From positions 1 to 64,000 of the forward strand of contig NZ_CABHOL010000054.1 in assembly GCF_902168135.1 (NCBI RefSeq): 64,000 nt of DNA. The letters run 5' to 3'. The DNA comes from an uncultured Fluviicola sp. GTDB lineage: Bacteria; Bacteroidota; Bacteroidia; Flavobacteriales_D; Crocinitomicaceae. Positions within the stretch are counted from its first letter, which is position 1; the number at the start of each line of letters is the position of its first letter. The notes beneath the pieces were generated by a model, which searched no databases, was not told the DNA's origin, and saw only the letters and a list, made by a program, of their open reading frames with translations. A program made the translations under genes and the position numbers. Below, one piece after another: positions 1-64,000 of the stretch.

Positions 1-703
1 AGCTGAAATACCACCAGGCTATGGGGGCTAATAATACGCCGCTGACGATAAAAAACACGATCTTCAGATGGATAGATATCTGTCTGTTCAGGATGAAAAA
101 TACGTATAGGACAAGCAGAAAACCTGCCGGTAATTTGGCCAGCACGCCCATTAAAGTGAAGCATCCGAAAAGGAATAGGTGCAGCCATCTCCGCCTTTCT
201 TCTTCGAAATAGCAGGCCGCATAATAAAATCCTATAATGACGAGTGAGGTAGCAAAGGTATCCGGCATGATCTTCCGGCTGTAGGCAAACCAAATGGACG
301 CTAAAAGAATAATAGAAGCATTGAATGCAGTTTCTGGAGTGAAATAGCGCTTTAAAAGTTTGAAAAAGAACCAAATTCCCAAACTGCTTACAATGAGGTT
401 GATTAATCTTCCATACCAGTGCTGATAACCGAACAGTTCCGAAACCCAATAATCGATGTAATTCAGGAGCGGAAACTCCATTCCGGTAATTCCGGTTTTA
501 TCTCCGGCAAAATCAATGCGCGGATAAAGAATATTCGCCGATCCTTCGAAGAAATTCCGTGTAACCATGGTTCCGGTTGTCTGGCGCCAGTTGTGGGCAA
601 CTTCCAACGGCGGATTGGTAATTCCATACATGCGAATCAGGAAGAACAAAATGATCCAGAAGCGAATGTCTTTAAAGATAGGAAGTGCGAAGAATGATCT
701 CAC
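1..703 (-). CDS. GT-C membrane glycosyltransferase (GT39/PMT-ArnT-like), partial
   Basis: An integral membrane protein of at least 234 residues whose C-terminus lies beyond the window edge. The start is a GTG at 701-703; no ATG lies between it and the upstream stop, and the next in-frame ATG (codon 25) would remove part of the first membrane helix. After that helix comes a periplasmic loop with NPPLEVAHNWRQT (from about residue 31), the acidic first-loop pattern of lipid-linked sugar transferases of the GT-C fold, followed by several more hydrophobic helices. Known family members move a sugar from polyprenyl phosphate to protein or lipid A; the acceptor here cannot be told. It is transcribed away from the hydroxybutyryl-CoA dehydrogenase terminator and seems to stand alone. 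Confidence 0.8.
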   Translation of the reverse strand, partial: MRSFFALPIFKDIRFWIILFFLIRMYGITNPPLEVAHNWRQTTGTMVTRNFFEGSANILYPRIDFAGDKTGITGMEFPLLNYIDYWVSELFGYQHWYGRLINLIVSSLGIWFFFKLLKRYFTPETAFNASIILLASIWFAYSRKIMPDTFATSLVIIGFYYAACYFEEERRRWLHLFLFGCFTLMGVLAKLPAGFLLVLYVFFILNRQISIHLKIVFFIVSGVLLAPIAWWYFS

Positions 704-766
704 GTGTTTTCTTTGTTTTGCTAAGTTAGGAGAAAACTTTGAAAATGGTTAGCGGGTTATTTTTCA

Positions 767-835
767 AACTAGCAAATTGCTAGTTGCAACATGACGATAT
801 TGCAATGTTGATATATCACAATATCAGAATTTCTC
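767..835. repeat. Structured intergenic repeat with 8-base words
   Basis: AACTAGCA-aat-TGCTAGTT (767-785) is a perfect hairpin. It runs into a degenerate series of 8-base words (TTGCAACA, TGACGATA, TTGCAATG, TTGATATA, TCACAATA, TCAGAATT), in which CAACAT/ATGTTG and GATATTG/CAATATC can also pair. It lies between a gene start and the terminator of the next gene, both on the minus strand. It resembles the other word repeats in this window. Confidence 0.5.
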
Positions 836-840
836 AAAAA

Positions 841-874
841 AAAAGCGGCTTCCACTTTTAGGGGAGCCGCTTTT
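841..874 (-). terminator. Intrinsic terminator of the hydroxybutyryl-CoA dehydrogenase gene
   Basis: AAAAGCGGCT (841-850) pairs with AGCCGCTTTT (865-874), and on the minus strand the stem is followed by a run of T (complement of the A-run at 836-844). It lies 19 bases past the stop of the minus-strand gene that ends at 893. Confidence 0.85.
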
Positions 875-892
875 CAGCATATTTTGTAAAAA

Positions 893-1786
893 TTATTTCT
901 TAGCAAAGTTCGGAGCAACAATCAGGTCTTTTGTTCCGTGGTTCCACGAGTAGAATCCTTCGCCGGTCTTTACACCTTTTTTACCTGCAGTTACCATGTT
1001 TACCAACAACGGACATGGAGCGTATTTCGGATTTCCAAAACCGTCGTGAAGTACTTCCAAAATTGCTAAACACACGTCCAATCCAATGAAATCAGCTAAC
1101 TGAAGCGGTCCCATCGGGTGTGCCATTCCCAGTTTCATTACGGTATCGATTTCTTCAACTCCGGCAACTCCTTCATACAACGTATAAATTGCTTCATTGA
1201 TCATCGGCATCAAAATACGGTTTGCCACAAATCCCGGGTAATCATTTACTTCCACAGGAACCTTGTTCAGTTTTTTGGAAGTTTCCATGATCAGGTTAGT
1301 AACCTCATCAGTTGTTGAATAACCACGAATGATCTCAACTAGTTTCATCACCGGAACCGGGTTCATGAAGTGCATTCCGATTACTTTTTCCGGACGGTTC
1401 GTCACAGAAGCAATTTTTGTAATGGAAATAGAAGAAGTATTCGATGCGAGGATCACATTTTCAGGAGTTAAAGCATCCAGCTGTTTGAAAATATTCAATT
1501 TCAGGTCTACATTTTCCGTTGCTGCTTCAACCACCAGTTCTACATCTTTTACTCCTTCTTCCATAGAAGTGAAAGTGGTGATGTTTGCCAAAGTTGCCGA
1601 CTTATCAGCCTCTGTAATGGCTTCTTTTGCAACCTGGCGGTCCAGGTTTTTCGTGATTGTTGCCAATCCTTTATCCAATGAAGCCTGCGCTACGTCGATT
1701 AACGATACTTGATATCCAAATTGTGCGAATGTGTGGGCAATCCCATTTCCCATTGTTCCTGCACCAATTACTGCTACTTTTTTCAT
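893..1786 (-). CDS. hbd: 3-hydroxybutyryl-CoA dehydrogenase
   Basis: NAD-dependent 3-hydroxyacyl-CoA dehydrogenase of 297 residues, the normal length for the single-function short form; cytoplasmic. It interconverts (S)-3-hydroxybutyryl-CoA and acetoacetyl-CoA in fatty acid or butanoate metabolism. The dinucleotide-binding motif GAGTMGNGIA is at residues 8-17. SNTSS (115-119) and HFMNPVPVMKLVE (139-151) carry the expected catalytic His139-Glu151 pair. The C-terminal dimerisation domain includes HPMGPLQLADFIGLD. It is monocistronic, with its own terminator and a possible promoter at 1812-1838. The direction in vivo and exact chain length cannot be read from sequence. Confidence 0.93.
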   Translation of the reverse strand: MKKVAVIGAGTMGNGIAHTFAQFGYQVSLIDVAQASLDKGLATITKNLDRQVAKEAITEADKSATLANITTFTSMEEGVKDVELVVEAATENVDLKLNIFKQLDALTPENVILASNTSSISITKIASVTNRPEKVIGMHFMNPVPVMKLVEIIRGYSTTDEVTNLIMETSKKLNKVPVEVNDYPGFVANRILMPMINEAIYTLYEGVAGVEEIDTVMKLGMAHPMGPLQLADFIGLDVCLAILEVLHDGFGNPKYAPCPLLVNMVTAGKKGVKTGEGFYSWNHGTKDLIVAPNFAKK

Positions 1787-1811
1787 GAAGTGAGTTCTTA
1801 TTTTTCGTGTA

Positions 1812-1845
1812 CGAAGGTACAGAAAATTAAAAATGCAAAATTCAA
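1812..1845 (-). promoter_or_regulatory. Possible promoter of the dehydrogenase gene
   Basis: On the minus strand a TACCTTCG box (1819-1812), one change from TAnnTTTG, lies 25 bases before the ATG. Candidate TTG boxes are 16 and 23 bases upstream of it. Weak but in the right place. Confidence 0.35.
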
Positions 1846-1994
1846 AATTCAGAAGAGTCTTGTTTTTAGGGGATGTTTTGAGATTCGGTAGTTTTGAATT
1901 TCCGGGTTATCCCTTGATTTTGTATGCATTTCGGCAATGAAAAAAGGGGAATGAATTTATTCATTACATTAGCACCTCTTAACTATTATTCATT

Positions 1995-2621
1995 ATGGCT
2001 GAAAACAATTCTACGGGAGTTGAATACCAGATCAACTTCACCAACAACTCAACAAATGCAGGAAACTTCATGGTTTTCCAGGAACATCCGGATATGAATA
2101 TGCCGGATTCTTCAGCGCTGGTCTGGTTTACAAAATACCTTCATCCGAATACAAATGGTATATTCAGTTGGAAAACAGGGTATGATTTTGTCTGGATGGA
2201 GCAAAAATCACTTGCTGCAGATATCTCTTCTGTTACCTTTCAATGCATTCCTGCGAACCTGGAATCCAACAATGTTGCCTTGTTGACTTATGATGGTGGA
2301 TATAATTTTATTACTCAGCCGGCAGGAGGAGTAACGGGAAATTTGTACATCCAAACCGACAGTACTATTGGCCCTTTTGAGGTTAGGGCTGGTTTGGGAA
2401 TGTCAGGAGCACCTGTTTTTTTGGTGCCTGCACAACCAAATATGGAGATGGCCTTTTCTCCAAATCCCCAATATTGGATTGCGTTCGGAGAGTATGAAAA
2501 AGGTCAGGTTGTGAACTCAAAGGAGATAACAAATCCAATGCAGATTGAGTTTCCGGAAGGAATTACAACAATAAATGTAGTTCTAAATCCGGACAACACC
2601 TGGTCAACGCATCCCGGATAA
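1995..2621 (+). CDS. RhiA-like cytoplasmic protein of unknown function
   Basis: A 208-residue protein without signal peptide or membrane helix, rich in Asn, aromatic residues and beta-type segments. It opens with a polar stretch and then YQINFTNNSTNAGNFMVFQ (from residue 11), reminiscent of the beginning of the RhiA family ('protein RhiA'), a quorum-regulated rhizosphere protein of unknown biochemistry. A pattern FxVFQEHPDMNMPD follows, and the C-terminal half contains GLGMSGAPVF. The resemblance is from memory, so the family name is tentative. The gene is monocistronic and ends in a strong bidirectional terminator shared with the opposing gene. Confidence 0.6.
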   Translation: MAENNSTGVEYQINFTNNSTNAGNFMVFQEHPDMNMPDSSALVWFTKYLHPNTNGIFSWKTGYDFVWMEQKSLAADISSVTFQCIPANLESNNVALLTYDGGYNFITQPAGGVTGNLYIQTDSTIGPFEVRAGLGMSGAPVFLVPAQPNMEMAFSPNPQYWIAFGEYEKGQVVNSKEITNPMQIEFPEGITTINVVLNPDNTWSTHPG

Positions 2622-2627
2622 ATATAG

Positions 2628-2668
2628 AACTAAAAAATCCCGGTCAAATCAACCGGGATTTTTTAGTT
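2628..2668. terminator. Bidirectional terminator between convergent genes
   Basis: A perfect 17-bp inverted repeat: 2628-2644 pairs with 2652-2668 across a 7-base loop. The GC core ATCCCGGT is flanked by A-run and T-run arms, so it can serve both strands. The 3' edge enters the stop codon of the minus-strand gene ending at 2667. Confidence 0.9.
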
Positions 2669-3194
2669 AATAGCGCATCACACGTTCTGCAGTTTCATCG
2701 AGCATTTTGTTGCGTAATTTTTGCGGGAATTGGTTGGAGGAGTAATAAATCAGCTTTTCACGGAAATGCTTTTTGATCTTCCGTGCAAATGCACTCCCAC
2801 CTTCAATAGTTGCAAAGAAAACCGAATCCCGTTCTTTGCGGAAATAAAGTGTGGAACTAGATTTCACATTGAATGCATGCAATTCGGTCCACTCAGAATG
2901 CGGGATAACCCATCTGTTTTGCCGTTTGCGGAATAGGCCGAAACGTCTCAGGGGCTTGGTGAAAATGATTTCCCGCGGGGTAATCTCCATGACCGAATAA
3001 ACAAAATAAATCAGCTCCAGGTAAAAGATGAAGATCGTGAAACCGATCAGCACCCAGACAAAATAAATCACGTTCAGGTAATCATGCCTGATTCCCCAAA
3101 GGATGATTTGATAATTTACGCAAAGAATTAGGACTCCTACTAGTAATAAAGGTATTAAGTTAAGTGTGTTTCGATATTTTGCAGATCGATACAT
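2667..3194 (-). CDS. Two-helix membrane protein with PH-like C-terminal domain
   Basis: A 175-residue protein of unknown function. Two hydrophobic helices lie at about residues 11-32 and 41-68. A soluble domain follows that begins with MEITPREIIFTKPLRRFG and continues with alternating beta-type strands. This architecture (two helices, then a small beta-rich domain with a 'PREIIF' strand) resembles bacterial PH-domain membrane proteins; that is an inference from pattern. Basic residues follow the second helix, so the domain is probably cytoplasmic. The gene is alone on its strand and shares a bidirectional terminator with its convergent neighbour. Confidence 0.6.
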   Translation of the reverse strand: MYRSAKYRNTLNLIPLLLVGVLILCVNYQIILWGIRHDYLNVIYFVWVLIGFTIFIFYLELIYFVYSVMEITPREIIFTKPLRRFGLFRKRQNRWVIPHSEWTELHAFNVKSSSTLYFRKERDSVFFATIEGGSAFARKIKKHFREKLIYYSSNQFPQKLRNKMLDETAERVMRY

Positions 3195-3340
3195 AAACTT
3201 AAAAATTACAGTGAATAACGGGTAAGTTAATGAATGCTGTTATTGATAGCAAAAAATGTTTGTTAAAGTTTAGGTCTGACTACTGTACCGAATCCCCTTT
3301 TTTGACTTATTATATGATTGGATGAAAAAAACCACTGACC

Positions 3341-4117
3341 ATGAGCAAAACAATCAATAATGTACCCGGAGATATTTACATAGGGAAAGAATCCGGGAAA
3401 ATGATCCTGGATGACATCCGGAAAGCGAAAAAATCCGTTCGGGTCATGTCGCCTTATTTGTCTGCCGGCCTGGTAGAAATGCTCCTCAACCGTTTTACGA
3501 GCGGTGTACATATTGAGCTGGTAACTTCCGGCTATGTGGAAGATTATGCACACGAACGAAAGAACTGTTACCGCATCATCAGACAGCACAAACACGTTGA
3601 CGAAACGCTCCGGAACCGGAAAAATATCCTGCATTGGACAGGAATTGTTTGGATGACCACATTCGGACTTTTGACAATTACCAACCTGGAGAACGTATTC
3701 TCACCATCTGCCGAAATTTCCGACTTCATCGAATTCGGTATACTGGCAGGATTGATGCTTTTAGGGCAGCTTATCCGTAAATATGCTCTTGGAATCCGTT
3801 TTTGGCAGTATTCCTACAGTTCTCTTTTTCCAGTCAAAATATTTCGTTCCCATTTCTCCGGAAATAAAAACAACACATCCAAGTCCTTTAACCTTCACAG
3901 CAAGCTCTATATCATAGATGACTGTATCGCTTATCTGGGGTCCGTCAATTTTACCAGGTCAGGATGTTTGTTCAACCACGAAACCCGTGTCCGCATCACC
4001 GATCTGCAGGCAATCCGACAATTGCGGCAGGAATTCAGCGAACTGCTTTGGAGCGAGGAATATGATCACACCAGTGTAGACGAGTGGGGGAAGGAGTTGT
4101 ATGGAGGGGCGGAATGA
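3341..4117 (+). CDS. Phospholipase D-like membrane protein with one HKD motif
   Basis: A 258-residue protein with a single phospholipase D-type motif: His186, Lys188, Asp193/194 and GSVNF at 200-204 (HSKLYIIDDCIAYLGSVNF). The N-terminal part (KSVRVMSPYLSAGLVEML) matches the first strand and helix of the PLD fold. Between the two parts lie two hydrophobic helices (about 98-118 and 131-149), so the catalytic half-site seems to be tethered to the membrane by a hairpin. PLD-fold enzymes need two HKD motifs, so a one-motif protein of this size would act as a homodimer, as in the Nuc type. Substrate unknown (phospholipid or nucleic acid). No obvious operon partner. Confidence 0.75.
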   Translation: MSKTINNVPGDIYIGKESGKMILDDIRKAKKSVRVMSPYLSAGLVEMLLNRFTSGVHIELVTSGYVEDYAHERKNCYRIIRQHKHVDETLRNRKNILHWTGIVWMTTFGLLTITNLENVFSPSAEISDFIEFGILAGLMLLGQLIRKYALGIRFWQYSYSSLFPVKIFRSHFSGNKNNTSKSFNLHSKLYIIDDCIAYLGSVNFTRSGCLFNHETRVRITDLQAIRQLRQEFSELLWSEEYDHTSVDEWGKELYGGAE

Positions 4118-4140
4118 GAATGAGAATAAACTGGTCTGAT

Positions 4141-4172
4141 TTTGTTTTGCCTGGCAAGTAATTGTATTTTTG
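4141..4172 (+). promoter_or_regulatory. Promoter TTTG-N20-TATTTTTG
   Basis: TTTG at 4141-4144 and TATTTTTG at 4165-4172, spacing 20, match the Bacteroidota consensus exactly. Transcription should begin near 4178, which excludes the longer frame opening at 4170 and supports the ATG at 4194. Confidence 0.75.
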
Positions 4173-4193
4173 CCTAAATCTATACCATTTCAA

Positions 4194-6188
4194 ATGAAAA
4201 CAACGCTACTGTTCCTTATCACTTTCTTTGCCGGCTCCGTAATTGCCCAGGACAAATACCGGCCGTTTAAAATCGATAATCAATTCATCCTTGCTGATAC
4301 AAACGGGAGTATTCCGGTTGCAGAGCGTTTTGACAGCATCTATAATATGATCTCCCGTAAAAGCGAATACATTGTCGGGAAGAACGGTTTGTATGGGGTT
4401 GTGAAAGAAGGTAAATATGTGTTTCCATTACTCTATGCTTCGATTACACCGATTCATACCGGGATAGCATGGTACCATTTATTTGCGCTGGAACAAAATG
4501 GAAAATATGCGCTGGGAACGCTTGAGGGAACGATTCTTAGCGGGTTTGATTATTCTGAAATCGATAAATACGAAATAAACTCACCAACCAGGGAATTGAT
4601 AAGCAAAGACAGCGGTGTTTTTTTTCTGGCAAACATGGGAGAACAAGCTCAGTTGTTTTATGTCAATAAGTCGGGTAAATCAATGCTTCTAACCAAAGAA
4701 CCGGTCGATGATCTGTATGAGTGGAATGGTTTATTTGTATTCAGAAAGGGGAAGCAGGAAACCTTGTTTCAATTTGATCCGGCAGCTTTTACAATGACGG
4801 AAATCCTCCCCTTTTCGGAGCAATACATAGAGTTTCGGGGAGATTTCTATGTGGTTTGGAACCCGATTTCGAAAACTGCGAAAGCGTATACTTATTATCA
4901 TAAATTCCATTCATCCAATGATATAGTGTCAATTCCACCGAATGTGAGTCGAAAGCATTTGCAGGGAAAAGAACCTGAAGGACCTATGCCTGAATCAGTT
5001 CGCTTAGAACCGAAAATTCTAGATATTTCAAGGGACAGAGAGCTTTTGATTTCAGGAGCATGGACGAGGAAACCTATCAATGTGATCAAATCTTTTGAAC
5101 AGAGGAATGTGCTGCATAGTATCAATTATACCAGATACTACCTGGCAAAAATGACCGTCACGGGAAGCAAAGGGAATTGGGAAGTGAAATCCTATTTTTT
5201 AGATGAATTGGGAGCTAATAGACAGAAAGATACGATCTTTCATGTAAACACAGATGAGGTCATTCTTAAGACAGATAAAATGAGCCGTTTCCTGGTTACA
5301 AAGAAAGGAGATCTGTATGGGGTAATTGACGCCGGGGGAAATGAGCTGCTGCCGGCAAAATTTGCCAACCCGGAATATATCCGAAGTAAGTACGATGAAG
5401 AATGGCTGCTCATCCGGAAAGCTAAGCAATTGTTCCTTCTTTCCTATAATCCCCGAATGAAAAAACTGGATACGATTTTCACCGGGAATGCAGCTGACGA
5501 GCTCGATATTTACGGCTACTTCATCCGGGTAAAAGAACATCTTTCAAAGAATAAAACACAGGTGAAACTGGTGAAAATGAAAGATTTTGTGAAGGATTCA
5601 AAAGACCAGATTACAGACAACAATGAATACTATGATTCGATCGTATATAGTCAAAGTTTCCCGTATTTCTTCCACGTTTACAAAGATGGAAGAGCAGGGA
5701 TGCTGTCCAATGAAACAACCCTGGTTGTACCTTGTGAATACGATTCGGTGCACGTAAATGCTTACTATCTGACTCAAATGAAATATGGGAATCCAAAGTA
5801 CACATACCTGCAGCCGATAATTTCGGCGTTCCAAAATGGAAAACAGCTTATTTTTCGTCCGACACCGCCTCCCAGTGATGATGATTATGCAGAGATTCCT
5901 AAAAAGCTAATCCCTTCTTTTCAAAACGGGACTTTGAATGCTTCTTCGGAAATTTCGGATGACGGTCTGTATGTGATAGACAACCTCGGTAATAATCTCA
6001 CGGATATTTATGCGATCAATGGAAAAAAACTAACGAAGGAACCCATCGTCCTGCATTCTAAAAATCAAAAAACGGCCTCTTTTTCAAATTCGTTAAATGG
6101 ATATTGGTTTGTAAGGGGGACAGATCAAAACAAACGGGAAGTGCTCGTCGGTCAAAATGGTGCCTGGTTTGTTTTACCTGTGAGGTAG
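4194..6188 (+). CDS. Secreted WG-repeat protein
   Basis: A 664-residue exported protein. The start at 4194 gives a clean signal peptide (MKTTLLFLITFFAGSVIAQ) just downstream of a consensus promoter. The body holds several WG/KWG-type repeats, such as GKNGLYGVVKEGKYVFPLLY, a second unit with KKGDLYGVIDAGGNELLPAKF and a third with YKDGRAGMLSNETTLVVPCEY. The spacing between recognisable units is irregular, so only part of the protein may be repeat. WG-repeat proteins of Bacteroidota are common and functionally uncharacterised; surface or periplasmic binding is a guess. There is no type IX sorting domain at the C-terminus, so periplasmic or surface location is open. Confidence 0.8.
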   Translation: MKTTLLFLITFFAGSVIAQDKYRPFKIDNQFILADTNGSIPVAERFDSIYNMISRKSEYIVGKNGLYGVVKEGKYVFPLLYASITPIHTGIAWYHLFALEQNGKYALGTLEGTILSGFDYSEIDKYEINSPTRELISKDSGVFFLANMGEQAQLFYVNKSGKSMLLTKEPVDDLYEWNGLFVFRKGKQETLFQFDPAAFTMTEILPFSEQYIEFRGDFYVVWNPISKTAKAYTYYHKFHSSNDIVSIPPNVSRKHLQGKEPEGPMPESVRLEPKILDISRDRELLISGAWTRKPINVIKSFEQRNVLHSINYTRYYLAKMTVTGSKGNWEVKSYFLDELGANRQKDTIFHVNTDEVILKTDKMSRFLVTKKGDLYGVIDAGGNELLPAKFANPEYIRSKYDEEWLLIRKAKQLFLLSYNPRMKKLDTIFTGNAADELDIYGYFIRVKEHLSKNKTQVKLVKMKDFVKDSKDQITDNNEYYDSIVYSQSFPYFFHVYKDGRAGMLSNETTLVVPCEYDSVHVNAYYLTQMKYGNPKYTYLQPIISAFQNGKQLIFRPTPPPSDDDYAEIPKKLIPSFQNGTLNASSEISDDGLYVIDNLGNNLTDIYAINGKKLTKEPIVLHSKNQKTASFSNSLNGYWFVRGTDQNKREVLVGQNGAWFVLPVR

Positions 6189-6317
6189 AATTCTCAATGA
6201 CATCATAGTCAATTCTCAGGCCTTGATAATAATTGCTGATTCTTTTTCCTATCTTGTCGGCTATTCGTGATCTTTCCAATGCTGAATTGAATAGTCCGGA
6301 TAAGTTAATTGAAGAAT

Positions 6318-7061
6318 ATGAGTGAACAAAGAATGGCGGTTTTAATAGACGCCGATAATGTACCTTACTCCAGCATTAAAGAAATGCTGGAAGAAGTAGC
6401 AAAGAATGGAACACCAACGATCAAACGAATATATGCTGACTGGACAAAACCCAATGCAAACGGTTGGAAAGCCGTTCTCCTGGAAAATGCAATTACTCCG
6501 ATTCAGCAGTACAGTTATACCAGCGGGAAAAATTCAAGCGACAGCGCACTGATCATTGATGCGATGGATATTTTGTATGGAAACCAGGTGGATGCTTTCT
6601 GCATTGTTTCCTCAGACAGTGATTTCACAAGACTGGCAACGCGTTTACGTGAATCAGGCAAGAAAGTCATGGGGATCGGGGAGAAGAAAACACCGCTTCC
6701 GTTTATTACAGCCTGCGATAAATTTGTTTACATCGAGATCCTGAAGCAAAAAACACTTCCTTCAAAGTCCGAAACCAAGCAAAAAGACGGTAAGAAGGAA
6801 GTTGGTCCGATGAATAGGGTTGATCAGAAATTAGTGACACTTCTGAAGGAAAGTGTCGGTGACCTGGCAGATGATACCGGATGGACATTCCTGGGAGAAT
6901 TGGGTAACTTCCTGATAAAAAAGAAACGCGATTTCGATCCAAGGAATTATGGTTTCCAGAAATTACTCCCATTAATAAAAAGTACCAATGAATTTGATGT
7001 GGATATTCGGGAAACAACCAATAAAAATACCAAACACATCTACGTGAAAATAAAAGAATAA
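6318..7061 (+). CDS. NYN-domain nuclease-like protein with OST-HTH/LOTUS domain
   Basis: A 247-residue protein of two domains. Residues 5-140 form a NYN (LabA/DUF88, PIN-like) domain: LIDADN with Asp11 and Asp13, SSDSALIIDAMDIL, then IVSSDSDFTRLATRLRE, which supply the usual acidic metal-binding residues. After a Lys-rich linker, residues 160-247 (from VDQKLVTLLKES to KHIYVKIKE) match an OST-HTH/LOTUS winged helix, which binds RNA, often G-rich, in known cases. The pairing suggests an RNA-directed nuclease or RNA-binding regulator; the RNA target is unknown. The ATG at 6318 is preferred to the upstream TTG at 6309. The gene is monocistronic and followed by a palindromic repeat. Confidence 0.87.
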   Translation: MSEQRMAVLIDADNVPYSSIKEMLEEVAKNGTPTIKRIYADWTKPNANGWKAVLLENAITPIQQYSYTSGKNSSDSALIIDAMDILYGNQVDAFCIVSSDSDFTRLATRLRESGKKVMGIGEKKTPLPFITACDKFVYIEILKQKTLPSKSETKQKDGKKEVGPMNRVDQKLVTLLKESVGDLADDTGWTFLGELGNFLIKKKRDFDPRNYGFQKLLPLIKSTNEFDVDIRETTNKNTKHIYVKIKE

Positions 7062-7066
7062 GTACA

Positions 7067-7088
7067 GGGACGCGATGCTTCGCGTCCC
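7067..7088. repeat. Palindromic repeat, GGGACGCGA-TGCT-TCGCGTCCC
   Basis: Perfect 9-bp arms around a TGCT loop, between two convergent genes. It belongs with the palindromes at 35122, 24503, 32931, 42048 and 58309 by the shared ACGCGA/TCGCGT arms. It could also end transcription from both sides, though no T-run follows. Confidence 0.75.
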
Positions 7089-7124
7089 ATTTGATAATTT
7101 CCGCTATAGGTCATTGATAATTCA

Positions 7125-8192
7125 TCAGCACCCTTCTACCCACGGTCCTTCTTTCGTGACAGGTGTGAATGCTCCTCCGAAATATAAAAGCAGTGACTTG
7201 CCATTTCCGCTGTCTCCGCCTCCGAACCACAGTCCCCCGGATCTGTCTTCATAGATGGTTTGAATGGCTTTCACCGCAAAACCTTCTTTTTCACCGAAAT
7301 TTACCAGAACTCCGTCTTTGTACCTGTAAACGCCGTATCCTTCGGATGGAAACCAGATATTTCCGCTTTTATCTTCATAAATAGTCCATACTTCATTGTT
7401 CCTGATCTCTTTTTCAGAAGTAAAATGGATGAAAGTTGTTCCGTTGTATTTACTCACTCCGCCATCCATGGAGCTAAACCAAATATTTCCTTTTTTATCT
7501 TCAAGGATACAGGTCAGATCATTGGAGCACAATCCTTCTTTTTTTGAAAACTGCTCCGTTTTTTCAGTCGATATTTTAAAAGCTCCTTTACCGGAAGTGG
7601 CGATCCATAAATTTCCTTTTTTGTCTTCGGTAATTGACCGGATCCAATTTCCTTGAGCATTTGGAAGAGGGAATGTCTCAAATCTTGTTCCGTTGAAGCG
7701 GCACAATCCGCTGAACGTACCTGCCCAGATTGTTCCTCTGCTGTCCTGGAAAATGCTCCAGGTACTTGCATGACTCAGCCCGTCTTCTGTTGAGAATCGG
7801 TCTATATTCTTTTCATTTTGAGAAGGATTATAACGCGTAATTCCCTCATTGGTAGAGAACCAAAGATTCCCGTTTTTGTCTTCCATAATTCCTGTAACCT
7901 GTGAACCGCTTAAACCTTCTTTTATAGTAAGATAACTAAGTACCTTACCATCGTATTTTGCCAAACCGTCGGTATTGGTCGCAAACCACAAATTACCTTT
8001 GCTGTCCTGGAAAGTTCGCCTGATATATTCGCTAACCGCCCTGCTGTAGTAACAAGGAAGCTGCGGACCATAAATGACGGTGTCCTCCCGCTCGTCCGAT
8101 TTTGGAATCGTAACTTTCAATTTTTTTACGTCTAAGGTTTGAGAGCTGTAATGGCAAAAAATAACCAGCGCACCAATAATAAATGCTTTCAT
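7125..8192 (-). CDS. Exported regulator-propeller (Reg_prop) repeat protein
   Basis: A 355-residue protein. The start at 8192 (MKAFIIGALVIFCHYSSQ) gives a signal peptide; the longer frame from 8237 puts 15 polar residues before it. At least six repeats of the two-component-regulator-propeller type follow, each with a core like DSKGNLWFATNTDGLAKYDG, EDKNGNLWFSTNEGITRYN or EDKSGNIWFPSEGYGVYRY, spaced about 42 residues. In most Bacteroidota proteins these blades form the periplasmic sensor of hybrid histidine kinases. Here they stand alone with no kinase or DNA-binding domain, so it is a free beta-propeller, probably ligand-binding, of unknown role. Confidence 0.85.
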   Translation of the reverse strand: MKAFIIGALVIFCHYSSQTLDVKKLKVTIPKSDEREDTVIYGPQLPCYYSRAVSEYIRRTFQDSKGNLWFATNTDGLAKYDGKVLSYLTIKEGLSGSQVTGIMEDKNGNLWFSTNEGITRYNPSQNEKNIDRFSTEDGLSHASTWSIFQDSRGTIWAGTFSGLCRFNGTRFETFPLPNAQGNWIRSITEDKKGNLWIATSGKGAFKISTEKTEQFSKKEGLCSNDLTCILEDKKGNIWFSSMDGGVSKYNGTTFIHFTSEKEIRNNEVWTIYEDKSGNIWFPSEGYGVYRYKDGVLVNFGEKEGFAVKAIQTIYEDRSGGLWFGGGDSGNGKSLLLYFGGAFTPVTKEGPWVEGC

Positions 8193-8554
8193 AATTTTCC
8201 GAATTTTTCCGAAGGTAGGACAAGCATTCTTCAGCATATTTAAAGCAATGTAAATTAGTGTAAAAGTTGACCCTTACTTTCTCTGGTTCTTCAGTAAGTG
8301 ATGGGTTTTATTCTTTTAAATCCAAAATTAATCTGCGATCAGCGCAGCAAGGATAGCGTAGGAACATGCTTTAGAGTTCTGTGTGAAAAGACAGGTTGGT
8401 TTATTCTAATAAATAGCTGCGTTTTTGCTCAATGAAAGCGGCTGAAAGTCCGCTTTGTTTCTACAGGAAATAAAACACTGAACTCACAAAGTCATTACCT
8501 GTCACAAACCAAAATCCCATTAAGAAAAAATCCCATTGGTTTATTCCCGATTTA
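8193..8554. other. Intergenic stretch with two hairpins, no gene recognised
   Basis: No plausible reading frame. Two perfect hairpins are visible: CTGCG-atcag-CGCAG (8333-8347) and AAAGCGG-n8-CCGCTTT (8435-8456). A small RNA is possible, but I see neither a consensus promoter nor a known family. Confidence 0.4.
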
Positions 8555-8587
8555 TTGCACCGGTCTTCTGAATAATCCCTAAATTTG
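8555..8587 (+). promoter_or_regulatory. Promoter TTG-N22-TAAATTTG
   Basis: TTG at 8555-8557 and TAAATTTG at 8580-8587, 24 bases before the aminotransferase ATG. It matches the Bacteroidota consensus. Confidence 0.7.
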
Positions 8588-8610
8588 AAACTCATTAACG
8601 AAGCAATTTT

Positions 8611-9801
8611 ATGATTCAATTATCAAATCGCGTATTGGAAATGGAAGAGTCGGCTACCCTGGCCATGTCTCGAAAAAGCAGAGAATTACGTGCACAGGGA
8701 AAAGACATCATTTCATTAAGTTTGGGTGAACCCGATTTTCATACTCCGGATTTCATCAAAAAAGCTGCCGAAGAGGCCATGGAGCAGAATTTTACAACTT
8801 ACACGCCTGTTCCCGGTTACGATGATTTGAGAGATGCGATTGCGAATAAATTTAACCGCGATAACGGTATTCCATATAAGCGTGAAAACATTGTTGTTTC
8901 TACCGGAGCAAAACAATCTATAGCGAACCTGGTAATGGCAGCGATCAATCCTGGTGATGAGGTGATCATACCGGCGCCTTATTGGGTTTCTTATGCGGAG
9001 ATCGTGAAAGTAGCAGGTGGTATTCCGGTTGTGGTTTCTACAACGATTGAAAGTGATTTTAAATTCACCCCGGAACAATTCCGCAAAGCTCTTTCACCGA
9101 AGACAAAAATGATGATGTTCTCGTCTCCGTGTAATCCAACCGGAACTGTTTATACCAAAGAGGAACTAAGAGCATTGGCTGATGTGGTAAAAGAAAACCC
9201 GCAAGTCATTGTCATGTCGGATGAGATCTATGAACATATTAATTTCGTGGGACACAATCATTCCATGGCGCAGTTTGATGATGTGCGTGAGCAGGTTGTA
9301 ACCGTAAATGGTGTTTCCAAAGCCTGGGCTATGACTGGCTGGAGGGTCGGTTATATCGGTGCTCCGAAAGAAATTGCAGATGCCTGTAATAAGATCCAGG
9401 GACAATTTACCTCCGGTACCTGTTCCATTGCCCAGCGAGCAACTATTGCCGCGGTAAATGCAGATCCTGCCATTTTGAAAGACATGGTAAAAGCATTTGA
9501 GAACAGACGCAAATTGGTTTTGGATGCGCTGGATAAAATGCCGGGGGTGAAAACCAATAAACCGGGTGGGGCATTTTATGTGTTCCCGGATATTTCCAGT
9601 TTCTTTGGGAAAAAGCATGGCGAAGCAACCATCAAAAGTGCAGAAGATCTGTGTATGTATCTGTTGGATAAAGGTGTGGCCCTGGTTTCCGGTGAAGCTT
9701 TCGGTGACGCAAACTGTATGCGGATTTCCTACGCAGCTTCCGAAGAAACATTGACTGAAGCCATGAAACGCGTTGCAAACGCATTAGCAGAATTGAACTA
9801 A
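8611..9801 (+). CDS. Aspartate aminotransferase-like class I aminotransferase
   Basis: A 396-residue PLP enzyme of fold type I, subgroup like the Bacillus/Thermus aspartate aminotransferases. It carries the expected landmarks: SLGEPDFHTP (37-46), the YTPVPGYDDLRDAIA substrate-domain segment, Asn175 in CNPTG, Asp204 and Tyr207 in SDEIYEH, the PLP lysine Lys237 in NGVSKAWAMTGWR, and the C-terminal carboxylate-binding Arg in MRISYA. It exchanges the amino group between an amino acid (probably aspartate) and 2-oxoglutarate. The stop directly abuts the ATG of the heptose kinase gene, so the two are co-transcribed from the promoter at 8555, although no shared pathway is evident. Confidence 0.93.
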   Translation: MIQLSNRVLEMEESATLAMSRKSRELRAQGKDIISLSLGEPDFHTPDFIKKAAEEAMEQNFTTYTPVPGYDDLRDAIANKFNRDNGIPYKRENIVVSTGAKQSIANLVMAAINPGDEVIIPAPYWVSYAEIVKVAGGIPVVVSTTIESDFKFTPEQFRKALSPKTKMMMFSSPCNPTGTVYTKEELRALADVVKENPQVIVMSDEIYEHINFVGHNHSMAQFDDVREQVVTVNGVSKAWAMTGWRVGYIGAPKEIADACNKIQGQFTSGTCSIAQRATIAAVNADPAILKDMVKAFENRRKLVLDALDKMPGVKTNKPGGAFYVFPDISSFFGKKHGEATIKSAEDLCMYLLDKGVALVSGEAFGDANCMRISYAASEETLTEAMKRVANALAELN

Positions 9802-10791
9802 ATGACAATACACGAAATACTCGCTGCATTCAAAACCAAGCGCATTTTAGTGGTTGGAGATGTAATGATTGATGCTTACATGCTGGGGAAAGTTCACCGA
9901 ATAAGCCCCGAAGCTCCGGTTCCCATTATTAGTTTGGGGAAGGAAGAACAGCGTTTGGGCGGAGCTGCAAATGTGGCTTTAAATCTTCAGTCGTTGGGAG
10001 CAAATCCAATCATCTGTTCGGTGGTTGGAAGTGATCAAAAAGGACACGATCTGACAGGTCTGCTTACCGGCTTGGACATGTCGGCAGATGGGATACTGAA
10101 AAGCTCTGAACGTGTAACTACCGTTAAAACACGGGTAATCGGGAATAACCAGCATTTACTGAGAATTGATGCGGAAGATACACATCCTTTATCACGAGTG
10201 GAGGAAGATCATTTCCTGGAAAAGATCCGGGCGGTTTTAGATAGAGAAACGATCGATGCAATCATTTTTGAGGATTACAACAAAGGAGTGCTCACGCCGA
10301 AAGTGATCAGCGAAGTGGTGAAATGGGCTGCTGAAAAACAGATACCAACAACGGTCGATCCTAAAAAAGAAAACTTCCTGGCATACAAAGGTGTAACGCT
10401 GTTTAAACCGAATTTGAAAGAATTAAAAGAGGGAATCGGCATCGACTGCTCGTTCCAGCAGCGTGATCTGTTCAATCAGGCAGTAGCTGAATTGGAAAAA
10501 GCACTGGAGAATGAAATTACGTTCGTAACCCTTTCCGAACATGGCGTTTTCATTAAGAAAGACGAAGCGGATTATCATACTCCGGCACATTTCAGGAACA
10601 TCGCAGATGTAAGCGGAGCAGGGGATACGGTCATTTCCGTGGCAACGTTGTGTCTCACTGCCGAACTTTCTATCGAGAGTATTGCCGAATTGTCCAATCT
10701 TGCAGGAGGCTTGGTTTGCGAAAAAAGCGGTGTAGTGAGTATCGATCCCGACCAGTTGATACAGGAGTGCGAAGGAAAACAATATAATTAA
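9802..10791 (+). CDS. rfaE1: D-glycero-beta-D-manno-heptose-7-phosphate kinase (RfaE1 domain, PfkB family)
   Basis: A 329-residue sugar kinase of the PfkB/ribokinase family. RILVVGDVMIDAYMLGKVHRISPEAP (start of the protein) with GGAANVALNLQSLGA is the pattern of the kinase half of HldE/RfaE. The second PfkB signature is near the end (DVSGAGDTVISVATL) and contains the catalytic Asp. Only the kinase half is present; the adenylyltransferase half of HldE is missing, as is usual when a separate rfaE2 gene exists. It would make heptose 1,7-bisphosphate for lipopolysaccharide or other ADP-heptose sugars. It starts one base after the aminotransferase stop and is followed by a large composite repeat. 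Confidence 0.9.
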   Translation: MTIHEILAAFKTKRILVVGDVMIDAYMLGKVHRISPEAPVPIISLGKEEQRLGGAANVALNLQSLGANPIICSVVGSDQKGHDLTGLLTGLDMSADGILKSSERVTTVKTRVIGNNQHLLRIDAEDTHPLSRVEEDHFLEKIRAVLDRETIDAIIFEDYNKGVLTPKVISEVVKWAAEKQIPTTVDPKKENFLAYKGVTLFKPNLKELKEGIGIDCSFQQRDLFNQAVAELEKALENEITFVTLSEHGVFIKKDEADYHTPAHFRNIADVSGAGDTVISVATLCLTAELSIESIAELSNLAGGLVCEKSGVVSIDPDQLIQECEGKQYN

Positions 10792-10795
10792 TGTA

Positions 10796-10953
10796 GAATT
10801 GAAAATTGAGAATTGAAAAGAAGAGAAAGCACTGCTTTCGATAAAAATCCCGAAGTTTCGGGATTAGTGCAGTTTACTAAGCATTGCTTTCGATACATCT
10901 GCTGAAGCAGATTTAACATACTTGTCAATTGTCAATTTTCCATTATCAATTAG
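10796..10953. repeat. Composite inverted repeat with heptamer arms and nested hairpins
   Basis: The left arm (10796-10820) is GAATTGA AAATTGA GAATTGA AAAG. The right arm (10922-10953), read on the other strand, is TAATTGA TAATGGA AAATTGA CAATTGA, so both arms are tandem 7-base words. Between them sit GAAAGC-act-GCTTTC (10825-10839), ATCCCGAA-gt-TTCGGGAT (10847-10864) and ATCTGCT-ga-AGCAGAT (10897-10912), plus two copies of GCTTTCGATA. The right arm ends 5 bases before the menG start codon. Confidence 0.75.
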
Positions 10954-10958
10954 AAAAA

Positions 10959-11690
10959 GTGGAAAGAAAAATAGTAAAACCTTACGGTAAAGACGATAAG
11001 TCGAAGAAGGAAGAAGTTGCAGAGATGTTCAACAAGATCTCTAAGCGGTATGATTTCCTGAATCACTTTTTATCCCTTGGAATCGATAAGATCTGGAGAC
11101 GAAAAGCAGTGAATATGCTCAAAGAGATCCAGCCGAAACGTATTCTGGACCTGGCTACAGGAACAGGTGATTTCGCCATTCAACTGATGAAATTGAATCC
11201 GGTGGAAATTGTGGGAATGGATATTTCCGAAGGGATGCTGGAAGTTGGTCGCGAAAAAATGAAGAAACGCAGTCTCGATAAAGTCATCTCTATGGTATTG
11301 GGAGATTCTGAGAACCTGCCTTTCGAAGACAATTATTTTGATGCATTGACAGTCGGGTTCGGGGTGCGTAACTACGAAAACCTGGAAAAAGGACTGTCTG
11401 AAATGCTGCGCGTTGTTCGCCCCGGAGGCAAGCTGATCATCCTGGAATTCTCCAAGCCGAAGAAATTTCCGGTAAAACAATATTATGCTTTCCACTCGAA
11501 ATACATCATTCCGTTCTTCGGAAAACGTATTTCAAAGAGTAATGAGGCTTATGTTTACTTACCTGAATCGATTGTAGCTTTCCCGGAAGGAAAAGCTTTT
11601 ACGGATATACTGGAAAAACTAGGCTACCAAAAAGTGAGTGCAAGATTGGTGTCGGGAGGTATTGCAACGATCTATTCAGGAATAAAGTAG
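10959..11690 (+). CDS. menG: Demethylmenaquinone methyltransferase
   Basis: A 243-residue SAM-dependent methyltransferase of the UbiE/MenG family, which methylates demethylmenaquinone in the last step of menaquinone synthesis. Motif I is [35 protein letters not shown] and the [13 protein letters not shown] segment are typical family signatures, and the C-terminal [11 protein letters not shown] is also characteristic. The GTG at 10959 is chosen because the longer frame from a TTG at 10929 would read through the heptamer repeat, while [20 protein letters not shown] aligns with flavobacterial homologues. It lies directly upstream of porT, a neighbourhood common in Flavobacteriia. Confidence 0.93.
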
Positions 11691-11698
11691 TTGAAAAG

Positions 11699-11757
11699 GT
11701 TCAAGAGTTAAAAAGTTTAAACTTTTTGAATATTTAGACTCTTTGAACTGATTTTTT
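11699..11757 (+). terminator. Word-repeat hairpin acting as probable menG terminator
   Basis: GTTCAAGAGT (11699-11708) pairs with ACTCTTTGAAC (11738-11748, one bulge) around the perfect 18-bp palindrome AAAAAGTTTAAACTTTTT (11710-11727), followed by TGATTTTTTT. The arms read as degenerate 8-base words such as GTTCAAAG AGTCTAAA TATTCAAA on the minus strand, like the other word repeats. The T-run makes termination likely. Confidence 0.55.
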
Positions 11758-11791
11758 TAAAATAAAAAAAATCAAACACCGTTTGAAAGGT

Positions 11792-12514
11792 ATGAATACA
11801 AAATGGGCCGTTACGTTGGTCGGTGTGTTAATGACCGGCATACTTTTCGCGCAACCTGAAAAAACGAAGAATTATAAACGTTTTGATGAGCGCTGGATTC
11901 ACTTTGGATTTATGCTGGGCGTGAATTCTGCGAATTTTAAAGCGACTCCGGTAAATGATGCATATGCCAGTTACGGTTTGAAATCTTTGGAAACCAAGCG
12001 CCAGCCCGGCGGACAGGTCGGAATTGTAACAACCGTTAAGCTGGGGCATCCGGTAGTTCGTCTGCGCTTTGTTCCTACATTATCCTTCCAGGAACGAGCG
12101 GTTCAGTATTACTATCAGGATCCTGACCCAAGCAAAACAAAGGATCTGTTTAAGGAAGAGCGTGTGAATTCCACCAACCTGGATTTCCCTTTAATGCTGC
12201 AGTTCCGGACATTGCGAATCAATAATTTTGCGGCTTACGTGTTGGTCGGCGGACAGTATTCTTACGATTTGCAGTCGCAGGAAGAAGCTTCTCAAAATTT
12301 TATTGATCCTTTCATAAAAATCAAAGCAAATGATTTCCAGGGACAAGTTGGTGGTGGCTTGGAGTGGTTTGCTCCATTCTTCAAGTTTGGTTTCGAAGTG
12401 AAATTTTCCCAAAGCTTCCAGAACTCATTGATCCAGGATAATTCACCTGTTTCTAAACCGATAGACCGACTTAACAACAAAGTCCTTTGGATTTCCCTCA
12501 TCTTCGAAGGATAA
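11792..12514 (+). CDS. porT: PorT family outer membrane beta-barrel protein of the type IX secretion system
   Basis: A 240-residue exported protein. The ATG at 11792 gives a signal peptide (MNTKWAVTLVGVLMTGILFA followed by Q); an upstream TTG adds three residues only. The mature part is rich in alternating hydrophobic beta strands, including HFGFMLGVNSANFKAT near the start and a C-terminal strand ending in WISLIFEG, typical of small outer membrane barrels. PorT is a required accessory barrel of type IX secretion and gliding. Location just after menG agrees with the arrangement known in Flavobacteriia. The type IX cargo at 38 kb, 42 kb and 50 kb fits its presence. Confidence 0.85.
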   Translation: MNTKWAVTLVGVLMTGILFAQPEKTKNYKRFDERWIHFGFMLGVNSANFKATPVNDAYASYGLKSLETKRQPGGQVGIVTTVKLGHPVVRLRFVPTLSFQERAVQYYYQDPDPSKTKDLFKEERVNSTNLDFPLMLQFRTLRINNFAAYVLVGGQYSYDLQSQEEASQNFIDPFIKIKANDFQGQVGGGLEWFAPFFKFGFEVKFSQSFQNSLIQDNSPVSKPIDRLNNKVLWISLIFEG

Positions 12515-12578
12515 GGTAAACCTAAAGGTCCCTCGTGCCCTTTGTGGTTAATGCTTAATCCCTTATCTTTGACCCCAA

Positions 12579-14141
12579 ATGCAGGTACAATTCCAATTTT
12601 CCCCTGAAGAAGCAAAAGACGAACACTTCATTCGTTCAGCCATTTCCCGTGAATTAAAACTTCCTATCGACTCATTTGCATATAAATGGCACAAGCGTTC
12701 TATCGATGCACGCAAACGCGATATCAAGATCAATGCGAGTTTTGAGGTGTTCCCGGATGGAGTTGTTCCGCCGTTTGAACCGGAGTTTACTCCGCTAAAA
12801 GCAACGGAAGATTCTAAGATCGTTCACATCATCGGGGCGGGGCCAGCAGGTTTGTACGCCGGACTGAGAGCTTTGGAACTAGGGCTGAAACCCGTTGTTT
12901 TTGAAAGAGGAAAAGATGTGCGTTCCAGGAGACGTGATCTTGCAAGGCTCAACAAAGAACACATTGTAAACCCGGAATCCAACTATTGTTTCGGTGAAGG
13001 TGGGGCAGGAACTTATTCGGACGGTAAGCTGTACACACGTTCTAAAAAACGCGGAGATGTCATGCGTGCTTTGAAGTGGTTCGTTCATTTCGGTGCTCAT
13101 GAAGACATTATTGTAGACGCACATCCGCACATCGGTACGAATAAATTACCGCAAATTATTGTTGCCATGCGCAATTGTATCCGCGAATACGGAGGTGAAG
13201 TGCATTTTGAATCAAAACTGACAGATCTTACTATTACAAACGGAGAGATTCAGGCTATTGAGATCAATAAGGAACAAGTTATTCCGTGTAAAGCTTTAGT
13301 ACTGGCAACCGGTCATTCCGCCAGGGATATTTTTTACCTTCTGAAAGAAAAGCAGGTAGCTATCCAGGCGAAAGCATTCGCATTGGGAGTAAGGGTTGAA
13401 CATACCCAGGAAATGATAGATGAGATCCAGTACCACGGAAGACACAACGATTGGTTTCTTCCCCCGGCTTCTTATTCACTGGTAACTCAGGTTGCAGACC
13501 AGGGAGTTTATTCTTTCTGTATGTGTCCGGGAGGGATCATTGCACCATGTGCTACTGAAAACGGCGAAGTCGTTACAAACGGTTGGTCACCATCCAAACG
13601 GAACAATCCGACGGCTAATTCCGGAATCGTGGTAAGCGTGGAGCCGGCTGAATTACCTGGTTATTCACCAAAAAATCCGTTAATCAGCCTTGAATTCCAG
13701 CAAAAGGTGGAACAGGAATGCTGGAAAGCAGCCGGAAGTACGCAAGCCGTTCCTGCTCAGCGCCTGAAAGACTTTGTGGAAGGTAAAAAATCAAAAGATT
13801 TCCCGAGAACTTCATACCAGCCGGGAATTGTTTCTGTTGACCTGAATGAGGTTCTTCCGGATTTTATTGCAAAAAGACTGCGCCAGGCCTTTAAGGATTT
13901 TGACCGGAAAATGCGCGGGTTCCTGACCAATGATGCCGTGCTTCATGCGCCGGAATCACGCACATCCAGCCCGGTTTCCGTGCCAAGGGATAATGACACC
14001 TGCATGAGTATCAATACCAAAGGATTATTTCCATGCGGAGAAGGAGCAGGCTACGCCGGCGGGATTATTTCAGCAGCAATAGACGGAATGAAGTGTGTGG
14101 ACGCGGTAAAAATGTATTATGATTCAATTCATAATTCATAA
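12579..14141 (+). CDS. NAD(P)/FAD-dependent dehydrogenase of the COG2509 type
   Basis: A 520-residue flavoprotein. After an N-terminal domain of about 80 residues (RSAISRELKLPIDSFAYKWHKRSIDARK) comes the dinucleotide motif GAGPAGLYAG (86-95) and a conserved FGEGGAGTYSDGKLYTR segment. A second FAD contact, FPCGEGAGYAGGI, is near the C-terminus. The layout matches the uncharacterised FAD-dependent dehydrogenase family COG2509, widespread in Bacteria; substrate unknown. No signal peptide, so it is cytosolic. The last codons (from about 14118) run into a TTCATAA-type word repeat, so the C-terminal DSIHNS tail may be repeat-derived. It is convergent with the TPR gene, only 15 bases away. Confidence 0.88.
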   Translation: MQVQFQFSPEEAKDEHFIRSAISRELKLPIDSFAYKWHKRSIDARKRDIKINASFEVFPDGVVPPFEPEFTPLKATEDSKIVHIIGAGPAGLYAGLRALELGLKPVVFERGKDVRSRRRDLARLNKEHIVNPESNYCFGEGGAGTYSDGKLYTRSKKRGDVMRALKWFVHFGAHEDIIVDAHPHIGTNKLPQIIVAMRNCIREYGGEVHFESKLTDLTITNGEIQAIEINKEQVIPCKALVLATGHSARDIFYLLKEKQVAIQAKAFALGVRVEHTQEMIDEIQYHGRHNDWFLPPASYSLVTQVADQGVYSFCMCPGGIIAPCATENGEVVTNGWSPSKRNNPTANSGIVVSVEPAELPGYSPKNPLISLEFQQKVEQECWKAAGSTQAVPAQRLKDFVEGKKSKDFPRTSYQPGIVSVDLNEVLPDFIAKRLRQAFKDFDRKMRGFLTNDAVLHAPESRTSSPVSVPRDNDTCMSINTKGLFPCGEGAGYAGGIISAAIDGMKCVDAVKMYYDSIHNS

Positions 14142-14156
14142 TTACATCTCAATAGT

Positions 14157-15119
14157 TCATTTTAAATTTTCAATTTCCTCCGCCAACTTCAAATCTTCTT
14201 CCATCAGCTTTGTCTCTCCCAATTCCTTGTAAATACCAGCTCGTGTTTTTAAAAGTTCCGGAGTAGGATATACCAGTTGCAGCAGCAGATTAATATCCCC
14301 AAGTGCTTCGGGATACCTTTTAGCCGCGATATAAACCAAAGTGCGGTTATTGAGTGAGGTTGTTAAGAAAGGGTTGTAAGAAAGTGCTGTTGTTAGATCT
14401 TCCAGTGCGCCAGTACCGTCATGTTCCGAAATTTTGACTTGCGCTCTTTTCTCATAAGCTTCTGCATAGCGTGGATCTATCCGGATTGCTTTGTTGATGG
14501 CTTGTAGCGCTTTTGCATTGTCTCCCAAACGGAAATAACAGTTACCGATGCTGTTCCAGGCTTCTTTGTAAAGGGAATCTTTCGATAGAATAGTCTTGAA
14601 ATGACTAATGGCTTTCTCAAAGTTCTCCAGTTTGGTTTCACAGTATCCCAGGTAAAGAAGCGGCGAAAGGTCCGATGGATTGTGTTTCAATAAGACGAGT
14701 AAATCCGCCTTGCAAGCTTCGTAATTTCCGGTTTTGTAATACAGGGTCGAACGGTCATTAATCGCCTCGTAATAATCGGGCTTCAATTCGATTGCCTTGT
14801 TGATATCTCGTATGGCTTGCTCCAGGTCGCCTTTTTCATAGTTCACTTTTGCCCGCGATTTATAGGTGGAAGCTTCAGTCGGTCTCAGGGAAATGTATTT
14901 GTCAATATCCTGCAGTGCTCCGTCAAAATCCCGCAGTAAATTCCGGTAGTAACCTCTTTGGATATAAGCTTCGGCATTGTTGCTGTCAGCCTGGATGCGG
15001 TTATTAGCTATGCGGATCGATAGCCGGTAGGAAGCGTATTTACTGGTGTCGATTTGGTCGAATTGAGCACTCAATCGAATCGAAATACAGATGAAAAATA
15101 AAATGTTCAGAAGTTTCAT
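14157..15119 (-). CDS. Exported TPR protein
   Basis: A 320-residue protein with a signal peptide (MKLLNILFFICISIRLSAQ) and then about seven tetratricopeptide repeats covering most of the chain. Examples are NNAEAYIQRGYYRNLLRDFD, ASTYKSRAKVNYEKGDLEQA, YYEAINDRSTLYYKTGNYE and EAWNSIGNCYFRLGDNAKAL. TPR arrays bind proteins or peptides; no catalytic domain is seen. It is the last gene of a tight minus-strand trio (8-base and 9-base gaps) with a GldM-C-like protein and an RNA methyltransferase, so an envelope role is likely but unproven. Confidence 0.87.
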   Translation of the reverse strand: MKLLNILFFICISIRLSAQFDQIDTSKYASYRLSIRIANNRIQADSNNAEAYIQRGYYRNLLRDFDGALQDIDKYISLRPTEASTYKSRAKVNYEKGDLEQAIRDINKAIELKPDYYEAINDRSTLYYKTGNYEACKADLLVLLKHNPSDLSPLLYLGYCETKLENFEKAISHFKTILSKDSLYKEAWNSIGNCYFRLGDNAKALQAINKAIRIDPRYAEAYEKRAQVKISEHDGTGALEDLTTALSYNPFLTTSLNNRTLVYIAAKRYPEALGDINLLLQLVYPTPELLKTRAGIYKELGETKLMEEDLKLAEEIENLK

Positions 15120-15127
15120 GAATCAAC

Positions 15128-15811
15128 TTAGTCTTTAAAAAAAAGGCCCTTTGTTACGAATGTTTTTTGAAAATTACTTTTTGAGGTGGTAGTCACAACA
15201 ATAATCTCTCCCGAAGGAATTTCCTTAACAAATTGAATCGCTTCTTTGGTTAGTTCATTTCCAGTACCTACGACTTCTTTGGAACCAGAATTCAATTTCC
15301 AGCTTATTAGGGTCATTTCTTCATCTCCGTTCCAATAATCTCTGTTTCTGCATTCAATTGAGGTAATATTAGAGGTAATTGAATTTCCTGACCGAACATT
15401 ATCTAAATAGACATCATGGTATACACTATCAGCTACATTAAACGAAAAAGCACCCAAACAGACAGTTTTATTCGTAGTTCTATTGATACCATATATTATA
15501 ATTCTACAACTACCAGATTTTGGGGTGTACACTAAATAATCGAGTGTATTTTCTTCTTGACTAAGTGTACAGTTTTCACATTCTAATTTTGTGTCATCGT
15601 AACCGTGTGAAATTGCAGATAAATAATTCAGGGAATCTTTTATGAAGGTGTAATTCTGGTTGGAAATCACCATAAATGACCGAGGGTTGTTAATAGTCAT
15701 TTCTTTACCGGTTCCACCTGCAAAAGTTGTTTTGGGGAACTTTTTTTTCGATTGTGAAAACACCATCGGCGCAATCAATAGTAATAAAATAACAATCAGG
15801 TACTTTTTCAT
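15128..15811 (-). CDS. Exported protein, possible GldM C-terminal-like fold
   Basis: A 227-residue exported protein: signal peptide MKKYLIVILLLLIAPMVFSQ, then a basic stretch and a beta-rich body. The C-terminal part, from about residue 160 (MTLISWKLNSGSKEVVG, then GNELTKEAIQFVKEIPSG), resembles the last domain of the gliding/type IX protein GldM, where an 'ISFEV...G..LTPEM...KPGDKV' pattern occurs. This is a pattern resemblance only. Two Cys pairs (CENC, and C with GAC-like spacing) may form disulfides. It sits between the methyltransferase and TPR genes with gaps of 9 and 8 bases, so it is co-transcribed. Confidence 0.7.
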   Translation of the reverse strand: MKKYLIVILLLLIAPMVFSQSKKKFPKTTFAGGTGKEMTINNPRSFMVISNQNYTFIKDSLNYLSAISHGYDDTKLECENCTLSQEENTLDYLVYTPKSGSCRIIIYGINRTTNKTVCLGAFSFNVADSVYHDVYLDNVRSGNSITSNITSIECRNRDYWNGDEEMTLISWKLNSGSKEVVGTGNELTKEAIQFVKEIPSGEIIVVTTTSKSNFQKTFVTKGLFFKD

Positions 15812-15820
15812 ATTGTAAGA

Positions 15821-16549
15821 TCATTGAATAATTTCCGCCAGTAAAATAGCGGTTGCTGTTGCTACATTGAGCGATTCTGCCTCCCCGAAACGTGGAATGG
15901 TAACCGGAAAGTCTATTAATGCCTCAATTTCGGGACGAACGCCTTTTCCCTCATTTCCCATGATTAGGATCCCGTCCTTCGGATAATCAATCGATTTGTA
16001 GTTTTTTCCATTCAGCATGGCACCATATTTCTGCTGCGTACTGTTCTTTAAATAGCTTGCCAGGTCCGTGTAATGCACCGGAATGCGGTAAATGGCTCCC
16101 ATGGAGGCCTGGATGACCTTTGAATTGTAGCAGTCCACAGTGTCTTTGGAACAAACGATTTGTTTCACACCGAACCAGTCAGCCAAACGCAGGATTGTTC
16201 CCATGTTTCCCGGATCCTGGATTCCGTCCAGAGCAATGGTAAACTGATCGGTCAATAAAGCATAGTCCGGACGCTTAAATACCGCAATGCATTTATTCGG
16301 AGTCTTCAATTCGGAAATTTGCTCTAATTCCTTAGTTGTAACGGTAACTGTTTTCGGATGGAATTGGCTCGGAATTTGCAAAGAAAATGTTTCAAGTGAA
16401 ACGATGATTTCCAGATGCGAAGCAAAGGCAGAAAGTCCTTCAAGTACTGATTTTTCGCCTTCTACAACGAAAAGCATTTCCTGGTCCCGGTTTTTTTTCA
16501 ACTGCAGGGATCGGATCCATTTTTGTTTAGCTTTAGAAAGGGCTTGCAC
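15821..16549 (-). CDS. TrmH/SpoU family RNA 2'-O-methyltransferase
   Basis: A 242-residue SPOUT methyltransferase. The N-terminal substrate-binding domain contains KKNRDQEMLFVVEGEKSV. The three SpoU motifs are all present: motif 1 DGIQDPGNMGTILRLADWFG with the catalytic Arg, motif 2 ILIMGNEGKGVRPE, and motif 3 ESLNVATATAILLAEI. It methylates a ribose in rRNA or tRNA; the target cannot be read from sequence. It is first in the minus-strand trio, and is divergent from tamL with a 72-base gap, an adjacency often seen in Flavobacteriia. Confidence 0.92.
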   Translation of the reverse strand: MQALSKAKQKWIRSLQLKKNRDQEMLFVVEGEKSVLEGLSAFASHLEIIVSLETFSLQIPSQFHPKTVTVTTKELEQISELKTPNKCIAVFKRPDYALLTDQFTIALDGIQDPGNMGTILRLADWFGVKQIVCSKDTVDCYNSKVIQASMGAIYRIPVHYTDLASYLKNSTQQKYGAMLNGKNYKSIDYPKDGILIMGNEGKGVRPEIEALIDFPVTIPRFGEAESLNVATATAILLAEIIQ

Positions 16550-16608
16550 TTTTTTTTGTCAAACATACCAAATTCGTGTCTTTTAAATGAATTTTTGTTT
16601 TGGTTTCT

Positions 16609-16616
16609 TATTTTTG
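16609..16616 (+). promoter_or_regulatory. -7 box TATTTTTG before tamL
   Basis: TATTTTTG matches TAnnTTTG and lies only 5 bases before the ATG at 16622, so transcription would start at or very near the start codon. No TTG box at the usual spacing is seen. Confidence 0.45.
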
Positions 16617-16621
16617 TCTAT

Positions 16622-19495
16622 ATGTTGAGGGGATTTGAACAGCTTAATCTAAAGCACTTATTCGTAGTTCTTACGGTTGCTTTTGCTGTCCAGGGGTGTT
16701 TGTCTACCAAACTGGTCCCGGAGAATAAACATTTACTCAAAAAAAATAAATTCAAAATTGAAGGAGACAAAATAAGTACTTCTGAAGTGGAGGATGTTTT
16801 GAAACAAAAGCCAAACCTTCGGGTAATAGGTGTTCCTTTTCGACTGAAACTCTATAACTCTATTGATAGCACTAAAACAGAACGCGGGAGGATACGTAAA
16901 CTCGATCGTTTGAATCGGAAAAATGCCAAAAAGACCAAACGGGAAATCCGCATCAATGAAAGAAGAAGACAGCGTGCCATTCGAAAAGGAGATCCGGATT
17001 ATATCTACAAAACGATCAAACTGAAAGATACGCTGGACCCGAATTTGACCTTTAGACAATTGATAAAGTACAAATTCGGGGAAGCACCTGTTATTGCTGA
17101 CACAGGGGCCATGTCGCGTTCGTTGGTGCAGGTGCAGGCATACATGCACTCAAAAGGATATTTCTACGCGGAAGTAAACGGTCATTTCGATACCATTCAC
17201 CGAATGCTCAATAAGCACAAGACCAAGAAAAAAGTAATTGCCAATTACGAGATCAAAACCGGGCTTCGTATTTATATAGATACCGTGAAATTGATTTGTA
17301 AGAATCCGGTGATGACAGGTGAGTTTACATATTACATCCAGAAAGAGATGGATAAGAATGGATTGAACCCGGATTTCAAAGCAAGTATCGTCGATAAAAA
17401 AACAATTAACCTTCCGTTTGACGCCGATAAATTAAGTGCTTACCGGGGAGAATTGGCCCGTTACCTGCGCGACAGGACCTACTTTGGTTTTGTAGAGTCG
17501 AATGTGAGTTATAAAGCAGATACATCGCGAGCTACCAACTCAAAGGATAAGGAATTGAAAATGACCCTGACCGTAGTAATCGGCGACCGGGTTGTACCCA
17601 ATGAAGATAATCCCAACGTCATAAAATACATTCCGCATGTTTCCACAAAAGTGGAAGAGGTTTCCTTCCATTTTTCAGATACCAGTTTTTTTAAAGGGAA
17701 TTTTAGGGAAACAGTCGCAAGCAGAGGTTTGGAGTTAAAAGAAAACGGTTTCTTAATCTCACTGGATTCTCTGGTATACAGAAAAGTGCGTAAAAAAGTC
17801 GAAGATCCGGTTGCCAAAGAGCTGGGACTTCCGAGAAGCCAGCGAGTATACCTTAAAAGCAAAGTGGATTTCACCATTACGGGAAAGGCAAAAGATAGTA
17901 TCGATTTCGATCCGAACAGGGTTGCAACTTTTTACTACAACACGAAACCCTTTGTTAGTCCTACATTGATTGAAGCCCAGAACTACCTGGAAAGCGACAA
18001 TTATTACAAAGAATATTACCTGGAACGTTCCTTTACGCGTTTGGTGCAGTTGAACTTGTTTTCAGTGATCAAGCCGGAAATTGTAGAAACTTATCCCGGA
18101 AGCGGTGTTGTGCGCGTTCGTTATTACCTCGTTCCGGCAACCAAACAGAGCTTTAGTTTTGAACCGCGTGCAAAGAACTCTAACGGTTTCCTTGGATTAA
18201 GTGCGTCTCTGAACTATACGAACAGGAATATTTTCAGAACGGGAACGAACTTCATTTTTTCCGTTTCCGGTGGTTTTGAATCCAACCCTAGTGTTTTCAG
18301 TACGGATGATAAAGGGAACACGATCAAAACGCAGGGAAGAAGCTTTAACACTTTTGAATTCGGGCCTTCTGCTAAATTGGATATCCCAGGCCTTTTTCCT
18401 TTCGGGGTAACTATTCTTGGGAAAAGACAGCGCCCGCGTACGGAACTTTCAGCTGCATACAATTACCAGCAGCGACCGGATTTCGCAAGAAGCGTTTTGC
18501 AGTTCAACTACCTCTATAAGTTCCTGGTAGGAGATGGTAAAACCCAATCCGTTTCATTCGGTCTCCCTTTTGCATCCGTGATTAAGTATGTTTCACTTGA
18601 TCCGAAACCGGATTTTGAAACCAAGCTTGCTCTGCTCAATGACCTGTTCCTGAAAAATGCATACCGCGATCAGTTCATATGGGAAGACTTCAAAATAACC
18701 TTTGATTTTGATAACTTAAATAAAACACGCAGAAAATTCCCGAAACTTCGTCTTACCTATTCCGGAAGTTTCTCCATTGCAGGAAACCTCTTGAATGCTA
18801 TTACATCCATCAACCCGAAATACGATTCTCTTGGACATAAGTTGTTCATCGGTGTTCCTTATTCGCAGTTCTCAGTAATCGATAATAAGATCGTTGCCTA
18901 TTACAAAACAGGAAAACACAGTCTCATCGCCTTCAGGACTATGGGTGGAGTTGGTTTCCCAATGAAAAACTCGCCGACATCCCTTCCTTACGATTATTCC
19001 TTCTTTGCCGGAGGATCGAACGACAACAGGGGATGGGCAGCAAGAACATTGGGACCGGGTGCCTACCAGGGATTACTGGATCCGGACCTGATTGCCACTC
19101 AAATCGGGGATATCCGTTTCAACGCGTCATTGGAATACCGTTTTGGCTCCGGCGGAATTTTGAATCATGCCCTGTTTATAGATGCCGGAAATATCTGGAC
19201 AATGAATAAAGACGATAACCGGATTGGCGGACAGATCTCAGCACGTTTCATGAAAGAATTGGGTATTTCAGTGGGTTACGGACTTCGTTTCGACTTTAAC
19301 TACTTCGTACTTCGTTTCGATTTAGGTGTACCGATCCACAATCCGGGCTTCCCGGAAGGAGAACGCTGGATATTTACCCCGAAACCCGAGTTCAATGCCA
19401 AAGCAGAGGCAGTCTATGGTGCGGAGTACAAAGAATCGATCCCTCAATTCCTTTACCCGATGCGTATCAACTTCGGGATCGGTTTCCCGTTCTAA
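16622..19495 (+). CDS. tamL: TamL, lipoprotein Omp85/TamA-family outer membrane assembly factor
   Basis: A 957-residue protein of the BamA/TamA superfamily. The ATG at 16622 gives a lipoprotein signal with the cysteine in VAFAVQGC, so the N-terminus is lipid-anchored, the feature that defines the Bacteroidota TamL variant. A basic N-terminal region and POTRA-like domains follow (for example KVEEVSFHFSDTSFFKG), then a C-terminal barrel. The barrel includes the L6-loop equivalent AGGSNDNRGWAARTLGPGA and the strand HALFIDAGNIW, and ends in INFGIGFPF. TamL works with TamB in lipid transport or barrel insertion; no tamB is in this window. It is divergent from the RNA methyltransferase. Confidence 0.88.
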   Translation: MLRGFEQLNLKHLFVVLTVAFAVQGCLSTKLVPENKHLLKKNKFKIEGDKISTSEVEDVLKQKPNLRVIGVPFRLKLYNSIDSTKTERGRIRKLDRLNRKNAKKTKREIRINERRRQRAIRKGDPDYIYKTIKLKDTLDPNLTFRQLIKYKFGEAPVIADTGAMSRSLVQVQAYMHSKGYFYAEVNGHFDTIHRMLNKHKTKKKVIANYEIKTGLRIYIDTVKLICKNPVMTGEFTYYIQKEMDKNGLNPDFKASIVDKKTINLPFDADKLSAYRGELARYLRDRTYFGFVESNVSYKADTSRATNSKDKELKMTLTVVIGDRVVPNEDNPNVIKYIPHVSTKVEEVSFHFSDTSFFKGNFRETVASRGLELKENGFLISLDSLVYRKVRKKVEDPVAKELGLPRSQRVYLKSKVDFTITGKAKDSIDFDPNRVATFYYNTKPFVSPTLIEAQNYLESDNYYKEYYLERSFTRLVQLNLFSVIKPEIVETYPGSGVVRVRYYLVPATKQSFSFEPRAKNSNGFLGLSASLNYTNRNIFRTGTNFIFSVSGGFESNPSVFSTDDKGNTIKTQGRSFNTFEFGPSAKLDIPGLFPFGVTILGKRQRPRTELSAAYNYQQRPDFARSVLQFNYLYKFLVGDGKTQSVSFGLPFASVIKYVSLDPKPDFETKLALLNDLFLKNAYRDQFIWEDFKITFDFDNLNKTRRKFPKLRLTYSGSFSIAGNLLNAITSINPKYDSLGHKLFIGVPYSQFSVIDNKIVAYYKTGKHSLIAFRTMGGVGFPMKNSPTSLPYDYSFFAGGSNDNRGWAARTLGPGAYQGLLDPDLIATQIGDIRFNASLEYRFGSGGILNHALFIDAGNIWTMNKDDNRIGGQISARFMKELGISVGYGLRFDFNYFVLRFDLGVPIHNPGFPEGERWIFTPKPEFNAKAEAVYGAEYKESIPQFLYPMRINFGIGFPF

Positions 19496-19564
19496 GAATA
19501 CTGTTTCTCAGTAGTGTATATTTCAGCATTGCAATTTTAACTCCAAAAAGCAGTATATCTTCTT

Positions 19565-19572
19565 TACTTTTG
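19565..19572 (+). promoter_or_regulatory. -7 box TACTTTTG upstream of the aldolase
   Basis: TACTTTTG fits TAnnTTTG, but no TTG lies at the right distance. A second candidate, TACTTTTA (19733-19740), is nearer to the start codon. Either could drive fbaA-accD. Confidence 0.35.
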
Positions 19573-19751
19573 GTTTTATAAAGAAAACCTGGAGAAAATA
19601 AAAGAGACTATACATGCCATTCAATGAAATAGAAGCGATTAAAATCTGTGCTCATCCGCTTACCTCTGCGGGAAATAAAAACCATCAGACAATATTCTTC
19701 TACTCGATCAGATGTTATTCGGCGCTTTTCATTACTTTTACACCCCAAATA

Positions 19752-20834
19752 ATGACTAAAATGGCTTATTCAATTAAACCCGGAGTTGCCTCTGGAGATG
19801 AGGTTCAGGAAATTTTTCGTTATGCGAAAGAAAAAGGTTTTGCGCTTCCGGCAGTAAATGTAACAAGTACTTCTACAGTCAATGCAGTAATGGAAACTGC
19901 TGCGAAGTTAAACTCCCCGGTGATCATTCAATTCTCCAATGGCGGAGCACATTTCTTTGCAGGAAAATCCTTGTCTAATAAAGACGAAAAAGCTGCAATT
20001 TTAGGAGGAATCTCAGGTGCGAAACACGTTCATGCTTTAGCAGAAGCATATGGCGTAACCGTAATCCTTCATACCGACCACTGTGCCAAAAACCTGCTTC
20101 CATGGATGGATGGTTTGCTGGATGCCGGAGAACAGTTCTACAAAGAAACCGGGAAGCCCCTATACTCTTCCCACATGCTCGATCTTTCCGAAGAACCGAT
20201 CGAAGAGAACATTGAGATTTGTAAAAAATATTTGGCTCGTATGAGCAAAATAGGTATGACACTGGAAATCGAATTGGGAATTACGGGTGGAGAAGAAGAC
20301 GGAGTAGACAATAGTGATGTTGATTCCTCCAAACTATACACTCAACCCGAAGAAGTTGCATATGCGTATGAAGAATTGATGAAAGTAAGTCCGCGTTTTA
20401 CGATTGCGGCCGCATTCGGAAATGTTCATGGAGTTTACAAACCGGGGAATGTGAAATTGACACCGAAGATCTTATTGAATTCTCAGAAATACGTACAGGA
20501 AAAATTCAATACAGGACATAATCCGGTTGATTTTGTGTTCCATGGAGGTTCAGGTTCAACAGTAGAAGAAATTCGTGAAGCAATTGGTTACGGAGTCATC
20601 AAAATGAACCTGGATACAGACCTTCAGTTTGCATTTACAGAAGGAGTTCGTGATTACGTGACTTCTAAGATCGAATACCTGAAAACACAGATCGGTAACC
20701 CGGAAGGAGAAGATGTTCCGAATAAGAAATACTACGATCCGAGAAAATGGCTGCGTGAAGGCGAATTGACGTTCGTACAGCGATTAGAAAAATCTTTCTC
20801 AGACCTGAATAATATCAATACATTGAATAAATAA
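19752..20834 (+). CDS. fbaA: Fructose-bisphosphate aldolase, class II
   Basis: A 360-residue zinc aldolase of the E. coli FbaA type (class IIA), which cleaves fructose 1,6-bisphosphate in glycolysis and works in reverse in gluconeogenesis. The start at 19752 (or 19761) aligns with the family N-terminus (IKPGVASGDEVQEIFRYAKE). The 46 extra residues of the longer frame from 19614 look like read-through of untranslated leader. Zinc and substrate residues lie in VILHTDHCAKN, AAFGNVHGVYKPGNV and FVFHGGSGS, and the NLDTDLQFAFTEG segment is also typical. It precedes accD by 9 bases, so the pair is probably one transcript. Confidence 0.94.
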   Translation: MTKMAYSIKPGVASGDEVQEIFRYAKEKGFALPAVNVTSTSTVNAVMETAAKLNSPVIIQFSNGGAHFFAGKSLSNKDEKAAILGGISGAKHVHALAEAYGVTVILHTDHCAKNLLPWMDGLLDAGEQFYKETGKPLYSSHMLDLSEEPIEENIEICKKYLARMSKIGMTLEIELGITGGEEDGVDNSDVDSSKLYTQPEEVAYAYEELMKVSPRFTIAAAFGNVHGVYKPGNVKLTPKILLNSQKYVQEKFNTGHNPVDFVFHGGSGSTVEEIREAIGYGVIKMNLDTDLQFAFTEGVRDYVTSKIEYLKTQIGNPEGEDVPNKKYYDPRKWLREGELTFVQRLEKSFSDLNNINTLNK

Positions 20835-20843
20835 GAGAGTGAT

Positions 20844-21689
20844 ATGAGTTGGTTTAAACGTTCCAAAGAAGGTATTACTACCTCAACAAAAGATAAAAAA
20901 GAAACTCCCGAAGGATTGTGGAACAAGTGTTCCCGTTGTAAGACATTGTTCACACACGACGATCTGGAGAAAAATAATTATGTGTGTGACCGCTGTTCAA
21001 ACCACGAGCGTATCGGTTCCGAGCAGTACTTCAAAATTATTTTTGATGAAGGGAAATACACCGAGATCAACGACAAAGTTACTTCGGGTGACCCTTTAGA
21101 GTTTGTTGATACTAAGAAATATACAGACCGTATAAAAGCTACCCAGAAAGCAACAGGTTTAAAAGATGCGATCAGAACAGCATACGGAGATATGAACGGT
21201 TTCCCGTTTGTAGTAGCTGCAATGGATTTTAATTTCGTAGGAGGTTCGATGGGGTCTGTAATGGGAGAAAAGATTGCCCGTGCAATCGATAAGGCTATCG
21301 AATTAAAAGCACCTTTTATGATTATCTCGAAATCAGGAGGGGCTCGTATGATGGAAGCAGGATTTTCACTGATGCAGATGGCAAAGGTTTCCGGTAAACT
21401 GGGACAATTGGCAAGTCACAAACTTCCGTATATTTCCTATTTGACAGATCCTACAACCGGAGGTGTTACCGCTTCTTTTGCAATGCTTGGAGATATTAAT
21501 ATCGCAGAACCGGAAGCATTGATAGGATTTGCCGGGCCACGCGTAGTGAAAGAAACTATTGGACGTGACCTTCCGGACGGGTTCCAGACTTCCGAGTTCG
21601 TTTTGGAACATGGATTCCTGGATTATATTATTGATCGAACAGAATTGAAAGAAAAATTAGGACATTCCCTGAAACTTTTCAGATCATAA
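20844..21689 (+). CDS. accD: Acetyl-CoA carboxylase carboxyltransferase subunit beta
   Basis: A 281-residue AccD. It has the N-terminal four-cysteine zinc ribbon (Cys29, Cys32, Cys48, Cys51) followed by the carboxyltransferase crotonase fold with GSMGSVMGEKIARAID and ISKSGGARMMEAGFSLMQMA. The segment LTDPTTGGVTASFAMLGD forms part of the active site, and GFAGPRVVKETIG is also diagnostic. With AccA (not in the window) it transfers the carboxyl group from carboxybiotin to acetyl-CoA, making malonyl-CoA for fatty acids. It is 9 bases after fbaA and ends at a strong terminator. Confidence 0.96.
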   Translation: MSWFKRSKEGITTSTKDKKETPEGLWNKCSRCKTLFTHDDLEKNNYVCDRCSNHERIGSEQYFKIIFDEGKYTEINDKVTSGDPLEFVDTKKYTDRIKATQKATGLKDAIRTAYGDMNGFPFVVAAMDFNFVGGSMGSVMGEKIARAIDKAIELKAPFMIISKSGGARMMEAGFSLMQMAKVSGKLGQLASHKLPYISYLTDPTTGGVTASFAMLGDINIAEPEALIGFAGPRVVKETIGRDLPDGFQTSEFVLEHGFLDYIIDRTELKEKLGHSLKLFRS

Positions 21690-21701
21690 TAACGTAACAA
21701 A

Positions 21702-21732
21702 TTCCTCCCGGCTGACCGGGGGGATTTTTTTT
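21702..21732 (+). terminator. Intrinsic terminator after accD
   Basis: CCTCCCGG (21704-21711) pairs with CCGGGGGG (21716-21723) around CTGA, followed by A and eight T. It ends 4 bases before the HutD-family start codon. Confidence 0.88.
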
Positions 21733-21735
21733 GCC

Positions 21736-22296
21736 ATGAAGATACTGACTGAAACGGACTTTTTAATTACAGCCTGGAGTGGCGGAACAACCACCCAGCT
21801 TTTTATTTCGCCGGAAGGAACAACCTTGTCCGAACGTAATTTCGACTGGCGAATCAGTTCCGCATTAGTGGAAACGGAAGCATCCGATTTCACGATCTTC
21901 GATGGGTATGAGCGTATTTTGATCCCTTTGAAAGGAAAACTGGAAATGGAGCACCAGACACCTAATGGGGTCATTCAGCAAAATGTCAGTGAATTCCAAT
22001 TGGCGCGCTTCAGCGGTTCCTGGCCTACCAAAGCAAAAGGAAAACTAACCGATTTTAACCTGATCTTCAAACCGAATTACCATCCCAAAGTACACGTAAC
22101 CCTTTTTTCAGAAGAAAAAACTATTGATATTGAAGGCGGGGTACATATTCTATTCCTTCAGGAAGGAATCTGCAAAGCGGACGGTCGTGAAGTTCATGCT
22201 CCTGCAATATTGGTAAATGAGCAGCACAGAGAATGGAACATTACCTGTTCAGCCGGTTCACGGATTATTTCCATAGAAATGGATTTAGTAGGTTGA
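21736..22296 (+). CDS. HutD/Ves family cupin-like protein
   Basis: A 186-residue cytoplasmic protein of the HutD/Ves family. AWSGGTTTQLFISPEG (from residue 14), NFDWRISSALVETEASDFTIFDGYER and the following LIPLKGKLEM match the family, a bicupin fold. HutD is linked to histidine utilisation in Pseudomonas and Ves to cold stress in E. coli; the biochemical role is not established. No hut genes are nearby. It starts just past the accD terminator, so it either depends on read-through or has a promoter within the terminator region. Confidence 0.85.
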   Translation: MKILTETDFLITAWSGGTTTQLFISPEGTTLSERNFDWRISSALVETEASDFTIFDGYERILIPLKGKLEMEHQTPNGVIQQNVSEFQLARFSGSWPTKAKGKLTDFNLIFKPNYHPKVHVTLFSEEKTIDIEGGVHILFLQEGICKADGREVHAPAILVNEQHREWNITCSAGSRIISIEMDLVG

Positions 22297-22383
22297 TTTC
22301 CTGCTTATTTACCTGTAAATACCAGTTAAATCGCTTAATTAAGCCAATTTTCCCGTATACATTTAATTATTCGTTGAAATAGT

Positions 22384-23415
22384 ATGAATATTCATTTGTT
22401 CAGAAAATATTTTCATCAGGTATTCACGTATATGGATGAAAAGTATATATTCGTTCTACTGAAAACTAGTATAACTAAAGACAGATTTACCTTGAACAAA
22501 TTAATTAGCATATTCACTTTTATCTTTTTGCTTACCAATATAGGATGGTCTGCAAAAGGGAATAAAGCAGATACGTTGAATAAACTGGATGCTAACGGGA
22601 AGAGAACCGGCTATTGGGTTGTTGATGAGGAAAATGATGCTACTACACTGGAAAGTAAATCAAAAAGAAAAGAAGGAAGATACGTTAAGGGACGAAAGTT
22701 CGGTGCGTGGATCTGCTATTATCCTGATGGGGAAACTCCTAGATTGATAGGGGAATACCTTGATAACAGACCTGGCGGTGCTTATTTCCGCTTTGATAAA
22801 AAAGGGGAATTGCTTCAGGCAAGTACTGTTCCGAGAAAAATTATACAATCTCAGAGTTTAGAAGTGCACAACGGATTATTTGACTGCCGTATGATGTTTC
22901 ATAATCGTGAAATGGTTGCCGGACAGGTTTTCTTTGCTAAACGCGTATTCAGTGTGCCTTATTCATACCAGTTTTGGGTAGAAGAATCGCTTAATCAGAA
23001 CCAATCGCAAAATGCAACGGTAAATTTTGCCTGGTTGTCATTAAATTACCAGCAATTGTATTCTACCTACCTGAACGTGAGAACACCGCACAAAGTAACA
23101 GTAGAGAATCCTGAAATCCAAAACGTAGTAAGTAAAATTGAACGTATCCAGGATTCAAATACTAGTAATTCGAACATGCGTAATTCCATCATGAATGCAC
23201 CATTTGTGCATACACCGCGTGTGGCAAAAGGAGCAACTTTCCAACCGAACGGATTCAATAAATTGTACACCAATTCCGATGAGATCTGGATAGACGGACA
23301 ATTTAAGAACGGTCAGTTGAAAGACGGAAAAGTGTTCGTCTACGACCGTGACGGCGTTTTGCTGAAAGTCCGCATTTTCAAAGATGGAATGTATGTTTCT
23401 GACGGAGGACTTTAA
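22384..23415 (+). CDS. Exported MORN-variant repeat protein
   Basis: Up to 343 residues. The ATG at 22384 puts 36 residues before a clear Sec signal (NKLISIFTFIFLLTNIGWSA). A TTG at 22492 would start exactly at that signal and gives a 307-residue protein, which I think more likely. The mature N-terminal third has MORN-variant (YwqK-like) units: GKRTGYWVVDEEN, KEGRYVKGRKFGAWICYYPDG and GEYLDNRPGGAYFRFDKKGE. The rest is beta-rich without known motifs, and near the end a further unit, DGQFKNGQLKDGKVFVYDRDG, repeats the pattern. Such repeat proteins in Bacteroidota are secreted and poorly characterised. The next gene starts 4 bases later, probably co-transcribed. Confidence 0.75.
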   Translation: MNIHLFRKYFHQVFTYMDEKYIFVLLKTSITKDRFTLNKLISIFTFIFLLTNIGWSAKGNKADTLNKLDANGKRTGYWVVDEENDATTLESKSKRKEGRYVKGRKFGAWICYYPDGETPRLIGEYLDNRPGGAYFRFDKKGELLQASTVPRKIIQSQSLEVHNGLFDCRMMFHNREMVAGQVFFAKRVFSVPYSYQFWVEESLNQNQSQNATVNFAWLSLNYQQLYSTYLNVRTPHKVTVENPEIQNVVSKIERIQDSNTSNSNMRNSIMNAPFVHTPRVAKGATFQPNGFNKLYTNSDEIWIDGQFKNGQLKDGKVFVYDRDGVLLKVRIFKDGMYVSDGGL

Positions 23416-23425
23416 TTAATTGCGA

Positions 23426-23923
23426 ATGAATAATTCCAAGTTCCGGATTATTCATTTGGTATTTTCATTAATACTTGGTTTTTCTTTTGTTTCTTATTCT
23501 CAAAATGTAGAACATTTGTTCCCTGATAGGGGATGGATTCAGTATGTTGGAGTAGGGGATTTGGATGGTAAACGCATTGTTTCCGATATACGTGTAGTAC
23601 CAAAAGATTCGACCAACCTTGAGATACATGTGATATTGGAGATTTTGACCGATTGGAAAATAACCGACACTCTCCAGTTTAATCTGGTTTTTGATCCGGC
23701 TGCAAATGCCAGGATTAAAGCCGGTAAAAAAGACGTGGAAGCTGTGCGTTATCGTATGAAAAATTCGGAAGTTTTTATTGATTTTGAGAAACCGGTTTCA
23801 TTTACTTACCACAATCAAAACAAGGAATTGATAACCACATGGGTAAGCCATTACGCATGGATCAATTTCCCGAAAGAACTTAAAAAATATCAGCAAGCCC
23901 TTGAGGTCTACTACGAAAAATGA
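23426..23923 (+). CDS. Exported protein of unknown function
   Basis: A 165-residue protein. The start at 23426 is chosen over 23420 only because MNNSKFRIIHLVFSLILGFS is a better signal peptide; the two differ by two residues. Cleavage is expected after SYSQ. The mature part is mostly beta-type with the ordered features LFPDRGWIQYVGVGDLDGK, VPKDSTNLEIHVILEILTD and FDPAANARIKAGKKDVEAVR. I recognise no family. It follows the MORN-variant protein closely and probably shares its transcript; a paired envelope role is possible. Confidence 0.65.
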   Translation: MNNSKFRIIHLVFSLILGFSFVSYSQNVEHLFPDRGWIQYVGVGDLDGKRIVSDIRVVPKDSTNLEIHVILEILTDWKITDTLQFNLVFDPAANARIKAGKKDVEAVRYRMKNSEVFIDFEKPVSFTYHNQNKELITTWVSHYAWINFPKELKKYQQALEVYYEK

Positions 23924-23976
23924 TTAATTATGAATGGTTCAATGATAAAGATGATCAGCTAGATCCTAGGCAATTT

Positions 23977-24038
23977 ATAATTACGGAATTGACAATTAAA
24001 GAATAATTCGCAATTCGGCATTCGTAATTCGGAATTAT
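23977..24038. repeat. Heptamer word repeat (NAATTCG) before rpsO
   Basis: TAATTCG CAATTCG GCATTCG TAATTCG GAATTAT (24004-24038) is a 7-base tandem series. The segment at 23977-23997 read on the other strand is AATTGTC AATTCCG TAATTAT, so the whole forms an imperfect inverted repeat. It ends 4 bases before the -7 box of rpsO. Confidence 0.65.
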
Positions 24039-24042
24039 CTAG

Positions 24043-24050
24043 TATCTTTG
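24043..24050 (+). promoter_or_regulatory. -7 box TATCTTTG of rpsO
   Basis: TATCTTTG is a perfect TAnnTTTG, 56 bases before the rpsO ATG. The -33 region is occupied by the heptamer repeat and has no TTG box. Confidence 0.6.
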
Positions 24051-24105
24051 CAACGGATTTCCAAGAGTTGGAGTTCTACATAATAATCATTCAAGTAATA
24101 TTGGC

Positions 24106-24375
24106 ATGTATTTAGATTCAGCAAAAAAGAAAGAAATCTTCGCTAAACACGGAGGTTCAGAAACAAACACAGGTTCAACAGAAGCACAAGTTGCTTTGTT
24201 CACATTTCGTATTGCTCACTTAACGGAGCATTTGAAAAAGAACCGCAAAGATTACGGAACACAAAGATCTTTGCAATTATTAGTTGGTAAGCGTCGTAGT
24301 ATGTTAGATTACCTGAAGAAAAAGGATATCGAGAAATACCGTGCGTTGATCAAAGAATTAGGTTTACGTCGTTAA
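24106..24375 (+). CDS. rpsO: 30S ribosomal protein S15
   Basis: An 89-residue S15, the standard length. STEAQVALFTFRIAHLTEHL, KKNRKDYGTQRSLQLLVGKRR and the C-terminal LDYLKKKDIEKYRALIKELGLRR are the conserved rRNA-binding helices. S15 nucleates the platform of the 30S subunit on 16S rRNA. Placement directly before pnp is the classical rpsO-pnp order of many bacteria. The two are separated here by a GTAG palindrome, a terminator and a CGCGATTAATCGCG palindrome, which may uncouple or process the transcript. Confidence 0.98.
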   Translation: MYLDSAKKKEIFAKHGGSETNTGSTEAQVALFTFRIAHLTEHLKKNRKDYGTQRSLQLLVGKRRSMLDYLKKKDIEKYRALIKELGLRR

Positions 24376-24387
24376 TTCGAATTTTCA

Positions 24388-24415
24388 GTAGGAGCGAAAA
24401 ATTTTTCGCCCCTAC
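24388..24415. repeat. GTAG-type palindrome after rpsO
   Basis: GTAGGAGCGAAAAA pairs with TTTTTCGCCCCTAC with one mismatch; the 5' GTAG and 3' CTAC ends recall REP elements mobilised by RAYT (TnpA-REP) transposases. No RAYT gene is in the window. Confidence 0.65.
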
Positions 24416-24429
24416 TTTGACAAAATATT

Positions 24430-24470
24430 AAAAGGGGGGCTTGTCGGAATTATCCGGTGTCCCCCTTTTT
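24430..24470 (+). terminator. Intrinsic terminator after rpsO
   Basis: AAAAGGGGG (24430-24438) pairs with CCCCCTTTT (24461-24469), followed by T. The long loop can form an inner CCGG stem. It should stop most rpsO transcripts before pnp. Confidence 0.8.
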
Positions 24471-24502
24471 GTTTAAATCGTTCGTGGAACGGAAAATAGC
24501 AG

Positions 24503-24522
24503 GAACGCGATTAATCGCGTTC
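24503..24522. repeat. Palindrome GAACGCGATTAATCGCGTTC upstream of pnp
   Basis: A perfect 20-bp palindrome with the CGCG-ATTAAT-CGCG core, 23 bases before the pnp start codon. It is in the leader region where E. coli pnp has its RNase III-cut hairpin. Confidence 0.8.
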
Positions 24523-24545
24523 GTATAAAAATGTAATAGATAAAT

Positions 24546-26696
24546 ATGAATATAGGAATCAAAAAGTCCATCGTTACTGGCGGGAAAGAAATTTCCATCG
24601 AGACCGGAAAATTGGCAAAACAAGCCGACGGGTCAGTAGTGTTACAAATGGGCAACACGGTGCTTTTGGCAACAGTAGTTGCAGCACCTGAGGCAAAAGA
24701 AGGAGTAGATTTCCTTCCGTTAACGGTAGATTACCGTGAAAAATATGCGGCAGCAGGTCGTTTCCCGGGAGGTTTCTTCCGTAGAGAGGCGCGTCCTTCT
24801 GAAGCAGAGATCTTAATCATGCGTTTAGTGGACCGCGCATTGCGCCCATTATTCCCGGATGATTACCATGCTGAAGTTCAGTTGATGATCCAATTGTTGG
24901 CTTACGACGGTGTAAACAACCCGGATGCATTGTGTGGTTTGGCAGCTTCTGCAGCAATTGCAGTATCTGATATTCCATTCAACGGACCAATGTCGGAAGT
25001 ACGTGTTGGACGCGTAAACGGTGAGTGGATCGTAAACCCAACAATGGAAGAAATGAAATCGGCTGATATCGATTTGATGATTGCCGGTACCATGAAGGAT
25101 GTGAACATGATTGAAGGAGAGTTCAAAGAAATTTCCGAATTGGAAATGGTTGAAGCCATTAAGCTTGGTCACGCAGCCATCCAGGAGCAATGCCAGTTCC
25201 AGTTGGATCTTGCAGCAATGATCCCGACAGCTAATCCGAAACGTGAATATTCTCACGAGACGCATGACGAAGCTGTAAGAGCGAAAGTATACGAATTGGC
25301 AATGGACAAGTGTAAGGAAGTTGCACGTCAGGGCCTTGCAAATAAAGCGAAACGTACGGAGTTGTTCGACGCTATCAAAACAGAAGTAAAAGCAGCATTT
25401 ACAGAAGAGGAATTAGAGACCGTAAGCGGATTCATTTCTACTTATTTCTCTGAAGTGAAGAAGAAAGCGGTTCGTTGGGTGATGTTGAACGAACAAAAGC
25501 GTTTGGATGGTCGTAAATTCGATGAGATTCGTCCGATTTGGGCTGAGGTAGATTACTTACCGATGGTTCACGGATCTTCCGTGTTTACACGTGGGGAAAC
25601 ACAGTCATTGACAACATTGACCCTTGGAGGTAAAATGGATGAGCAATTGATCGACGGAGTAACTTTCCACGGAACAGAGAAATTCTTATTGCATTATAAC
25701 TTCCCTCCGTTCTCCACAGGAGAAGCGAAGCCTTTGCGCGGAACTTCCCGTCGCGAGATCGGACACGGAAACCTGGCGTTACGTGCGTTGAAGCCGGTTC
25801 TTCCTGAAGATAACGCTTATACAATCCGCTTGGTTTCTGATATTTTGGAATCAAACGGTTCTTCTTCCATGGCAACAGTTTGTGCAGGTACATTGGCATT
25901 GATGGACGGTGGTGTTCAGATCAAAGCGCCTGTATCAGGTATTGCAATGGGATTGGTTGCCGATGAAGGTAAATTTGCAGTATTGTCCGATATCTTAGGA
26001 GACGAGGATCACTTAGGAGATATGGACTTCAAAGTAACCGGTACTGCAGCAGGTATTACAGCTTGTCAGATGGATATCAAAGTAGACGGATTGCCATACG
26101 AAGTATTGATCCAGGCATTGGAGCAGGCTCGTGCAGGTCGTTTACACATCCTGAACAAGATCGTTGAGACTATCGCGAAACCAAATCCGGATTTCAAACC
26201 GCAAACTCCTCGTATCGAAGCATTCAATGTGCCTAACGATATGATTGGAGCAATCATCGGACCTGGAGGAAAAATCATCCAGGGAATCCAGAAAGACACG
26301 AATACAACCATTACAATCGAAGAATTGGAAACAGGTGAAGGTCGTGTTCAGATCATGTCCAACAATGGGGATGATATGAAAGCTGCGGTTTCCCGTATCC
26401 GCTCTATCGCATTCCCTCCAACTGTGGAAGAAGGAATGGAATACGAAGGAAAAGTGAAAGCAATCAAAGATTTCGGTGTATTCGTTGAAATCCTTCCGGG
26501 AACAGACGGGTTGATCCATATCTCTGAGTTCTCCTGGGAGAAAGTAGCGAAAATGGAAGACGTAACAAAAGAAGGAGACGTATTGAAATTTAAAGTAGTC
26601 GGAAAAGACCCGAAAACGAAAAAATGGAAATTGTCTCGTAAAGTGTTGTTGCCAAGACCGGAAAAACCGACTGCGGAAGCTCCAAAAGCTGAGTAA
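24546..26696 (+). CDS. pnp: Polynucleotide phosphorylase
   Basis: A 716-residue PNPase, full length. It holds two RNase PH-like domains (about 5-140 and 310-530; the second has [20 protein letters not shown] and the [12 protein letters not shown] entry) and a linking alpha domain. A KH domain with [12 protein letters not shown] (about 565) and a C-terminal S1 domain with [20 protein letters not shown] follow. It degrades RNA 3' to 5' using phosphate, and can also polymerise tails. It is downstream of rpsO, but separated by a terminator and two palindromes, so it may have its own transcript or post-transcriptional control. It ends at its own terminator. Confidence 0.98.
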
Positions 26697-26714
26697 TTGA
26701 AACCAGTATAAAAG

Positions 26715-26747
26715 AAAAGCCCTGACAGTTATCGTCAGGGCTTTTTT
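26715..26747 (+). terminator. Intrinsic terminator after pnp
   Basis: AAAAGCCCTGAC (26715-26726) pairs with GTCAGGGCTTTT (26734-26745) around a 7-base loop, followed by more T. It could also serve the minus-strand DoxX gene. Confidence 0.92.
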
Positions 26748-26779
26748 GGTAATAACAAAATCTCTCCCTTCATTCCGAA

Positions 26780-27202
26780 CTACACATTCATTTTCAGTGT
26801 GTAATCAACTGAGTGCTTTCCCGAACCTATGATCAAAAAGAATGTTGCTAAAAGAAGTGCGGCAATGGCTTGAACCAATGCGAGTGTATCCATTTCCCCG
26901 GTGAAGTTTATGATCACCGCTCCGATCAATATCGGGTATTGAAATGCAAGGGAAAGTCGGGTAAGCAGACCAAATACAACCAGGATACCGCCTGAAAAAT
27001 GGCACATAGCAATGTAATGTGCTAAAATCAATGGTGTAGCATCATTATCATTCGGAGCAATAAGTTGTGCCAGCTCTTTTGTTTGTCCGGCAAACTCTAT
27101 TCCTTTCCAAAACAGGAAGATGCCTAAAGCAATGCGAAGCACATCCAAACCAATTGAAGTATGGGCATTTGCCCATTTGTTCATTCTAACAATTGTTTTC
27201 AT
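26780..27202 (-). CDS. DoxX-family membrane protein
   Basis: A 140-residue protein with four hydrophobic helices (about 18-36, 58-80, 83-102, 108-128). LDVLRIALGIFLFWKGIEF, HFSGGILVVFGLLTRLSLAFQYP and the glycine-rich second helix match the DoxX/DoxD-like family. Family members are associated with oxidative-stress or quinone-linked electron transfer, but the function is uncertain. The gene stands alone, convergent with pnp and divergent from the lipid kinase gene. Confidence 0.85.
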   Translation of the reverse strand: MKTIVRMNKWANAHTSIGLDVLRIALGIFLFWKGIEFAGQTKELAQLIAPNDNDATPLILAHYIAMCHFSGGILVVFGLLTRLSLAFQYPILIGAVIINFTGEMDTLALVQAIAALLLATFFLIIGSGKHSVDYTLKMNV

Positions 27203-27379
27203 GGAGCAAATATTTATTTAATCGTAAGTTAGTGAATATTAAGTAACTAGGCAATTTTTTATCGACCGGAAATAGATGTGAAAAGAGTGAACAATCATTT
27301 GAATCAGATTTCCCAATAAATCCTAATTCCACAATATCTGCGATTCTTTGCGTTCCTGTAAAAGTTAACTGCGCAAAAG

Positions 27380-27769
27380 ATGAAATCGTCCGACCCATTT
27401 TCCATATCCCAGCGACTCAAAAGCTTTAAATATGCTTTTGCAGGACTAAGAACTTTATTTGCAGAAGAACACAATGCACGTATTCATCTCATCGCAGCAG
27501 TGGTTGCAATGGCTCTTGGTTTCGTATTAAATATCTCCGTAACTGAGTGGATTTTACTGGTCGGTACAATTTGCCTGGTCTTTATTTGTGAATTATTCAA
27601 TACCTCACTGGAAACCCTCGCTGATTTCGTTTCCCCGGAAAAACACCTGCAAATCAAAAAAGTAAAAGACCTGGCTGCTGCGGCTGTTTTCGTCAGTGCA
27701 TTTGCCGCGTTAATAACCGGAATCATCATTTTTTTACCTAAAATCATCAGCTTATGTACAAACAACTGA
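27380..27769 (+). CDS. dgkA: Diacylglycerol/undecaprenol kinase, DgkA family
   Basis: A 129-residue integral membrane kinase. SFKYAFAGLRTLFAEEHNARIHL carries the interfacial helix with the conserved Glu, and ELFNTSLETLADF is the family signature with the catalytic Glu and Asn. Three membrane helices are visible, as in the family. It phosphorylates undecaprenol or diacylglycerol with ATP, recycling lipid carriers. In Gram-positive bacteria the homologue is an undecaprenol kinase; which substrate is used here is not certain. Its end overlaps the DUF1361 gene by 16 bases, so the two are translationally coupled. Confidence 0.92.
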   Translation: MKSSDPFSISQRLKSFKYAFAGLRTLFAEEHNARIHLIAAVVAMALGFVLNISVTEWILLVGTICLVFICELFNTSLETLADFVSPEKHLQIKKVKDLAAAAVFVSAFAALITGIIIFLPKIISLCTNN

Positions 27770-28422
27770 TCAAGACCAACCAATTTCAAATTTCCGTTTT
27801 TATGGGAGTTTTATCCCTTTTTTGTTTCGGATTGTCACTTTTTAGAATGGAAATGTCAGGGACGAAACATTTTCTATTCTTAAACTGGAATTTATTCCTG
27901 GCATTCGTGCCTTGGCTGTTGACAGTTATTTTAAGCATGAACCAGAACCTGCAAAAAAGCCGCCTGGCCGTTTTCGGGATGCTGGGTGTTTGGCTCTTAT
28001 TCTTCCCGAACGCGTCTTATATTTTGACGGATTTGTTCCACCTGAGCCATCATTCATCCATGCCCATTTGGTTCGACCTGGTATTGATCTTATCTTTTGC
28101 CTGGACGGGGTTGCTGTACGGATTCCTGAGTCTGTGGAACCTGGAAGAGCTGATGGAGCAGTTTCTGTCCAAACGAATGATCACCTGGATTTCAGTTTTC
28201 CTGTTATTTGTAAGCAGTTTCGGAATTTATATCGGAAGGTATCTGCGTTGGAATAGCTGGGATATATTACATCATCCCGGTCGTTTAATAGGAGATGTTG
28301 GAGACAGGCTCATCAATCCCTTCGATCATTCAAGAACTTGGGGTGTGACCATTTTCATGGGACTGTTCCTGGTAATGCTCTATTTTACCTTTAAATTTAT
28401 GAGAAAAGGTCGGGTAAATTGA
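27754..28422 (+). CDS. DUF1361 membrane protein
   Basis: A 222-residue protein with about six membrane helices. The central motif LLFFPNASYILTDLFHLSH and the following MPIWFDLVLILSFAWTGLLYGFLSL are the marks of DUF1361. WNSWDILHHPGRL in a loop near the C-terminus is also family-like. The function is unknown. It overlaps the lipid-kinase gene by 16 bases, and ends 1 base before the stop of a convergent lipoprotein gene. Coupling with dgkA hints at a lipid-carrier or envelope role (inference). Confidence 0.88.
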   Translation: MYKQLIKTNQFQISVFMGVLSLFCFGLSLFRMEMSGTKHFLFLNWNLFLAFVPWLLTVILSMNQNLQKSRLAVFGMLGVWLLFFPNASYILTDLFHLSHHSSMPIWFDLVLILSFAWTGLLYGFLSLWNLEELMEQFLSKRMITWISVFLLFVSSFGIYIGRYLRWNSWDILHHPGRLIGDVGDRLINPFDHSRTWGVTIFMGLFLVMLYFTFKFMRKGRVN

Positions 28423-28423
28423 T

Positions 28424-28900
28424 CTATTGGTAGGAAATACTGGCATGACCTTCCGTAATCTGAATGGTGTCTAAATGGGTATTGTCCTCATACATCTCAA
28501 ATTCAAAGTTAAATTCCATTCTTTTTAGGACTGTGTCGTTTGAAACAACAGTAACACTTCCATGGTTTATAACATAAACTAATTGATCAGAGATCATGAG
28601 ATACTGAATAACATCATCCATTCCGCCCTGATAGTCATATGTACCGGGAAGGAGATTTTTCTGAACTCCAATTTGGTAGAAATTTCCGGTTTCTCCGATC
28701 GTTCCTGCGGTTACCCCGATCCAGGTATTGTTTGCTGCCACATCAGGAGTATTGGTGGTGTATAAAACTCCATCCTGTTTTAAACTGAATGAGTCATTGA
28801 ATACCGTTGCATCGGATTTTGGTGTTTCTTTTTTCTCCTTTTTACAAGCAGTAAATGCAAACACAAAAAAGCTCAAAAGAATAAAAATGTGGTTTTTCAT
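28424..28900 (-). CDS. Lipoprotein, paralogue 3 of a tandem triplet
   Basis: A 158-residue lipoprotein: signal MKNHIFILLSFFVFAFTAC with lipobox FTAC and lysines after the cysteine. The mature chain begins with SFSLKQDGVLYTTNTPDVAANN, continues with an LLPGTYDYQGG turn, and ends in the strand ITEGHASISYQ. The same landmarks (LKxDGVxY, PGxYxxQxG, ITxGxxxI) occur in the next two genes, so the three come from duplication. The fold is beta-rich; no known family. Lipid-anchored location is inferred from the lipobox; the Lys-rich +2 region does not settle which membrane or face. Confidence 0.8.
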   Translation of the reverse strand: MKNHIFILLSFFVFAFTACKKEKKETPKSDATVFNDSFSLKQDGVLYTTNTPDVAANNTWIGVTAGTIGETGNFYQIGVQKNLLPGTYDYQGGMDDVIQYLMISDQLVYVINHGSVTVVSNDTVLKRMEFNFEFEMYEDNTHLDTIQITEGHASISYQ

Positions 28901-28915
28901 ATTTGGAATAAAATG

Positions 28916-29398
28916 TCAATAATAAGCTTTTAGCTTTCCCTCCGTAACCTGGTAAGTTTGTCCGTTTGAATCCTCCATTTCAAATTGGAAATTCATATCC
29001 AGCACTTTTTGAATGGTGTCCTGTGTTACAATTTCAAAAGTCCCATTGTTAATATAACACAGGTCGTTAGTAGGTGTGGAATAAGAAAACCAGCAACCAT
29101 ATTCTTCTACCAGTGTTTCATAATCATAGATTCCCACCGGAACTTCCTTTTGGATTATAAAACTATAAACATCTGCATTGCTTTGTGAGTTGGCTGCTGC
29201 ATAAATGTCCACAGCGAACTCCAAAAAATCACCGGTTTCGATATACCCGGGATTAAAAGGAACTCCGTCTTTTTTAAGAAAGAAGGTGCTGTTTCCTGTT
29301 ATTGGGCCGGTAGCATTTGTTTTAGGCTTCGTTTCCGGTTTTTTGCAGGAAGAAAGCAGCATGAAAAGAGATAAAGTAGTGAGCAGTACACTTCGCAT
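28916..29398 (-). CDS. Lipoprotein, paralogue 2 of a tandem triplet
   Basis: A 160-residue lipoprotein: signal MRSVLLTTLSLFMLLSSC with lipobox LSSC. The mature part shows STFFLKKDGVPFNPGYIETG, VPVGIYDYETL and the terminal VTEGKLKAYY, matching the neighbours at equivalent positions, though overall identity by eye is low. Two cysteines (in YGCWFSY and NDLCYIN) are not shared by the neighbours and could form a disulfide. It lies between its two paralogues with gaps of 15 and 16 bases, so all three should be on one transcript. Confidence 0.8.
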   Translation of the reverse strand: MRSVLLTTLSLFMLLSSCKKPETKPKTNATGPITGNSTFFLKKDGVPFNPGYIETGDFLEFAVDIYAAANSQSNADVYSFIIQKEVPVGIYDYETLVEEYGCWFSYSTPTNDLCYINNGTFEIVTQDTIQKVLDMNFQFEMEDSNGQTYQVTEGKLKAYY

Positions 29399-29414
29399 GG
29401 CAGGGTGGATTGTT

Positions 29415-29900
29415 TTAGTAATGGATGGTCATTTCACCATCTGTAATGTGGGGACAACTGCCTTTGCAATCATCATTATACAGATACACATCAAACTTGC
29501 AGTGCAAAATACCGGCGGTCGTATCGTTCGAAAGGACATTCAATGATCCGTCTGACCAACCATATAAATGATCTGCATCCTGTATGTGATAAATTCCAAA
29601 ATAAGGGGATTCACCATCTTGCAACAGATACATTCCGGGAGTGATGGATTTGCGGATAAGCAGGCCGTAAGTATTGTTTTCCGGCTGCCCGTAAACCATA
29701 TAGGTCTCAATGCTGAGTAAATCCTCATCTGCTAAACCAACAAGAATAGTGTTCGGAGTATAGAGTACACCATCCTTTTTCAAGGTAAAACTGTTCAGAG
29801 AGCCGGTGGGCGAATTGGTGCTTTTGGTTTCAGATTCTTTCTTTTTACAGGAGAAAGCCAAAATACCCACCAATAAAAAGACTAAGATGTTGATTTTCAT
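29415..29900 (-). CDS. Lipoprotein, paralogue 1 of a tandem triplet
   Basis: A 161-residue lipoprotein. The ATG at 29900 (MKINILVFLLVGILAFSC, lipobox AFSC) is preferred; the longer frame from 29945 adds 15 residues before the signal. The mature part has SFTLKKDGVLYTPNTILVG, an ITPGMYLLQDG turn and the terminal ITDGEMTIHY. A Cys pair near the end (DDCKGSCPH) is unique to this copy. It is first of the three and probably carries their promoter, in the region shared with the divergent thiamine operon leader. Confidence 0.8.
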   Translation of the reverse strand: MKINILVFLLVGILAFSCKKKESETKSTNSPTGSLNSFTLKKDGVLYTPNTILVGLADEDLLSIETYMVYGQPENNTYGLLIRKSITPGMYLLQDGESPYFGIYHIQDADHLYGWSDGSLNVLSNDTTAGILHCKFDVYLYNDDCKGSCPHITDGEMTIHY

Positions 29901-29985
29901 GGTCGAAATTTTACGAAAAGTAATGAAATTCTGATTGCTATTCAATATTTAACAGTTTTCATTTTTAATTGCAATTGATTCAATC

Positions 29986-29993
29986 TATCTTTA
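29986..29993 (+). promoter_or_regulatory. -7 box TATCTTTA of the thiamine operon
   Basis: TATCTTTA differs from TAnnTTTG at the last base only, and predicts a transcript start near 30000, right at the 5' edge of the TPP riboswitch. TTG boxes upstream are at shorter spacing than usual. Confidence 0.5.
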
Positions 29994-29997
29994 TCAT

Positions 29998-30119
29998 CGC
30001 TTTAGGGGTGTCGGCAAAGCTGACTGAGAAATACCCTTTGAACCTGACGCTGATGTTAAGGCAATCAGCATCCCGACATTTATCGTCGGGATTCGGTTTG
30101 TACCGACGTAGGGAAAAGT
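29998..30119 (+). ncRNA. TPP riboswitch (THI element) with an extra hairpin insertion
   Basis: The conserved THI-box landmarks occur in order: AGGGGTG (30004-30010), CTGAGA (30024-30029), ATACCC (30031-30036), GAACCTGA (30040-30047) and CGTAGGGAA (30107-30115), with a short closing stem CTTT/AAAG. Between GAACCTGA and CGTAGGGAA the usual small P5 hairpin is represented by GCTGAT-n9-ATCAGC (30049-30069). A 37-base insertion then holds ATCCCGAC-n7-GTCGGGAT (30070-30092) and TCGGT-ttgt-ACCGA (30093-30106). It should lower expression of thiS-thiF when thiamine pyrophosphate is abundant. Confidence 0.93.
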
Positions 30120-30173
30120 GAGATGGATACATTCTTTGTAGTCATTCCTAAAGTGCGTAAATTACCAATTGGA

Positions 30174-30377
30174 ATGACAATATCAGTAAATAATCAAACA
30201 CTCGAAGTAGAAGCACAAACGTTGCTTTCAAATGTGGTTTTCAATCAGTTGGGAGAAAACTCCAAAGGAATTGCTGTGGCCATTAACGGACAGGTAATCC
30301 CGAAAACATCCTGGCAGGAAACGGTGGTCAGTGAGAACGATGATATTTTAATAATTAAGGCAACGCAGGGGGGGTAA
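30174..30377 (+). CDS. thiS: Sulfur carrier protein ThiS
   Basis: A 67-residue ubiquitin-like sulfur carrier ending in Gly-Gly (ATQGG), which is adenylated and then thiocarboxylated to give sulfur for the thiazole ring. The ATG at 30174 (MTISVNNQTLEVEAQTLLS) aligns with the family start; a longer frame opening at 30123 is too close to the riboswitch and adds an unrelated N-terminus. AINGQVIPKTSWQETVV is also typical. First gene after the riboswitch, 145 bases before thiC. Confidence 0.93.
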   Translation: MTISVNNQTLEVEAQTLLSNVVFNQLGENSKGIAVAINGQVIPKTSWQETVVSENDDILIIKATQGG

Positions 30378-30383
30378 TCTTTC

Positions 30384-30483
30384 TTCCTCCCTTGAGGGAG
30401 GACCAAGGAGGGTGGTGTCCTATCCTATCTTGCAGAGAACGCCCACGCTAACCACCTCCCTTAATCCCTCCTCAAGGAGGGAA
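30384..30483. repeat. Long imperfect inverted repeat between thiS and thiC
   Basis: The left arm (30384-30416) contains CCTCCCTTGAGGGAGG and then CAAGGAGGGTGGT. The right arm (30451-30483) contains ACCACCTCCCTT and then CCTCCTCAAGGAGGG. The arms pair with small shifts, and each also folds on itself (CTCCCTTGAGGGAG; CCTCCTCAAGGAGG-like). The GGAGG/CCTCC word composition resembles repeats scattered in Bacteroidota genomes. It fills the whole gap of this otherwise tight operon. Confidence 0.7.
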
Positions 30484-30500
30484 ACATGAAGTTAAACTAA

Positions 30501-32368
<1,868 letters not shown>

Positions 32369-32369
<1 letters not shown>

Positions 32370-32980
32370 TGCTGATCGTCCTTTCAGATAGTGATTTTAG
32401 ATCCGGTGAGACAGAGATTGTTAATCAGCTTTTTCTCGCTGGATTGGATTTGTTCCATTTGCGGAAATACGGAGCAGGTGAAGAATCATTATTGGAATGG
32501 GTGGGCGGCATTGCTCCGGAATATCGTTCAAAACTGGTTTTGCATCATCATCATGAATGGGGCAGAAGCATGGGGATAAAAAGGTTTCACTATTCCGAAA
32601 GGGATCGGCTTACCTGGAAAGAGCAAAATTGGAAGGATGCTGATAAAGTATTTGTATATTCCACTTCGGTTCACAGTGTGGAAGAATATAACGAATTACC
32701 GGACCATTTTTCCTATGCTTTTCTGAGTCCAGTTTTTGACAGTATTTCTAAAACAGATTACAAGGCGGTAACGTTTGATTTAGGAAAACGAACAAAAAAA
32801 GAAACCCTGTTAATTGGTTTAGGGGGCATACGGGCAGATAATGTGAAACGGGTTTTTGAAATGGGATTTGACGGAGCGGCCCTATTGGGTGCGATTTGGC
32901 ATTCGGATAATCCTCTGGAGGAAATACAAAATTGTAGGTACGCGATTAATCGCGTACCTACAATAAAATCAATTGAATAA
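32369..32980 (+). CDS. TenI/ThiE-like protein (thiamine phosphate synthase family)
   Basis: A 203-residue TIM-barrel protein of the ThiE/TenI family: LIVLSDSDF at the start, LFHLRKYGA, LHHHHEWGRSMGIKRFHYS, VYSTSVHSVEEYNELPDHFSYAFLSPVF and LLIGLGGIRADNVKRVFEMG. A second, more canonical ThiE follows at 33733. This copy lacks the TPTK-type phosphate loop (it has FDSISK), so it is a candidate for the thiazole tautomerase role known for B. subtilis TenI (inference). Residues 188-199 are encoded by a 34-bp palindrome, so the natural C-terminus of the fold probably ends near LEEIQ. It overlaps thiC by one base. Confidence 0.85.
32931..32964. repeat. Perfect 34-bp palindrome inside the end of the TenI/ThiE-like gene
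   Basis: ATTGTAGGTACGCGATT and its exact complement; core CGCG-ATTAAT-CGCG, with GTAG near both ends as in REP elements. It is translated as residues 188-199 of the upstream gene and ends 20 bases before the thiD start codon. Confidence 0.9.
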
Positions 32981-32984
32981 ATCA

Positions 32985-33743
32985 ATGAAATACAAACGTC
33001 CCATAGTTCTGAGCATTGCCGGTTTCGATCCGACTGGCGGAGCAGGCGTGCTTGCTGATGTAAAAACATGTGAGCAGCACCATTGTTTGGGAATGGCTGT
33101 TTTGACTGCAAATACCAATCAGACAGAGACAGAGTTTCTGTCGGTTGACTGGTTTGACATACAGGTGATTTTTGCACAGCTGCAACCCATTCTGAATACC
33201 TATGAAATTTCAGCTGTTAAGATAGGAATTGTAGAAAATTTGGAAGTCTTATCAGAAGTTCTGTCACTTGTGAAAAGAACATTTCCTGCTGTTCCTATTG
33301 TTTGGGATCCTGTGTTATCAGCATCTGCCGGTTTCGAACTGCATACAAGCTGGAATGAGGAGACTTTGGACCAGGTGTTGGGAATGATCGATCTGGTTAC
33401 CCCAAATGTCCATGAAGCGAGAAAGATTACGGGGATGGAAGATGAAATTGAAGCAGCATTCCAACTGGCAAAATCGACCCGTGTTCTTTTGAAAGGAGGT
33501 CACAGTACTTCGCGTCCGGGTGTTGACCTGTTGTTTGAAGGCGGAATTCCACGGGAAATACCTTCCAAAGCTGAAGTATCAAAATACAAGGCAAAACATG
33601 GTTCAGGATGCATCCTTTCCGCAGGAATTGCCTGCAACCTGGCTTTAGGCAGAAACCTCGGGGAGGCTTGCCGGGAAGCAAAGGAATACATAGAAAAAAG
33701 ACTTTCAAGTAACGAATATTTATTAGCATACCATGTTGAGTAA
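32985..33743 (+). CDS. thiD: Hydroxymethylpyrimidine/phosphomethylpyrimidine kinase
   Basis: A 252-residue ThiD of the ribokinase fold, which phosphorylates hydroxymethylpyrimidine twice. SIAGFDPTGGAGVLADVKTC at the start, KIGIVENLEVL, VWDPVLSASAGFEL and the C-terminal KHGSGCILSAGIA (anion hole with the catalytic Cys) are diagnostic. The ATG at 32985 is preferred to an upstream TTG at 32973 that adds four residues. It overlaps the following thiE by 11 bases, so the genes are coupled. Confidence 0.94.
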   Translation: MKYKRPIVLSIAGFDPTGGAGVLADVKTCEQHHCLGMAVLTANTNQTETEFLSVDWFDIQVIFAQLQPILNTYEISAVKIGIVENLEVLSEVLSLVKRTFPAVPIVWDPVLSASAGFELHTSWNEETLDQVLGMIDLVTPNVHEARKITGMEDEIEAAFQLAKSTRVLLKGGHSTSRPGVDLLFEGGIPREIPSKAEVSKYKAKHGSGCILSAGIACNLALGRNLGEACREAKEYIEKRLSSNEYLLAYHVE

Positions 33744-34362
33744 GATTCAGTACATATCTCACGGAGATACTGTTGAAGAACAAAAAAGGAACGTTCTGAA
33801 TGCCCTGGAAGCGGGGTGCAAAATGATTCAGGTCCGTTTCAAAAAAGGTTCCGGAAAGGACTTCCTGGAAGTAGCTTCACAGGTCCGTAATTGGTGTACT
33901 TATGCAAATGCACTATTAATCATCAATGATTCCATAGAAATCGCTCAAAAAGTAGATGCAGATGGAGTCCATTTAGGATTGACGGATGACTCGATAGCAG
34001 AAGCCCGTAAGGCATTAGGTCCTTCTAAAATTATCGGGGGAACGGCCAATACATTGGAAGATGTGTTGCAGCGGATCAGGGAAAAGTGTGATTATGTAGG
34101 ATTGGGACCGCTGCGTTTCACTCCAACGAAAGAAAAGCTGAGCCCGCTTCTGGGTTTTGAAGGATATCAAAGAATTGCGAAAGAACTGGAATCAGCGGGG
34201 TTGTCTATTCCGATCTATGCGATCGGAGGAATTGTACAAAACGATGTTGAACTGTTGAAAAAAACGGGTATTTATGGAATTGCCGTTTCAGGAATGATCT
34301 CGGAGGCCACTAACAGGGCAGCATTGATAAGTGAAATAAATCAAACATTGGATTATGTTTAA
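33733..34362 (+). CDS. thiE: Thiamine phosphate synthase
   Basis: A 209-residue ThiE, which joins the pyrimidine diphosphate to the thiazole phosphate. It has [69 protein letters not shown] (the diphosphate loop) and [26 protein letters not shown]. These are canonical catalytic elements, in contrast to the TenI-like copy two genes upstream. It overlaps thiD by 11 bases and thiG by 8. Confidence 0.95.
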
Positions 34363-35119
34363 AATAGGAGATAAAGAGCTCAAATCGCGTTTGTTCCTCG
34401 GAACAGGAAAATTTGGTTCTTCGAAACAAATGGAAGCAGCCGTTTTGGCTTCCGGTTCGGAATTGGTAACGGTGGCTTTGAAACGGGTAGATTTGGAAAC
34501 AGAAACAGACGATTTGCTGGCGCATTTGAAGCACAGTCATATCAATCTTTTGCCCAATACTTCCGGAGCGAGAAATGCAAAGGAAGCTGTTTTTGCCGCA
34601 CAGTTGGCAAGAGAAGCCATGGAGACAAATTGGCTGAAACTGGAAATTCATCCGGATCCCAAATACCTGCTTCCCGATCCGATAGAAACACTAAAAGCGA
34701 CAGAAGAACTGGCAAAACTGGGATTTATCATTTTGCCTTACATCCATGCGGATCCTGTTTTATGCAAGCGGCTGGAAGATGCGGGAACTGCAGCTGTAAT
34801 GCCTCTGGGTGCACCGATCGGTACCAATAAAGGATTGAAGACCCTTGATTTTTTGGAGATCATCATCGAACAAAGCCGGGTCCCGGTTATTGTTGATGCC
34901 GGTATCGGTTCCCCATCTCATGCAGCACACGCCATGGAATTGGGAGCAGACGCCGTTTTGGTAAATACGGCAATTGCGGTGGCGAAGAACCCGGAAGAAA
35001 TGGCTTTAGCATTTAAAATGGCTGTAGAATCCGGAAGAATGGCTTATGAAGCAGGTTTGGGAGCAATATCCCGTTCCGCGAATGCTTCCAGCCCATTAAC
35101 AGGATTTTTGAATATGTGA
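34355..35119 (+). CDS. thiG: Thiazole synthase
   Basis: A 254-residue ThiG, which builds the thiazole phosphate from deoxyxylulose phosphate, ThiS thiocarboxylate and dehydroglycine. [51 protein letters not shown] (with the Schiff-base Lys region), [17 protein letters not shown] and [20 protein letters not shown] are all conserved. It overlaps thiE by 8 bases and is followed by a palindrome before thiH. Confidence 0.96.
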
Positions 35120-35121
35120 TA

Positions 35122-35143
35122 GGGACGCGAGGCATCGCGTCCC
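35122..35143. repeat. Palindromic repeat, GGGACGCGA-GGCA-TCGCGTCCC
   Basis: Perfect 9-bp arms around a GGCA loop, with arms identical to those of the copy at 7067. It begins 3 bases past the thiG stop and ends 26 bases before the thiH start, in an operon whose other junctions mostly overlap. Confidence 0.8.
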
Positions 35144-35169
35144 CACCATATTCCAAAATAAAAAAGAAT

Positions 35170-36342
35170 ATGACATTTAAAGAATTATTCAATACCACAA
35201 ACTGGGAAGAAATAAAATCTTCCATCTACAGCAAAACTGCTGTTGATGTAGAGCGCGCATTGTCTTCAGGAAAACGCACGTTAGAAGATTTTAAGGCCCT
35301 GATCTCACCGGCCGCCGAACCTTATTTGGAACGGATGGCAAAGGAAAGTAATGCGCTCACTCAAAAACGTTTTGGAAAGACCATTCAGCTTTATACACCT
35401 ATGTATTTAAGTAATGAATGCAACAATATCTGTACCTATTGCGGATTTAGTTTCGATAATAAAATCAGGAGAAAGACTTTGACCGATGAAGAAATCCTGA
35501 AGGAAGTCGCATACCTGAAAGAACGCGGATTTAACCACATTTTGTTGGTCACAGGTGAAGCAAATCATACGGTTCATGTACCCTATTTTAAGCGTGTTAT
35601 GGACCTGATCCGGAATGAATTTGCAAATATTTCGATTGAAGTGCAGCCCCTCGACGAAGCTGAATATGGAGTTTTGCATGAAGCAGGTGTATATTCCGTA
35701 TTGGTTTACCAGGAAACTTATCACCAGGATGTATATAAAGCTTATCATCCCAAGGGGAAAAAATCCAACTTTGAGTATAGGTTGGATACACCTGACCGTT
35801 GCGGAAAAGCCGGAATCCACAAAATCGGTTTGGGAATCCTGTTAGGGTTAGAAGACTGGCGTACAGACTCATTTTTTTGTGCACTTCATTTGGATTATTT
35901 GCAGAAAACATACTGGCAGACCAAATACTCGATCTCTTTCCCGAGAATGCGCCCTGCTGAAGGTATTATCGAACCCAATGTGATCGTCGGTGACCGGGAA
36001 TTGGTGCAATTGATCTGTGCATACCGCCTGTTTAACGAAGATGTGGAATTATCTGTTTCTACCAGAGAATCCGAACATTTTAGAAATCACGTAATTCCAT
36101 TGGGAGTAACAACGATGAGCGCCGGTTCGAAAACAAATCCCGGAGGATATGTGGTAGAACCTGAATCTTTGGAGCAGTTTGAGATTTCAGATGAACGTCC
36201 GGTAGAGGAAATTGCCCGATTGATCAGGGATAGCGGGTACGAAGCCGTCTGGAAAGACTGGGATCGAAGTTTTGCTTTGCAGAGCGGGAAACAGAATGAG
36301 AATGAGGAACGAAACACGGTAATTAAAACTTCAGATGTTTAG
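35170..36342 (+). CDS. thiH: 2-iminoacetate synthase
   Basis: A 390-residue radical-SAM tyrosine lyase that makes dehydroglycine for ThiG. The cluster motif CNNICTYCG has the CxxxCxxC spacing. YTPMYLSNECNN, LLVTGEANHTVHVPYF, VYQETYHQDVYKAYHPKG and the C-terminal MSAGSKTNPGGY match ThiH. The ATG at 35170 (MTFKELFNTTNWEEI) is preferred to 35116, since the longer frame would translate the palindrome at 35122. It overlaps thiF by 8 bases. Use of ThiH rather than ThiO fits an oxygen-sensitive route. Confidence 0.95.
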   Translation: MTFKELFNTTNWEEIKSSIYSKTAVDVERALSSGKRTLEDFKALISPAAEPYLERMAKESNALTQKRFGKTIQLYTPMYLSNECNNICTYCGFSFDNKIRRKTLTDEEILKEVAYLKERGFNHILLVTGEANHTVHVPYFKRVMDLIRNEFANISIEVQPLDEAEYGVLHEAGVYSVLVYQETYHQDVYKAYHPKGKKSNFEYRLDTPDRCGKAGIHKIGLGILLGLEDWRTDSFFCALHLDYLQKTYWQTKYSISFPRMRPAEGIIEPNVIVGDRELVQLICAYRLFNEDVELSVSTRESEHFRNHVIPLGVTTMSAGSKTNPGGYVVEPESLEQFEISDERPVEEIARLIRDSGYEAVWKDWDRSFALQSGKQNENEERNTVIKTSDV

Positions 36343-37045
36343 TCCCAACGAAGCAAAACGCTATGCGAAACAAACAATCCTCGATGAGGTGGGATTGTTA
36401 GGGCAGGCCAAACTCAAAAATGCACGTCTTTTAGTGATCGGGGCCGGAGGTTTGGGCTGTCCGATCATCCAGTATTTATCAGCTTGCGGAGTAGGAACTA
36501 TCGGTATTGTGGATTTCGATCTCATTGAGCATTCGAACCTGCACCGCCAGATTTTGTATGGTCCGGAAGATGTGGGCAAAAAGAAAGCGGAAGTGGCAAA
36601 GGAGCGGGCTTTGGCCCAAAATCCGGATACTCAAATCGAATTGTTCGACTGTGCACTAACGGACGAAAATGCTGCATTTATTTTAACTCAATTTGATCTC
36701 GTAATCGACGGTTGTGATAATTTCCTGACCCGCTATACGGTAAATGATACCTGCGTTGAATTGGGCTTACCATTGGTGTACGGAAGTATTTTAGGTTTCC
36801 AGGGGCAGCTGGCGGTGTTTAATCACCAGGGGAGCAAAAACCTCAGAGACTTATTTCCGGAACCACCGAATGCGGAAGATGTTCCGAATTGTTCGGATAA
36901 CGGTGTTTTGGGAGTTGTTCCCGGCATCATAGGTACGCTCATGGCAAATGAAGCTTTAAAATGTATTTTGGAACTTGAAGTAAACCTCAATACTTATCAT
37001 GTTTTCGATCTGTTAAGCCTTGAAATGAAGAAGCTCAGGTTTTAA
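36335..37045 (+). CDS. thiF: ThiF/HesA/MoeB family adenylyltransferase
   Basis: A 236-residue E1-like enzyme. LLVIGAGGLGCPIIQYLSACGVG is the nucleotide-binding motif; DFDLIEHSNLHRQILYG, DGCDNFLTRYTVNDTC and the downstream SILGFQGQLAVF are conserved. It adenylates the C-terminal glycine of ThiS. It lacks a C-terminal rhodanese domain and stops soon after LSLEMKKLRF. MoeB is the close alternative, but position at the end of the thi operon decides for ThiF. Confidence 0.92.
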   Translation: MFSPNEAKRYAKQTILDEVGLLGQAKLKNARLLVIGAGGLGCPIIQYLSACGVGTIGIVDFDLIEHSNLHRQILYGPEDVGKKKAEVAKERALAQNPDTQIELFDCALTDENAAFILTQFDLVIDGCDNFLTRYTVNDTCVELGLPLVYGSILGFQGQLAVFNHQGSKNLRDLFPEPPNAEDVPNCSDNGVLGVVPGIIGTLMANEALKCILELEVNLNTYHVFDLLSLEMKKLRF

Positions 37046-37049
37046 CCGC

Positions 37050-37173
37050 GTAAGTCACATAACACACATAGCAGAATCCATTATTACAGGATACACTTGT
37101 TTTTTTATTACAAAAAAAATAGGAACATACAAAAAAACTATGTGACCTATGTTCCGATGTGGTTTGGTCTACG
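37050..37173. repeat. Word repeat of period 8 after thiF
   Basis: GTCACATAACACACATAG (from about 37055) and TATGTGAC CTATGTTC CGATGTGG (from about 37140) form an imperfect inverted repeat; both arms step by 8 bases. The loop includes T- and A-runs. It separates the end of the thiamine operon from a convergent gene, so it may also end transcription. Confidence 0.5.
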
Positions 37174-37178
37174 TGAAA

Positions 37179-37733
37179 TTAATCCACTTCTTCCATCGTT
37201 TCATTATCTTCCGCCTGGCTTTCCAGACGCAGCCAGTATTTGGTTTCGGAACTTCTGCCTCTTACTTCTAGTGCATCCGGAATGTTGTCTTCGAAGAAAT
37301 AGGTTATTTCAGGACTTGGAAGGAATACTTCTTTTGTGGAGTAAGGTGCTATTTCATAATCGCCATTCGCACTGACCGAGTTGCTGTTGTCAGCGTAAAT
37401 AATTTCTTCCAGGATCAATTTGAATTCGGATTTATTCACAATGTTGACCTTGTCAAAGCGGCTGGGCGAGATCGTAATTGTTTTTCCGTTACCCATTTCC
37501 TGTTTGGTACGCCCCATCAGGTAGTATTCTTCATACATCAGATCTCTTTCTACCATATAAACTTTGGAACAGGAGAACTGCATTGCACTGAAGCCAATAA
37601 TCCCGGCAATAATACTGATGACCGTTTTTTTCTTCTGCTCCAAACGCTGTTTGATCAGGTAAAAACAACTAGCGAATAGTGCAATTCCTACAGCACCTTT
37701 GAAGATTAAAAAAGTAGTAGGTGAAATAAGCAT
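37179..37733 (-). CDS. Membrane protein of unknown function
   Basis: A 184-residue protein with two hydrophobic helices near the N-terminus (about 7-26 and 37-56), then a polar, beta-type domain rich in acidic residues (for example KVNIVNKSEFKLILEEIIYAD) and an acidic tail. No family recognised. It follows the DUF1456 gene by 2 bases on the same strand, so the two are co-transcribed and perhaps coupled. The soluble domain probably faces the periplasm or the cytoplasm; the sequence does not decide. Confidence 0.7.
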   Translation of the reverse strand: MLISPTTFLIFKGAVGIALFASCFYLIKQRLEQKKKTVISIIAGIIGFSAMQFSCSKVYMVERDLMYEEYYLMGRTKQEMGNGKTITISPSRFDKVNIVNKSEFKLILEEIIYADNSNSVSANGDYEIAPYSTKEVFLPSPEITYFFEDNIPDALEVRGRSSETKYWLRLESQAEDNETMEEVD

Positions 37734-37735
37734 GA

Positions 37736-38203
37736 TTATTTTCTGTTTGAATGGTTTTCTAATTGCAGTCCACGGAGGAAATTCCGAAGGAATTGGTCAC
37801 CGCAAACACGGTAATGCGGGTGTTTCGGATCCCTGAAAAATGCATTCAGTTCGGGTTTCCCGATGCGTATGTCCGCTCTTTTAAGTGTTTCAACAATATC
37901 ATCGTCTTTGAAATTCAATGCAATACGCAATTTGCGAAAAATGATGTTGTTGGTCAGTTTTTCTTCTGCTTCCGGGATTTTACCGTCTTTCAAACCCCTT
38001 TTATCCACGATGAACCCATTGAGAAGCGCGGCCAAAGCCTGGTCGGGCATTGCCTTGAACCCCTCGTATTGTTCCTGCTTCATCCAGGCAAAAATATCCA
38101 GCGGAGAAACGATAAATTCCACCGATTTGAAGAGATTCCCGATTTTCTCTTCGTCCCATTCGTAAATTTTGCGCAGTTTGTAAAAGATGTAATTGTTGTC
38201 CAT
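37736..38203 (-). CDS. DUF1456 (YehS-like) protein
   Basis: A 155-residue cytoplasmic protein made of two similar halves of about 70 residues. The first half has NYIFYKLRKIYEWDEEKIGNL and the second NIIFRKLRIALNFKDDDIVE; each ends in a similar P-x-x-x-A/F-F segment (SPLDIFAWM, GKPELNAFF). The duplicated helix arrangement is the DUF1456/YehS pattern, of unknown function, common in Gram-negative bacteria. The end NFLRGLQLEN is also family-like. Upstream of a two-helix membrane protein, gap 2 bases. Confidence 0.88.
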   Translation of the reverse strand: MDNNYIFYKLRKIYEWDEEKIGNLFKSVEFIVSPLDIFAWMKQEQYEGFKAMPDQALAALLNGFIVDKRGLKDGKIPEAEEKLTNNIIFRKLRIALNFKDDDIVETLKRADIRIGKPELNAFFRDPKHPHYRVCGDQFLRNFLRGLQLENHSNRK

Positions 38204-38296
38204 GAAGCAAAGGTAGAATAAAACCCGTTAGGTCTGAAACTGATCAGCCTTTGATTTCATTTAAGAAAAGGTCGATCTAATTGCATCTGATTCAAG

Positions 38297-39826
38297 TTAG
38301 TTTTTGATGTATGCTTGTTTGCCTAAAGAATTCCCCGTTTCAGATTCAATCAACTCAATCAAATACCAGCCGGATGCTAATTCATTCCAATCAATGGATT
38401 GGTGTGGATGCATTAATTTTTCTTCCCACAATAAAGCTCCCTGAGAATTTCTGATCCGTAGGTTGCACATCTGATTACTTGAATTTTCAATCGTTAATTT
38501 ACCATTTCCGGGATTGGGATAAATGCTTAGAAAGTTTAACTCATTTTCAGTTACCGAACCCAGGAAATCAACACAGCCGATATAGGTATTTAAGCTTGCT
38601 GTTTCACTTGCTAAACTTAAATTACTTACAGAACCGGCAGCATCAATACTTAGGGATGTTAACGCATTATTGTTTACCGCTACTGTCGTTGCATTTCCAA
38701 TTGTACTGTTCGACAGGCAAAGAGTGGAAGAGAATGAGCTGTCTATCCGGATGAACGAAGAATGATCAAATTGATTAGCACTTTTTATGCCGTAAAGCGG
38801 ACCATTCCCCAAAACATACGCACCGTCATGTTCACGTTTAACCAGATCCGTCGGGGAAAATTCAGGGTACAATTGAGAAATATCTGTGGATCCGACAACT
38901 GTCTTTAAGAGGATCGCAGCCGGAATATAACTTTCACCGTCGGACAAAAGTATTGTTGAGTCTTTTATGACACATATCCGGGCATTGTTGGTGTAGGAAT
39001 TAGAGAATCCGTAGGTGGTTAAGGAATTGAATGGTCCGGATTGGCTGACGGAAGTTACAGCCAGTTCGCCCGCATACCTGGTTGCTATCCAGATAGCGTT
39101 TGTTCCTTTTTCTCCATCAGAAAAAGCGGCATTATCGATCGAATTTGTCCAATAAATAACTCCGGTCTTACTGCAACAGATAGCAATCGCTTTGGGATTT
39201 TGGAAAGGAGGGTTTTCAGAGCCGAGTAACAATATGCTTGTATCTGAGATTTCCAGGAGACTGGTAATTGAAAAATACCCTTCGGAACTGGTTAATGTAA
39301 AGGAGTTTAATGCATTTCCATTTCGGTCAATCTCGAAAAACGTAGCATTGAAACCTTCCAAATCAACTCCTGCCGTCAAATAAGTAGAATCGGATGATTC
39401 GGATAAAGCGGTTAACTGGAATGAATTGGTGTTTATTCCTTTAAGCTGTTTGGACCAAATAATAGAGCCGGTTGAATCTACTTTGGTTAAGTTACCCACC
39501 CATTTATTGGTGGAATTTAAATAGCTGCTTCCACACAAAACGAATTTGTCATCCGAAGAGGTAATCAACTGATGGAATTGCGTCTGATTATGATCGCCAG
39601 AAACACTGTAAGTCTGGTGGTACAAAATGTTTCCCAAACTATCCAGGTAGGTGAAAAAACCTAAGGAGAATGTAAGCCCGGTTTGACCGATGTAATGATT
39701 TCTGTCCAGGGAACCTGCTCTTGCCGTATACCTGTCGGTGGTACTTGCAATTACTTCAGAGTAAAGCGAATCCTGGGCAAAGGAAGTCCCGCAAATGAAT
39801 AAAAGGAAAGTGTATAGAATTTTCAT
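38297..39826 (-). CDS. Secreted protein with type IX (type A) sorting domain
   Basis: A 509-residue exported protein: signal peptide MKILYTFLLFICGTSFAQ; then a region of about 400 residues with repeated beta-type segments (LGSENPPFQNPKAIAICCSK, LSDGESYIPAAILLKT) without a known enzyme family. The last 75 residues are a type A sorting domain: LSIYPNPGNGKLTIENSSNQ, MCNLRIRNSQGALLWEEKL, then LASGWYLIELIESETG and the Lys-containing tail. Such domains direct export through type IX secretion and attachment to the cell surface or release. The middle part suggests a beta-propeller-like protein, by loose repeat spacing only. Confidence 0.87.
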   Translation of the reverse strand: MKILYTFLLFICGTSFAQDSLYSEVIASTTDRYTARAGSLDRNHYIGQTGLTFSLGFFTYLDSLGNILYHQTYSVSGDHNQTQFHQLITSSDDKFVLCGSSYLNSTNKWVGNLTKVDSTGSIIWSKQLKGINTNSFQLTALSESSDSTYLTAGVDLEGFNATFFEIDRNGNALNSFTLTSSEGYFSITSLLEISDTSILLLGSENPPFQNPKAIAICCSKTGVIYWTNSIDNAAFSDGEKGTNAIWIATRYAGELAVTSVSQSGPFNSLTTYGFSNSYTNNARICVIKDSTILLSDGESYIPAAILLKTVVGSTDISQLYPEFSPTDLVKREHDGAYVLGNGPLYGIKSANQFDHSSFIRIDSSFSSTLCLSNSTIGNATTVAVNNNALTSLSIDAAGSVSNLSLASETASLNTYIGCVDFLGSVTENELNFLSIYPNPGNGKLTIENSSNQMCNLRIRNSQGALLWEEKLMHPHQSIDWNELASGWYLIELIESETGNSLGKQAYIKN

Positions 39827-40028
39827 CGGTTGCTTGATTGATAGATTTAATTGATGAAAAGTAAGGTTTTTTCAGAATAAATAGACAGTATTGAGCCTGA
39901 TTTTTGTCATGAAAAGTGCATTATTTTTGGATTAGGGAGTAAACCAGGCTAACAGATTGATTTTTTTTATTTACTCATTCCGATGAAGTTAGTTGAATCC
40001 GTAGTACTTTTGTGCCGGCGCTGAAGCT

Positions 40029-41189
40029 ATGGCAAAGGCGCTGCACCAAATTTGTCTTCAAGTGAAACGATTCTTTAAAAGTAAATGGTTCAAAATACCA
40101 TTCTACACCCTGACTTTAATCTTTGCCGCTATCGGCTTTTTTTTAACGGTTTCTTACGCGGCTATCCAGTTCGGATGGACAAAAGAAGGCGGTATTGTTG
40201 ATGCAAATAATCGTTACTTCCAGGAAATGCAGGATAAGTACAATCAGGATTTCAAAGTGGATAGCGCAACAATGGTACAGAAACGCTACGAAGCCATGGA
40301 GCGCATCATTGTTTTGAATGAGTATTATCCGCAAAATGCCCAGTACATCCTGTCTGTGCTTCAAACGGGAGCTGATGAGTATGAGGTACTGCGGATGCTT
40401 GATGCCGTTGATTTACAGCTAAAAGACAATAAAGCTTACAAACGAGCGCTTTCGAAGATCAAATTCAATTCAAAAAGAATCAAAGAAGTGTCTGATCTGA
40501 GTGCTTTCGATTGGATGAATATTGCGGAATGGAAAACTTTTAAAGAAGCTGTTTCGAAAGACAAAAAATTAATCGATTCTGTGGCAAAGCAAACGGGCGT
40601 TGAAGGAAGATTGATCGTTTCCTGCCTGGTGGGTGAGCAGATCCGTTTATTCAACTCTTCCCGTGAAGCATACAAGAAGTGGATCGGTCCTTTGAAAGTC
40701 CTTTCCGTGGAATCACAATTTTCATTTGGTGTAACCGGAATCAAAGAGCATACAGCCAAAAATATCGAACATAATCTGAAGGATCCGACGAGTATTTATT
40801 ATTTGGGCCCTCAATACGAAGGATTACTCGATTTTAAAGGACAGGATACCGCAGCGATTAACAAAGAACGCATCGACCGCCTGACGGATTTTCACAACCA
40901 TTACTATTCCTACATGTACGCCGCCTTGTTTTTGAAACAGGTAAAAGTACAATGGGAAAAAGCGGGCTATCCGATTGATAAACGTCCGGAAATTTTAGCT
41001 ACCTTGTTCAATGTAGGCTATCCGCAGTCGAAGCCTAAACCCAATCCGAGAGTAGGAGGTTCTACAATTAAAATTTATGACAAACCGTATTCTTTTGGTG
41101 CAATTGCATACCAGTTCTATTATTCGGGAGAACTTTTCGATCTTTTCCCGTTTGAAAAAAAGAAATTTGACTGGAAGGAAGAGGCATAG
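40029..41189 (+). CDS. Membrane-anchored protein with lysozyme-like (DUF1402-like) domain
   Basis: A 386-residue protein with one N-terminal helix (about 22-48) and a large extracytoplasmic domain. From residue 195 (RLIVSCLVGEQIRLFN) through FSFGVTGIKEHTAKNIEHN to ATLFNVGYPQSKPKPNPR the pattern is that of lysozyme-fold transglycosylases: a Glu in a helix, then a 'GxxGIKxxTA' turn, then a 'LATLFNxG' helix, as in DUF1402. The assignment is by memory of patterns and is tentative. It could trim peptidoglycan. It overlaps the following phosphodiester-glycosidase gene, suggesting that both act on envelope glycans. Confidence 0.65.
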   Translation: MAKALHQICLQVKRFFKSKWFKIPFYTLTLIFAAIGFFLTVSYAAIQFGWTKEGGIVDANNRYFQEMQDKYNQDFKVDSATMVQKRYEAMERIIVLNEYYPQNAQYILSVLQTGADEYEVLRMLDAVDLQLKDNKAYKRALSKIKFNSKRIKEVSDLSAFDWMNIAEWKTFKEAVSKDKKLIDSVAKQTGVEGRLIVSCLVGEQIRLFNSSREAYKKWIGPLKVLSVESQFSFGVTGIKEHTAKNIEHNLKDPTSIYYLGPQYEGLLDFKGQDTAAINKERIDRLTDFHNHYYSYMYAALFLKQVKVQWEKAGYPIDKRPEILATLFNVGYPQSKPKPNPRVGGSTIKIYDKPYSFGAIAYQFYYSGELFDLFPFEKKKFDWKEEA

Positions 41190-42048
41190 TTGGATCATTT
41201 TTTTCCTGATCGTATGCTGTTCGGGAAGTGTTTTTGCCCAGGACCGGACAGATACACTCTATAAACGACCGAAAGATACCATGGATCTGGTGGTGAAATG
41301 GAGACAAATCGGGAAAGGTGTGCAGTTTTGTGAAACCGATGCACCGGTCAGATCTATGATGGGGGATTCGAAACTTACCATACTTAAAATCGACCCGAAA
41401 CAAGTGGAATTTGATCTTTTTACCGCCTCTGCAATGGACAGTACTTCCAAACCGGTAAATGTTTGGGCAGATACCATGAACCTGGATATTGTATTCAACG
41501 CCGGCATGTATGATCTGGCAAAACCTTTGATAAGCCGTGGTTTATTGAAAAATGGTCACCATCATAATCAATTTGCTTTTAAAGATGGCTGGAATGTGAT
41601 GTTTGCAATTAATCCGGTGGATACACTGAATGTTGCAGACGCTGTTGTTTACGACATGCAATGTATTGCTTACGATTCGATCAAAGAAAAGTATGCGAGT
41701 TTTGCACAAGGGATCCGTATGCTGGATTGTTCCGGAAATCCGATGAACTGGAAGAAAAATCAGGCGTGCAGCATGTTGGTTTGTGCCCATGACGACCAGG
41801 ATAACCTGATTGTTATTTTCAATCGTTCGCCCTTTTCTCCGAACCAGATGATTGCTTTTATGAAACAATTCCCAACACCGCTTCATAATGCGATTTATAT
41901 GGAAGGCGGTCCGGAAACCAGTTTGTATGTAAATGTTGGAGATTTTTGTTTGCAGAAAGTGGGAAGTTACGTGGCGGGAACTTATGCAAAAGATACAAAT
42001 GAGACATTTTGGCCTCTGCCGAATGTGATAGGAATTCGTGTAAAATAG
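41167..42048 (+). CDS. Phosphodiester glycosidase (NAGPA-like) family protein
   Basis: A 293-residue exported protein. The TTG at 41167 gives a good signal peptide (MTGRKRHSWIIFFLIVCCSG, cleaved after FAQ) and overlaps the preceding gene by 23 bases; the longer frame from an ATG at 41077 would add 30 unrelated residues. The domain of the NAGPA (phosphodiester glycosidase) family is seen in VFNAGMYD, NMQC-like VVYDMQCIAYD, FAQGIRMLD and the terminal IYMEGGPETSLYVN with conserved Gly-Gly and Asp/Glu. Family members cleave or act on sugar-phosphodiester bonds. Coupling with a lysozyme-like protein suggests cell-wall work. Confidence 0.85.
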   Translation: MTGRKRHSWIIFFLIVCCSGSVFAQDRTDTLYKRPKDTMDLVVKWRQIGKGVQFCETDAPVRSMMGDSKLTILKIDPKQVEFDLFTASAMDSTSKPVNVWADTMNLDIVFNAGMYDLAKPLISRGLLKNGHHHNQFAFKDGWNVMFAINPVDTLNVADAVVYDMQCIAYDSIKEKYASFAQGIRMLDCSGNPMNWKKNQACSMLVCAHDDQDNLIVIFNRSPFSPNQMIAFMKQFPTPLHNAIYMEGGPETSLYVNVGDFCLQKVGSYVAGTYAKDTNETFWPLPNVIGIRVK

Positions 42049-42075
42049 TAGCGGCGCGATTAATCGCGCCGCTAC
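42048..42075. repeat. Perfect 28-bp palindrome GTAG-core-CTAC between convergent genes
   Basis: GTAGCGGCGCGATT and its exact complement; core CGCG-ATTAAT-CGCG and GTAG/CTAC ends. Its first base is the last base of the upstream stop codon, and it lies 12 bases before the stop of the opposing gene, so both transcripts would end in this hairpin. Confidence 0.9.
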
Positions 42076-42087
42076 CTTGATAATTCG

Positions 42088-44145
42088 TTATCGGATCATG
42101 GTCACAAAACCATCGTAACGCGTTTTGTTTCCCTTAGTATCAGAAATGATGAAAATGTAAGTGTAAACTCCATCTGGTACCATCATACCATCGTTGGATC
42201 TTCCGTCCCATTTCAGGTCATTTTCATGGAATTCTTTGATGGTATTACCCCAGCGGTTTAGTATAAATCCTTCTAAAAGGTAACCTCCGGTAATGCTGAT
42301 AGAAAAGAAATCATTGATGTTGTCATTGTTAGGAGTGAAGACGTTTGGAATGAAAACCGCGTAGTCTTCCATGCTGCAGTCCTGGAATAAGATTTGGGTA
42401 GTATGAGTAGTAGGGCAGCCGTTCGCATCCTGCACATTTATTACTACATTATCTGATTCGTAATACCATGTTCCTTCAACCAGCAAAGAATCTCCATCAC
42501 AACTTGTTAATGTTTGAGACGTTGGAGTTACTGTAAAGAACGACAAGTTTAAAGTGTGCGTACTGTCACAGCCATTTTGACCGGTAAATACGAAAGGATA
42601 AGAACCTGCATCCGAAAAAGTTTGTCCGTTATAGGTATATGTATCACCCGGACAAATGCTTTGAGATTCATTGGTTGTTTGTGGAGAACATCCGGTAACT
42701 ACAATACTGTTACAATCCTGATCGGCACAAGCTCCATTTCCTACAGCGTAACAAACCTGGTAAGTTCCGGCTCCCGCTGAAGCAGGGTCAAATACACCTG
42801 ATGCTGAAATGCAGGTTCCGCAGCTAGCCGTCCACATTCCTCCTGCACTTGCTGCTACAAATTGGATAGGTGTATCAGAAGTTGAGAAAGGTCCCGTGGT
42901 TTGAATGGTTGGATCCTGTACAGGTGCTCCGGCCAGAATTGTTGCAGAAGCACTTGCGGAACAACCGCCGTTATCTGTAACTGTTACGTTGTAAGTGTCG
43001 GGGCAAAGATTTGAAATAGCCGCTGTAGTTGCCGTATTTGACCATAAAATCGTATATGGAGCTGTTCCCCCGGAAATGGTTGCAGTTGCTGTTCCGTCAC
43101 AGGCATTTAGACATGTTTCATTAGTAACGGTTGTCTGCACGGCAATTGTACTTCCTGAGTTGGTTACCGTTGTTTGTGCTGTTGTCGTACAACCTGCATT
43201 GTCGGTAATTTGTGCAGTATAAGTTCCGGCACATAGCCCCGTGATGTTTGCTGTTGTTGCGCCGTTCGACCATAGAATCGTATAAGGAGCGGCCCCACCT
43301 GTAATGGTTACATTTGCAGTACCGCTGCATGCTCCTCCACAACCTGTTGGAGTTGCTGTTGCGGTTGCCTGTAAACCGGTTGTTACTCCGCACTGCGGAT
43401 TCATAGAACCGATCCATGCGCTGTTTGATGCGTTATTTGCAGCTCCCGGTGTTTCATCTGTACCAACGTTTCCGGAGGTCCAGTCTGCCTGTGCAAACGG
43501 ATTTGTTCCTGTCAATGAAAATACTTTTCCACTCGCGGAACCCGTGAAATAAATAAAGTTGTTGGAGTTGTTGCTTCCCCAGCTTACTGCATGATAAACC
43601 GGAGATGTAGTACTTGACTGAACTAAGAAAGAATCGCCTCCGTTGGCCATAGCTACCTGACTCCAGCTTCCGGCTCCTGTAAGCCAGCTCGCATTCGGAG
43701 GGTAAGAGGTGTTTGAACTTGTGGGGCTTACACTTTGTCCTTCAAATAAGGTAGAGTTTATAGGAATGATCAAACGGCAGTTTCCATCTGACATGCTTAG
43801 ATCATCAGGTGGAATTGCACCGTTGCGGTCTGACTCGTTATAAACAACGATCAATGTCCCCTGTGGAATAGCATTCCAGAATGCATTGTCCGCAAAACGA
43901 ACTGCGCCCGCAGCAATTCCAACACCACTCCCGGAAGCAAAAGTACCGTTGTTGTCATCAAAAACAACTCCTCTTAGATCTACCGTAGGTACAGGTGTTT
44001 GACACGTAGGAGTTCCTGTTACGATGAACTCAACATATTCCTGTGTTCCGGTTCCCTGGGAAACCTCATTAATGATCAATTGTTGTGAATAAGACTGGAA
44101 AGTAAAACCTAAAATGAATCCAGCAACTACGCAGAGAGAACGCAT
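42088..44145 (-). CDS. Secreted lamin-tail/SprB-repeat protein with type B (CHU_C) sorting domain
   Basis: A 685-residue protein. The start at 44145 gives a clean signal (MRSLCVVAGFILGFTFQSYS), while the longer frame from 44187 adds 14 residues. Residues 20-150 form a lamin-tail-like domain (LIINEVSQGTGTQEYVEFIV). Two SprB repeats follow (ITGGAAPYTILWSNGATTAN and ISGGTAPYTILWSNTATTA), with an Ig-like GNGACADQDC region. The end is the gliding-motility-associated CHU_C domain (FIPNVFTPNNDNINDFFSIS ... NRWGNTIKEF ... WDGRSNDG), a type B sorting signal. It is exported by type IX secretion and probably acts as a surface adhesin. Confidence 0.9.
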   Translation of the reverse strand: MRSLCVVAGFILGFTFQSYSQQLIINEVSQGTGTQEYVEFIVTGTPTCQTPVPTVDLRGVVFDDNNGTFASGSGVGIAAGAVRFADNAFWNAIPQGTLIVVYNESDRNGAIPPDDLSMSDGNCRLIIPINSTLFEGQSVSPTSSNTSYPPNASWLTGAGSWSQVAMANGGDSFLVQSSTTSPVYHAVSWGSNNSNNFIYFTGSASGKVFSLTGTNPFAQADWTSGNVGTDETPGAANNASNSAWIGSMNPQCGVTTGLQATATATPTGCGGACSGTANVTITGGAAPYTILWSNGATTANITGLCAGTYTAQITDNAGCTTTAQTTVTNSGSTIAVQTTVTNETCLNACDGTATATISGGTAPYTILWSNTATTAAISNLCPDTYNVTVTDNGGCSASASATILAGAPVQDPTIQTTGPFSTSDTPIQFVAASAGGMWTASCGTCISASGVFDPASAGAGTYQVCYAVGNGACADQDCNSIVVTGCSPQTTNESQSICPGDTYTYNGQTFSDAGSYPFVFTGQNGCDSTHTLNLSFFTVTPTSQTLTSCDGDSLLVEGTWYYESDNVVINVQDANGCPTTHTTQILFQDCSMEDYAVFIPNVFTPNNDNINDFFSISITGGYLLEGFILNRWGNTIKEFHENDLKWDGRSNDGMMVPDGVYTYIFIISDTKGNKTRYDGFVTMIR

Positions 44146-44353
44146 TTTTTGAACGTAATAAACTCTAATTGAACCTGGTTTCAGCAACGGATCTTGTGCT
44201 TCAAGGATTACAAGCTCAACTTTTCACGGCAAAGATAGGCTGAAATAGTTAATTCTTCAGGTAAAATATGTTACCAAATGGTTATTATCATGTAATTTTT
44301 CGTTTTGAATTGTTTAAGTTTGAATAAGTATTTTTTCCCTTAAAAATGTAACC

Positions 44354-44866
44354 TTGAAAACATTTTTGTTCCTTTTCTGCCTGCTTCTTTTTTCGTTAGT
44401 TCGGGCTCAGAGAACCCTTGATGTAAGTGGTGAGATTGTATTTCCTTTTATTAATCAATACAGCGCTTACGGGTTAAGTAAAAAATCTGCTAAAAAATCA
44501 ATCAAACTATACGAGAAACTCTATGAAAAAGCAAAAAAGGAAAATAATCTGAGTGATGAAATGCGCTTATTTGCACTGGTAAAAGAGCGTGGATTGCTTT
44601 ATAATCCGTATGTCATTGTGAGAGGTTCACTGGATGAGGAAATAATTGTATACATGGATTCGGCGACCTATCAGAAAACGTTTGTCTGGAATTATAAATT
44701 TGAAGAGCTGACTGCTAGCCAAAGTTTTCTTTGGTTCCGTGCTAAAACCAGCCGATTGGGTGAGAACGCCTATTGGCTGACTGAATTCAATGGTATATAC
44801 CTGATTCGGGATGCAACACGTTCCAAACACACCTCTAAATTTGCCATGGACGTTTATCGGAAATAA
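44354..44866 (+). CDS. Exported protein of unknown function
   Basis: A 170-residue protein starting at a TTG (44354), which is the first codon of a good signal peptide (MKTFLFLFCLLLFSLVRAQ). No ATG is available before the signal. The mature part has a basic helical segment (GLSKKSAKKSIKLYEKLYEK) and then a beta-type half ending in YLIRDATRSKHTSKFAMDVYRK. No family is recognised. A sigma-factor remnant follows in the same direction. Confidence 0.6.
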   Translation: MKTFLFLFCLLLFSLVRAQRTLDVSGEIVFPFINQYSAYGLSKKSAKKSIKLYEKLYEKAKKENNLSDEMRLFALVKERGLLYNPYVIVRGSLDEEIIVYMDSATYQKTFVWNYKFEELTASQSFLWFRAKTSRLGENAYWLTEFNGIYLIRDATRSKHTSKFAMDVYRK

Positions 44867-44875
44867 CCACGTTGA

Positions 44876-45076
44876 TTAAACTTTTGGCATCATTACAACC
44901 TGGCTTTGCAGTACGTTCAAAATCTCAGTGATGCAGAAGAAATTACGCAAGATGTTTTCCTCGCCGCTCACAAGGCATTGGATAAATTCCGGAATGAATC
45001 CAATCACGGAACCTGGCTCTACCGGATTACGATCAATAAATCACTGGATTTTCTAAAAGCGAAAAAGATGGAATGA
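44876..45076 (+). pseudogene. ECF sigma factor remnant (region 2 only)
   Basis: An open frame of 66 codons between a TGA at 44873 and a TGA at 45074 reads ALQYVQNLSDAEEITQDVFL, then KALDKFRNESNHGTWLYRI, then TINKSLDFLKAKKME. This is sigma region 2 of an ECF sigma-70 factor, including the core-binding DAEEITQDVF and the -10-recognition GTWLYRITINKSLDFL part. The N-terminal 20-30 residues are missing, there is no ATG, GTG or TTG giving a normal start, and region 4 (the DNA-binding HTH) is absent: the frame stops just after the linker begins. I read it as a decayed gene or a deletion scar. Confidence 0.82.
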
Positions 45077-45083
45077 GTACTTA

Positions 45084-46901
45084 TTATCCTAAGTTAATCT
45101 GCATCTTCACCAAATCCGAATAAGCGCCACTGGTTGCCATCAAATCCGAATGGTTTCCGCTTTCAACAATCTGACCGTTTTGAAGTACCAAAATCTTATT
45201 GGCGTTGCGAATAGTACTCAAACGATGTGCAATTACGATACAGGTTCTTCCCTTCATCAATGTTTCCAAAGCATCCTGTACCACGCGTTCTGATTCCGAA
45301 TCCAAAGCAGATGTTGCCTCGTCCAGGATCAGAATAGTCGGATTTTTCAAAATAGCCCGTGCAATAGCGATACGTTGCTTCTGACCTCCGGATAACTGGA
45401 TTCCCCGGTCACCGACCTGTGTTTTAAAACCATCCGGGAAACTCATAATGAAATCGTAAGCATTTGCCTGTTTTGCTGAGCTGATAATTTCTTCCTCACT
45501 TGCTCCGGGTCTTCCGAATGCAATGTTCTCAAAAATAGTTCCTGCAAACAGTAATACGTCTTGCGGAACGATGGCGATGTGCTCTCTTAAGTATTTAATG
45601 TCGATGGAATCTGCATTGGTCTCACCGAAGAAAACTGCTCCCTGGCTTACCTTGTAATAATTCAGTACGAGTGAAGATATGGTAGTTTTTCCACCTCCGG
45701 AAGTACCAACCAGCGCCAATGTTTCATTGCGGTTCAATTCAAATGAAATACCTTTCAGAACTTCTATTTCCGGACGCTGCGGATAGGAGAAACGAACGTT
45801 TTCGAAACGGATGGAACCATCAATTTCCGGTTTGTCTGTTCCTTTAAATATTTCAGATTCGCTGGATTCGTTAATGATGTCCATTAATTTTTCTGTTCCA
45901 CCGATCGTTTTTTGGATACCGCTGTAGAAATCCGGCAGTGAACCGATACTTGCAGCCATCAGCAGGGTAACCATCAGGAAGGAATACAAATCTCCCTGGC
46001 TTAATTCAGGGTTCGTTCCCTGTGTCATCAACAAGCCTTGCCAAACAATGAAAACGATGGATCCGAACATGCAGAAAACCATGAAGGAAATGAACAAGCC
46101 TCTCCAAATTCCACTTTTTATGTTTAAGCGACGGATCTCTTCAATAGATGTTTTAAATCGTTTGATGAGGTAGTTTTCGTTCGTGAAAGCTTTTATATTA
46201 CCGATTCCGGTGAGGGATTCTTCTGCAATAGCATTGGATGTGGCTGTTTGGTCCTGTGCTTCCTTGGATAATCGTTTGATAAATCTTCCGAACAAAACGG
46301 CTACTATCATAATAACCGGCACTGTTGAAAGCATAATGAGGGAAAGCTTCCAGGATACAAATGTCAAATAAGCAATACCTCCTACAACCATCACTATCTG
46401 ACGGAAGAATTCGGCAACTGTTGTTCGGAGTGTCTCCTGGATTTGGGTGATGTCTGCGGAAATGCGGCTCGTCAATTCTCCAACGGTATTTCGGTTGAAA
46501 AAATCCATCGGAAGGTGAAGCATGCGCTGGAAAACGTCATGACGCAAATCCCGCAATGCTTTTTCAGTCACGTTGGTAAACAAAACGACCCGGAAATAAC
46601 TAAAAACAGCCTGACCGCCGAAAAGTGCAAACAATGAAACGGCAACGGTGGTAATGTTCGATAAATCAATTGCTTTGATAGCCTCTGCCATACTGGTTTG
46701 GGAACCGCTGCTTAAACCCAGTAATTGTCCCAGTAAAATAGGGAATATCAATCCTACGGATGTTGAAAGGACGAGAAAAATCCAGCCGACCCCGTATTCA
46801 AATCGGTATGGCTTTAGATAGTGAAAAAGTTTGCGGGCCTTTTTATAGCTTTCACGCGTTAATTGGATCTTTTCTTTCTTCGCTTGCTTTGGTCGCAACA
46901 T
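45084..46901 (-). CDS. ABC exporter, MsbA-like (membrane and ATPase domains fused)
   Basis: A 605-residue half-transporter. Six membrane helices in residues 30-320 are followed by the ATPase domain: Walker A GTSGGGKTT, Q-loop, signature LSGGQKQRIAIARA, Walker B ILILDEATSALD and the switch His in IAHRLSTI. Homodimers of this type flip lipids, including lipid A core, or export drugs and peptides; MsbA-type function is the likeliest by length and the absence of an extra domain. It is divergent from rpmH, with its own promoter. No partner gene is adjacent. Confidence 0.9.
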   Translation of the reverse strand: MLRPKQAKKEKIQLTRESYKKARKLFHYLKPYRFEYGVGWIFLVLSTSVGLIFPILLGQLLGLSSGSQTSMAEAIKAIDLSNITTVAVSLFALFGGQAVFSYFRVVLFTNVTEKALRDLRHDVFQRMLHLPMDFFNRNTVGELTSRISADITQIQETLRTTVAEFFRQIVMVVGGIAYLTFVSWKLSLIMLSTVPVIMIVAVLFGRFIKRLSKEAQDQTATSNAIAEESLTGIGNIKAFTNENYLIKRFKTSIEEIRRLNIKSGIWRGLFISFMVFCMFGSIVFIVWQGLLMTQGTNPELSQGDLYSFLMVTLLMAASIGSLPDFYSGIQKTIGGTEKLMDIINESSESEIFKGTDKPEIDGSIRFENVRFSYPQRPEIEVLKGISFELNRNETLALVGTSGGGKTTISSLVLNYYKVSQGAVFFGETNADSIDIKYLREHIAIVPQDVLLFAGTIFENIAFGRPGASEEEIISSAKQANAYDFIMSFPDGFKTQVGDRGIQLSGGQKQRIAIARAILKNPTILILDEATSALDSESERVVQDALETLMKGRTCIVIAHRLSTIRNANKILVLQNGQIVESGNHSDLMATSGAYSDLVKMQINLG

Positions 46902-46922
46902 CTTTTTGCTAGTTTTGTATCA

Positions 46923-46952
46923 CAAAAGTAATAGGCGATTGATTGCAACAAA
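46923..46952 (-). promoter_or_regulatory. Promoter TTTG-N18-TACTTTTG of the ABC exporter
   Basis: On the minus strand TTTG (46952-46949) and TACTTTTG (46930-46923) are 18 bases apart, and the -7 box ends 21 bases before the ATG at 46901. Confidence 0.65.
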
Positions 46953-46981
46953 CTTTTTTTTCGATTATTTTCGATTAAAAC

Positions 46982-47011
46982 TTGAAAAATTAGAAAATCT
47001 GCCTATCTTTG
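46982..47011 (+). promoter_or_regulatory. Promoter TTG-N19-TATCTTTG of rpmH
   Basis: TTG at 46982-46984 and TATCTTTG at 47004-47011 with 19-base spacing match the Bacteroidota consensus exactly. The leader to the rpmH ATG is about 70 bases. Confidence 0.8.
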
Positions 47012-47086
47012 CACCCCATTCTGACAAATGTCTGACATTTCGAGGGATTTTAAGAAGCAATAAGAACATTCGATAAAGTATAGATC

Positions 47087-47245
47087 ATGAAAAGAACGTT
47101 TCAACCGTCTGTAAGAAAAAGAAGAAACAAGCACGGTTTCCGTAGTCGTATGGCGACTAAAAACGGAAGAAAAGTATTAGCGGCTCGTCGTCGCAAAGGT
47201 CGTAAGAAATTAACTGTTTCTGACGAAGGCTTCCACAAACGTTAA
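47087..47245 (+). CDS. rpmH: 50S ribosomal protein L34
   Basis: A 52-residue L34: [20 protein letters not shown] at the start is the universal family opening, and [21 protein letters not shown] completes the basic core. It is a late-assembling rRNA-binding protein of the large subunit. The usual partner rnpA is not next to it. It has a consensus promoter and an intrinsic terminator. Confidence 0.98.
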
Positions 47246-47262
47246 TTCGTGTAAAGAATTTT

Positions 47263-47291
47263 TAAAGCTCCGATATTTCGGGGCTTTTTTT
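47263..47291 (+). terminator. Intrinsic terminator after rpmH
   Basis: AAAGCTCCGA and TCGGGGCTTT form a stem around TATT, followed by a run of T. It ends 12 bases before the histidine kinase start. Confidence 0.85.
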
Positions 47292-47302
47292 ATTTTTATA
47301 CC

Positions 47303-49129
47303 ATGATGACCGCAATTCGTTATTTTTTCTTTTTCTGCCTGTTTTTTGTGTCTTTAACCGCCAGACCGCAATCTGACTCCCTGCAAACTGCAAAATGGCT
47401 GGATAGTGCTTTGTTTTACCCGGAAAAACAACCCTTTTACCTTGGAAAAGTTGCTAAAATCGAGCAAAGGAACCTGCAAAACAAACCTGTTCTCGCAGAT
47501 ATCTTGGCTTTGCGTACTAAATTCGAACTGAGAAAGGGAAATAGTGAGGGAGCTGAGAAATTAGTCTTGCGGGCGAAACAAATTTTTAAGAAAGAACCGG
47601 TATTGCTTGCCAACTTTTTTAGCCTGGAAGGAAGTATCCGCGCAACAGAACGTAAATTCGAACAGGCCATTCATAACTATCAATTGGCTCTCAGGCTCTA
47701 TGATTCATTGGAAATGAGAAGAGAAGCAGCATATGTAAAAAATAATGTCGCCAATGTATTTTTCAATCTGAATGATTTCGAGTCGGCTTACTCTTACGCA
47801 AAGGAATCCTATGAGGTTGTTCATCAGTTGAATGACACGGTGTATTATCCGCAGATTGCAGCAATTGTAGCTATTTCGGAGGCAAAAACAAAACGGATCC
47901 GATCCGCACGGGAACATGCCTATACTGCAGTCTCTGCTGGAGAAAAATACCATCTTCCGGTTGCAGTGATTCTAGGAAAATATGCCCTTGGAGATGTTTT
48001 TGCCCAGGAGAAACAATGGGACAAGGCCAGATCTCAGTATTCAGAAGTGGTAAAACAGTCGGAAAAGCTGCGTCTTTTTCAATTTGAATCTTATGGGCGA
48101 ATAGGTTTATTATCCTGTTATGTTTCATTGCACATGTACCCGGAAGCGATTGTGGAAGGAGAAAAAGTACTTGCTCTCAATAAAGCCCTGAATCTTCATT
48201 ATTCGGATTATACGATTTATCAGCAATTGTCAGAGGCTTATTATGGAGTTGGTAATTATCAGAAGGCTTTTGATTATTTGAGGAACGCCAATACCATGTA
48301 TCGCGAATATAGCAGCGTTGAAAACAAAAAAGCGATCCAGGAACTTTTGACGAAATATGAGACGGAGAAGAAGGAACGTGAGCTGTTCCAAAAGGAATTG
48401 GTATTAAGTCGCGCAGTGACCTGGATTTTGGCCTTGCTTTTTACCTTGTCCCTGTTCCTGGTTTTGTTCCTTTGGTGGAGAAGGCGGAATCGGATACGAT
48501 TAACAACCATGCAGTTGAGTGCAGAAAAACGGCAGCTGGAAGCATTTGTTGAAGGGGAAAGAAGAGAACGCGAGCGCATTGCTTCCGATATCCATGATGG
48601 AATAGCCAGTACATTGACCGGATTAATGCTGCAGGCAGAACAAACGGATCATTCGGGCGGTTTGAATGAATTTGCCACCCATTTACAGAATCTAAGAAAC
48701 GAAGTGCGTTTAATCTCACAGAATATATCACCGTTCAATTTCAAAGAAGAAGGATGGAATCAGTCGTTTCAGAGATTCTTATCTTCTGTTCAGTCGGCTA
48801 AATTTGCCGTTCATTTTACTGCCAAATATGATGAAGATCAATTGAACAATCAAAGAGGAATGGTTGTTTATCGCATATTGCAGGAATTGATACAGAATAC
48901 CTTGAAACATGCAGATGCAACGGAATGTGAACTGCTTATTCTGGAAGAGAATAACCGGATTTTAATCCAATATGCAGACAATGGAAAAGGAACAACCGAA
49001 CAGGAGCTGGAGAAAGGAAACGGATGGCAGTCTTTTCTAATGCGCTTGACAGCAATCAATGGAACACTTGTGGTGGCAGACGGATCATTTGACGGTTTTA
49101 AAATTGATATTTCTTTACCCAAATTGTAA
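47303..49129 (+). CDS. TPR sensor histidine kinase (HisKA_3/NarX-LytS type)
   Basis: A 608-residue membrane kinase. It has a signal peptide or N-terminal helix (MTAIRYFFFFCLFFVSLTAR), an extracytoplasmic array of tetratricopeptide repeats (about 40-340; for example FEQAIHNYQLALRLYDSL), a coiled segment and a membrane helix near 370-392 (ILALLFTLSLFLVLFLW). A HisKA_3 dimerisation domain follows with the phospho-acceptor His in IASDIHDGIASTLTGLML, then an HATPase domain with N-box LQELIQNTLKHADATEC and G-box YADNGKGTTEQEL. The response regulator starts 10 bases downstream. TPR sensors in Bacteroidota probably respond to envelope cues; the signal is unknown. Confidence 0.92.
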   Translation: MMTAIRYFFFFCLFFVSLTARPQSDSLQTAKWLDSALFYPEKQPFYLGKVAKIEQRNLQNKPVLADILALRTKFELRKGNSEGAEKLVLRAKQIFKKEPVLLANFFSLEGSIRATERKFEQAIHNYQLALRLYDSLEMRREAAYVKNNVANVFFNLNDFESAYSYAKESYEVVHQLNDTVYYPQIAAIVAISEAKTKRIRSAREHAYTAVSAGEKYHLPVAVILGKYALGDVFAQEKQWDKARSQYSEVVKQSEKLRLFQFESYGRIGLLSCYVSLHMYPEAIVEGEKVLALNKALNLHYSDYTIYQQLSEAYYGVGNYQKAFDYLRNANTMYREYSSVENKKAIQELLTKYETEKKERELFQKELVLSRAVTWILALLFTLSLFLVLFLWWRRRNRIRLTTMQLSAEKRQLEAFVEGERRERERIASDIHDGIASTLTGLMLQAEQTDHSGGLNEFATHLQNLRNEVRLISQNISPFNFKEEGWNQSFQRFLSSVQSAKFAVHFTAKYDEDQLNNQRGMVVYRILQELIQNTLKHADATECELLILEENNRILIQYADNGKGTTEQELEKGNGWQSFLMRLTAINGTLVVADGSFDGFKIDISLPKL

Positions 49130-49138
49130 GTTTGTGGT

Positions 49139-49771
49139 ATGAATATCATTATTGCGGAGGATCATGCTTTAATCATTGACGGACTACGGGCCGTTCTGGA
49201 ACAGCAGGAAATGAATGTATTTCCCGCAATGAATGAAAAAATGCTGTATCAGTTACTAAATGAACAGCCTTTTGATGTATTGATCCAGGATATTCGTTTT
49301 GGAAAAACAGATGCCCGCACAATCATACCTGCTATCCGTCAGGAATTCCCAAGCTTAAGGATCATTGCTTTGACCAGTTTGGATGATTTAGCTTCCATTC
49401 AGTCGGTACTGGCAACCAATGTTTCAGGCTATGTTTTAAAATCAGAACCAACGGGAAGGATTATTGATGCCATTCATGCAGTTGTTTCAGGAAGTACTTA
49501 TCTGAGTCCGGAAGTACAGGCCGTTTTAGCTGGGAATTCTGAATCCATTCCGGAAGTGCGCTTATCAGAACGGGAAAAAGGGGTTTTGAAAGGAATTCTG
49601 GATGAAAAATCCACAAAAGAAATAGCCGAAAGCCTGTTTGTGTCCGAAAAGACCGTAGAACACTACAGATCCAATCTGTTCATCAAATTTGATGTTAAAA
49701 ACGTTTCCGGCCTGGTAAAGAAAGCGATACTTCAAGGGTTCTATCAGGAAGGTCCGGATTCTCGTAATTAG
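49139..49771 (+). CDS. Response regulator, NarL/LuxR type
   Basis: A 210-residue two-domain regulator: receiver with the acidic pocket in IIIAEDHALI, the phospho-accepting Asp in DVLIQDIRF and the conserved Thr/Ser and Lys at ALTSLDD and YVLKSEPTGR. The C-terminal LuxR-type HTH is seen in LSEREKGVLKGILDEKSTKE and SLFVSEKTVEHYRSNLFIKF. It is the partner of the TPR histidine kinase directly upstream. A perfect TAAGTTTG box (49127-49134), 20 bases after a TTG, lies right before its ATG and could make an extra, nearly leaderless transcript; coincidence is possible. Target genes unknown. Confidence 0.93.
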   Translation: MNIIIAEDHALIIDGLRAVLEQQEMNVFPAMNEKMLYQLLNEQPFDVLIQDIRFGKTDARTIIPAIRQEFPSLRIIALTSLDDLASIQSVLATNVSGYVLKSEPTGRIIDAIHAVVSGSTYLSPEVQAVLAGNSESIPEVRLSEREKGVLKGILDEKSTKEIAESLFVSEKTVEHYRSNLFIKFDVKNVSGLVKKAILQGFYQEGPDSRN

Positions 49772-49853
49772 GGTTTTCCCTAAGAGCATTTTGAGTGTTT
49801 TCCCTAAAAGGGGATTCTCCACATAAGCGGAACTTTGTTGAAAATTACCGATT

Positions 49854-51530
49854 ATGAAGAAATTATCCTTTTTAATGCTGATTTTGCTAGGCAATTTCAT
49901 CAATTTAAATGCTCAAAACCTGCTGACAGATTTGCGCCCCGGACTGGATGGGAGTGAACCTGGTTTTGACAATGCTTTTCAACGAAACAACGAGCTATAT
50001 TTCATTGCAAATCCGGATGGAATAACAAACCGTTTGTATAAAACCGACGGAACTTCCGGGAATACGGTGGTACTTGAAGGAGGAAGCAGTATGTATATCT
50101 CTTTGATTCTTGGTTTTTTAGGAGATGATTTGTTGTACATAGCAGGTGATTTTTTGAACGGTGGTTCATTCGGACTTTACAAAACAAACGGTACGCCGGG
50201 TGCAGGTGAACTAGTCGCAGATTATCACCAGGGAAACGACTGGTTTGTCGCTTATCCGATGACCATTACCATGAACAATGTCCTGTATTTCCTTGGAAAC
50301 GACGGGGTAACAGGTTTTGAATTGTGGAGAACAGATGGAACAACTGCCGGAACTTATTTGGTAAAGGATATCAATCCTGGAGCTGAATCATGTCTTTTAA
50401 TAACGTCTCCTGACCAATACTTTGCAGAGCTAAACGGCTTCATCTATTTTGGGGCTGCCGAACCTGTGAATGGGGCAGAGTTGTGGAAATCCGACGGGAC
50501 AGAAGCAGGTACAACCCTGGTAGCCAATATCGATACTTCCGAAGCCATTGTTCCGAACTTAGGAAGTAATCCGGCGTTTTTCTGCAAATACAACAATGCA
50601 GTTTATTTTTCCGCTCTGCGTCCGGTGGATGGAAGAGAACTGTGGAAAACAGATGGCACGGAAGCCGGAACGGTCTTGGTAAAAGATCTGGCTGCAGGCA
50701 GCGGCTCACCGTCAAACATGATTGAATACAACGGGTTGCTCTATTTTTCAGCATTTTATCCTGATCAAAATTATACTTTATATAAATCCAACGGAACAAA
50801 TGCCGGTACAGTTGCCGTGAAACCACCAAGTAGCGGCGGACCTATATTGTCATTGGACGATCCGTTCGTGATTTTTAAAAACAAACTTTTTTTTGCAGCT
50901 AATGATGGCATTAATGGACAGGGATTCTCATCCATTTGGTATTCCGATGGAACTGCAGCGGGAACATCACCTCAGGCAGATATTCCGGCGGCATACAATT
51001 CCCACCCGCTGAACTTGCTGGCAACGACGAATTATTTGTATTATACGGCATACGATGATGTAAACGGAAATATGAATTATGGAGTTTACCGTACGACTGA
51101 TTTAGCCAATCAAAATGTGTTGCTAACAGCTTCTACCTTTGATGCAAATGAGTTCCAACCGCTTCATTTGGTGAATGGCTGCTTACTTGTACGCGGTGAT
51201 AATAACGGTGCAACAGGCGAAGAAATTTATACGGTTTGCAATCAAGCTACACAGCCTGTAGGTTTAGAAGAATACAAACAGGAAGTATTTACCGTTTATC
51301 CCAATCCAGCCATTGATCGGATTACAGTTGAATCTGTTAGTAATTTGGATCAGGTGAGTGGAGTGACTTTACAAAGCTTATCCGGTCAGCCGGTAACTCT
51401 GTCCTACGCGTTTTCTGCTCAGGGTAAAATGATCATCGAGGGACTTTCCAATTATCATTCAGGCTTATATATTCTCACCATTACAACCAAAAGCGGAAGC
51501 AGCCAACAAGTTAAACTAGTTATAGAATAA
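49854..51530 (+). CDS. ELWxxDGT-repeat secreted protein with type IX (type A) sorting domain
   Basis: A 558-residue exported protein: signal MKKLSFLMLILLGNFINLNA, then about six to eight ELWxxDGTxxGT units (GFELWRTDGTTAGTYLVKD, GAELWKSDGTEAGTTLVAN, GRELWKTDGTEAGTVLVKD) in a beta-propeller-like array. These units are known from hyalin-type and cyanobacterial/Bacteroidota surface proteins. The last 80 residues are a sorting domain (VYPNPAIDRITVESVSNL, LSNYHSGLYILTITTKSGSS, KLVIE). The type IX system would export it; role unknown, surface binding probable. Confidence 0.9.
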   Translation: MKKLSFLMLILLGNFINLNAQNLLTDLRPGLDGSEPGFDNAFQRNNELYFIANPDGITNRLYKTDGTSGNTVVLEGGSSMYISLILGFLGDDLLYIAGDFLNGGSFGLYKTNGTPGAGELVADYHQGNDWFVAYPMTITMNNVLYFLGNDGVTGFELWRTDGTTAGTYLVKDINPGAESCLLITSPDQYFAELNGFIYFGAAEPVNGAELWKSDGTEAGTTLVANIDTSEAIVPNLGSNPAFFCKYNNAVYFSALRPVDGRELWKTDGTEAGTVLVKDLAAGSGSPSNMIEYNGLLYFSAFYPDQNYTLYKSNGTNAGTVAVKPPSSGGPILSLDDPFVIFKNKLFFAANDGINGQGFSSIWYSDGTAAGTSPQADIPAAYNSHPLNLLATTNYLYYTAYDDVNGNMNYGVYRTTDLANQNVLLTASTFDANEFQPLHLVNGCLLVRGDNNGATGEEIYTVCNQATQPVGLEEYKQEVFTVYPNPAIDRITVESVSNLDQVSGVTLQSLSGQPVTLSYAFSAQGKMIIEGLSNYHSGLYILTITTKSGSSQQVKLVIE

Positions 51531-51550
51531 TTAGGATAACTACCTATGCC

Positions 51551-51570
51551 GGGCCGGAGAAATCCGGCCT
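51551..51570. other. Stem-loop GGCCGGA-GAAA-TCCGGCC
   Basis: A perfect 7-bp GC-rich stem with a GAAA tetraloop between two plus-strand genes. No T-run follows, so it may stabilise an mRNA end rather than terminate. Confidence 0.55.
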
Positions 51571-51598
51571 GTTACCAGGATTAATAAAAGAGTTTCTT

Positions 51599-52963
51599 AT
51601 GAAGAAAATAGTGATATTGATTGCTTTAGGTTGCTCGACTATGGTTTCAGCACAGGAAACCCTCTTAGAACGACAAGCTGCCAAAACAAAAGAGAAGATC
51701 AAGCAGCGGGCAGAAAACAGAGTGGAGCAGGGGATTGATAAAACACTCGATAAAACCGAAGAAGAAATCGAAAGTGGGATAAAGGACGGGAAGAAGAAAA
51801 AAACAGAAAAGGAAACTGAAACGAATGCGCCGTTTTCCGGTCAAGAACAATCGGGAACCAACCAGGAAGAAGCAACATCAGCGAAAACGAATTCTTCCCC
51901 GAAAGGTACGGGCAATCCGGAGTTCAAAGTCTATTCGAAGTTTGATTTTGTTTCGGGTGAGAAGGTGTTGGGTTATGATGATTTTACAGGAGTTCCGGTA
52001 GGAGATTTTCCATTGGAGTGGAATACAAACAGTTCGGCTGAGGTAGTGCGTTTAGATCAAAGCGAACAACGTTGGTTAATGCTAACATCTGACGGATACC
52101 TGCAACCTGATTTTATTTCCAATATGCCTGAAAACTTTACCATTGAATTTGATGTTCTGACCAGGTACAAGAGTTCCAATATCCTTGCTTACGGTTTTGA
52201 TATTTACAGTACCGATAATCCCAACAGAGATTTGTCAGAAAAATATCTGACTCAGGGAAGTTTTCAGTTTACATGGTCCGGATGTCTCGAAAATGCTTCC
52301 TATGTTATTTACGAAGGAGGAGAGGAAATGACCAAGAACGAAGGATTGATCGTTCCGGCATTAAAATGCCCGGAGGACGGAAATATGCCTGCTAAAGTAC
52401 ATTTTTCTATCTGGCGGCAAAAAACGCGTTTGCGTATTTATGCGGATGGACTTAAGATCATTGACCTTCCGCGAGCATTTAGCCCAACCAGGAAGTACAA
52501 TGCCTTTAAGATAGGATCACATTACATGAATTTCGCCACAGCAGATGATAAAGACCTGTTTATGATCTCCAATGTAAGGTATGCGGAAGGTGGTCAGGAT
52601 ACGCGAAGCAAACTGATTACGGAAGGGAAGCTGGTGACAAAAGGAATTTTGTTTGCATCAAACTCGGATCAGTTAAAGCCGGAATCTTATGGAATACTGA
52701 AGGAAATTGCAGCGACATTAAATGAAAACCCGACTGTACGTGTCAAGATAGTTGGTCACACGGATTCGGACGGAGATGAGCATGTCAACGAAGAATTGTC
52801 CAAAAAACGGGCACTTGCAGTTAAGCAGGCGTTAATCAATGAATTTAAAATCGAAGCCTCCAGGATGGAAACGGATGGAAAAGGTGAAAGTGAACCGACA
52901 GATTCAAATGCAACTGCTGTCGGAAAGGCCAATAACCGAAGGGTCGAATTCTTGAAAATGTAA
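51599..52963 (+). CDS. OmpA-family outer membrane protein
   Basis: A 454-residue protein: signal peptide MKKIVILIALGCSTMVSA; a charged, Lys/Glu-rich helical region (25-100); a central beta-rich domain with WMLTSDGYLQPDFISNMPE-like strands and a Cys pair; then a C-terminal OmpA domain: GILFASNSDQLKPESYGILK, VRVKIVGHTDSDGDE, ELSKKRALAVKQALI and the end GKANNRRVEFLKM. The OmpA domain binds peptidoglycan non-covalently. The central domain resembles laminin-G/jelly-roll-type carbohydrate-binding proteins by pattern only. It ends in a good terminator. Confidence 0.9.
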   Translation: MKKIVILIALGCSTMVSAQETLLERQAAKTKEKIKQRAENRVEQGIDKTLDKTEEEIESGIKDGKKKKTEKETETNAPFSGQEQSGTNQEEATSAKTNSSPKGTGNPEFKVYSKFDFVSGEKVLGYDDFTGVPVGDFPLEWNTNSSAEVVRLDQSEQRWLMLTSDGYLQPDFISNMPENFTIEFDVLTRYKSSNILAYGFDIYSTDNPNRDLSEKYLTQGSFQFTWSGCLENASYVIYEGGEEMTKNEGLIVPALKCPEDGNMPAKVHFSIWRQKTRLRIYADGLKIIDLPRAFSPTRKYNAFKIGSHYMNFATADDKDLFMISNVRYAEGGQDTRSKLITEGKLVTKGILFASNSDQLKPESYGILKEIAATLNENPTVRVKIVGHTDSDGDEHVNEELSKKRALAVKQALINEFKIEASRMETDGKGESEPTDSNATAVGKANNRRVEFLKM

Positions 52964-53019
52964 TAGGAATAAATAATTGGCTCTAGGTTGTAGTTAACAG
53001 TGTTAGGTAAGTAGAGCGT

Positions 53020-53051
53020 AAAAGGTGAGGATTTCGGTTCTCACCTTTTTA
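53020..53051 (+). terminator. Intrinsic terminator after the OmpA-family gene
   Basis: AAAAGGTGAG (53020-53029) pairs with CTCACCTTTT (53040-53049) around a 10-base loop, with T after it. It covers the start of a longer aldolase frame (53025), which argues against that frame. Confidence 0.88.
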
Positions 53052-53077
53052 ATTCCGGGAGTTGAAAAAAGTTCATT

Positions 53078-53112
53078 TTTGGCCATTTTTATCAGGAATT
53101 GCCCTAAGTTTG
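53078..53112 (+). promoter_or_regulatory. Promoter TTTG-N23-TAAGTTTG of ltaE
   Basis: TTTG at 53078-53081 and TAAGTTTG at 53105-53112; the -7 box ends 17 bases before the ATG at 53130. Confidence 0.65.
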
Positions 53113-53129
53113 TTTTCAAAAAAAGACTC

Positions 53130-54149
53130 ATGCATTTTGTTGACTTCCGCTCAGATACCGTTACCAAGCCTTCTAAAGAAATGCTGGATGCCATGTTTAA
53201 TGCTTCTGTGGGAGATGATGTATATGGCGAAGACCCGACTGTAAACGAATTGCAGGAATATGCAGCACAGCTTTTCGGAAAGGAAGCAGCTTTGTTTTGC
53301 GCAAGCGGAACACAAACCAACCAAATCGCGATCAATATTCATGTGAAACCCGGCGGAGAAGTCATCTGCCACGAAGAAAGCCACATTTACAAGTATGAAG
53401 GCGGCGGAATTGCAAAAAACTCCGGGGCATCCGTTCGTTTGCTTCCCGGAAACCGCGGACGTTTAACGGCTGCTGAAATTGAAAAATGGATCATGCCGGA
53501 TGATGTGCATTTTCCGGTAACACAGTTAATTTCCCTCGAAGATACGGCCAATCGCGGTGGCGGTGCAGTGTATGATTTTAGTGATATAGAAGCGATCTCC
53601 CGTTTGGCGAAGTCTAAAAATATTCCCCTGCATTTGGATGGCGCACGTATTTTTAATGCGCTTGATGTGAATGGAATTGATATCAAAAAATATGCATCTC
53701 AGTTCGATTCGATCTCTATTTGCCTGTCGAAAGGTTTGGGAGCTCCCGTGGGATCTTTGCTTGTAGGGACGAAGGAATTCATCCACCAAGCCAGAAGAGT
53801 GCGCAAGGTCATGGGTGGGGGAATGCGCCAGGCCGGATTCCTCGCAGCAGCGGGTCTTTATGCATTAAAGAATAATGTCAGCCGCCTTTCCGAAGATCAT
53901 GAACTGGCTAAACAATTGGAAAGTGCTTTTTTGGCATGCAATTGGATTGAAAGCAGTCTGCCTGTAGAAACAAATATTTTAGTGGTAATTTTGAAGGACG
54001 AAACGAAGCGGGACCATTACATTCACAAACTCGGGGAGCTGGGGGTAAAAGTTTCGGCATTCGGACCCGGAATGATCCGTTTGGTGACGCATTTGGATGT
54101 TTCTCCGGAAGACGTAACATACACGATCGAACAATTGAAGAAGATATGA
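53130..54149 (+). CDS. ltaE: Low-specificity L-threonine aldolase
   Basis: A 339-residue PLP enzyme that cleaves L-threonine or allo-threonine to glycine and acetaldehyde. The start at 53130 (MHFVDFRSDTVTKPSKEML) matches the family and lies after the upstream terminator and the promoter. FRSDTVTKP, GDDVYGEDPTVNELQ, HLDGARIFNA and the PLP lysine in SICLSKGLGAPVGS are all present. The C-terminal TNILVVIL segment is also usual. The stop overlaps the start of a long reading of the next gene, but the true lipoprotein start is at 54200. Confidence 0.93.
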   Translation: MHFVDFRSDTVTKPSKEMLDAMFNASVGDDVYGEDPTVNELQEYAAQLFGKEAALFCASGTQTNQIAINIHVKPGGEVICHEESHIYKYEGGGIAKNSGASVRLLPGNRGRLTAAEIEKWIMPDDVHFPVTQLISLEDTANRGGGAVYDFSDIEAISRLAKSKNIPLHLDGARIFNALDVNGIDIKKYASQFDSISICLSKGLGAPVGSLLVGTKEFIHQARRVRKVMGGGMRQAGFLAAAGLYALKNNVSRLSEDHELAKQLESAFLACNWIESSLPVETNILVVILKDETKRDHYIHKLGELGVKVSAFGPGMIRLVTHLDVSPEDVTYTIEQLKKI

Positions 54150-54205
54150 GAAAAAGCGAAGCTTTTGAAGACAATGCCATGACAAGCGTCAGTGCGAAAA
54201 TGGCA
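54146..54205. repeat. Single copy of the AAAAGCGAAGCTTTT double-hairpin element
   Basis: AAAAAGCGAAGCTTTT (54150-54165) is followed by CAAGCGTCAGTGCG, matching the 40-bp units at 58148 (CAAGCGTTAGCGCG). ATGCCAT and ATGGCAT (about 54175 and 54199) pair and enclose the second part, an outer arm different from that at 58 kb. It overlaps the ltaE stop and the lipoprotein start. Confidence 0.7.
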
Positions 54206-54871
54206 TGGAAAATATTCACAGTATTCCTTACCGCATTTACAATGATCTTGCTCGTTTCCTGCGGAGATGATAAACCGGACACGGTTTCGCTGGAGGATAT
54301 TTCCCACACTTCGGATAAGTTCGATCATATTGACGACGATAAGCCCCAGGTGGAAATAAAAGATCAAAAACCTAAGAAAGGGTATTTTTTAACGGCGTTC
54401 GATTCAATCTACAAAGATGCATCCTGGTTTATGCTTGACAGTTTGCTTTTCCCGGACCGTTTCGGTCCTTCCAAAATGGAAAAATGGTACCTGTTAAACA
54501 AAAAAGACAGTATTGTAGCACTTCACTATGAATTCAAAGACAGCCTGAGAACAAAAAATGCCTTTTTCAACTGGATTGACTGTTATGGACCAAAATGCGC
54601 TTCTTACCAGGTTGGATCTCAGTTCAAAAAACAAAGTAGGAATTCCCTATTTCTTATCGGGGTAAACCATTTGGTTTATTTAGAATCTCAATCACCGATT
54701 AAAACAGAAGCATTGATTGGTATCCTGAATGAAAAGAAGAAAGACCGGAATTGGATATACGTGCTCGAAATACCGGGAAGGAAGCTTACCCGCTGGTCTA
54801 CAATGAAAGAAGGAGAGTTGAAAGAATTAAACGGACAAAAGACAGAAGACGCAAGACAAAAGACTATTTAA
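54200..54871 (+). CDS. Lipoprotein of unknown function
   Basis: A 223-residue lipoprotein. The ATG at 54200 gives a clean signal (MAWKIFTVFLTAFTMILLVSC, too long by one to be the shortest form but with lipobox LVSC). The frame is open to 54146, where the codons come from a repeat element. The mature part begins with acidic residues (CGDDKPDTVSLEDISHTSDK), then a helical-beta region with FDSIYKDASWFMLDSLLFPD. No family recognised. The last codons (GQKTEDARQKTI) are encoded by the left arm of a heptamer repeat at 54833, so the natural end of the protein may be earlier. Confidence 0.75.
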   Translation: MAWKIFTVFLTAFTMILLVSCGDDKPDTVSLEDISHTSDKFDHIDDDKPQVEIKDQKPKKGYFLTAFDSIYKDASWFMLDSLLFPDRFGPSKMEKWYLLNKKDSIVALHYEFKDSLRTKNAFFNWIDCYGPKCASYQVGSQFKKQSRNSLFLIGVNHLVYLESQSPIKTEALIGILNEKKKDRNWIYVLEIPGRKLTRWSTMKEGELKELNGQKTEDARQKTI

Positions 54872-54904
54872 GTCTTAAGTCTTTTGTCTGATGTCTTTGG
54901 TCTC
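54833..54904. repeat. Heptamer inverted repeat, NGACNNA family
   Basis: Left arm (54833-54867): GGACAAA AGACAGA AGACGCA AGACAAA AGACTAT. Right arm (54870-54904): AAGTCTT AAGTCTT TTGTCTG ATGTCTT TGGTCTC. Both have exact 7-base period and pair with each other. The left arm is translated as the end of the upstream lipoprotein. Confidence 0.85.
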
Positions 54905-54918
54905 AAAAAAAAAGAAAC

Positions 54919-55248
54919 ATGAAAGTAGTAAACAGAGGATACATTTACGTAGAACCGAAACAAGCCTTTTGCGATTGGGCTAAGCAGCATGACCCGGAAT
55001 TTGATTTTGATGAATCGGACGACCTGGAAGGAAATCTTTATCTAATTGAGGAAGACTTTTTTGAGTACGAACCGTTGATCGAAGCACATTTCAAGAAAAT
55101 CATGAAAAATGAGTGTCTGGCAGTAGTCGATTCAGACGATGAGTACCCGAAACCAACCCTGGAATTATTCCTCGAGTGGTTCACAATTCGCATAGGATCA
55201 AGCGTTTTTGACACACAAAAGACAGATTTGGAAAGCGACAAGTTATAA
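54919..55248 (+). CDS. Small acidic cytoplasmic protein of unknown function
   Basis: A 109-residue protein without signal peptide. It is strongly acidic (FDFDESDDLEGNLYLIEEDF) and predicted alpha/beta: an opening strand NRGYIYVEPKQAFCDWAKQ, a helix EPLIEAHFKKIMKNE, then a C-terminal segment ELFLEWFTIRIGSSVFDTQ. I recognise no family; proteins of this shape recur in Bacteroidota. It is preceded by a heptamer hairpin ending 14 bases before its ATG. Confidence 0.75.
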   Translation: MKVVNRGYIYVEPKQAFCDWAKQHDPEFDFDESDDLEGNLYLIEEDFFEYEPLIEAHFKKIMKNECLAVVDSDDEYPKPTLELFLEWFTIRIGSSVFDTQKTDLESDKL

Positions 55249-55339
55249 ATAGCATTTGACCGATTGTTGAAATCATTTCACCGATTTTAGCACCCGTTTT
55301 CTTTTTTTTCGATCTAATTTAGCTCCATAATTGATTATT

Positions 55340-57484
55340 ATGAAGTATTTACTATTGCTTATGGGCTTGATTCCCTTTTGTTTAATGGCGCAGACTTCCA
55401 TTGAAGGAACCGTATTGAACCAAAGTGGAAAGCCTGTTTTTATGGCCACTGTTTTCGTTAAAGGAACTACCGACGGAGCTCAGACAGATGAAAAAGGGAT
55501 GTACAAGCTGTCTACTAAAATGACGGGTAAGCAAACGCTTGTTATTCGCGGAGATGAATTGGAAGAACAATCCATCGAAGTCAATCTGACAGGATCTCCG
55601 CTTACCCAAAATATTAAAGTCCGGCAGTCAAAAGCCATTGAAGAAGTGGTTATTTCCGCGGGAACGATGTCGGCATCCAATGACCGCACTGTCGCGATCC
55701 TGGATCCTTTGGATATTGTGACAACAGCCGGCGGACAGGGAGATATTGCCGGTGCAATCCAAACACTTCCCGGAGTGCAGCGAAATGGTGGTGACCAAAC
55801 TGGTTTGATGGTGCGTGGAGGAGATGTAAGCGAAACGTCTTTCATTGTAGATGGTTTGGTAGCCCAAAATGCTTTTGGAAGTGCTGTTCCCGGAGTGGCA
55901 CAAAGAACACGTTTCAATCCTTTCCAGTTCAAGGGAACTGCTTTCAGTACCGGAGGATACACTGCACGCTACGGCCAGGCTTTGTCTTCTGTTTTGGATT
56001 TAAGCACTTTAGATCTTCCGGACCAGACAAATATCAATATCGGGGCAAATTTTGCAGGGATTTTCCTGGGAGGTTCTAAATTAATGGAAAACCAGGCTGT
56101 TGAATTTACGGGGTTTTATCAGAATTTGTCACCCTTTTTAGCCCTGGCAAAAGCAAATGTGAAATTCTATGAAGCTCCGCAGGGATTTGGCTTTTCAGGA
56201 AGATATGTCGCTAAAACCTCTACCAGGGGAATGTTCAAAATGACCTTCAATCAAACTTATAACAGTTCAGGATTGGAAATCCCGAATCCGGAGGTGGCGG
56301 GGGCTGATATGCGTTTCGGACTGAAAAACCAAAATACCTATGTCAATACGACATTTAAGAATTTTATCAACGATAAGTGGTTGTATTATGTGGGATTCTC
56401 ATTGAGCAATAACGACGATGATATTACCTGGGACACACTGATTTCTACCAGGAATGACAAACGTGTTCAGGGGCGCGGTGAATTGATCTATACAGCCGGC
56501 AATCGTTTTAAGATGGTAATAGGATCTGAATTACAGCATTTCCAATACCGTCAGACTTTTGATACTTTAACCGGACAATTTGCAGAAATGCTGAGTGCGG
56601 GTTATATAGAAGCAGATATTATCCCGTTCCGGAACTTTGCGATCAAACCGGGAGTGCGCGCTGAATATTCGAAATTATTGGCAAAGGGAAATATTTCCCC
56701 GCGATTGGCAATGGCTATCAAAACAAGTAAAAACAGCCAGATCTCACTGGCTTCCGGGTATTTCTATCAGCTTGCATCGCAAAACTATCTGATGCAGGGC
56801 TACAGACCGAATTTCCAGGAAGCGCTGCATTTAATGGCAAATTACCAGATCATTGCAAAGAACCGCATATTCAGATTGGAAGGTTATTACAAATCTTACG
56901 ACCAGTTGATCCGCGAACAGGGTGTTGCTTATACACCGAATGCATTCCGCTTCAATTATGGAATGGTGGATAACAGCGGATCGGGTTATGCCCAGGGAAT
57001 TGATGTTTTCTGGAGAGATAAAAAATCAATCAAAAATTTTGATTACTGGATTTCATACAGTTATATCGATACAAAGCGATTGTACCAAAACTACATCAGC
57101 AAGGTCACACCCGATTATGTTTCCGATCACAACCTGAATGTAGTGATGAAGTATTTTTCGATGAAACTTCAAACGAGTTTTTCACTTACCTATAGCTACG
57201 CAAGCGGAAGACCGTACTATAATCCGACCAGCACAAGATTCCTGGGAGATCGCTCACCGGAGTATCACAACCTGGCATTTACGGCAGCGTATTTAACAAC
57301 TATTAAAAAGTTCTTTACGGTATTTTATATTAGTTTGGATAACATCACCAATCAGCACAATGTGCTGGGGTACAGATACAGTTACGACGGAAGCCAGAGA
57401 TTTGATGTGAAGCCTCCGTTTTATTTCAATATTTTCTTCGGGTTCAATTTATCTCTGAAGGAATTTAATAAAGATGAACTTTAA
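55340..57484 (+). CDS. TonB-dependent receptor with carboxypeptidase-like N-terminal domain
   Basis: A 714-residue outer membrane receptor; the start at 55340 gives the signal peptide MKYLLLLMGLIPFCLMAQ. A carboxypeptidase-regulatory-like domain (IEGTVLNQSGKPVFMATVFV, DEKGMYKLST) is followed by the plug (GDIAGAIQTLPGVQRNGGDQ, TGLMVRGGDVSETSFIVDGL) and then a short TonB-receptor barrel with the terminal strand FYFNIFFGFNLSLKEF. It is shorter than most SusC-type receptors and has no SusD partner, so it probably imports a siderophore, cofactor or peptide. It is followed in 10 bases by a small exported TPR-like gene, likely its partner. Confidence 0.92.
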   Translation: MKYLLLLMGLIPFCLMAQTSIEGTVLNQSGKPVFMATVFVKGTTDGAQTDEKGMYKLSTKMTGKQTLVIRGDELEEQSIEVNLTGSPLTQNIKVRQSKAIEEVVISAGTMSASNDRTVAILDPLDIVTTAGGQGDIAGAIQTLPGVQRNGGDQTGLMVRGGDVSETSFIVDGLVAQNAFGSAVPGVAQRTRFNPFQFKGTAFSTGGYTARYGQALSSVLDLSTLDLPDQTNINIGANFAGIFLGGSKLMENQAVEFTGFYQNLSPFLALAKANVKFYEAPQGFGFSGRYVAKTSTRGMFKMTFNQTYNSSGLEIPNPEVAGADMRFGLKNQNTYVNTTFKNFINDKWLYYVGFSLSNNDDDITWDTLISTRNDKRVQGRGELIYTAGNRFKMVIGSELQHFQYRQTFDTLTGQFAEMLSAGYIEADIIPFRNFAIKPGVRAEYSKLLAKGNISPRLAMAIKTSKNSQISLASGYFYQLASQNYLMQGYRPNFQEALHLMANYQIIAKNRIFRLEGYYKSYDQLIREQGVAYTPNAFRFNYGMVDNSGSGYAQGIDVFWRDKKSIKNFDYWISYSYIDTKRLYQNYISKVTPDYVSDHNLNVVMKYFSMKLQTSFSLTYSYASGRPYYNPTSTRFLGDRSPEYHNLAFTAAYLTTIKKFFTVFYISLDNITNQHNVLGYRYSYDGSQRFDVKPPFYFNIFFGFNLSLKEFNKDEL

Positions 57485-57493
57485 TTACAGATT

Positions 57494-58141
57494 ATGAAGC
57501 AAGTGATTTTAACAGTGATTTTGGCATTTACACTTCAAGCAAATGCACAGGATGAAATCAAAAAAGAACTGGAACCAATTTGCGCAACCTTTGATTCGAC
57601 TTACACCCTGGAAGGATGGAAAGCGAAATCGGATCAGTTCGCAGTCCTGAAGGAAAAATATCCTGAGAATTGGATGCCGGCTTATTATTACGCATATTCA
57701 TGTGTACAGATGTCTTATTTTGAAACTGCTTTGACACTAAAAGATATGTTGGTTGATAATGCGGAAGGACAGATGACTAAAATCGAAGCATGCCCTTTGA
57801 CGGATGAGGTGCACATCATGAAGGCGCTTATAGCAAACGCAAGAATCGGGGCGGATCCTGAAAACCGCTGGCAGAAATACGGGAAAATTTTTGACGATAA
57901 CCTGAAGGCTGCCAAAGGAATCAATGAGAACAATCCGCACATATACCTGTTGAAGGGAATTTCTACTTTCTATACGCCGAAAATGTTTGGCGGAGGTGCT
58001 AAAAATGCTCAGACTTACTTTGAAAAAGCGCAGGCAAAATACGATTTGATCACCTACACAGATGTAGATAAACCTTATTGGTGGGGAAGAGGTACCTGCA
58101 GGTATTTCTTCGGTGAGGTTGCAAAGGAATTAAATAAATAA
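57494..58141 (+). CDS. Exported TPR-like protein next to the TonB-dependent receptor
   Basis: A 215-residue protein: signal peptide MKQVILTVILAFTLQANAQ and an alpha-helical mature chain with TPR-like helix pairs (NWMPAYYYAYSCVQMSYFET, MKALIANARIGADPENRWQK, NPHIYLLKGISTFYTPKMFG). A two-Cys arrangement (TIEACPLTDE, GTCRYFFG) is present. It has no catalytic motif. The 10-base gap to the receptor implies one transcript and perhaps a periplasmic adaptor. It is immediately followed by four tandem 40-bp repeats, which replace a normal terminator. Confidence 0.8.
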   Translation: MKQVILTVILAFTLQANAQDEIKKELEPICATFDSTYTLEGWKAKSDQFAVLKEKYPENWMPAYYYAYSCVQMSYFETALTLKDMLVDNAEGQMTKIEACPLTDEVHIMKALIANARIGADPENRWQKYGKIFDDNLKAAKGINENNPHIYLLKGISTFYTPKMFGGGAKNAQTYFEKAQAKYDLITYTDVDKPYWWGRGTCRYFFGEVAKELNK

Positions 58142-58147
58142 GAAAAA

Positions 58148-58305
58148 GCGAAGCTTTTGATGATGTCAAGCGTTAGCGCGGACAATTGCGAAGCTTTTGA
58201 TGATGTCAAGCGTTAGCGCGGACAATTGCGAAGCTTTTGATGATGTCAAGCGTTAGCGCGGACAATTGCGAAGCTTTTGATGATGTCAAGCGTTAGCGCG
58301 GACAA
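58148..58305. repeat. Tandem array of four 40-bp double-hairpin units
   Basis: Copies start at 58148, 58188, 58228 and 58268; the last lacks its final two bases. They are identical: GCGAAGCTTTTGATGATGTC then AAGCGTTAGCGCGGACAATT. In the first copy the flank completes AAAAGC-GAA-GCTTTT; TGTC...GACA and GCG-TTAG-CGC pair within each unit. There are no spacers, so it is not a CRISPR array. Confidence 0.92.
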
Positions 58306-58308
58306 GGA

Positions 58309-58346
58309 ATAATGTGGGCACGCGATTAATCGCGTGCCCACATTAT
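58309..58346. repeat. Perfect 38-bp palindrome between convergent genes
   Basis: ATAATGTGGGCACGCGATT and its exact complement, core CGCG-ATTAAT-CGCG. It comes 3 bases after the 40-bp array and 3 bases before the stop of the CYTH gene on the opposite strand. Likely a bidirectional transcript end. Confidence 0.9.
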
Positions 58347-58349
58347 GTT

Positions 58350-58802
58350 TTATGCTTTTTCAATCAATTTCGAATTGTAATACTGCACATCATCACTAAC
58401 CTCTTTTTCAATCCAACCAGGAAGCTCAAATGCTTCTTCTTCGGATTCCAATTCGATCTCTGCGATCTTCAATCCTTCCAGTTTGCCGTGGAAGATATCA
58501 ATTTCCCATTTCTTTTCTCCTATAACCAGCTCAAAGCGTTCCTTTTCCAGTACTTTCGGACAGAAATTACTTAGCAGCTGATTGGCATCCTCCAATGGGA
58601 TTTCGTATTCAAATTCGTCTCTTGAGATTCCTATTGATTTTCCCTTAATGGTTAAATATCCTTTGTCCCCCTTGGTGCGCACACGAACTGTTTTCCCATC
58701 GATATCGGAAATGTATCCCTGTCGTATTTTTTTTGATTGCAGGTATTTGACTACATCTGTGATGGTATCGCTTACCAGGTATTTCCGCTCAATTTCTTTC
58801 AT
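58350..58802 (-). CDS. CYTH-domain protein
   Basis: A 150-residue CYTH (adenylyl cyclase/thiamine triphosphatase-like) protein. The signature EIERKYLV is at residues 3-10. Strands VRVRTKGDKGYLTIKGK, EFEYEIPLEDANQLL, LVIGEKKWEIDIFHGKLEGL and IAEIELESEEEAF line the triphosphate tunnel with alternating charged residues. Such small bacterial proteins are usually inorganic triphosphatases; the substrate cannot be read here. A thiamine-triphosphate role is possible in view of the thi operon but not indicated by position. Its upstream region holds a heptamer hairpin shared with the divergent deacetylase gene. Confidence 0.92.
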   Translation of the reverse strand: MKEIERKYLVSDTITDVVKYLQSKKIRQGYISDIDGKTVRVRTKGDKGYLTIKGKSIGISRDEFEYEIPLEDANQLLSNFCPKVLEKERFELVIGEKKWEIDIFHGKLEGLKIAEIELESEEEAFELPGWIEKEVSDDVQYYNSKLIEKA

Positions 58803-58808
58803 TTATTT

Positions 58809-58882
58809 TAGACTAAAGACATTAGACAAGAGACTGAAGACCAAACTAGTCTCTTGTCTTTGGTCTCAGGTCTAATGTCTGC
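58809..58882. repeat. Heptamer inverted repeat, NAGACNN family, in a divergent promoter region
   Basis: Left: TAGACTA AAGACAT TAGACAA GAGACTG AAGACCA. Right: AGTCTCT TGTCTTT GGTCTCA GGTCTAA TGTCTGC. Both arms have period 7 and pair along nearly their full length. It starts 7 bases before the CYTH start codon (minus strand). Confidence 0.85.
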
Positions 58883-58953
58883 TAAAATACGATAGATTTT
58901 GGGAAAAACATTCTGCTGGTCCGTAAACCAACCGATTATATTATCTTCGTAGT

Positions 58954-59946
58954 ATGCAGGTAATTCTGACATTTGATTACGAGTTGTTCTTCGGAACATA
59001 TACCGGAAGCGTCCAAAAATGTATGATCGAGCCAACTGATCGTCTGTTGGCAATTGCCCGCAAATTTGATATTCCACTGGTTTTCTTCGTGGATATTGGT
59101 TTTCTGATCAAACTGCAGGAATACAAGCAGCACTTCCCGGAACTGGAAGAAGATTATAATAGCATAAGAAATCAGTTTGCCGAAATTGCGGCCTCCAACT
59201 CCGAAGTTCAATTGCACATTCATCCGCATTGGGAAAAATCTCATTACGACGGTGAAAAATGGGTGGTTGTTACGGATGGCTGTTACAAATTGTCCGATTT
59301 TCCGGATGAGGAAGCGGAAGCTATCGTTCGGAAGTATTATCAATACCTGACAAATTTTACAGGTAAAAAACCAACGACCTATCGTGGGGGAGGTTGGTGT
59401 ATTCAGCCATTTAGCCAGATTGAGAAGGTGCTTCAGGAACTTGGGATCGAAAAGGATTCTACTGTTTTTCCGGGAGGAAAGTTCGAGTCGGAGCATTATC
59501 AGTTTGATTTTACAGCTGTTTCACGCTTCGAAAATCCCTACCGCTTTCAATCCGATGTCACGAAAGCAGAACCAAACGGATATTTCCTCGAAATACCGAT
59601 TGCTTCCTGGGAGTTTTCTCCACTGTTCTATTGGCGGCTGTATGTGTTGGGCCGGTTGAATCCTTCGGCTCATAAAATGATAGGTGACGGATCTTTTTTG
59701 GCTCAACCGGGAAGGAAAAAGTCTGTTTTGCTCCATAAAACCTGGAATCATGTAAGTTCCGACGGTTATTATGCTTCACAATTAACAAAACAGGCGAACT
59801 ATTATTCGGACAAAAAGGTGAAAACGTTTGTGGTAATCGGACATCCGAAAGGAATGACTCACTATTCCCTAAAACAGCTGGAGAAATTTATTTCCCGTAC
59901 AAAATCCCTTTATGAATTCGTAAATTTCGACTCATGCAGTTTGTAA
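58954..59946 (+). CDS. Polysaccharide deacetylase-like (NodB-fold) protein
   Basis: A 330-residue cytoplasmic protein with NodB-type landmarks: TFDYELFFGTY at residue 6 (catalytic Asp), QLHIHPHWEKS (metal histidines), TYRGGGWCIQPF (Arg motif) and the late LLHKTWNHVSSDG. The first Asp is followed by Tyr-Glu rather than the common DDG, a form also seen in PEP-CTERM/exosortase-linked deacetylases. It may deacetylate a sugar during surface polysaccharide assembly. It overlaps the FemAB-like gene by 13 bases. A TATCTTCG box lies only 4 bases before the ATG, so translation may be leaderless. Confidence 0.85.
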   Translation: MQVILTFDYELFFGTYTGSVQKCMIEPTDRLLAIARKFDIPLVFFVDIGFLIKLQEYKQHFPELEEDYNSIRNQFAEIAASNSEVQLHIHPHWEKSHYDGEKWVVVTDGCYKLSDFPDEEAEAIVRKYYQYLTNFTGKKPTTYRGGGWCIQPFSQIEKVLQELGIEKDSTVFPGGKFESEHYQFDFTAVSRFENPYRFQSDVTKAEPNGYFLEIPIASWEFSPLFYWRLYVLGRLNPSAHKMIGDGSFLAQPGRKKSVLLHKTWNHVSSDGYYASQLTKQANYYSDKKVKTFVVIGHPKGMTHYSLKQLEKFISRTKSLYEFVNFDSCSL

Positions 59947-60806
59947 AAGCGGATTCGAAAGCCATAAAAAACAAATGGGACGAATTGGTCTCATTGAATC
60001 ATTGTTCTGTTTTCTCGGAGTCGGTGTATTTGGATGCCACGGCAGATAATTGGTCTATTCTCTATTCGGATGATTTTAAATCCGGGATGGCTTGTCCGTA
60101 CGTTGTTAAAGGCGGTGTGAAGATTTTGGTAACTCCATTTTTCAACCGTTTTATGGAGTGGGTGGGAGAACCGATTCCGGAAGAGGAACTGATTGCCGCT
60201 CTTAAGGGTGAATTCCCGGTTGCAGATCTGCAAGTAGGAAGAGGATTTAGCTTAAATCAGCGGATTTACCAGGAATTGGATCCTGGAAAGTTGAAACTGA
60301 ACCAGCAGGCAAAGCGCTCCTTGAATAAGTCGGTCAATTTTGTAGTAACCAGGGAGCAGAACATTCCGGCAATGATGGATTTGCTTCAAAATGAGTTGCA
60401 GAACCGTATTCACGGGATCAATGAGCAAACACTTCCTATATTGGAGAAATTGGTGGAGAATTATGCGGATAAGCGCCTGTTACAGTTTAATTTATTGGAC
60501 GGTAACAACTGGCTGGGCGGCATTTGGATATTGGAAACAGATACTGCAGTTCTTTATCTGAAAGGAACGACCAATGAGGAAGCAAAGAAATCCGGAGGAA
60601 TGTACAAATTGATGCTGAGTGCCATTGAGTACGCGGCGTCCAGGGGAAAGATATTCGATTTCGGAGGTTCGAATGTGGAGTCAGTGAGAAGGTTTAATTT
60701 GAATTTCGGCGCGGAAGATGTCGTATATTCGCATATAAGCTGGAATAATGCTCCGTTTTGGTGGAGAATAGTGAAAAAGATAAGAGATAAATGGATAAAA
60801 AAGTAA
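59934..60806 (+). CDS. FemAB/GNAT-like acyltransferase
   Basis: A 290-residue protein with a GNAT-related FemAB fold, of the type found beside polysaccharide genes. LLQFNLLDGNNWLGGIWILE, then AVLYLKGTTNEEAKKSGGMY and DFGGSNVESVRRFNLNFGAE are the recognisable core. An Asn/Gly-rich GSN turn replaces the usual acyl-donor contact, so the donor is uncertain (aminoacyl-tRNA or acyl-CoA). It overlaps the deacetylase by 13 and the SDR by 16 bases. This pairing resembles the FemAB-deacetylase pair of XrtA/PEP-CTERM exopolysaccharide clusters, but no exosortase is here. Confidence 0.78.
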   Translation: MQFVKADSKAIKNKWDELVSLNHCSVFSESVYLDATADNWSILYSDDFKSGMACPYVVKGGVKILVTPFFNRFMEWVGEPIPEEELIAALKGEFPVADLQVGRGFSLNQRIYQELDPGKLKLNQQAKRSLNKSVNFVVTREQNIPAMMDLLQNELQNRIHGINEQTLPILEKLVENYADKRLLQFNLLDGNNWLGGIWILETDTAVLYLKGTTNEEAKKSGGMYKLMLSAIEYAASRGKIFDFGGSNVESVRRFNLNFGAEDVVYSHISWNNAPFWWRIVKKIRDKWIKK

Positions 60807-61501
60807 TTCTGATTACCGGAGCTACAGGCGGATTAGGTTCTGCAATGGTGAAACATTTTGAAAAACAGGATGTGAGACTTGCATTGCATACTTTTCAGCA
60901 GGAACCGTTTGAAGTAGAATGTGAACATGCGTGGTTCAAAGCTGATTTGAGGGATGAGAACCAGGTAAAGAATTTACTAGCGAGTATCCTTGCCAACTTC
61001 GGAAGGGTGGATGTGCTCATTAACAATGCCGGAATTTCAAAGAATGGCATGAGCTGGAAATTGTCGCCAGCAGATTTTAATGAAGTTATTGCCGTGAATT
61101 TAACTGCACCGTTCCTGCTTTGCCAGGGAGTTATACCTGGCATGCGAACCAATAATTTCGGGCGGATTATTACTATTTCTTCCGTCGTTGCACAGACAGG
61201 TGTTCCGGGCACGGTGGCATACGCGGCTAGTAAAGCAGGTGTTTTGGGGATGACAAAAACCATAGCTAAAGAACTTGCAAACGGCGCGATTACCTGTAAT
61301 GCTTTGGCACTGGGTTACTTCGATCAGGGAATGATTTCCGAAGTCTCGGAAGAAATGCAGCAGCAGATTATTTCCCAAATCCCGAAGAACCGTTTAGGTG
61401 GCGTTGAAACTGTTTTGACTACAATCGACTGGCTTCTGAAAGATGAATCCGATTATGTTACCGGTCAAACGATTTCTTTAAACGGCGGGTTGTTTACCTG
61501 A
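60791..61501 (+). CDS. Short-chain dehydrogenase/reductase, FabG-like
   Basis: A 236-residue SDR: coenzyme motif TGATGGLGSAM (TGxxxGxG), NNAGISKNGM, the catalytic Ser in TISSVVAQTG and the YxxxK pair in VAYAASKAGVLG. C-terminal DYVTGQTISLNGGLFT resembles FabG. It reduces a ketone with NADPH. It could serve fatty acid synthesis, but its place in the glycan cluster (16-base overlap with the FemAB-like gene) suggests sugar or acyl modification. Its last codons contain the TTG of the next promoter (61490). Confidence 0.9.
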   Translation: MDKKVILITGATGGLGSAMVKHFEKQDVRLALHTFQQEPFEVECEHAWFKADLRDENQVKNLLASILANFGRVDVLINNAGISKNGMSWKLSPADFNEVIAVNLTAPFLLCQGVIPGMRTNNFGRIITISSVVAQTGVPGTVAYAASKAGVLGMTKTIAKELANGAITCNALALGYFDQGMISEVSEEMQQQIISQIPKNRLGGVETVLTTIDWLLKDESDYVTGQTISLNGGLFT

Positions 61502-61519
61502 TTTATTCCCTTAAATTTG
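61490..61519 (+). promoter_or_regulatory. Promoter TTG-N19-TAAATTTG
   Basis: TTG at 61490-61492 and TAAATTTG at 61512-61519, spacing 19. Transcription should start near 61525, after a GTG at 61522 and just before the ATG at 61531, so the mRNA leader would be very short. The TTG is inside the SDR coding end. Confidence 0.75.
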
Positions 61520-61530
61520 CAGTGAACAAA

Positions 61531-63423
61531 ATGAATAGCACGATCAACATGTTTCCTAAGAAAAACTTACCCCGTTGGATAATAATTCTGATTGATTTAT
61601 TCATTTCTGCGGTTTCTTTGGTGATCGCTTACCTGATACGCTTTGATATAAAAGCCGATCAAGGCCAATGGAAACTTGAGTTGGGAATTGTCAAGTATTC
61701 GATCATTGTTTTCTTTGCTGTCAGATTGATCGTTTTCCTCTTATTCGGAATTCATAAAGGAATTGTACGGCATACTTCTACTTCCGATTTTAAGCGTCTT
61801 TTTTTAGCAACAACGGCTTCATCTATTGTTTTTGTAATCCTGGGAATAGTACGCTATTATTGGATTGATAATTATTACCTGTTCCCTAGTTCAGTGATCG
61901 TAATCGAATACGTTTTCTGTTTCTTTTTACTGGCCGTTTCCCGTTTTGTAGTGAAATTATTGTACCTCGAATCGGTGAAATCAAGTAGTGAGCAAAAATT
62001 GGTGCTGATTTATGGTGCCGGAGTTTCAGGGTTGATTGCAAAACGTATTATAGAGAAAGATGTCCGGATCAATTTGAAAGTTTTTGGTTTCCTGGATGAT
62101 AATAGCCGTATTTCCGGAAATAGAATAGAAGGGGTTGAAGTGTTCCACACATCCAAGTTGGAAGAAATCCTTCAAAAAAATAAGATCCACCAAGTGATTA
62201 TTGCCATCCAAAACCTGGAGCCAGAAAAAAGAAGCATCATTGTTGAAAAAAGCATTGAAGCCGGGGTTGAAGTGAAAAAAGTACCAAGTCCTAAAAGCTG
62301 GATAAATGGTGCCTTTACCACTAACCAAATTGCGCAGGTAAATATTGAAGACCTGCTTGGAAGAACTCCGATTGTTCTGAACCAGGATAAACTCGTCGAT
62401 GGTTTGAAAGACCAGGTTGTACTTGTAAGCGGTGCGGCAGGTTCTATTGGTTCGGGAATTGTTCGTCAGGTATTGGAATACAAACCGAAATTGGTTGTTC
62501 TTTTGGACCAGGCGGAGTCGGCAATGTATGACCTGGAGTTTGAATTGAAACAATTGAAAGACATTCCTGCATTTGAAGTCGTAATCGGGGATATTTGTAA
62601 CGAAGAACGCATGGAACGTTTATTCGACACATTTAAGCCTTCCTGGGTTTTCCATGCAGCTGCATACAAACATGTACCGATGATGGAGTTGAACCCGTCG
62701 GAAGCTGTAAGGAATAATATCAAAGGGACTAAAATTCTGGTTGATTTGTCTAATAAGAAGGCTGTTCACAAGTTTGTCATGATATCAACGGATAAAGCCG
62801 TGAATCCGACAAATGTAATGGGAGCAAGTAAACGTATTGCCGAGATTATTGCGCAAGCGGCTAATACCGGTCAAACACAATTTATTACCACGCGTTTCGG
62901 AAATGTATTGGGGTCAAACGGTTCGGTGATCCCCTTGTTTAAGAAACAGATAGAACAGGGCGGACCTGTCACTGTAACTGACGAACGAATTACCCGTTAT
63001 TTCATGACCATTCCCGAAGCCTGCCAGTTGGTGTTGGAAGCAGGAATCATGGGAAGCGGTGGCGAGATTTATGTATTCGACATGGGTAAATCCGTTAAGA
63101 TTGTTGATTTGGCAAAAAAAATGATTAAATTATCCGGACTGGAATTGGGGAAAGATATTGAGATCCGTTATTCCGGGTTGAGGCCTGGTGAAAAACTGTA
63201 TGAAGAACTCTTGAATGATGCGGAGAACGTGCAGGAAACCCACCACCCGAAAATACTGATCGCATCGGAAAGAGAAGTTGATCCACGGGTTTACGATATC
63301 ATTGAAAAATTATTGGATTCAGTGGGAAAAACAGATAATTTTTCCCTGGTTGGCTTGATGAAAGAAGTTGTTCCCGAATTTATTTCGAACAACTCAGAAT
63401 ATAGTGTTTTAGATAAAAAATAG
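61531..63423 (+). CDS. UDP-sugar 4,6-dehydratase, CapD/WbpM/PglF type
   Basis: A 630-residue polytopic enzyme. Four membrane helices (about 15-125) come first, then a nucleotide-binding domain with YGAGVSGLIAKRII, then the extended SDR: GAAGSIGSGIVRQVLEY, HAAAYKHVPMMELNP, and STDKAVNPTNVMGASKRIAE, where Met replaces the classical catalytic Tyr, as in PglF/FlaA1/WbpM. These make UDP-4-keto-6-deoxy sugars (from UDP-GlcNAc) for O-antigen, capsule or protein glycans. The ATG at 61531 is preferred to a GTG at 61522 because of the promoter position. The thioesterase starts 4 bases downstream. Confidence 0.93.
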   Translation: MNSTINMFPKKNLPRWIIILIDLFISAVSLVIAYLIRFDIKADQGQWKLELGIVKYSIIVFFAVRLIVFLLFGIHKGIVRHTSTSDFKRLFLATTASSIVFVILGIVRYYWIDNYYLFPSSVIVIEYVFCFFLLAVSRFVVKLLYLESVKSSSEQKLVLIYGAGVSGLIAKRIIEKDVRINLKVFGFLDDNSRISGNRIEGVEVFHTSKLEEILQKNKIHQVIIAIQNLEPEKRSIIVEKSIEAGVEVKKVPSPKSWINGAFTTNQIAQVNIEDLLGRTPIVLNQDKLVDGLKDQVVLVSGAAGSIGSGIVRQVLEYKPKLVVLLDQAESAMYDLEFELKQLKDIPAFEVVIGDICNEERMERLFDTFKPSWVFHAAAYKHVPMMELNPSEAVRNNIKGTKILVDLSNKKAVHKFVMISTDKAVNPTNVMGASKRIAEIIAQAANTGQTQFITTRFGNVLGSNGSVIPLFKKQIEQGGPVTVTDERITRYFMTIPEACQLVLEAGIMGSGGEIYVFDMGKSVKIVDLAKKMIKLSGLELGKDIEIRYSGLRPGEKLYEELLNDAENVQETHHPKILIASEREVDPRVYDIIEKLLDSVGKTDNFSLVGLMKEVVPEFISNNSEYSVLDKK

Positions 63424-63426
63424 CTC

Positions 63427-63834
63427 ATGTTAGATTCTTACAGACTGCAGGTTCGTTTTTCTGATTGTGATATGATGCAGCATGTGAATAATGCTGTTTA
63501 CCTGAATTATTTCGAAGAAGCAAGGATCCATTATTTCCGTCAGATGCTTGGTATGGACTGGGATTGGAAAAAGACCGGTGTGATCCTCCGAAAGAATGAA
63601 TTGGAATACCTGAAACCAGTATTCCTGCATGAGCCGGTCGAAATTTTTGTTTACCTGAAACATGTCGGAGAAAAAAGTTTTACCTTATCTTACGAAGTAA
63701 AAGTATTGAACGAAGTCAAAACAACCGGGAGCTCCGTGCTTGTTTGCTACGACAGCATTAATAAATGTTCTATTCCGATTCCGAAAAGAATGAGAGATGC
63801 GCTGTCAAAGCTTTCGTTGAAGTTGGAACAATAA
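63427..63834 (+). CDS. Acyl-CoA thioesterase, 4-hydroxybenzoyl-CoA thioesterase family
   Basis: A 135-residue hotdog-fold protein. RFSDCDMMQHVNNAVYLNYF (from residue 10) is the 4HBT/YbgC-like pattern with the catalytic Asp (in SDCD) and the HVNN helix start; FEEARIHYFRQML follows. EYLKPVFLHEPVEIFVYLKH is also characteristic. It hydrolyses an acyl-CoA thioester; which chain is unknown. It follows the dehydratase by 4 bases, perhaps by chance since pathway links are not clear. A heptamer hairpin follows it. Confidence 0.9.
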   Translation: MLDSYRLQVRFSDCDMMQHVNNAVYLNYFEEARIHYFRQMLGMDWDWKKTGVILRKNELEYLKPVFLHEPVEIFVYLKHVGEKSFTLSYEVKVLNEVKTTGSSVLVCYDSINKCSIPIPKRMRDALSKLSLKLEQ

Positions 63835-63845
63835 TTGATTAATTC

Positions 63846-63916
63846 AAGACTTTTAGACGTTAGACACAGGACAAAAGATGGGTCTTGCGTCTTGTGTCTT
63901 TAGTCTTAAGTCTTAG
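63846..63916. repeat. Heptamer inverted repeat, NAGACNN family
   Basis: Left: AAGACTT TTAGACG TTAGACA CAGGACA AAAGATG (one 8-base step). Right: GTCTTGC GTCTTGT GTCTTTA GTCTTAA GTCTTAG, exact period 7. The arms pair. It ends 5 bases before the next start codon. Confidence 0.85.
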
Positions 63917-63921
63917 AAAAT

Positions 63922-64000
63922 ATGAGAATTTTAGTTGTAATTTTTTGTTTGTTTTCACTGGCAGTTGCCGCCCAGCCTGATTTTGGAGTAAAAAAAGAAT
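63922..64000 (+). CDS. Start of an exported protein, cut by window edge
   Basis: The first 26 codons read MRILVVIFCLFSLAVAAQ and then PDFGVKKE, a Sec signal peptide with cleavage after AVAAQ or so. The rest is beyond the window. Its start codon lies 5 bases after a heptamer hairpin. Confidence 0.75.
   Translation, partial: MRILVVIFCLFSLAVAAQPDFGVKKE

Follow-up and report, generated by a model that had tools for sequence, protein, structure and literature searches.

Gene junctions of the genus Fluviicola carry arrays of short degenerate words in two facing arms. A tentative case can be made that these arrays form a new class of element at gene junctions, one that follows a grammar instead of arising as copies, with a set number of words per arm, a fixed core and step, spacers that are free but unlike their neighbors, arms that face each other, and dialects that species share and that replace one another at the same junction. 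If this reading is true it implies a reader that marks gene boundaries whatever the direction of the genes, and the genus would mark many junctions, including atpD-atpC and ftsZ-yqeY, by means of an unnamed element. Two dialects are distinguished, A with AGACNNN words at a 7-nt step and B with RGAYWTYA words at an 8-nt step. What is read in the A element is its cores and step, more than its spacers, and not a stem whose arms co-evolve in register. The explanation that we prefer, with reservation, is a two-armed array of sequence-read words bound by a putative DNA-binding protein, an RNA stem being nearly as likely. Detection depends on the periodic core, sequence similarity being of no help, so that searches for repeats or RNA families pass the element over; Rfam gave no match up to an E value of 1 in positions 54000-64000.

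Facing Arrays in the Window

The window, that is, the whole stretch of 64,000 nt that was analyzed, contains three facing arrays (54833-54903, 58810-58880 and 63847-63913, all given on the forward strand), each with five AGACNNN-type and five GTCT words, where 0 are expected by chance. The facing pattern gave 8 matches in the window vs. 0.00 in shuffles and the three-word pattern AGACNNNAGACNNNAGAC gave 14 vs. a mean of 0.00 in 100 shuffles; over the whole of the same genome the three-word pattern matched 32 times and its reversed control 0 times.

The ten consecutive 7-base words in two facing arms that the preliminary description had reported were borne out at site 1, at a chance level of 0.00 in shuffles. 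The step is 7 nt in both arms. The left arm (54833-54864) consists of one GGAC and four AGAC words, with cores starting at 54833 (GGAC), 54840, 54847, 54854 and 54861, and encodes the last residues of a lipoprotein ORF (54146-54871) that ends ...GQKTEDARQKTI*. The earlier claim that this arm codes for the end of the lipoprotein thus stands, but the stop codon that it was thought to supply (TAA, 54869-54871) lies outside the arm, in the loop TATTTAA (54865-54871). The five GTCT words of the right arm (54872-54903) start at 54872, 54879, 54886, 54893 and 54900, and the arm ends 15 nt upstream of the ATG of an ORF at 54919-55248; the junction is shared with relatives.

Similar hairpins had been noted near 58809 and 63846 and are found there as the arrays of sites 2 and 3. 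At site 2, a divergent junction that carries the other dialect in some relatives, five AGAC words (58810-58841) lie 7 nt from the ATG of a CYTH-domain gene on the reverse strand (58350-58802) and five GTCT words (58849-58880) lie 73 nt from the start of an ORF on the forward strand (58954-59946). Site 3 begins 12 nt past the stop codon of a thioesterase-like gene (63427-63834) and deviates in its outer step, the first, which is 8 nt, and in two altered left cores, so that its left arm (63847-63879) reads AGAC, AGAC, AGAC, GGAC, AGAT; the right arm (63882-63913) has five GTCT words and is followed by an ATG at 63924. The same junction in G008, G006 and G013 holds arrays with different spacers.

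Autocorrelation at lag 7, which had been suggested as a check, was computed for the window only. It shows no overall excess (0.256, vs. 0.254-0.272 at the other lags from 4 to 20), but 7 is the only lag of this range with long matching stretches (at least 22/28 matches), of which there are two, one of them at 63878-63917.

Further degenerate word arrays are visible by eye in the window, AATTGA-like (about 10795-10830), facing GTTCAAGA-like (11691-11750) and AATTCGN-like (23990-24060), and perhaps represent further dialects. The gap before the CYTH gene (58148-58305) contains a 40-nt unit in four perfect tandem copies, not seen in the same gap of nine relatives.

Architecture and Placement

The catalogue holds 89 distinct facing arrays (66 A and 23 B) from loci of 12 Fluviicola genomes. 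These loci were chosen among the matches listed and do not cover whole genomes, several of which are under-sampled (one array each from G007, G006 and G004, none from G005), and identical sequences are counted once, so that arrays equal in two species enter once; the total is at least 89. The catalogue supports the suggestion that a degenerate tandem heptamer in two facing arms is a recurring element. The commonest design is five plus five words (24/66 A, 4/23 B), and at least one arm has exactly five counted words in 54/66 A and 14/23 B arrays; some shorter arms continue, by eye, with altered cores. The median length is 73 nt for A and 81 nt for B. Loops of 6-9 nt occur in 36/66 A arrays vs. 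4/23 B arrays, and the outermost step of A arrays is often 8 nt. Arrays at different junctions have the periodic core in common and not the spacers. A short CCGCTTTGCTGAAAG-like module breaks, by eye, one arm of several A arrays (L068, site 1 of G006; L080, site 2 of G008; L081, site 2 of G006).

The arrays sit at gene junctions: none of the 89 lies wholly within a called gene, and some overlap the end of one. They separate 64 co-directional, 12 convergent and 12 divergent gene pairs, and one lacks a called right neighbor. These classes follow the frequencies of background junctions (102 co-directional, 23 convergent, 18 divergent), a background that comprises the window and seven orthologous 12-kb loci with their arrays included and is therefore not independent. 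Genes were called as codon-scored ORFs, and negative distances stand for overlaps or doubtful starts. At co-directional junctions the array starts a median of 2 nt from the stop codon and ends a median of 13 nt upstream of the next start, and the gap that remains without the array has a median of 18 nt in the 64 cases, vs. 9 nt for ordinary gaps and 92 nt for length-biased random intergenic insertion. In 11 of the 12 divergent cases the array overlaps one start codon or sits within 21 nt of one, so that nearly all arrays could be transcribed. The two arms are alike in their share of AGAC (213/236 words on the left and 205/238 on the right in co-directional A arrays). Named by Pfam, atpD-atpC and ftsZ-yqeY are among the gene pairs with an array inside; the junction of L041 and L053 is one that we take to be rpsB-tsf.

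Distribution Among Genomes

The facing A pattern has matches in 11/14 genomes of the genus, with 0 control matches in all 14, and the B pattern in 10/14, its control matching 0 to 5 times in each genome. At the level of the order, A was found in 28/299 genomes (genus members counted) and control matches in 2. A phylum-wide element was rejected, as in a sample of the phylum A occurs in 4/198 genomes (its own included) and the control also in 4/198, which is control level outside the order. A CAGANNN dialect, which the control matches within the order had suggested, was also rejected (6/299 genomes vs. the control in 3); the inference that prompted this search was wrong, the control reading TCTG...CAGA, and by eye no arrays are convincing except those with CAGATTA/CAGATTG/CAGATGA in G009, G011 and G277.

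The nearest named homologues of a neighboring protein, from 10 loci, are mainly in Fluviicola records, including F. chungangensis MAH-3 and CP034120.1. The latter (L306) is a complete genome labeled Glaciecola amylolytica that was placed in this genus and is probably a mislabeled record.

One genus genome of 2.9 Mb, G010, is without a match to either dialect pattern over its whole length, and none of its five scored junctions holds an array, its ftsZ-yqeY gap being 2 nt long. This would fit the loss of a shared reader, and as a relative without either dialect this genome would provide a route to finding the reader.

Conserved Place and Changing Words

The comparison took in the three window sites within the genus and, for atpD-atpC and ftsZ-yqeY, as many as 40 relatives. 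Gaps were scored for chains of facing cores relative to shuffles of their own sequence (threshold p ≤ 0.0075). In a clade of nine species (G000-G003, G006-G008, G012 and G013) the array is present at this threshold in 40/44 cases over the five junctions. Four cases fall short, namely site 1 (p 0.0475) and site 3 (p 0.0875) in G007 as well as site 2 (p 0.37) and ftsZ-yqeY (p 0.03) in G006; by eye, all of them hold eroded arrays. Outside the clade, 0/14 genus gaps pass at sites 1-3 and atpD-atpC, and ftsZ-yqeY passes in G004, G005, G009 and G011. The counts inside and outside the clade exclude atpD-atpC in G002, G004 and G005, where the gap was not usable, and sites 2 and 3 in G005 and G009, for want of data. 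Arrays with other wording are seen by eye at ftsZ-yqeY in G022 and G026, the former scoring p 0.0975 with the A/B cores and reading by eye as AGANNNT words.

The dialect at one and the same junction differs between species, which is not visible from the window alone. Assigned by eye, site 1 is A in G000, G002, G006 and G008 and B in G001, G003, G007, G012 and G013; site 2 is A in G000, G006, G008, G012 and G013 and B in G001, G002, G003 and G007; site 3 is A in G000, G002, G006, G008 and G013 and B in G001, G003, G007 and G012. Switches of dialect at a fixed junction serve as a natural experiment that bears on the part of the element being read.

Within dialect A, differing sites in 44 orthologous pairs amount to 44/1595 in the core (2.8%), 294/945 in the spacers (31%) and 73/277 in the loop. 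The core figure is too favorable, cores having served both to find and to align the arrays, and the pairs are not independent of each other. At atpD-atpC, the flanks of G008 and G001 are 0.93/0.93 identical and their arrays 0.53, and G003 and G013 have flank identities of 0.78/0.87 with an array identity of 0.93. Array identity is thus untied to that of the flanks, and the arrays behave like alleles that move from one species to another, or else they are tightly conserved inside each class. In the same gap, comparison of L221 (G001) with L225 (G006) suggests by eye that the loop between near-equal arms is inverted.

Pairing Between Arms and Likeness Between Neighbors

Folded as RNA, the three window arrays reach -30.1 to -32.5 kcal/mol (z -5.3 to -7.0). 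The preliminary description called for a check of compensatory change between the arms and took words that pair no better than chance as a refutation. By this standard the hairpin holds through the constant core only: spacer complementarity, examined in five registers, shows nothing in register beyond the shared word in A (0.337 vs. 0.371 ± 0.020, 180 pairs) or in B (0.629 vs. 0.614 ± 0.033, 56 pairs). Compensatory change finds no support in the cores either, facing C-to-T changes numbering 2 vs. about 2 expected from the table marginals. Compared with spacer-shuffled arrays, folding energies do not differ significantly (mean z -0.15 for A and 0.01 for B). The non-Watson-Crick core cells of co-directional arrays comprise, on the sense strand, 42 G-U vs. 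74 A-C (p 0.004), or 27.6 vs. 48.1 with one array per ortholog cluster (p about 0.03), so that G-U is not favored; a transcribed stem would tolerate the opposite of this excess of A-C over G-U. The sense strand of co-directional arrays is the more stable one in 21/49 A and 5/16 B cases, and 38 arrays give no sign of outer step lengths matched between the arms.

Some signals lean toward a stem. The first loop pair pairs at p 0.036 in A and 0.035 in B, the three outer bases at p 0.046 in A (0.50 in B), and 41/210 left spacers of A have an exact complement anywhere in the facing arm (null 31.8 ± 5.0), without such an excess in B (24/73; null 25.1 ± 3.6). On these tests taken together, a base-paired stem is rejected as the conserving force, whereas formation of a stem is not rejected. 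By contrast, four GATTAATC palindromes in the window (24509, 32944, 42058 and 58324) have perfect half-arms of 10, 17, 14 and 19 nt. They make up a second intergenic family, around CGCGATTAATCGCG, with outer arms that are variable but fully complementary.

Another check suggested there was whether the arms evolve by slippage with subsequent copying to the opposite strand, which predicts that neighbors are alike. In A, spacers that adjoin within an arm resemble one another less than by chance (0.277 vs. 0.372 ± 0.015, z -6.2), at all three positions and with unique arms alone (0.275), and only 4/284 pairs are identical vs. 14.8 expected, which speaks against slippage and template switching. B shows no such avoidance (0.622 vs. 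0.618 ± 0.020). Words two and three apart are more alike, not significantly (z 0.6 and 1.4 in A, 0.9 and 1.9 in B). Plausibly, arrays with equal neighbors slip and get lost. At L039 (G001) and L045 (G017), over 15 AGAC or GTCT words follow one another in a single arm, with spacers that repeat as if from slippage; these long runs are unlike the facing arrays.

Candidate Explanations

According to the preferred explanation, the array fills the gap between two genes with, commonly, five copies of (A/G)GA(C/T) at a step of 7 nt (A) or 8 nt (B), the opposite arm presenting the same words on the other strand. A putative oligomerizing protein would bind these words on double-stranded DNA and form a symmetric nucleoprotein block working in either direction, which may act as an insulator or as a partial block to transcription between neighboring genes. 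The likeness of the arms and their indifference to gene direction favor double-stranded DNA as the thing read, and with it a bound symmetric block at the junction; cores that are kept beside free spacers, and a place kept in 40/44 cases while words and dialect change, also support reading on DNA, as do the lack of pairing in register beyond the word, folding energies no lower than with shuffled spacers, the low share of G-U on the sense strand and the case of G010. Counted against it are the strong RNA folds, the weak signs of pairing, the nearness to start codons at divergent junctions and the absence of one candidate reader: Pfam RHH_1, a fold known for binding 7-bp repeats, was found in 0/14 genus genomes (the control in 8/14 known genomes; the search covered RHH_1 alone), which speaks against an RHH_1 protein. 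Moreover, two dialects with different steps at one junction are not easily explained by one sequence-specific protein.

The facing words could also be transcribed and fold back into a hairpin whose 4-bp helices are interchangeable and pair in whatever register, by which mRNA ends would be protected or processed, or expression of the downstream gene lowered; we consider this possible and lean somewhat away from it. Each word would pair with several partners, so that uniform cores would be kept and compensating pairs not favored, and as any dialect would do, switching would be explained. The strong folds predicted for the window arrays agree with such a hairpin, as do the loops of 6-9 nt in over half of the A arrays, the closeness of co-directional arrays to stop and start codons, including those of atpD-atpC and ftsZ-yqeY, and the slight excess of apical pairing and, in A, of exact complements in any register. 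It is at odds with spacers and cores that lack in-register covariation, with the absence of an energy gain over shuffled spacers, with unmatched outer steps and with the excess of A-C on the sense strand; G-T pairing in stems, which the accessible part of one study takes as a sign of RNA function in REPs (PMC3733652), is absent as such a sign in the arrays. That the arrays are selfish or purely mutational, recurring at junctions by insertion, slippage or template switching without function, appears unlikely. The differently worded ftsZ-yqeY arrays of G022 and G026 (by eye), the atpD-atpC alleles that are alike where the flanks of the species differ, and the long one-armed runs of G001 and G017 would suit this account. 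Little beyond the core is shared between junctions, however, A neighbors avoid identity, the arms are not in-register copies of each other, the clade retains its arrays, and the array-free gap is nearer to the ordinary length than to that for random insertion. Intrinsic terminators acting both ways are highly improbable: the fold is stable and 12/89 arrays lie between convergent genes, but the 8 terminator-like sites (a GC-containing stem, then a T run) listed for 54000-64000 include none of the arrays in the window, and arrays occur between atpD and atpC and beside start codons at divergent junctions.

Comparison With Known Systems

None of the known elements considered fits the arrays. The met-box arrays bound by MetJ consist of AGACGTCT at an 8-bp step and occur at promoters of the methionine regulon in gammaproteobacteria. 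They resemble the present arrays in AGAC/GTCT half-words and in array binding, and differ in belonging to methionine promoters of gammaproteobacteria and not to gene junctions of Fluviicola. Unlike MITEs, which are copies from one sequence, arrays at different junctions share the core pattern only (judged partly by eye). The preliminary description found the arrangement as long inverted heptamer arrays unfamiliar, and nothing comparable was found in searches of an open-access library; most subscription papers lie outside it, so that absence in print is not established. It also likened the arrays to the STRRs of cyanobacteria, which are heptamer direct repeats; the tandem heptamers agree, but the likeness is loose, as the words are not exact copies.

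In the accessible part of a report on TAACTGA (PMC4679880), heptamer direct repeats of this kind are described from Beggiatoaceae, Cyanobacteria and five Bacteroidetes. These repeats and STRRs share with the arrays a 7-nt step, a tandem arrangement and a mostly intergenic place, often just upstream of a start codon; they are exact direct repeats of varying number, whereas the arrays have 4 of 7 bases fixed, neighbors that differ (identical tandem heptamers are rarer than expected in A) and facing arms. REP/BIME elements, as far as the accessible part of PMC3733652 describes them, are small interspersed palindromes with a GTAG or CGTC tag, mostly outside genes and often between co-directional or convergent ones, and in these respects, the tag excepted, they are like the arrays. 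REPs, however, have a tag tetranucleotide and come as families of similar copies with a stem, whereas the arrays have a periodic core with spacers that do not covary, a stem that is not kept by pairing of the arms, and no similar copies genome-wide, junctions sharing the core without the spacers; divergent junctions hold as many of the arrays as convergent ones do (12 and 12), unlike in REPs. The parS sites of pSM19035, according to the accessible part of PMC9499535, are contiguous 7-bp WATCACW repeats, direct and inverted, that are bound by the RHH protein ParB/omega. They are plasmid partition sites at promoters, whereas the arrays lie at chromosomal gene junctions, have 7- and 8-bp dialects and come from a genus with RHH_1 in 0/14 genomes; both consist of non-palindromic 7-bp words, at least four in a row and in both orientations (PMC9499535, same part), and such runs of at least four contiguous 7-bp words, direct or inverted, are present in the three window arrays and in most A arrays.
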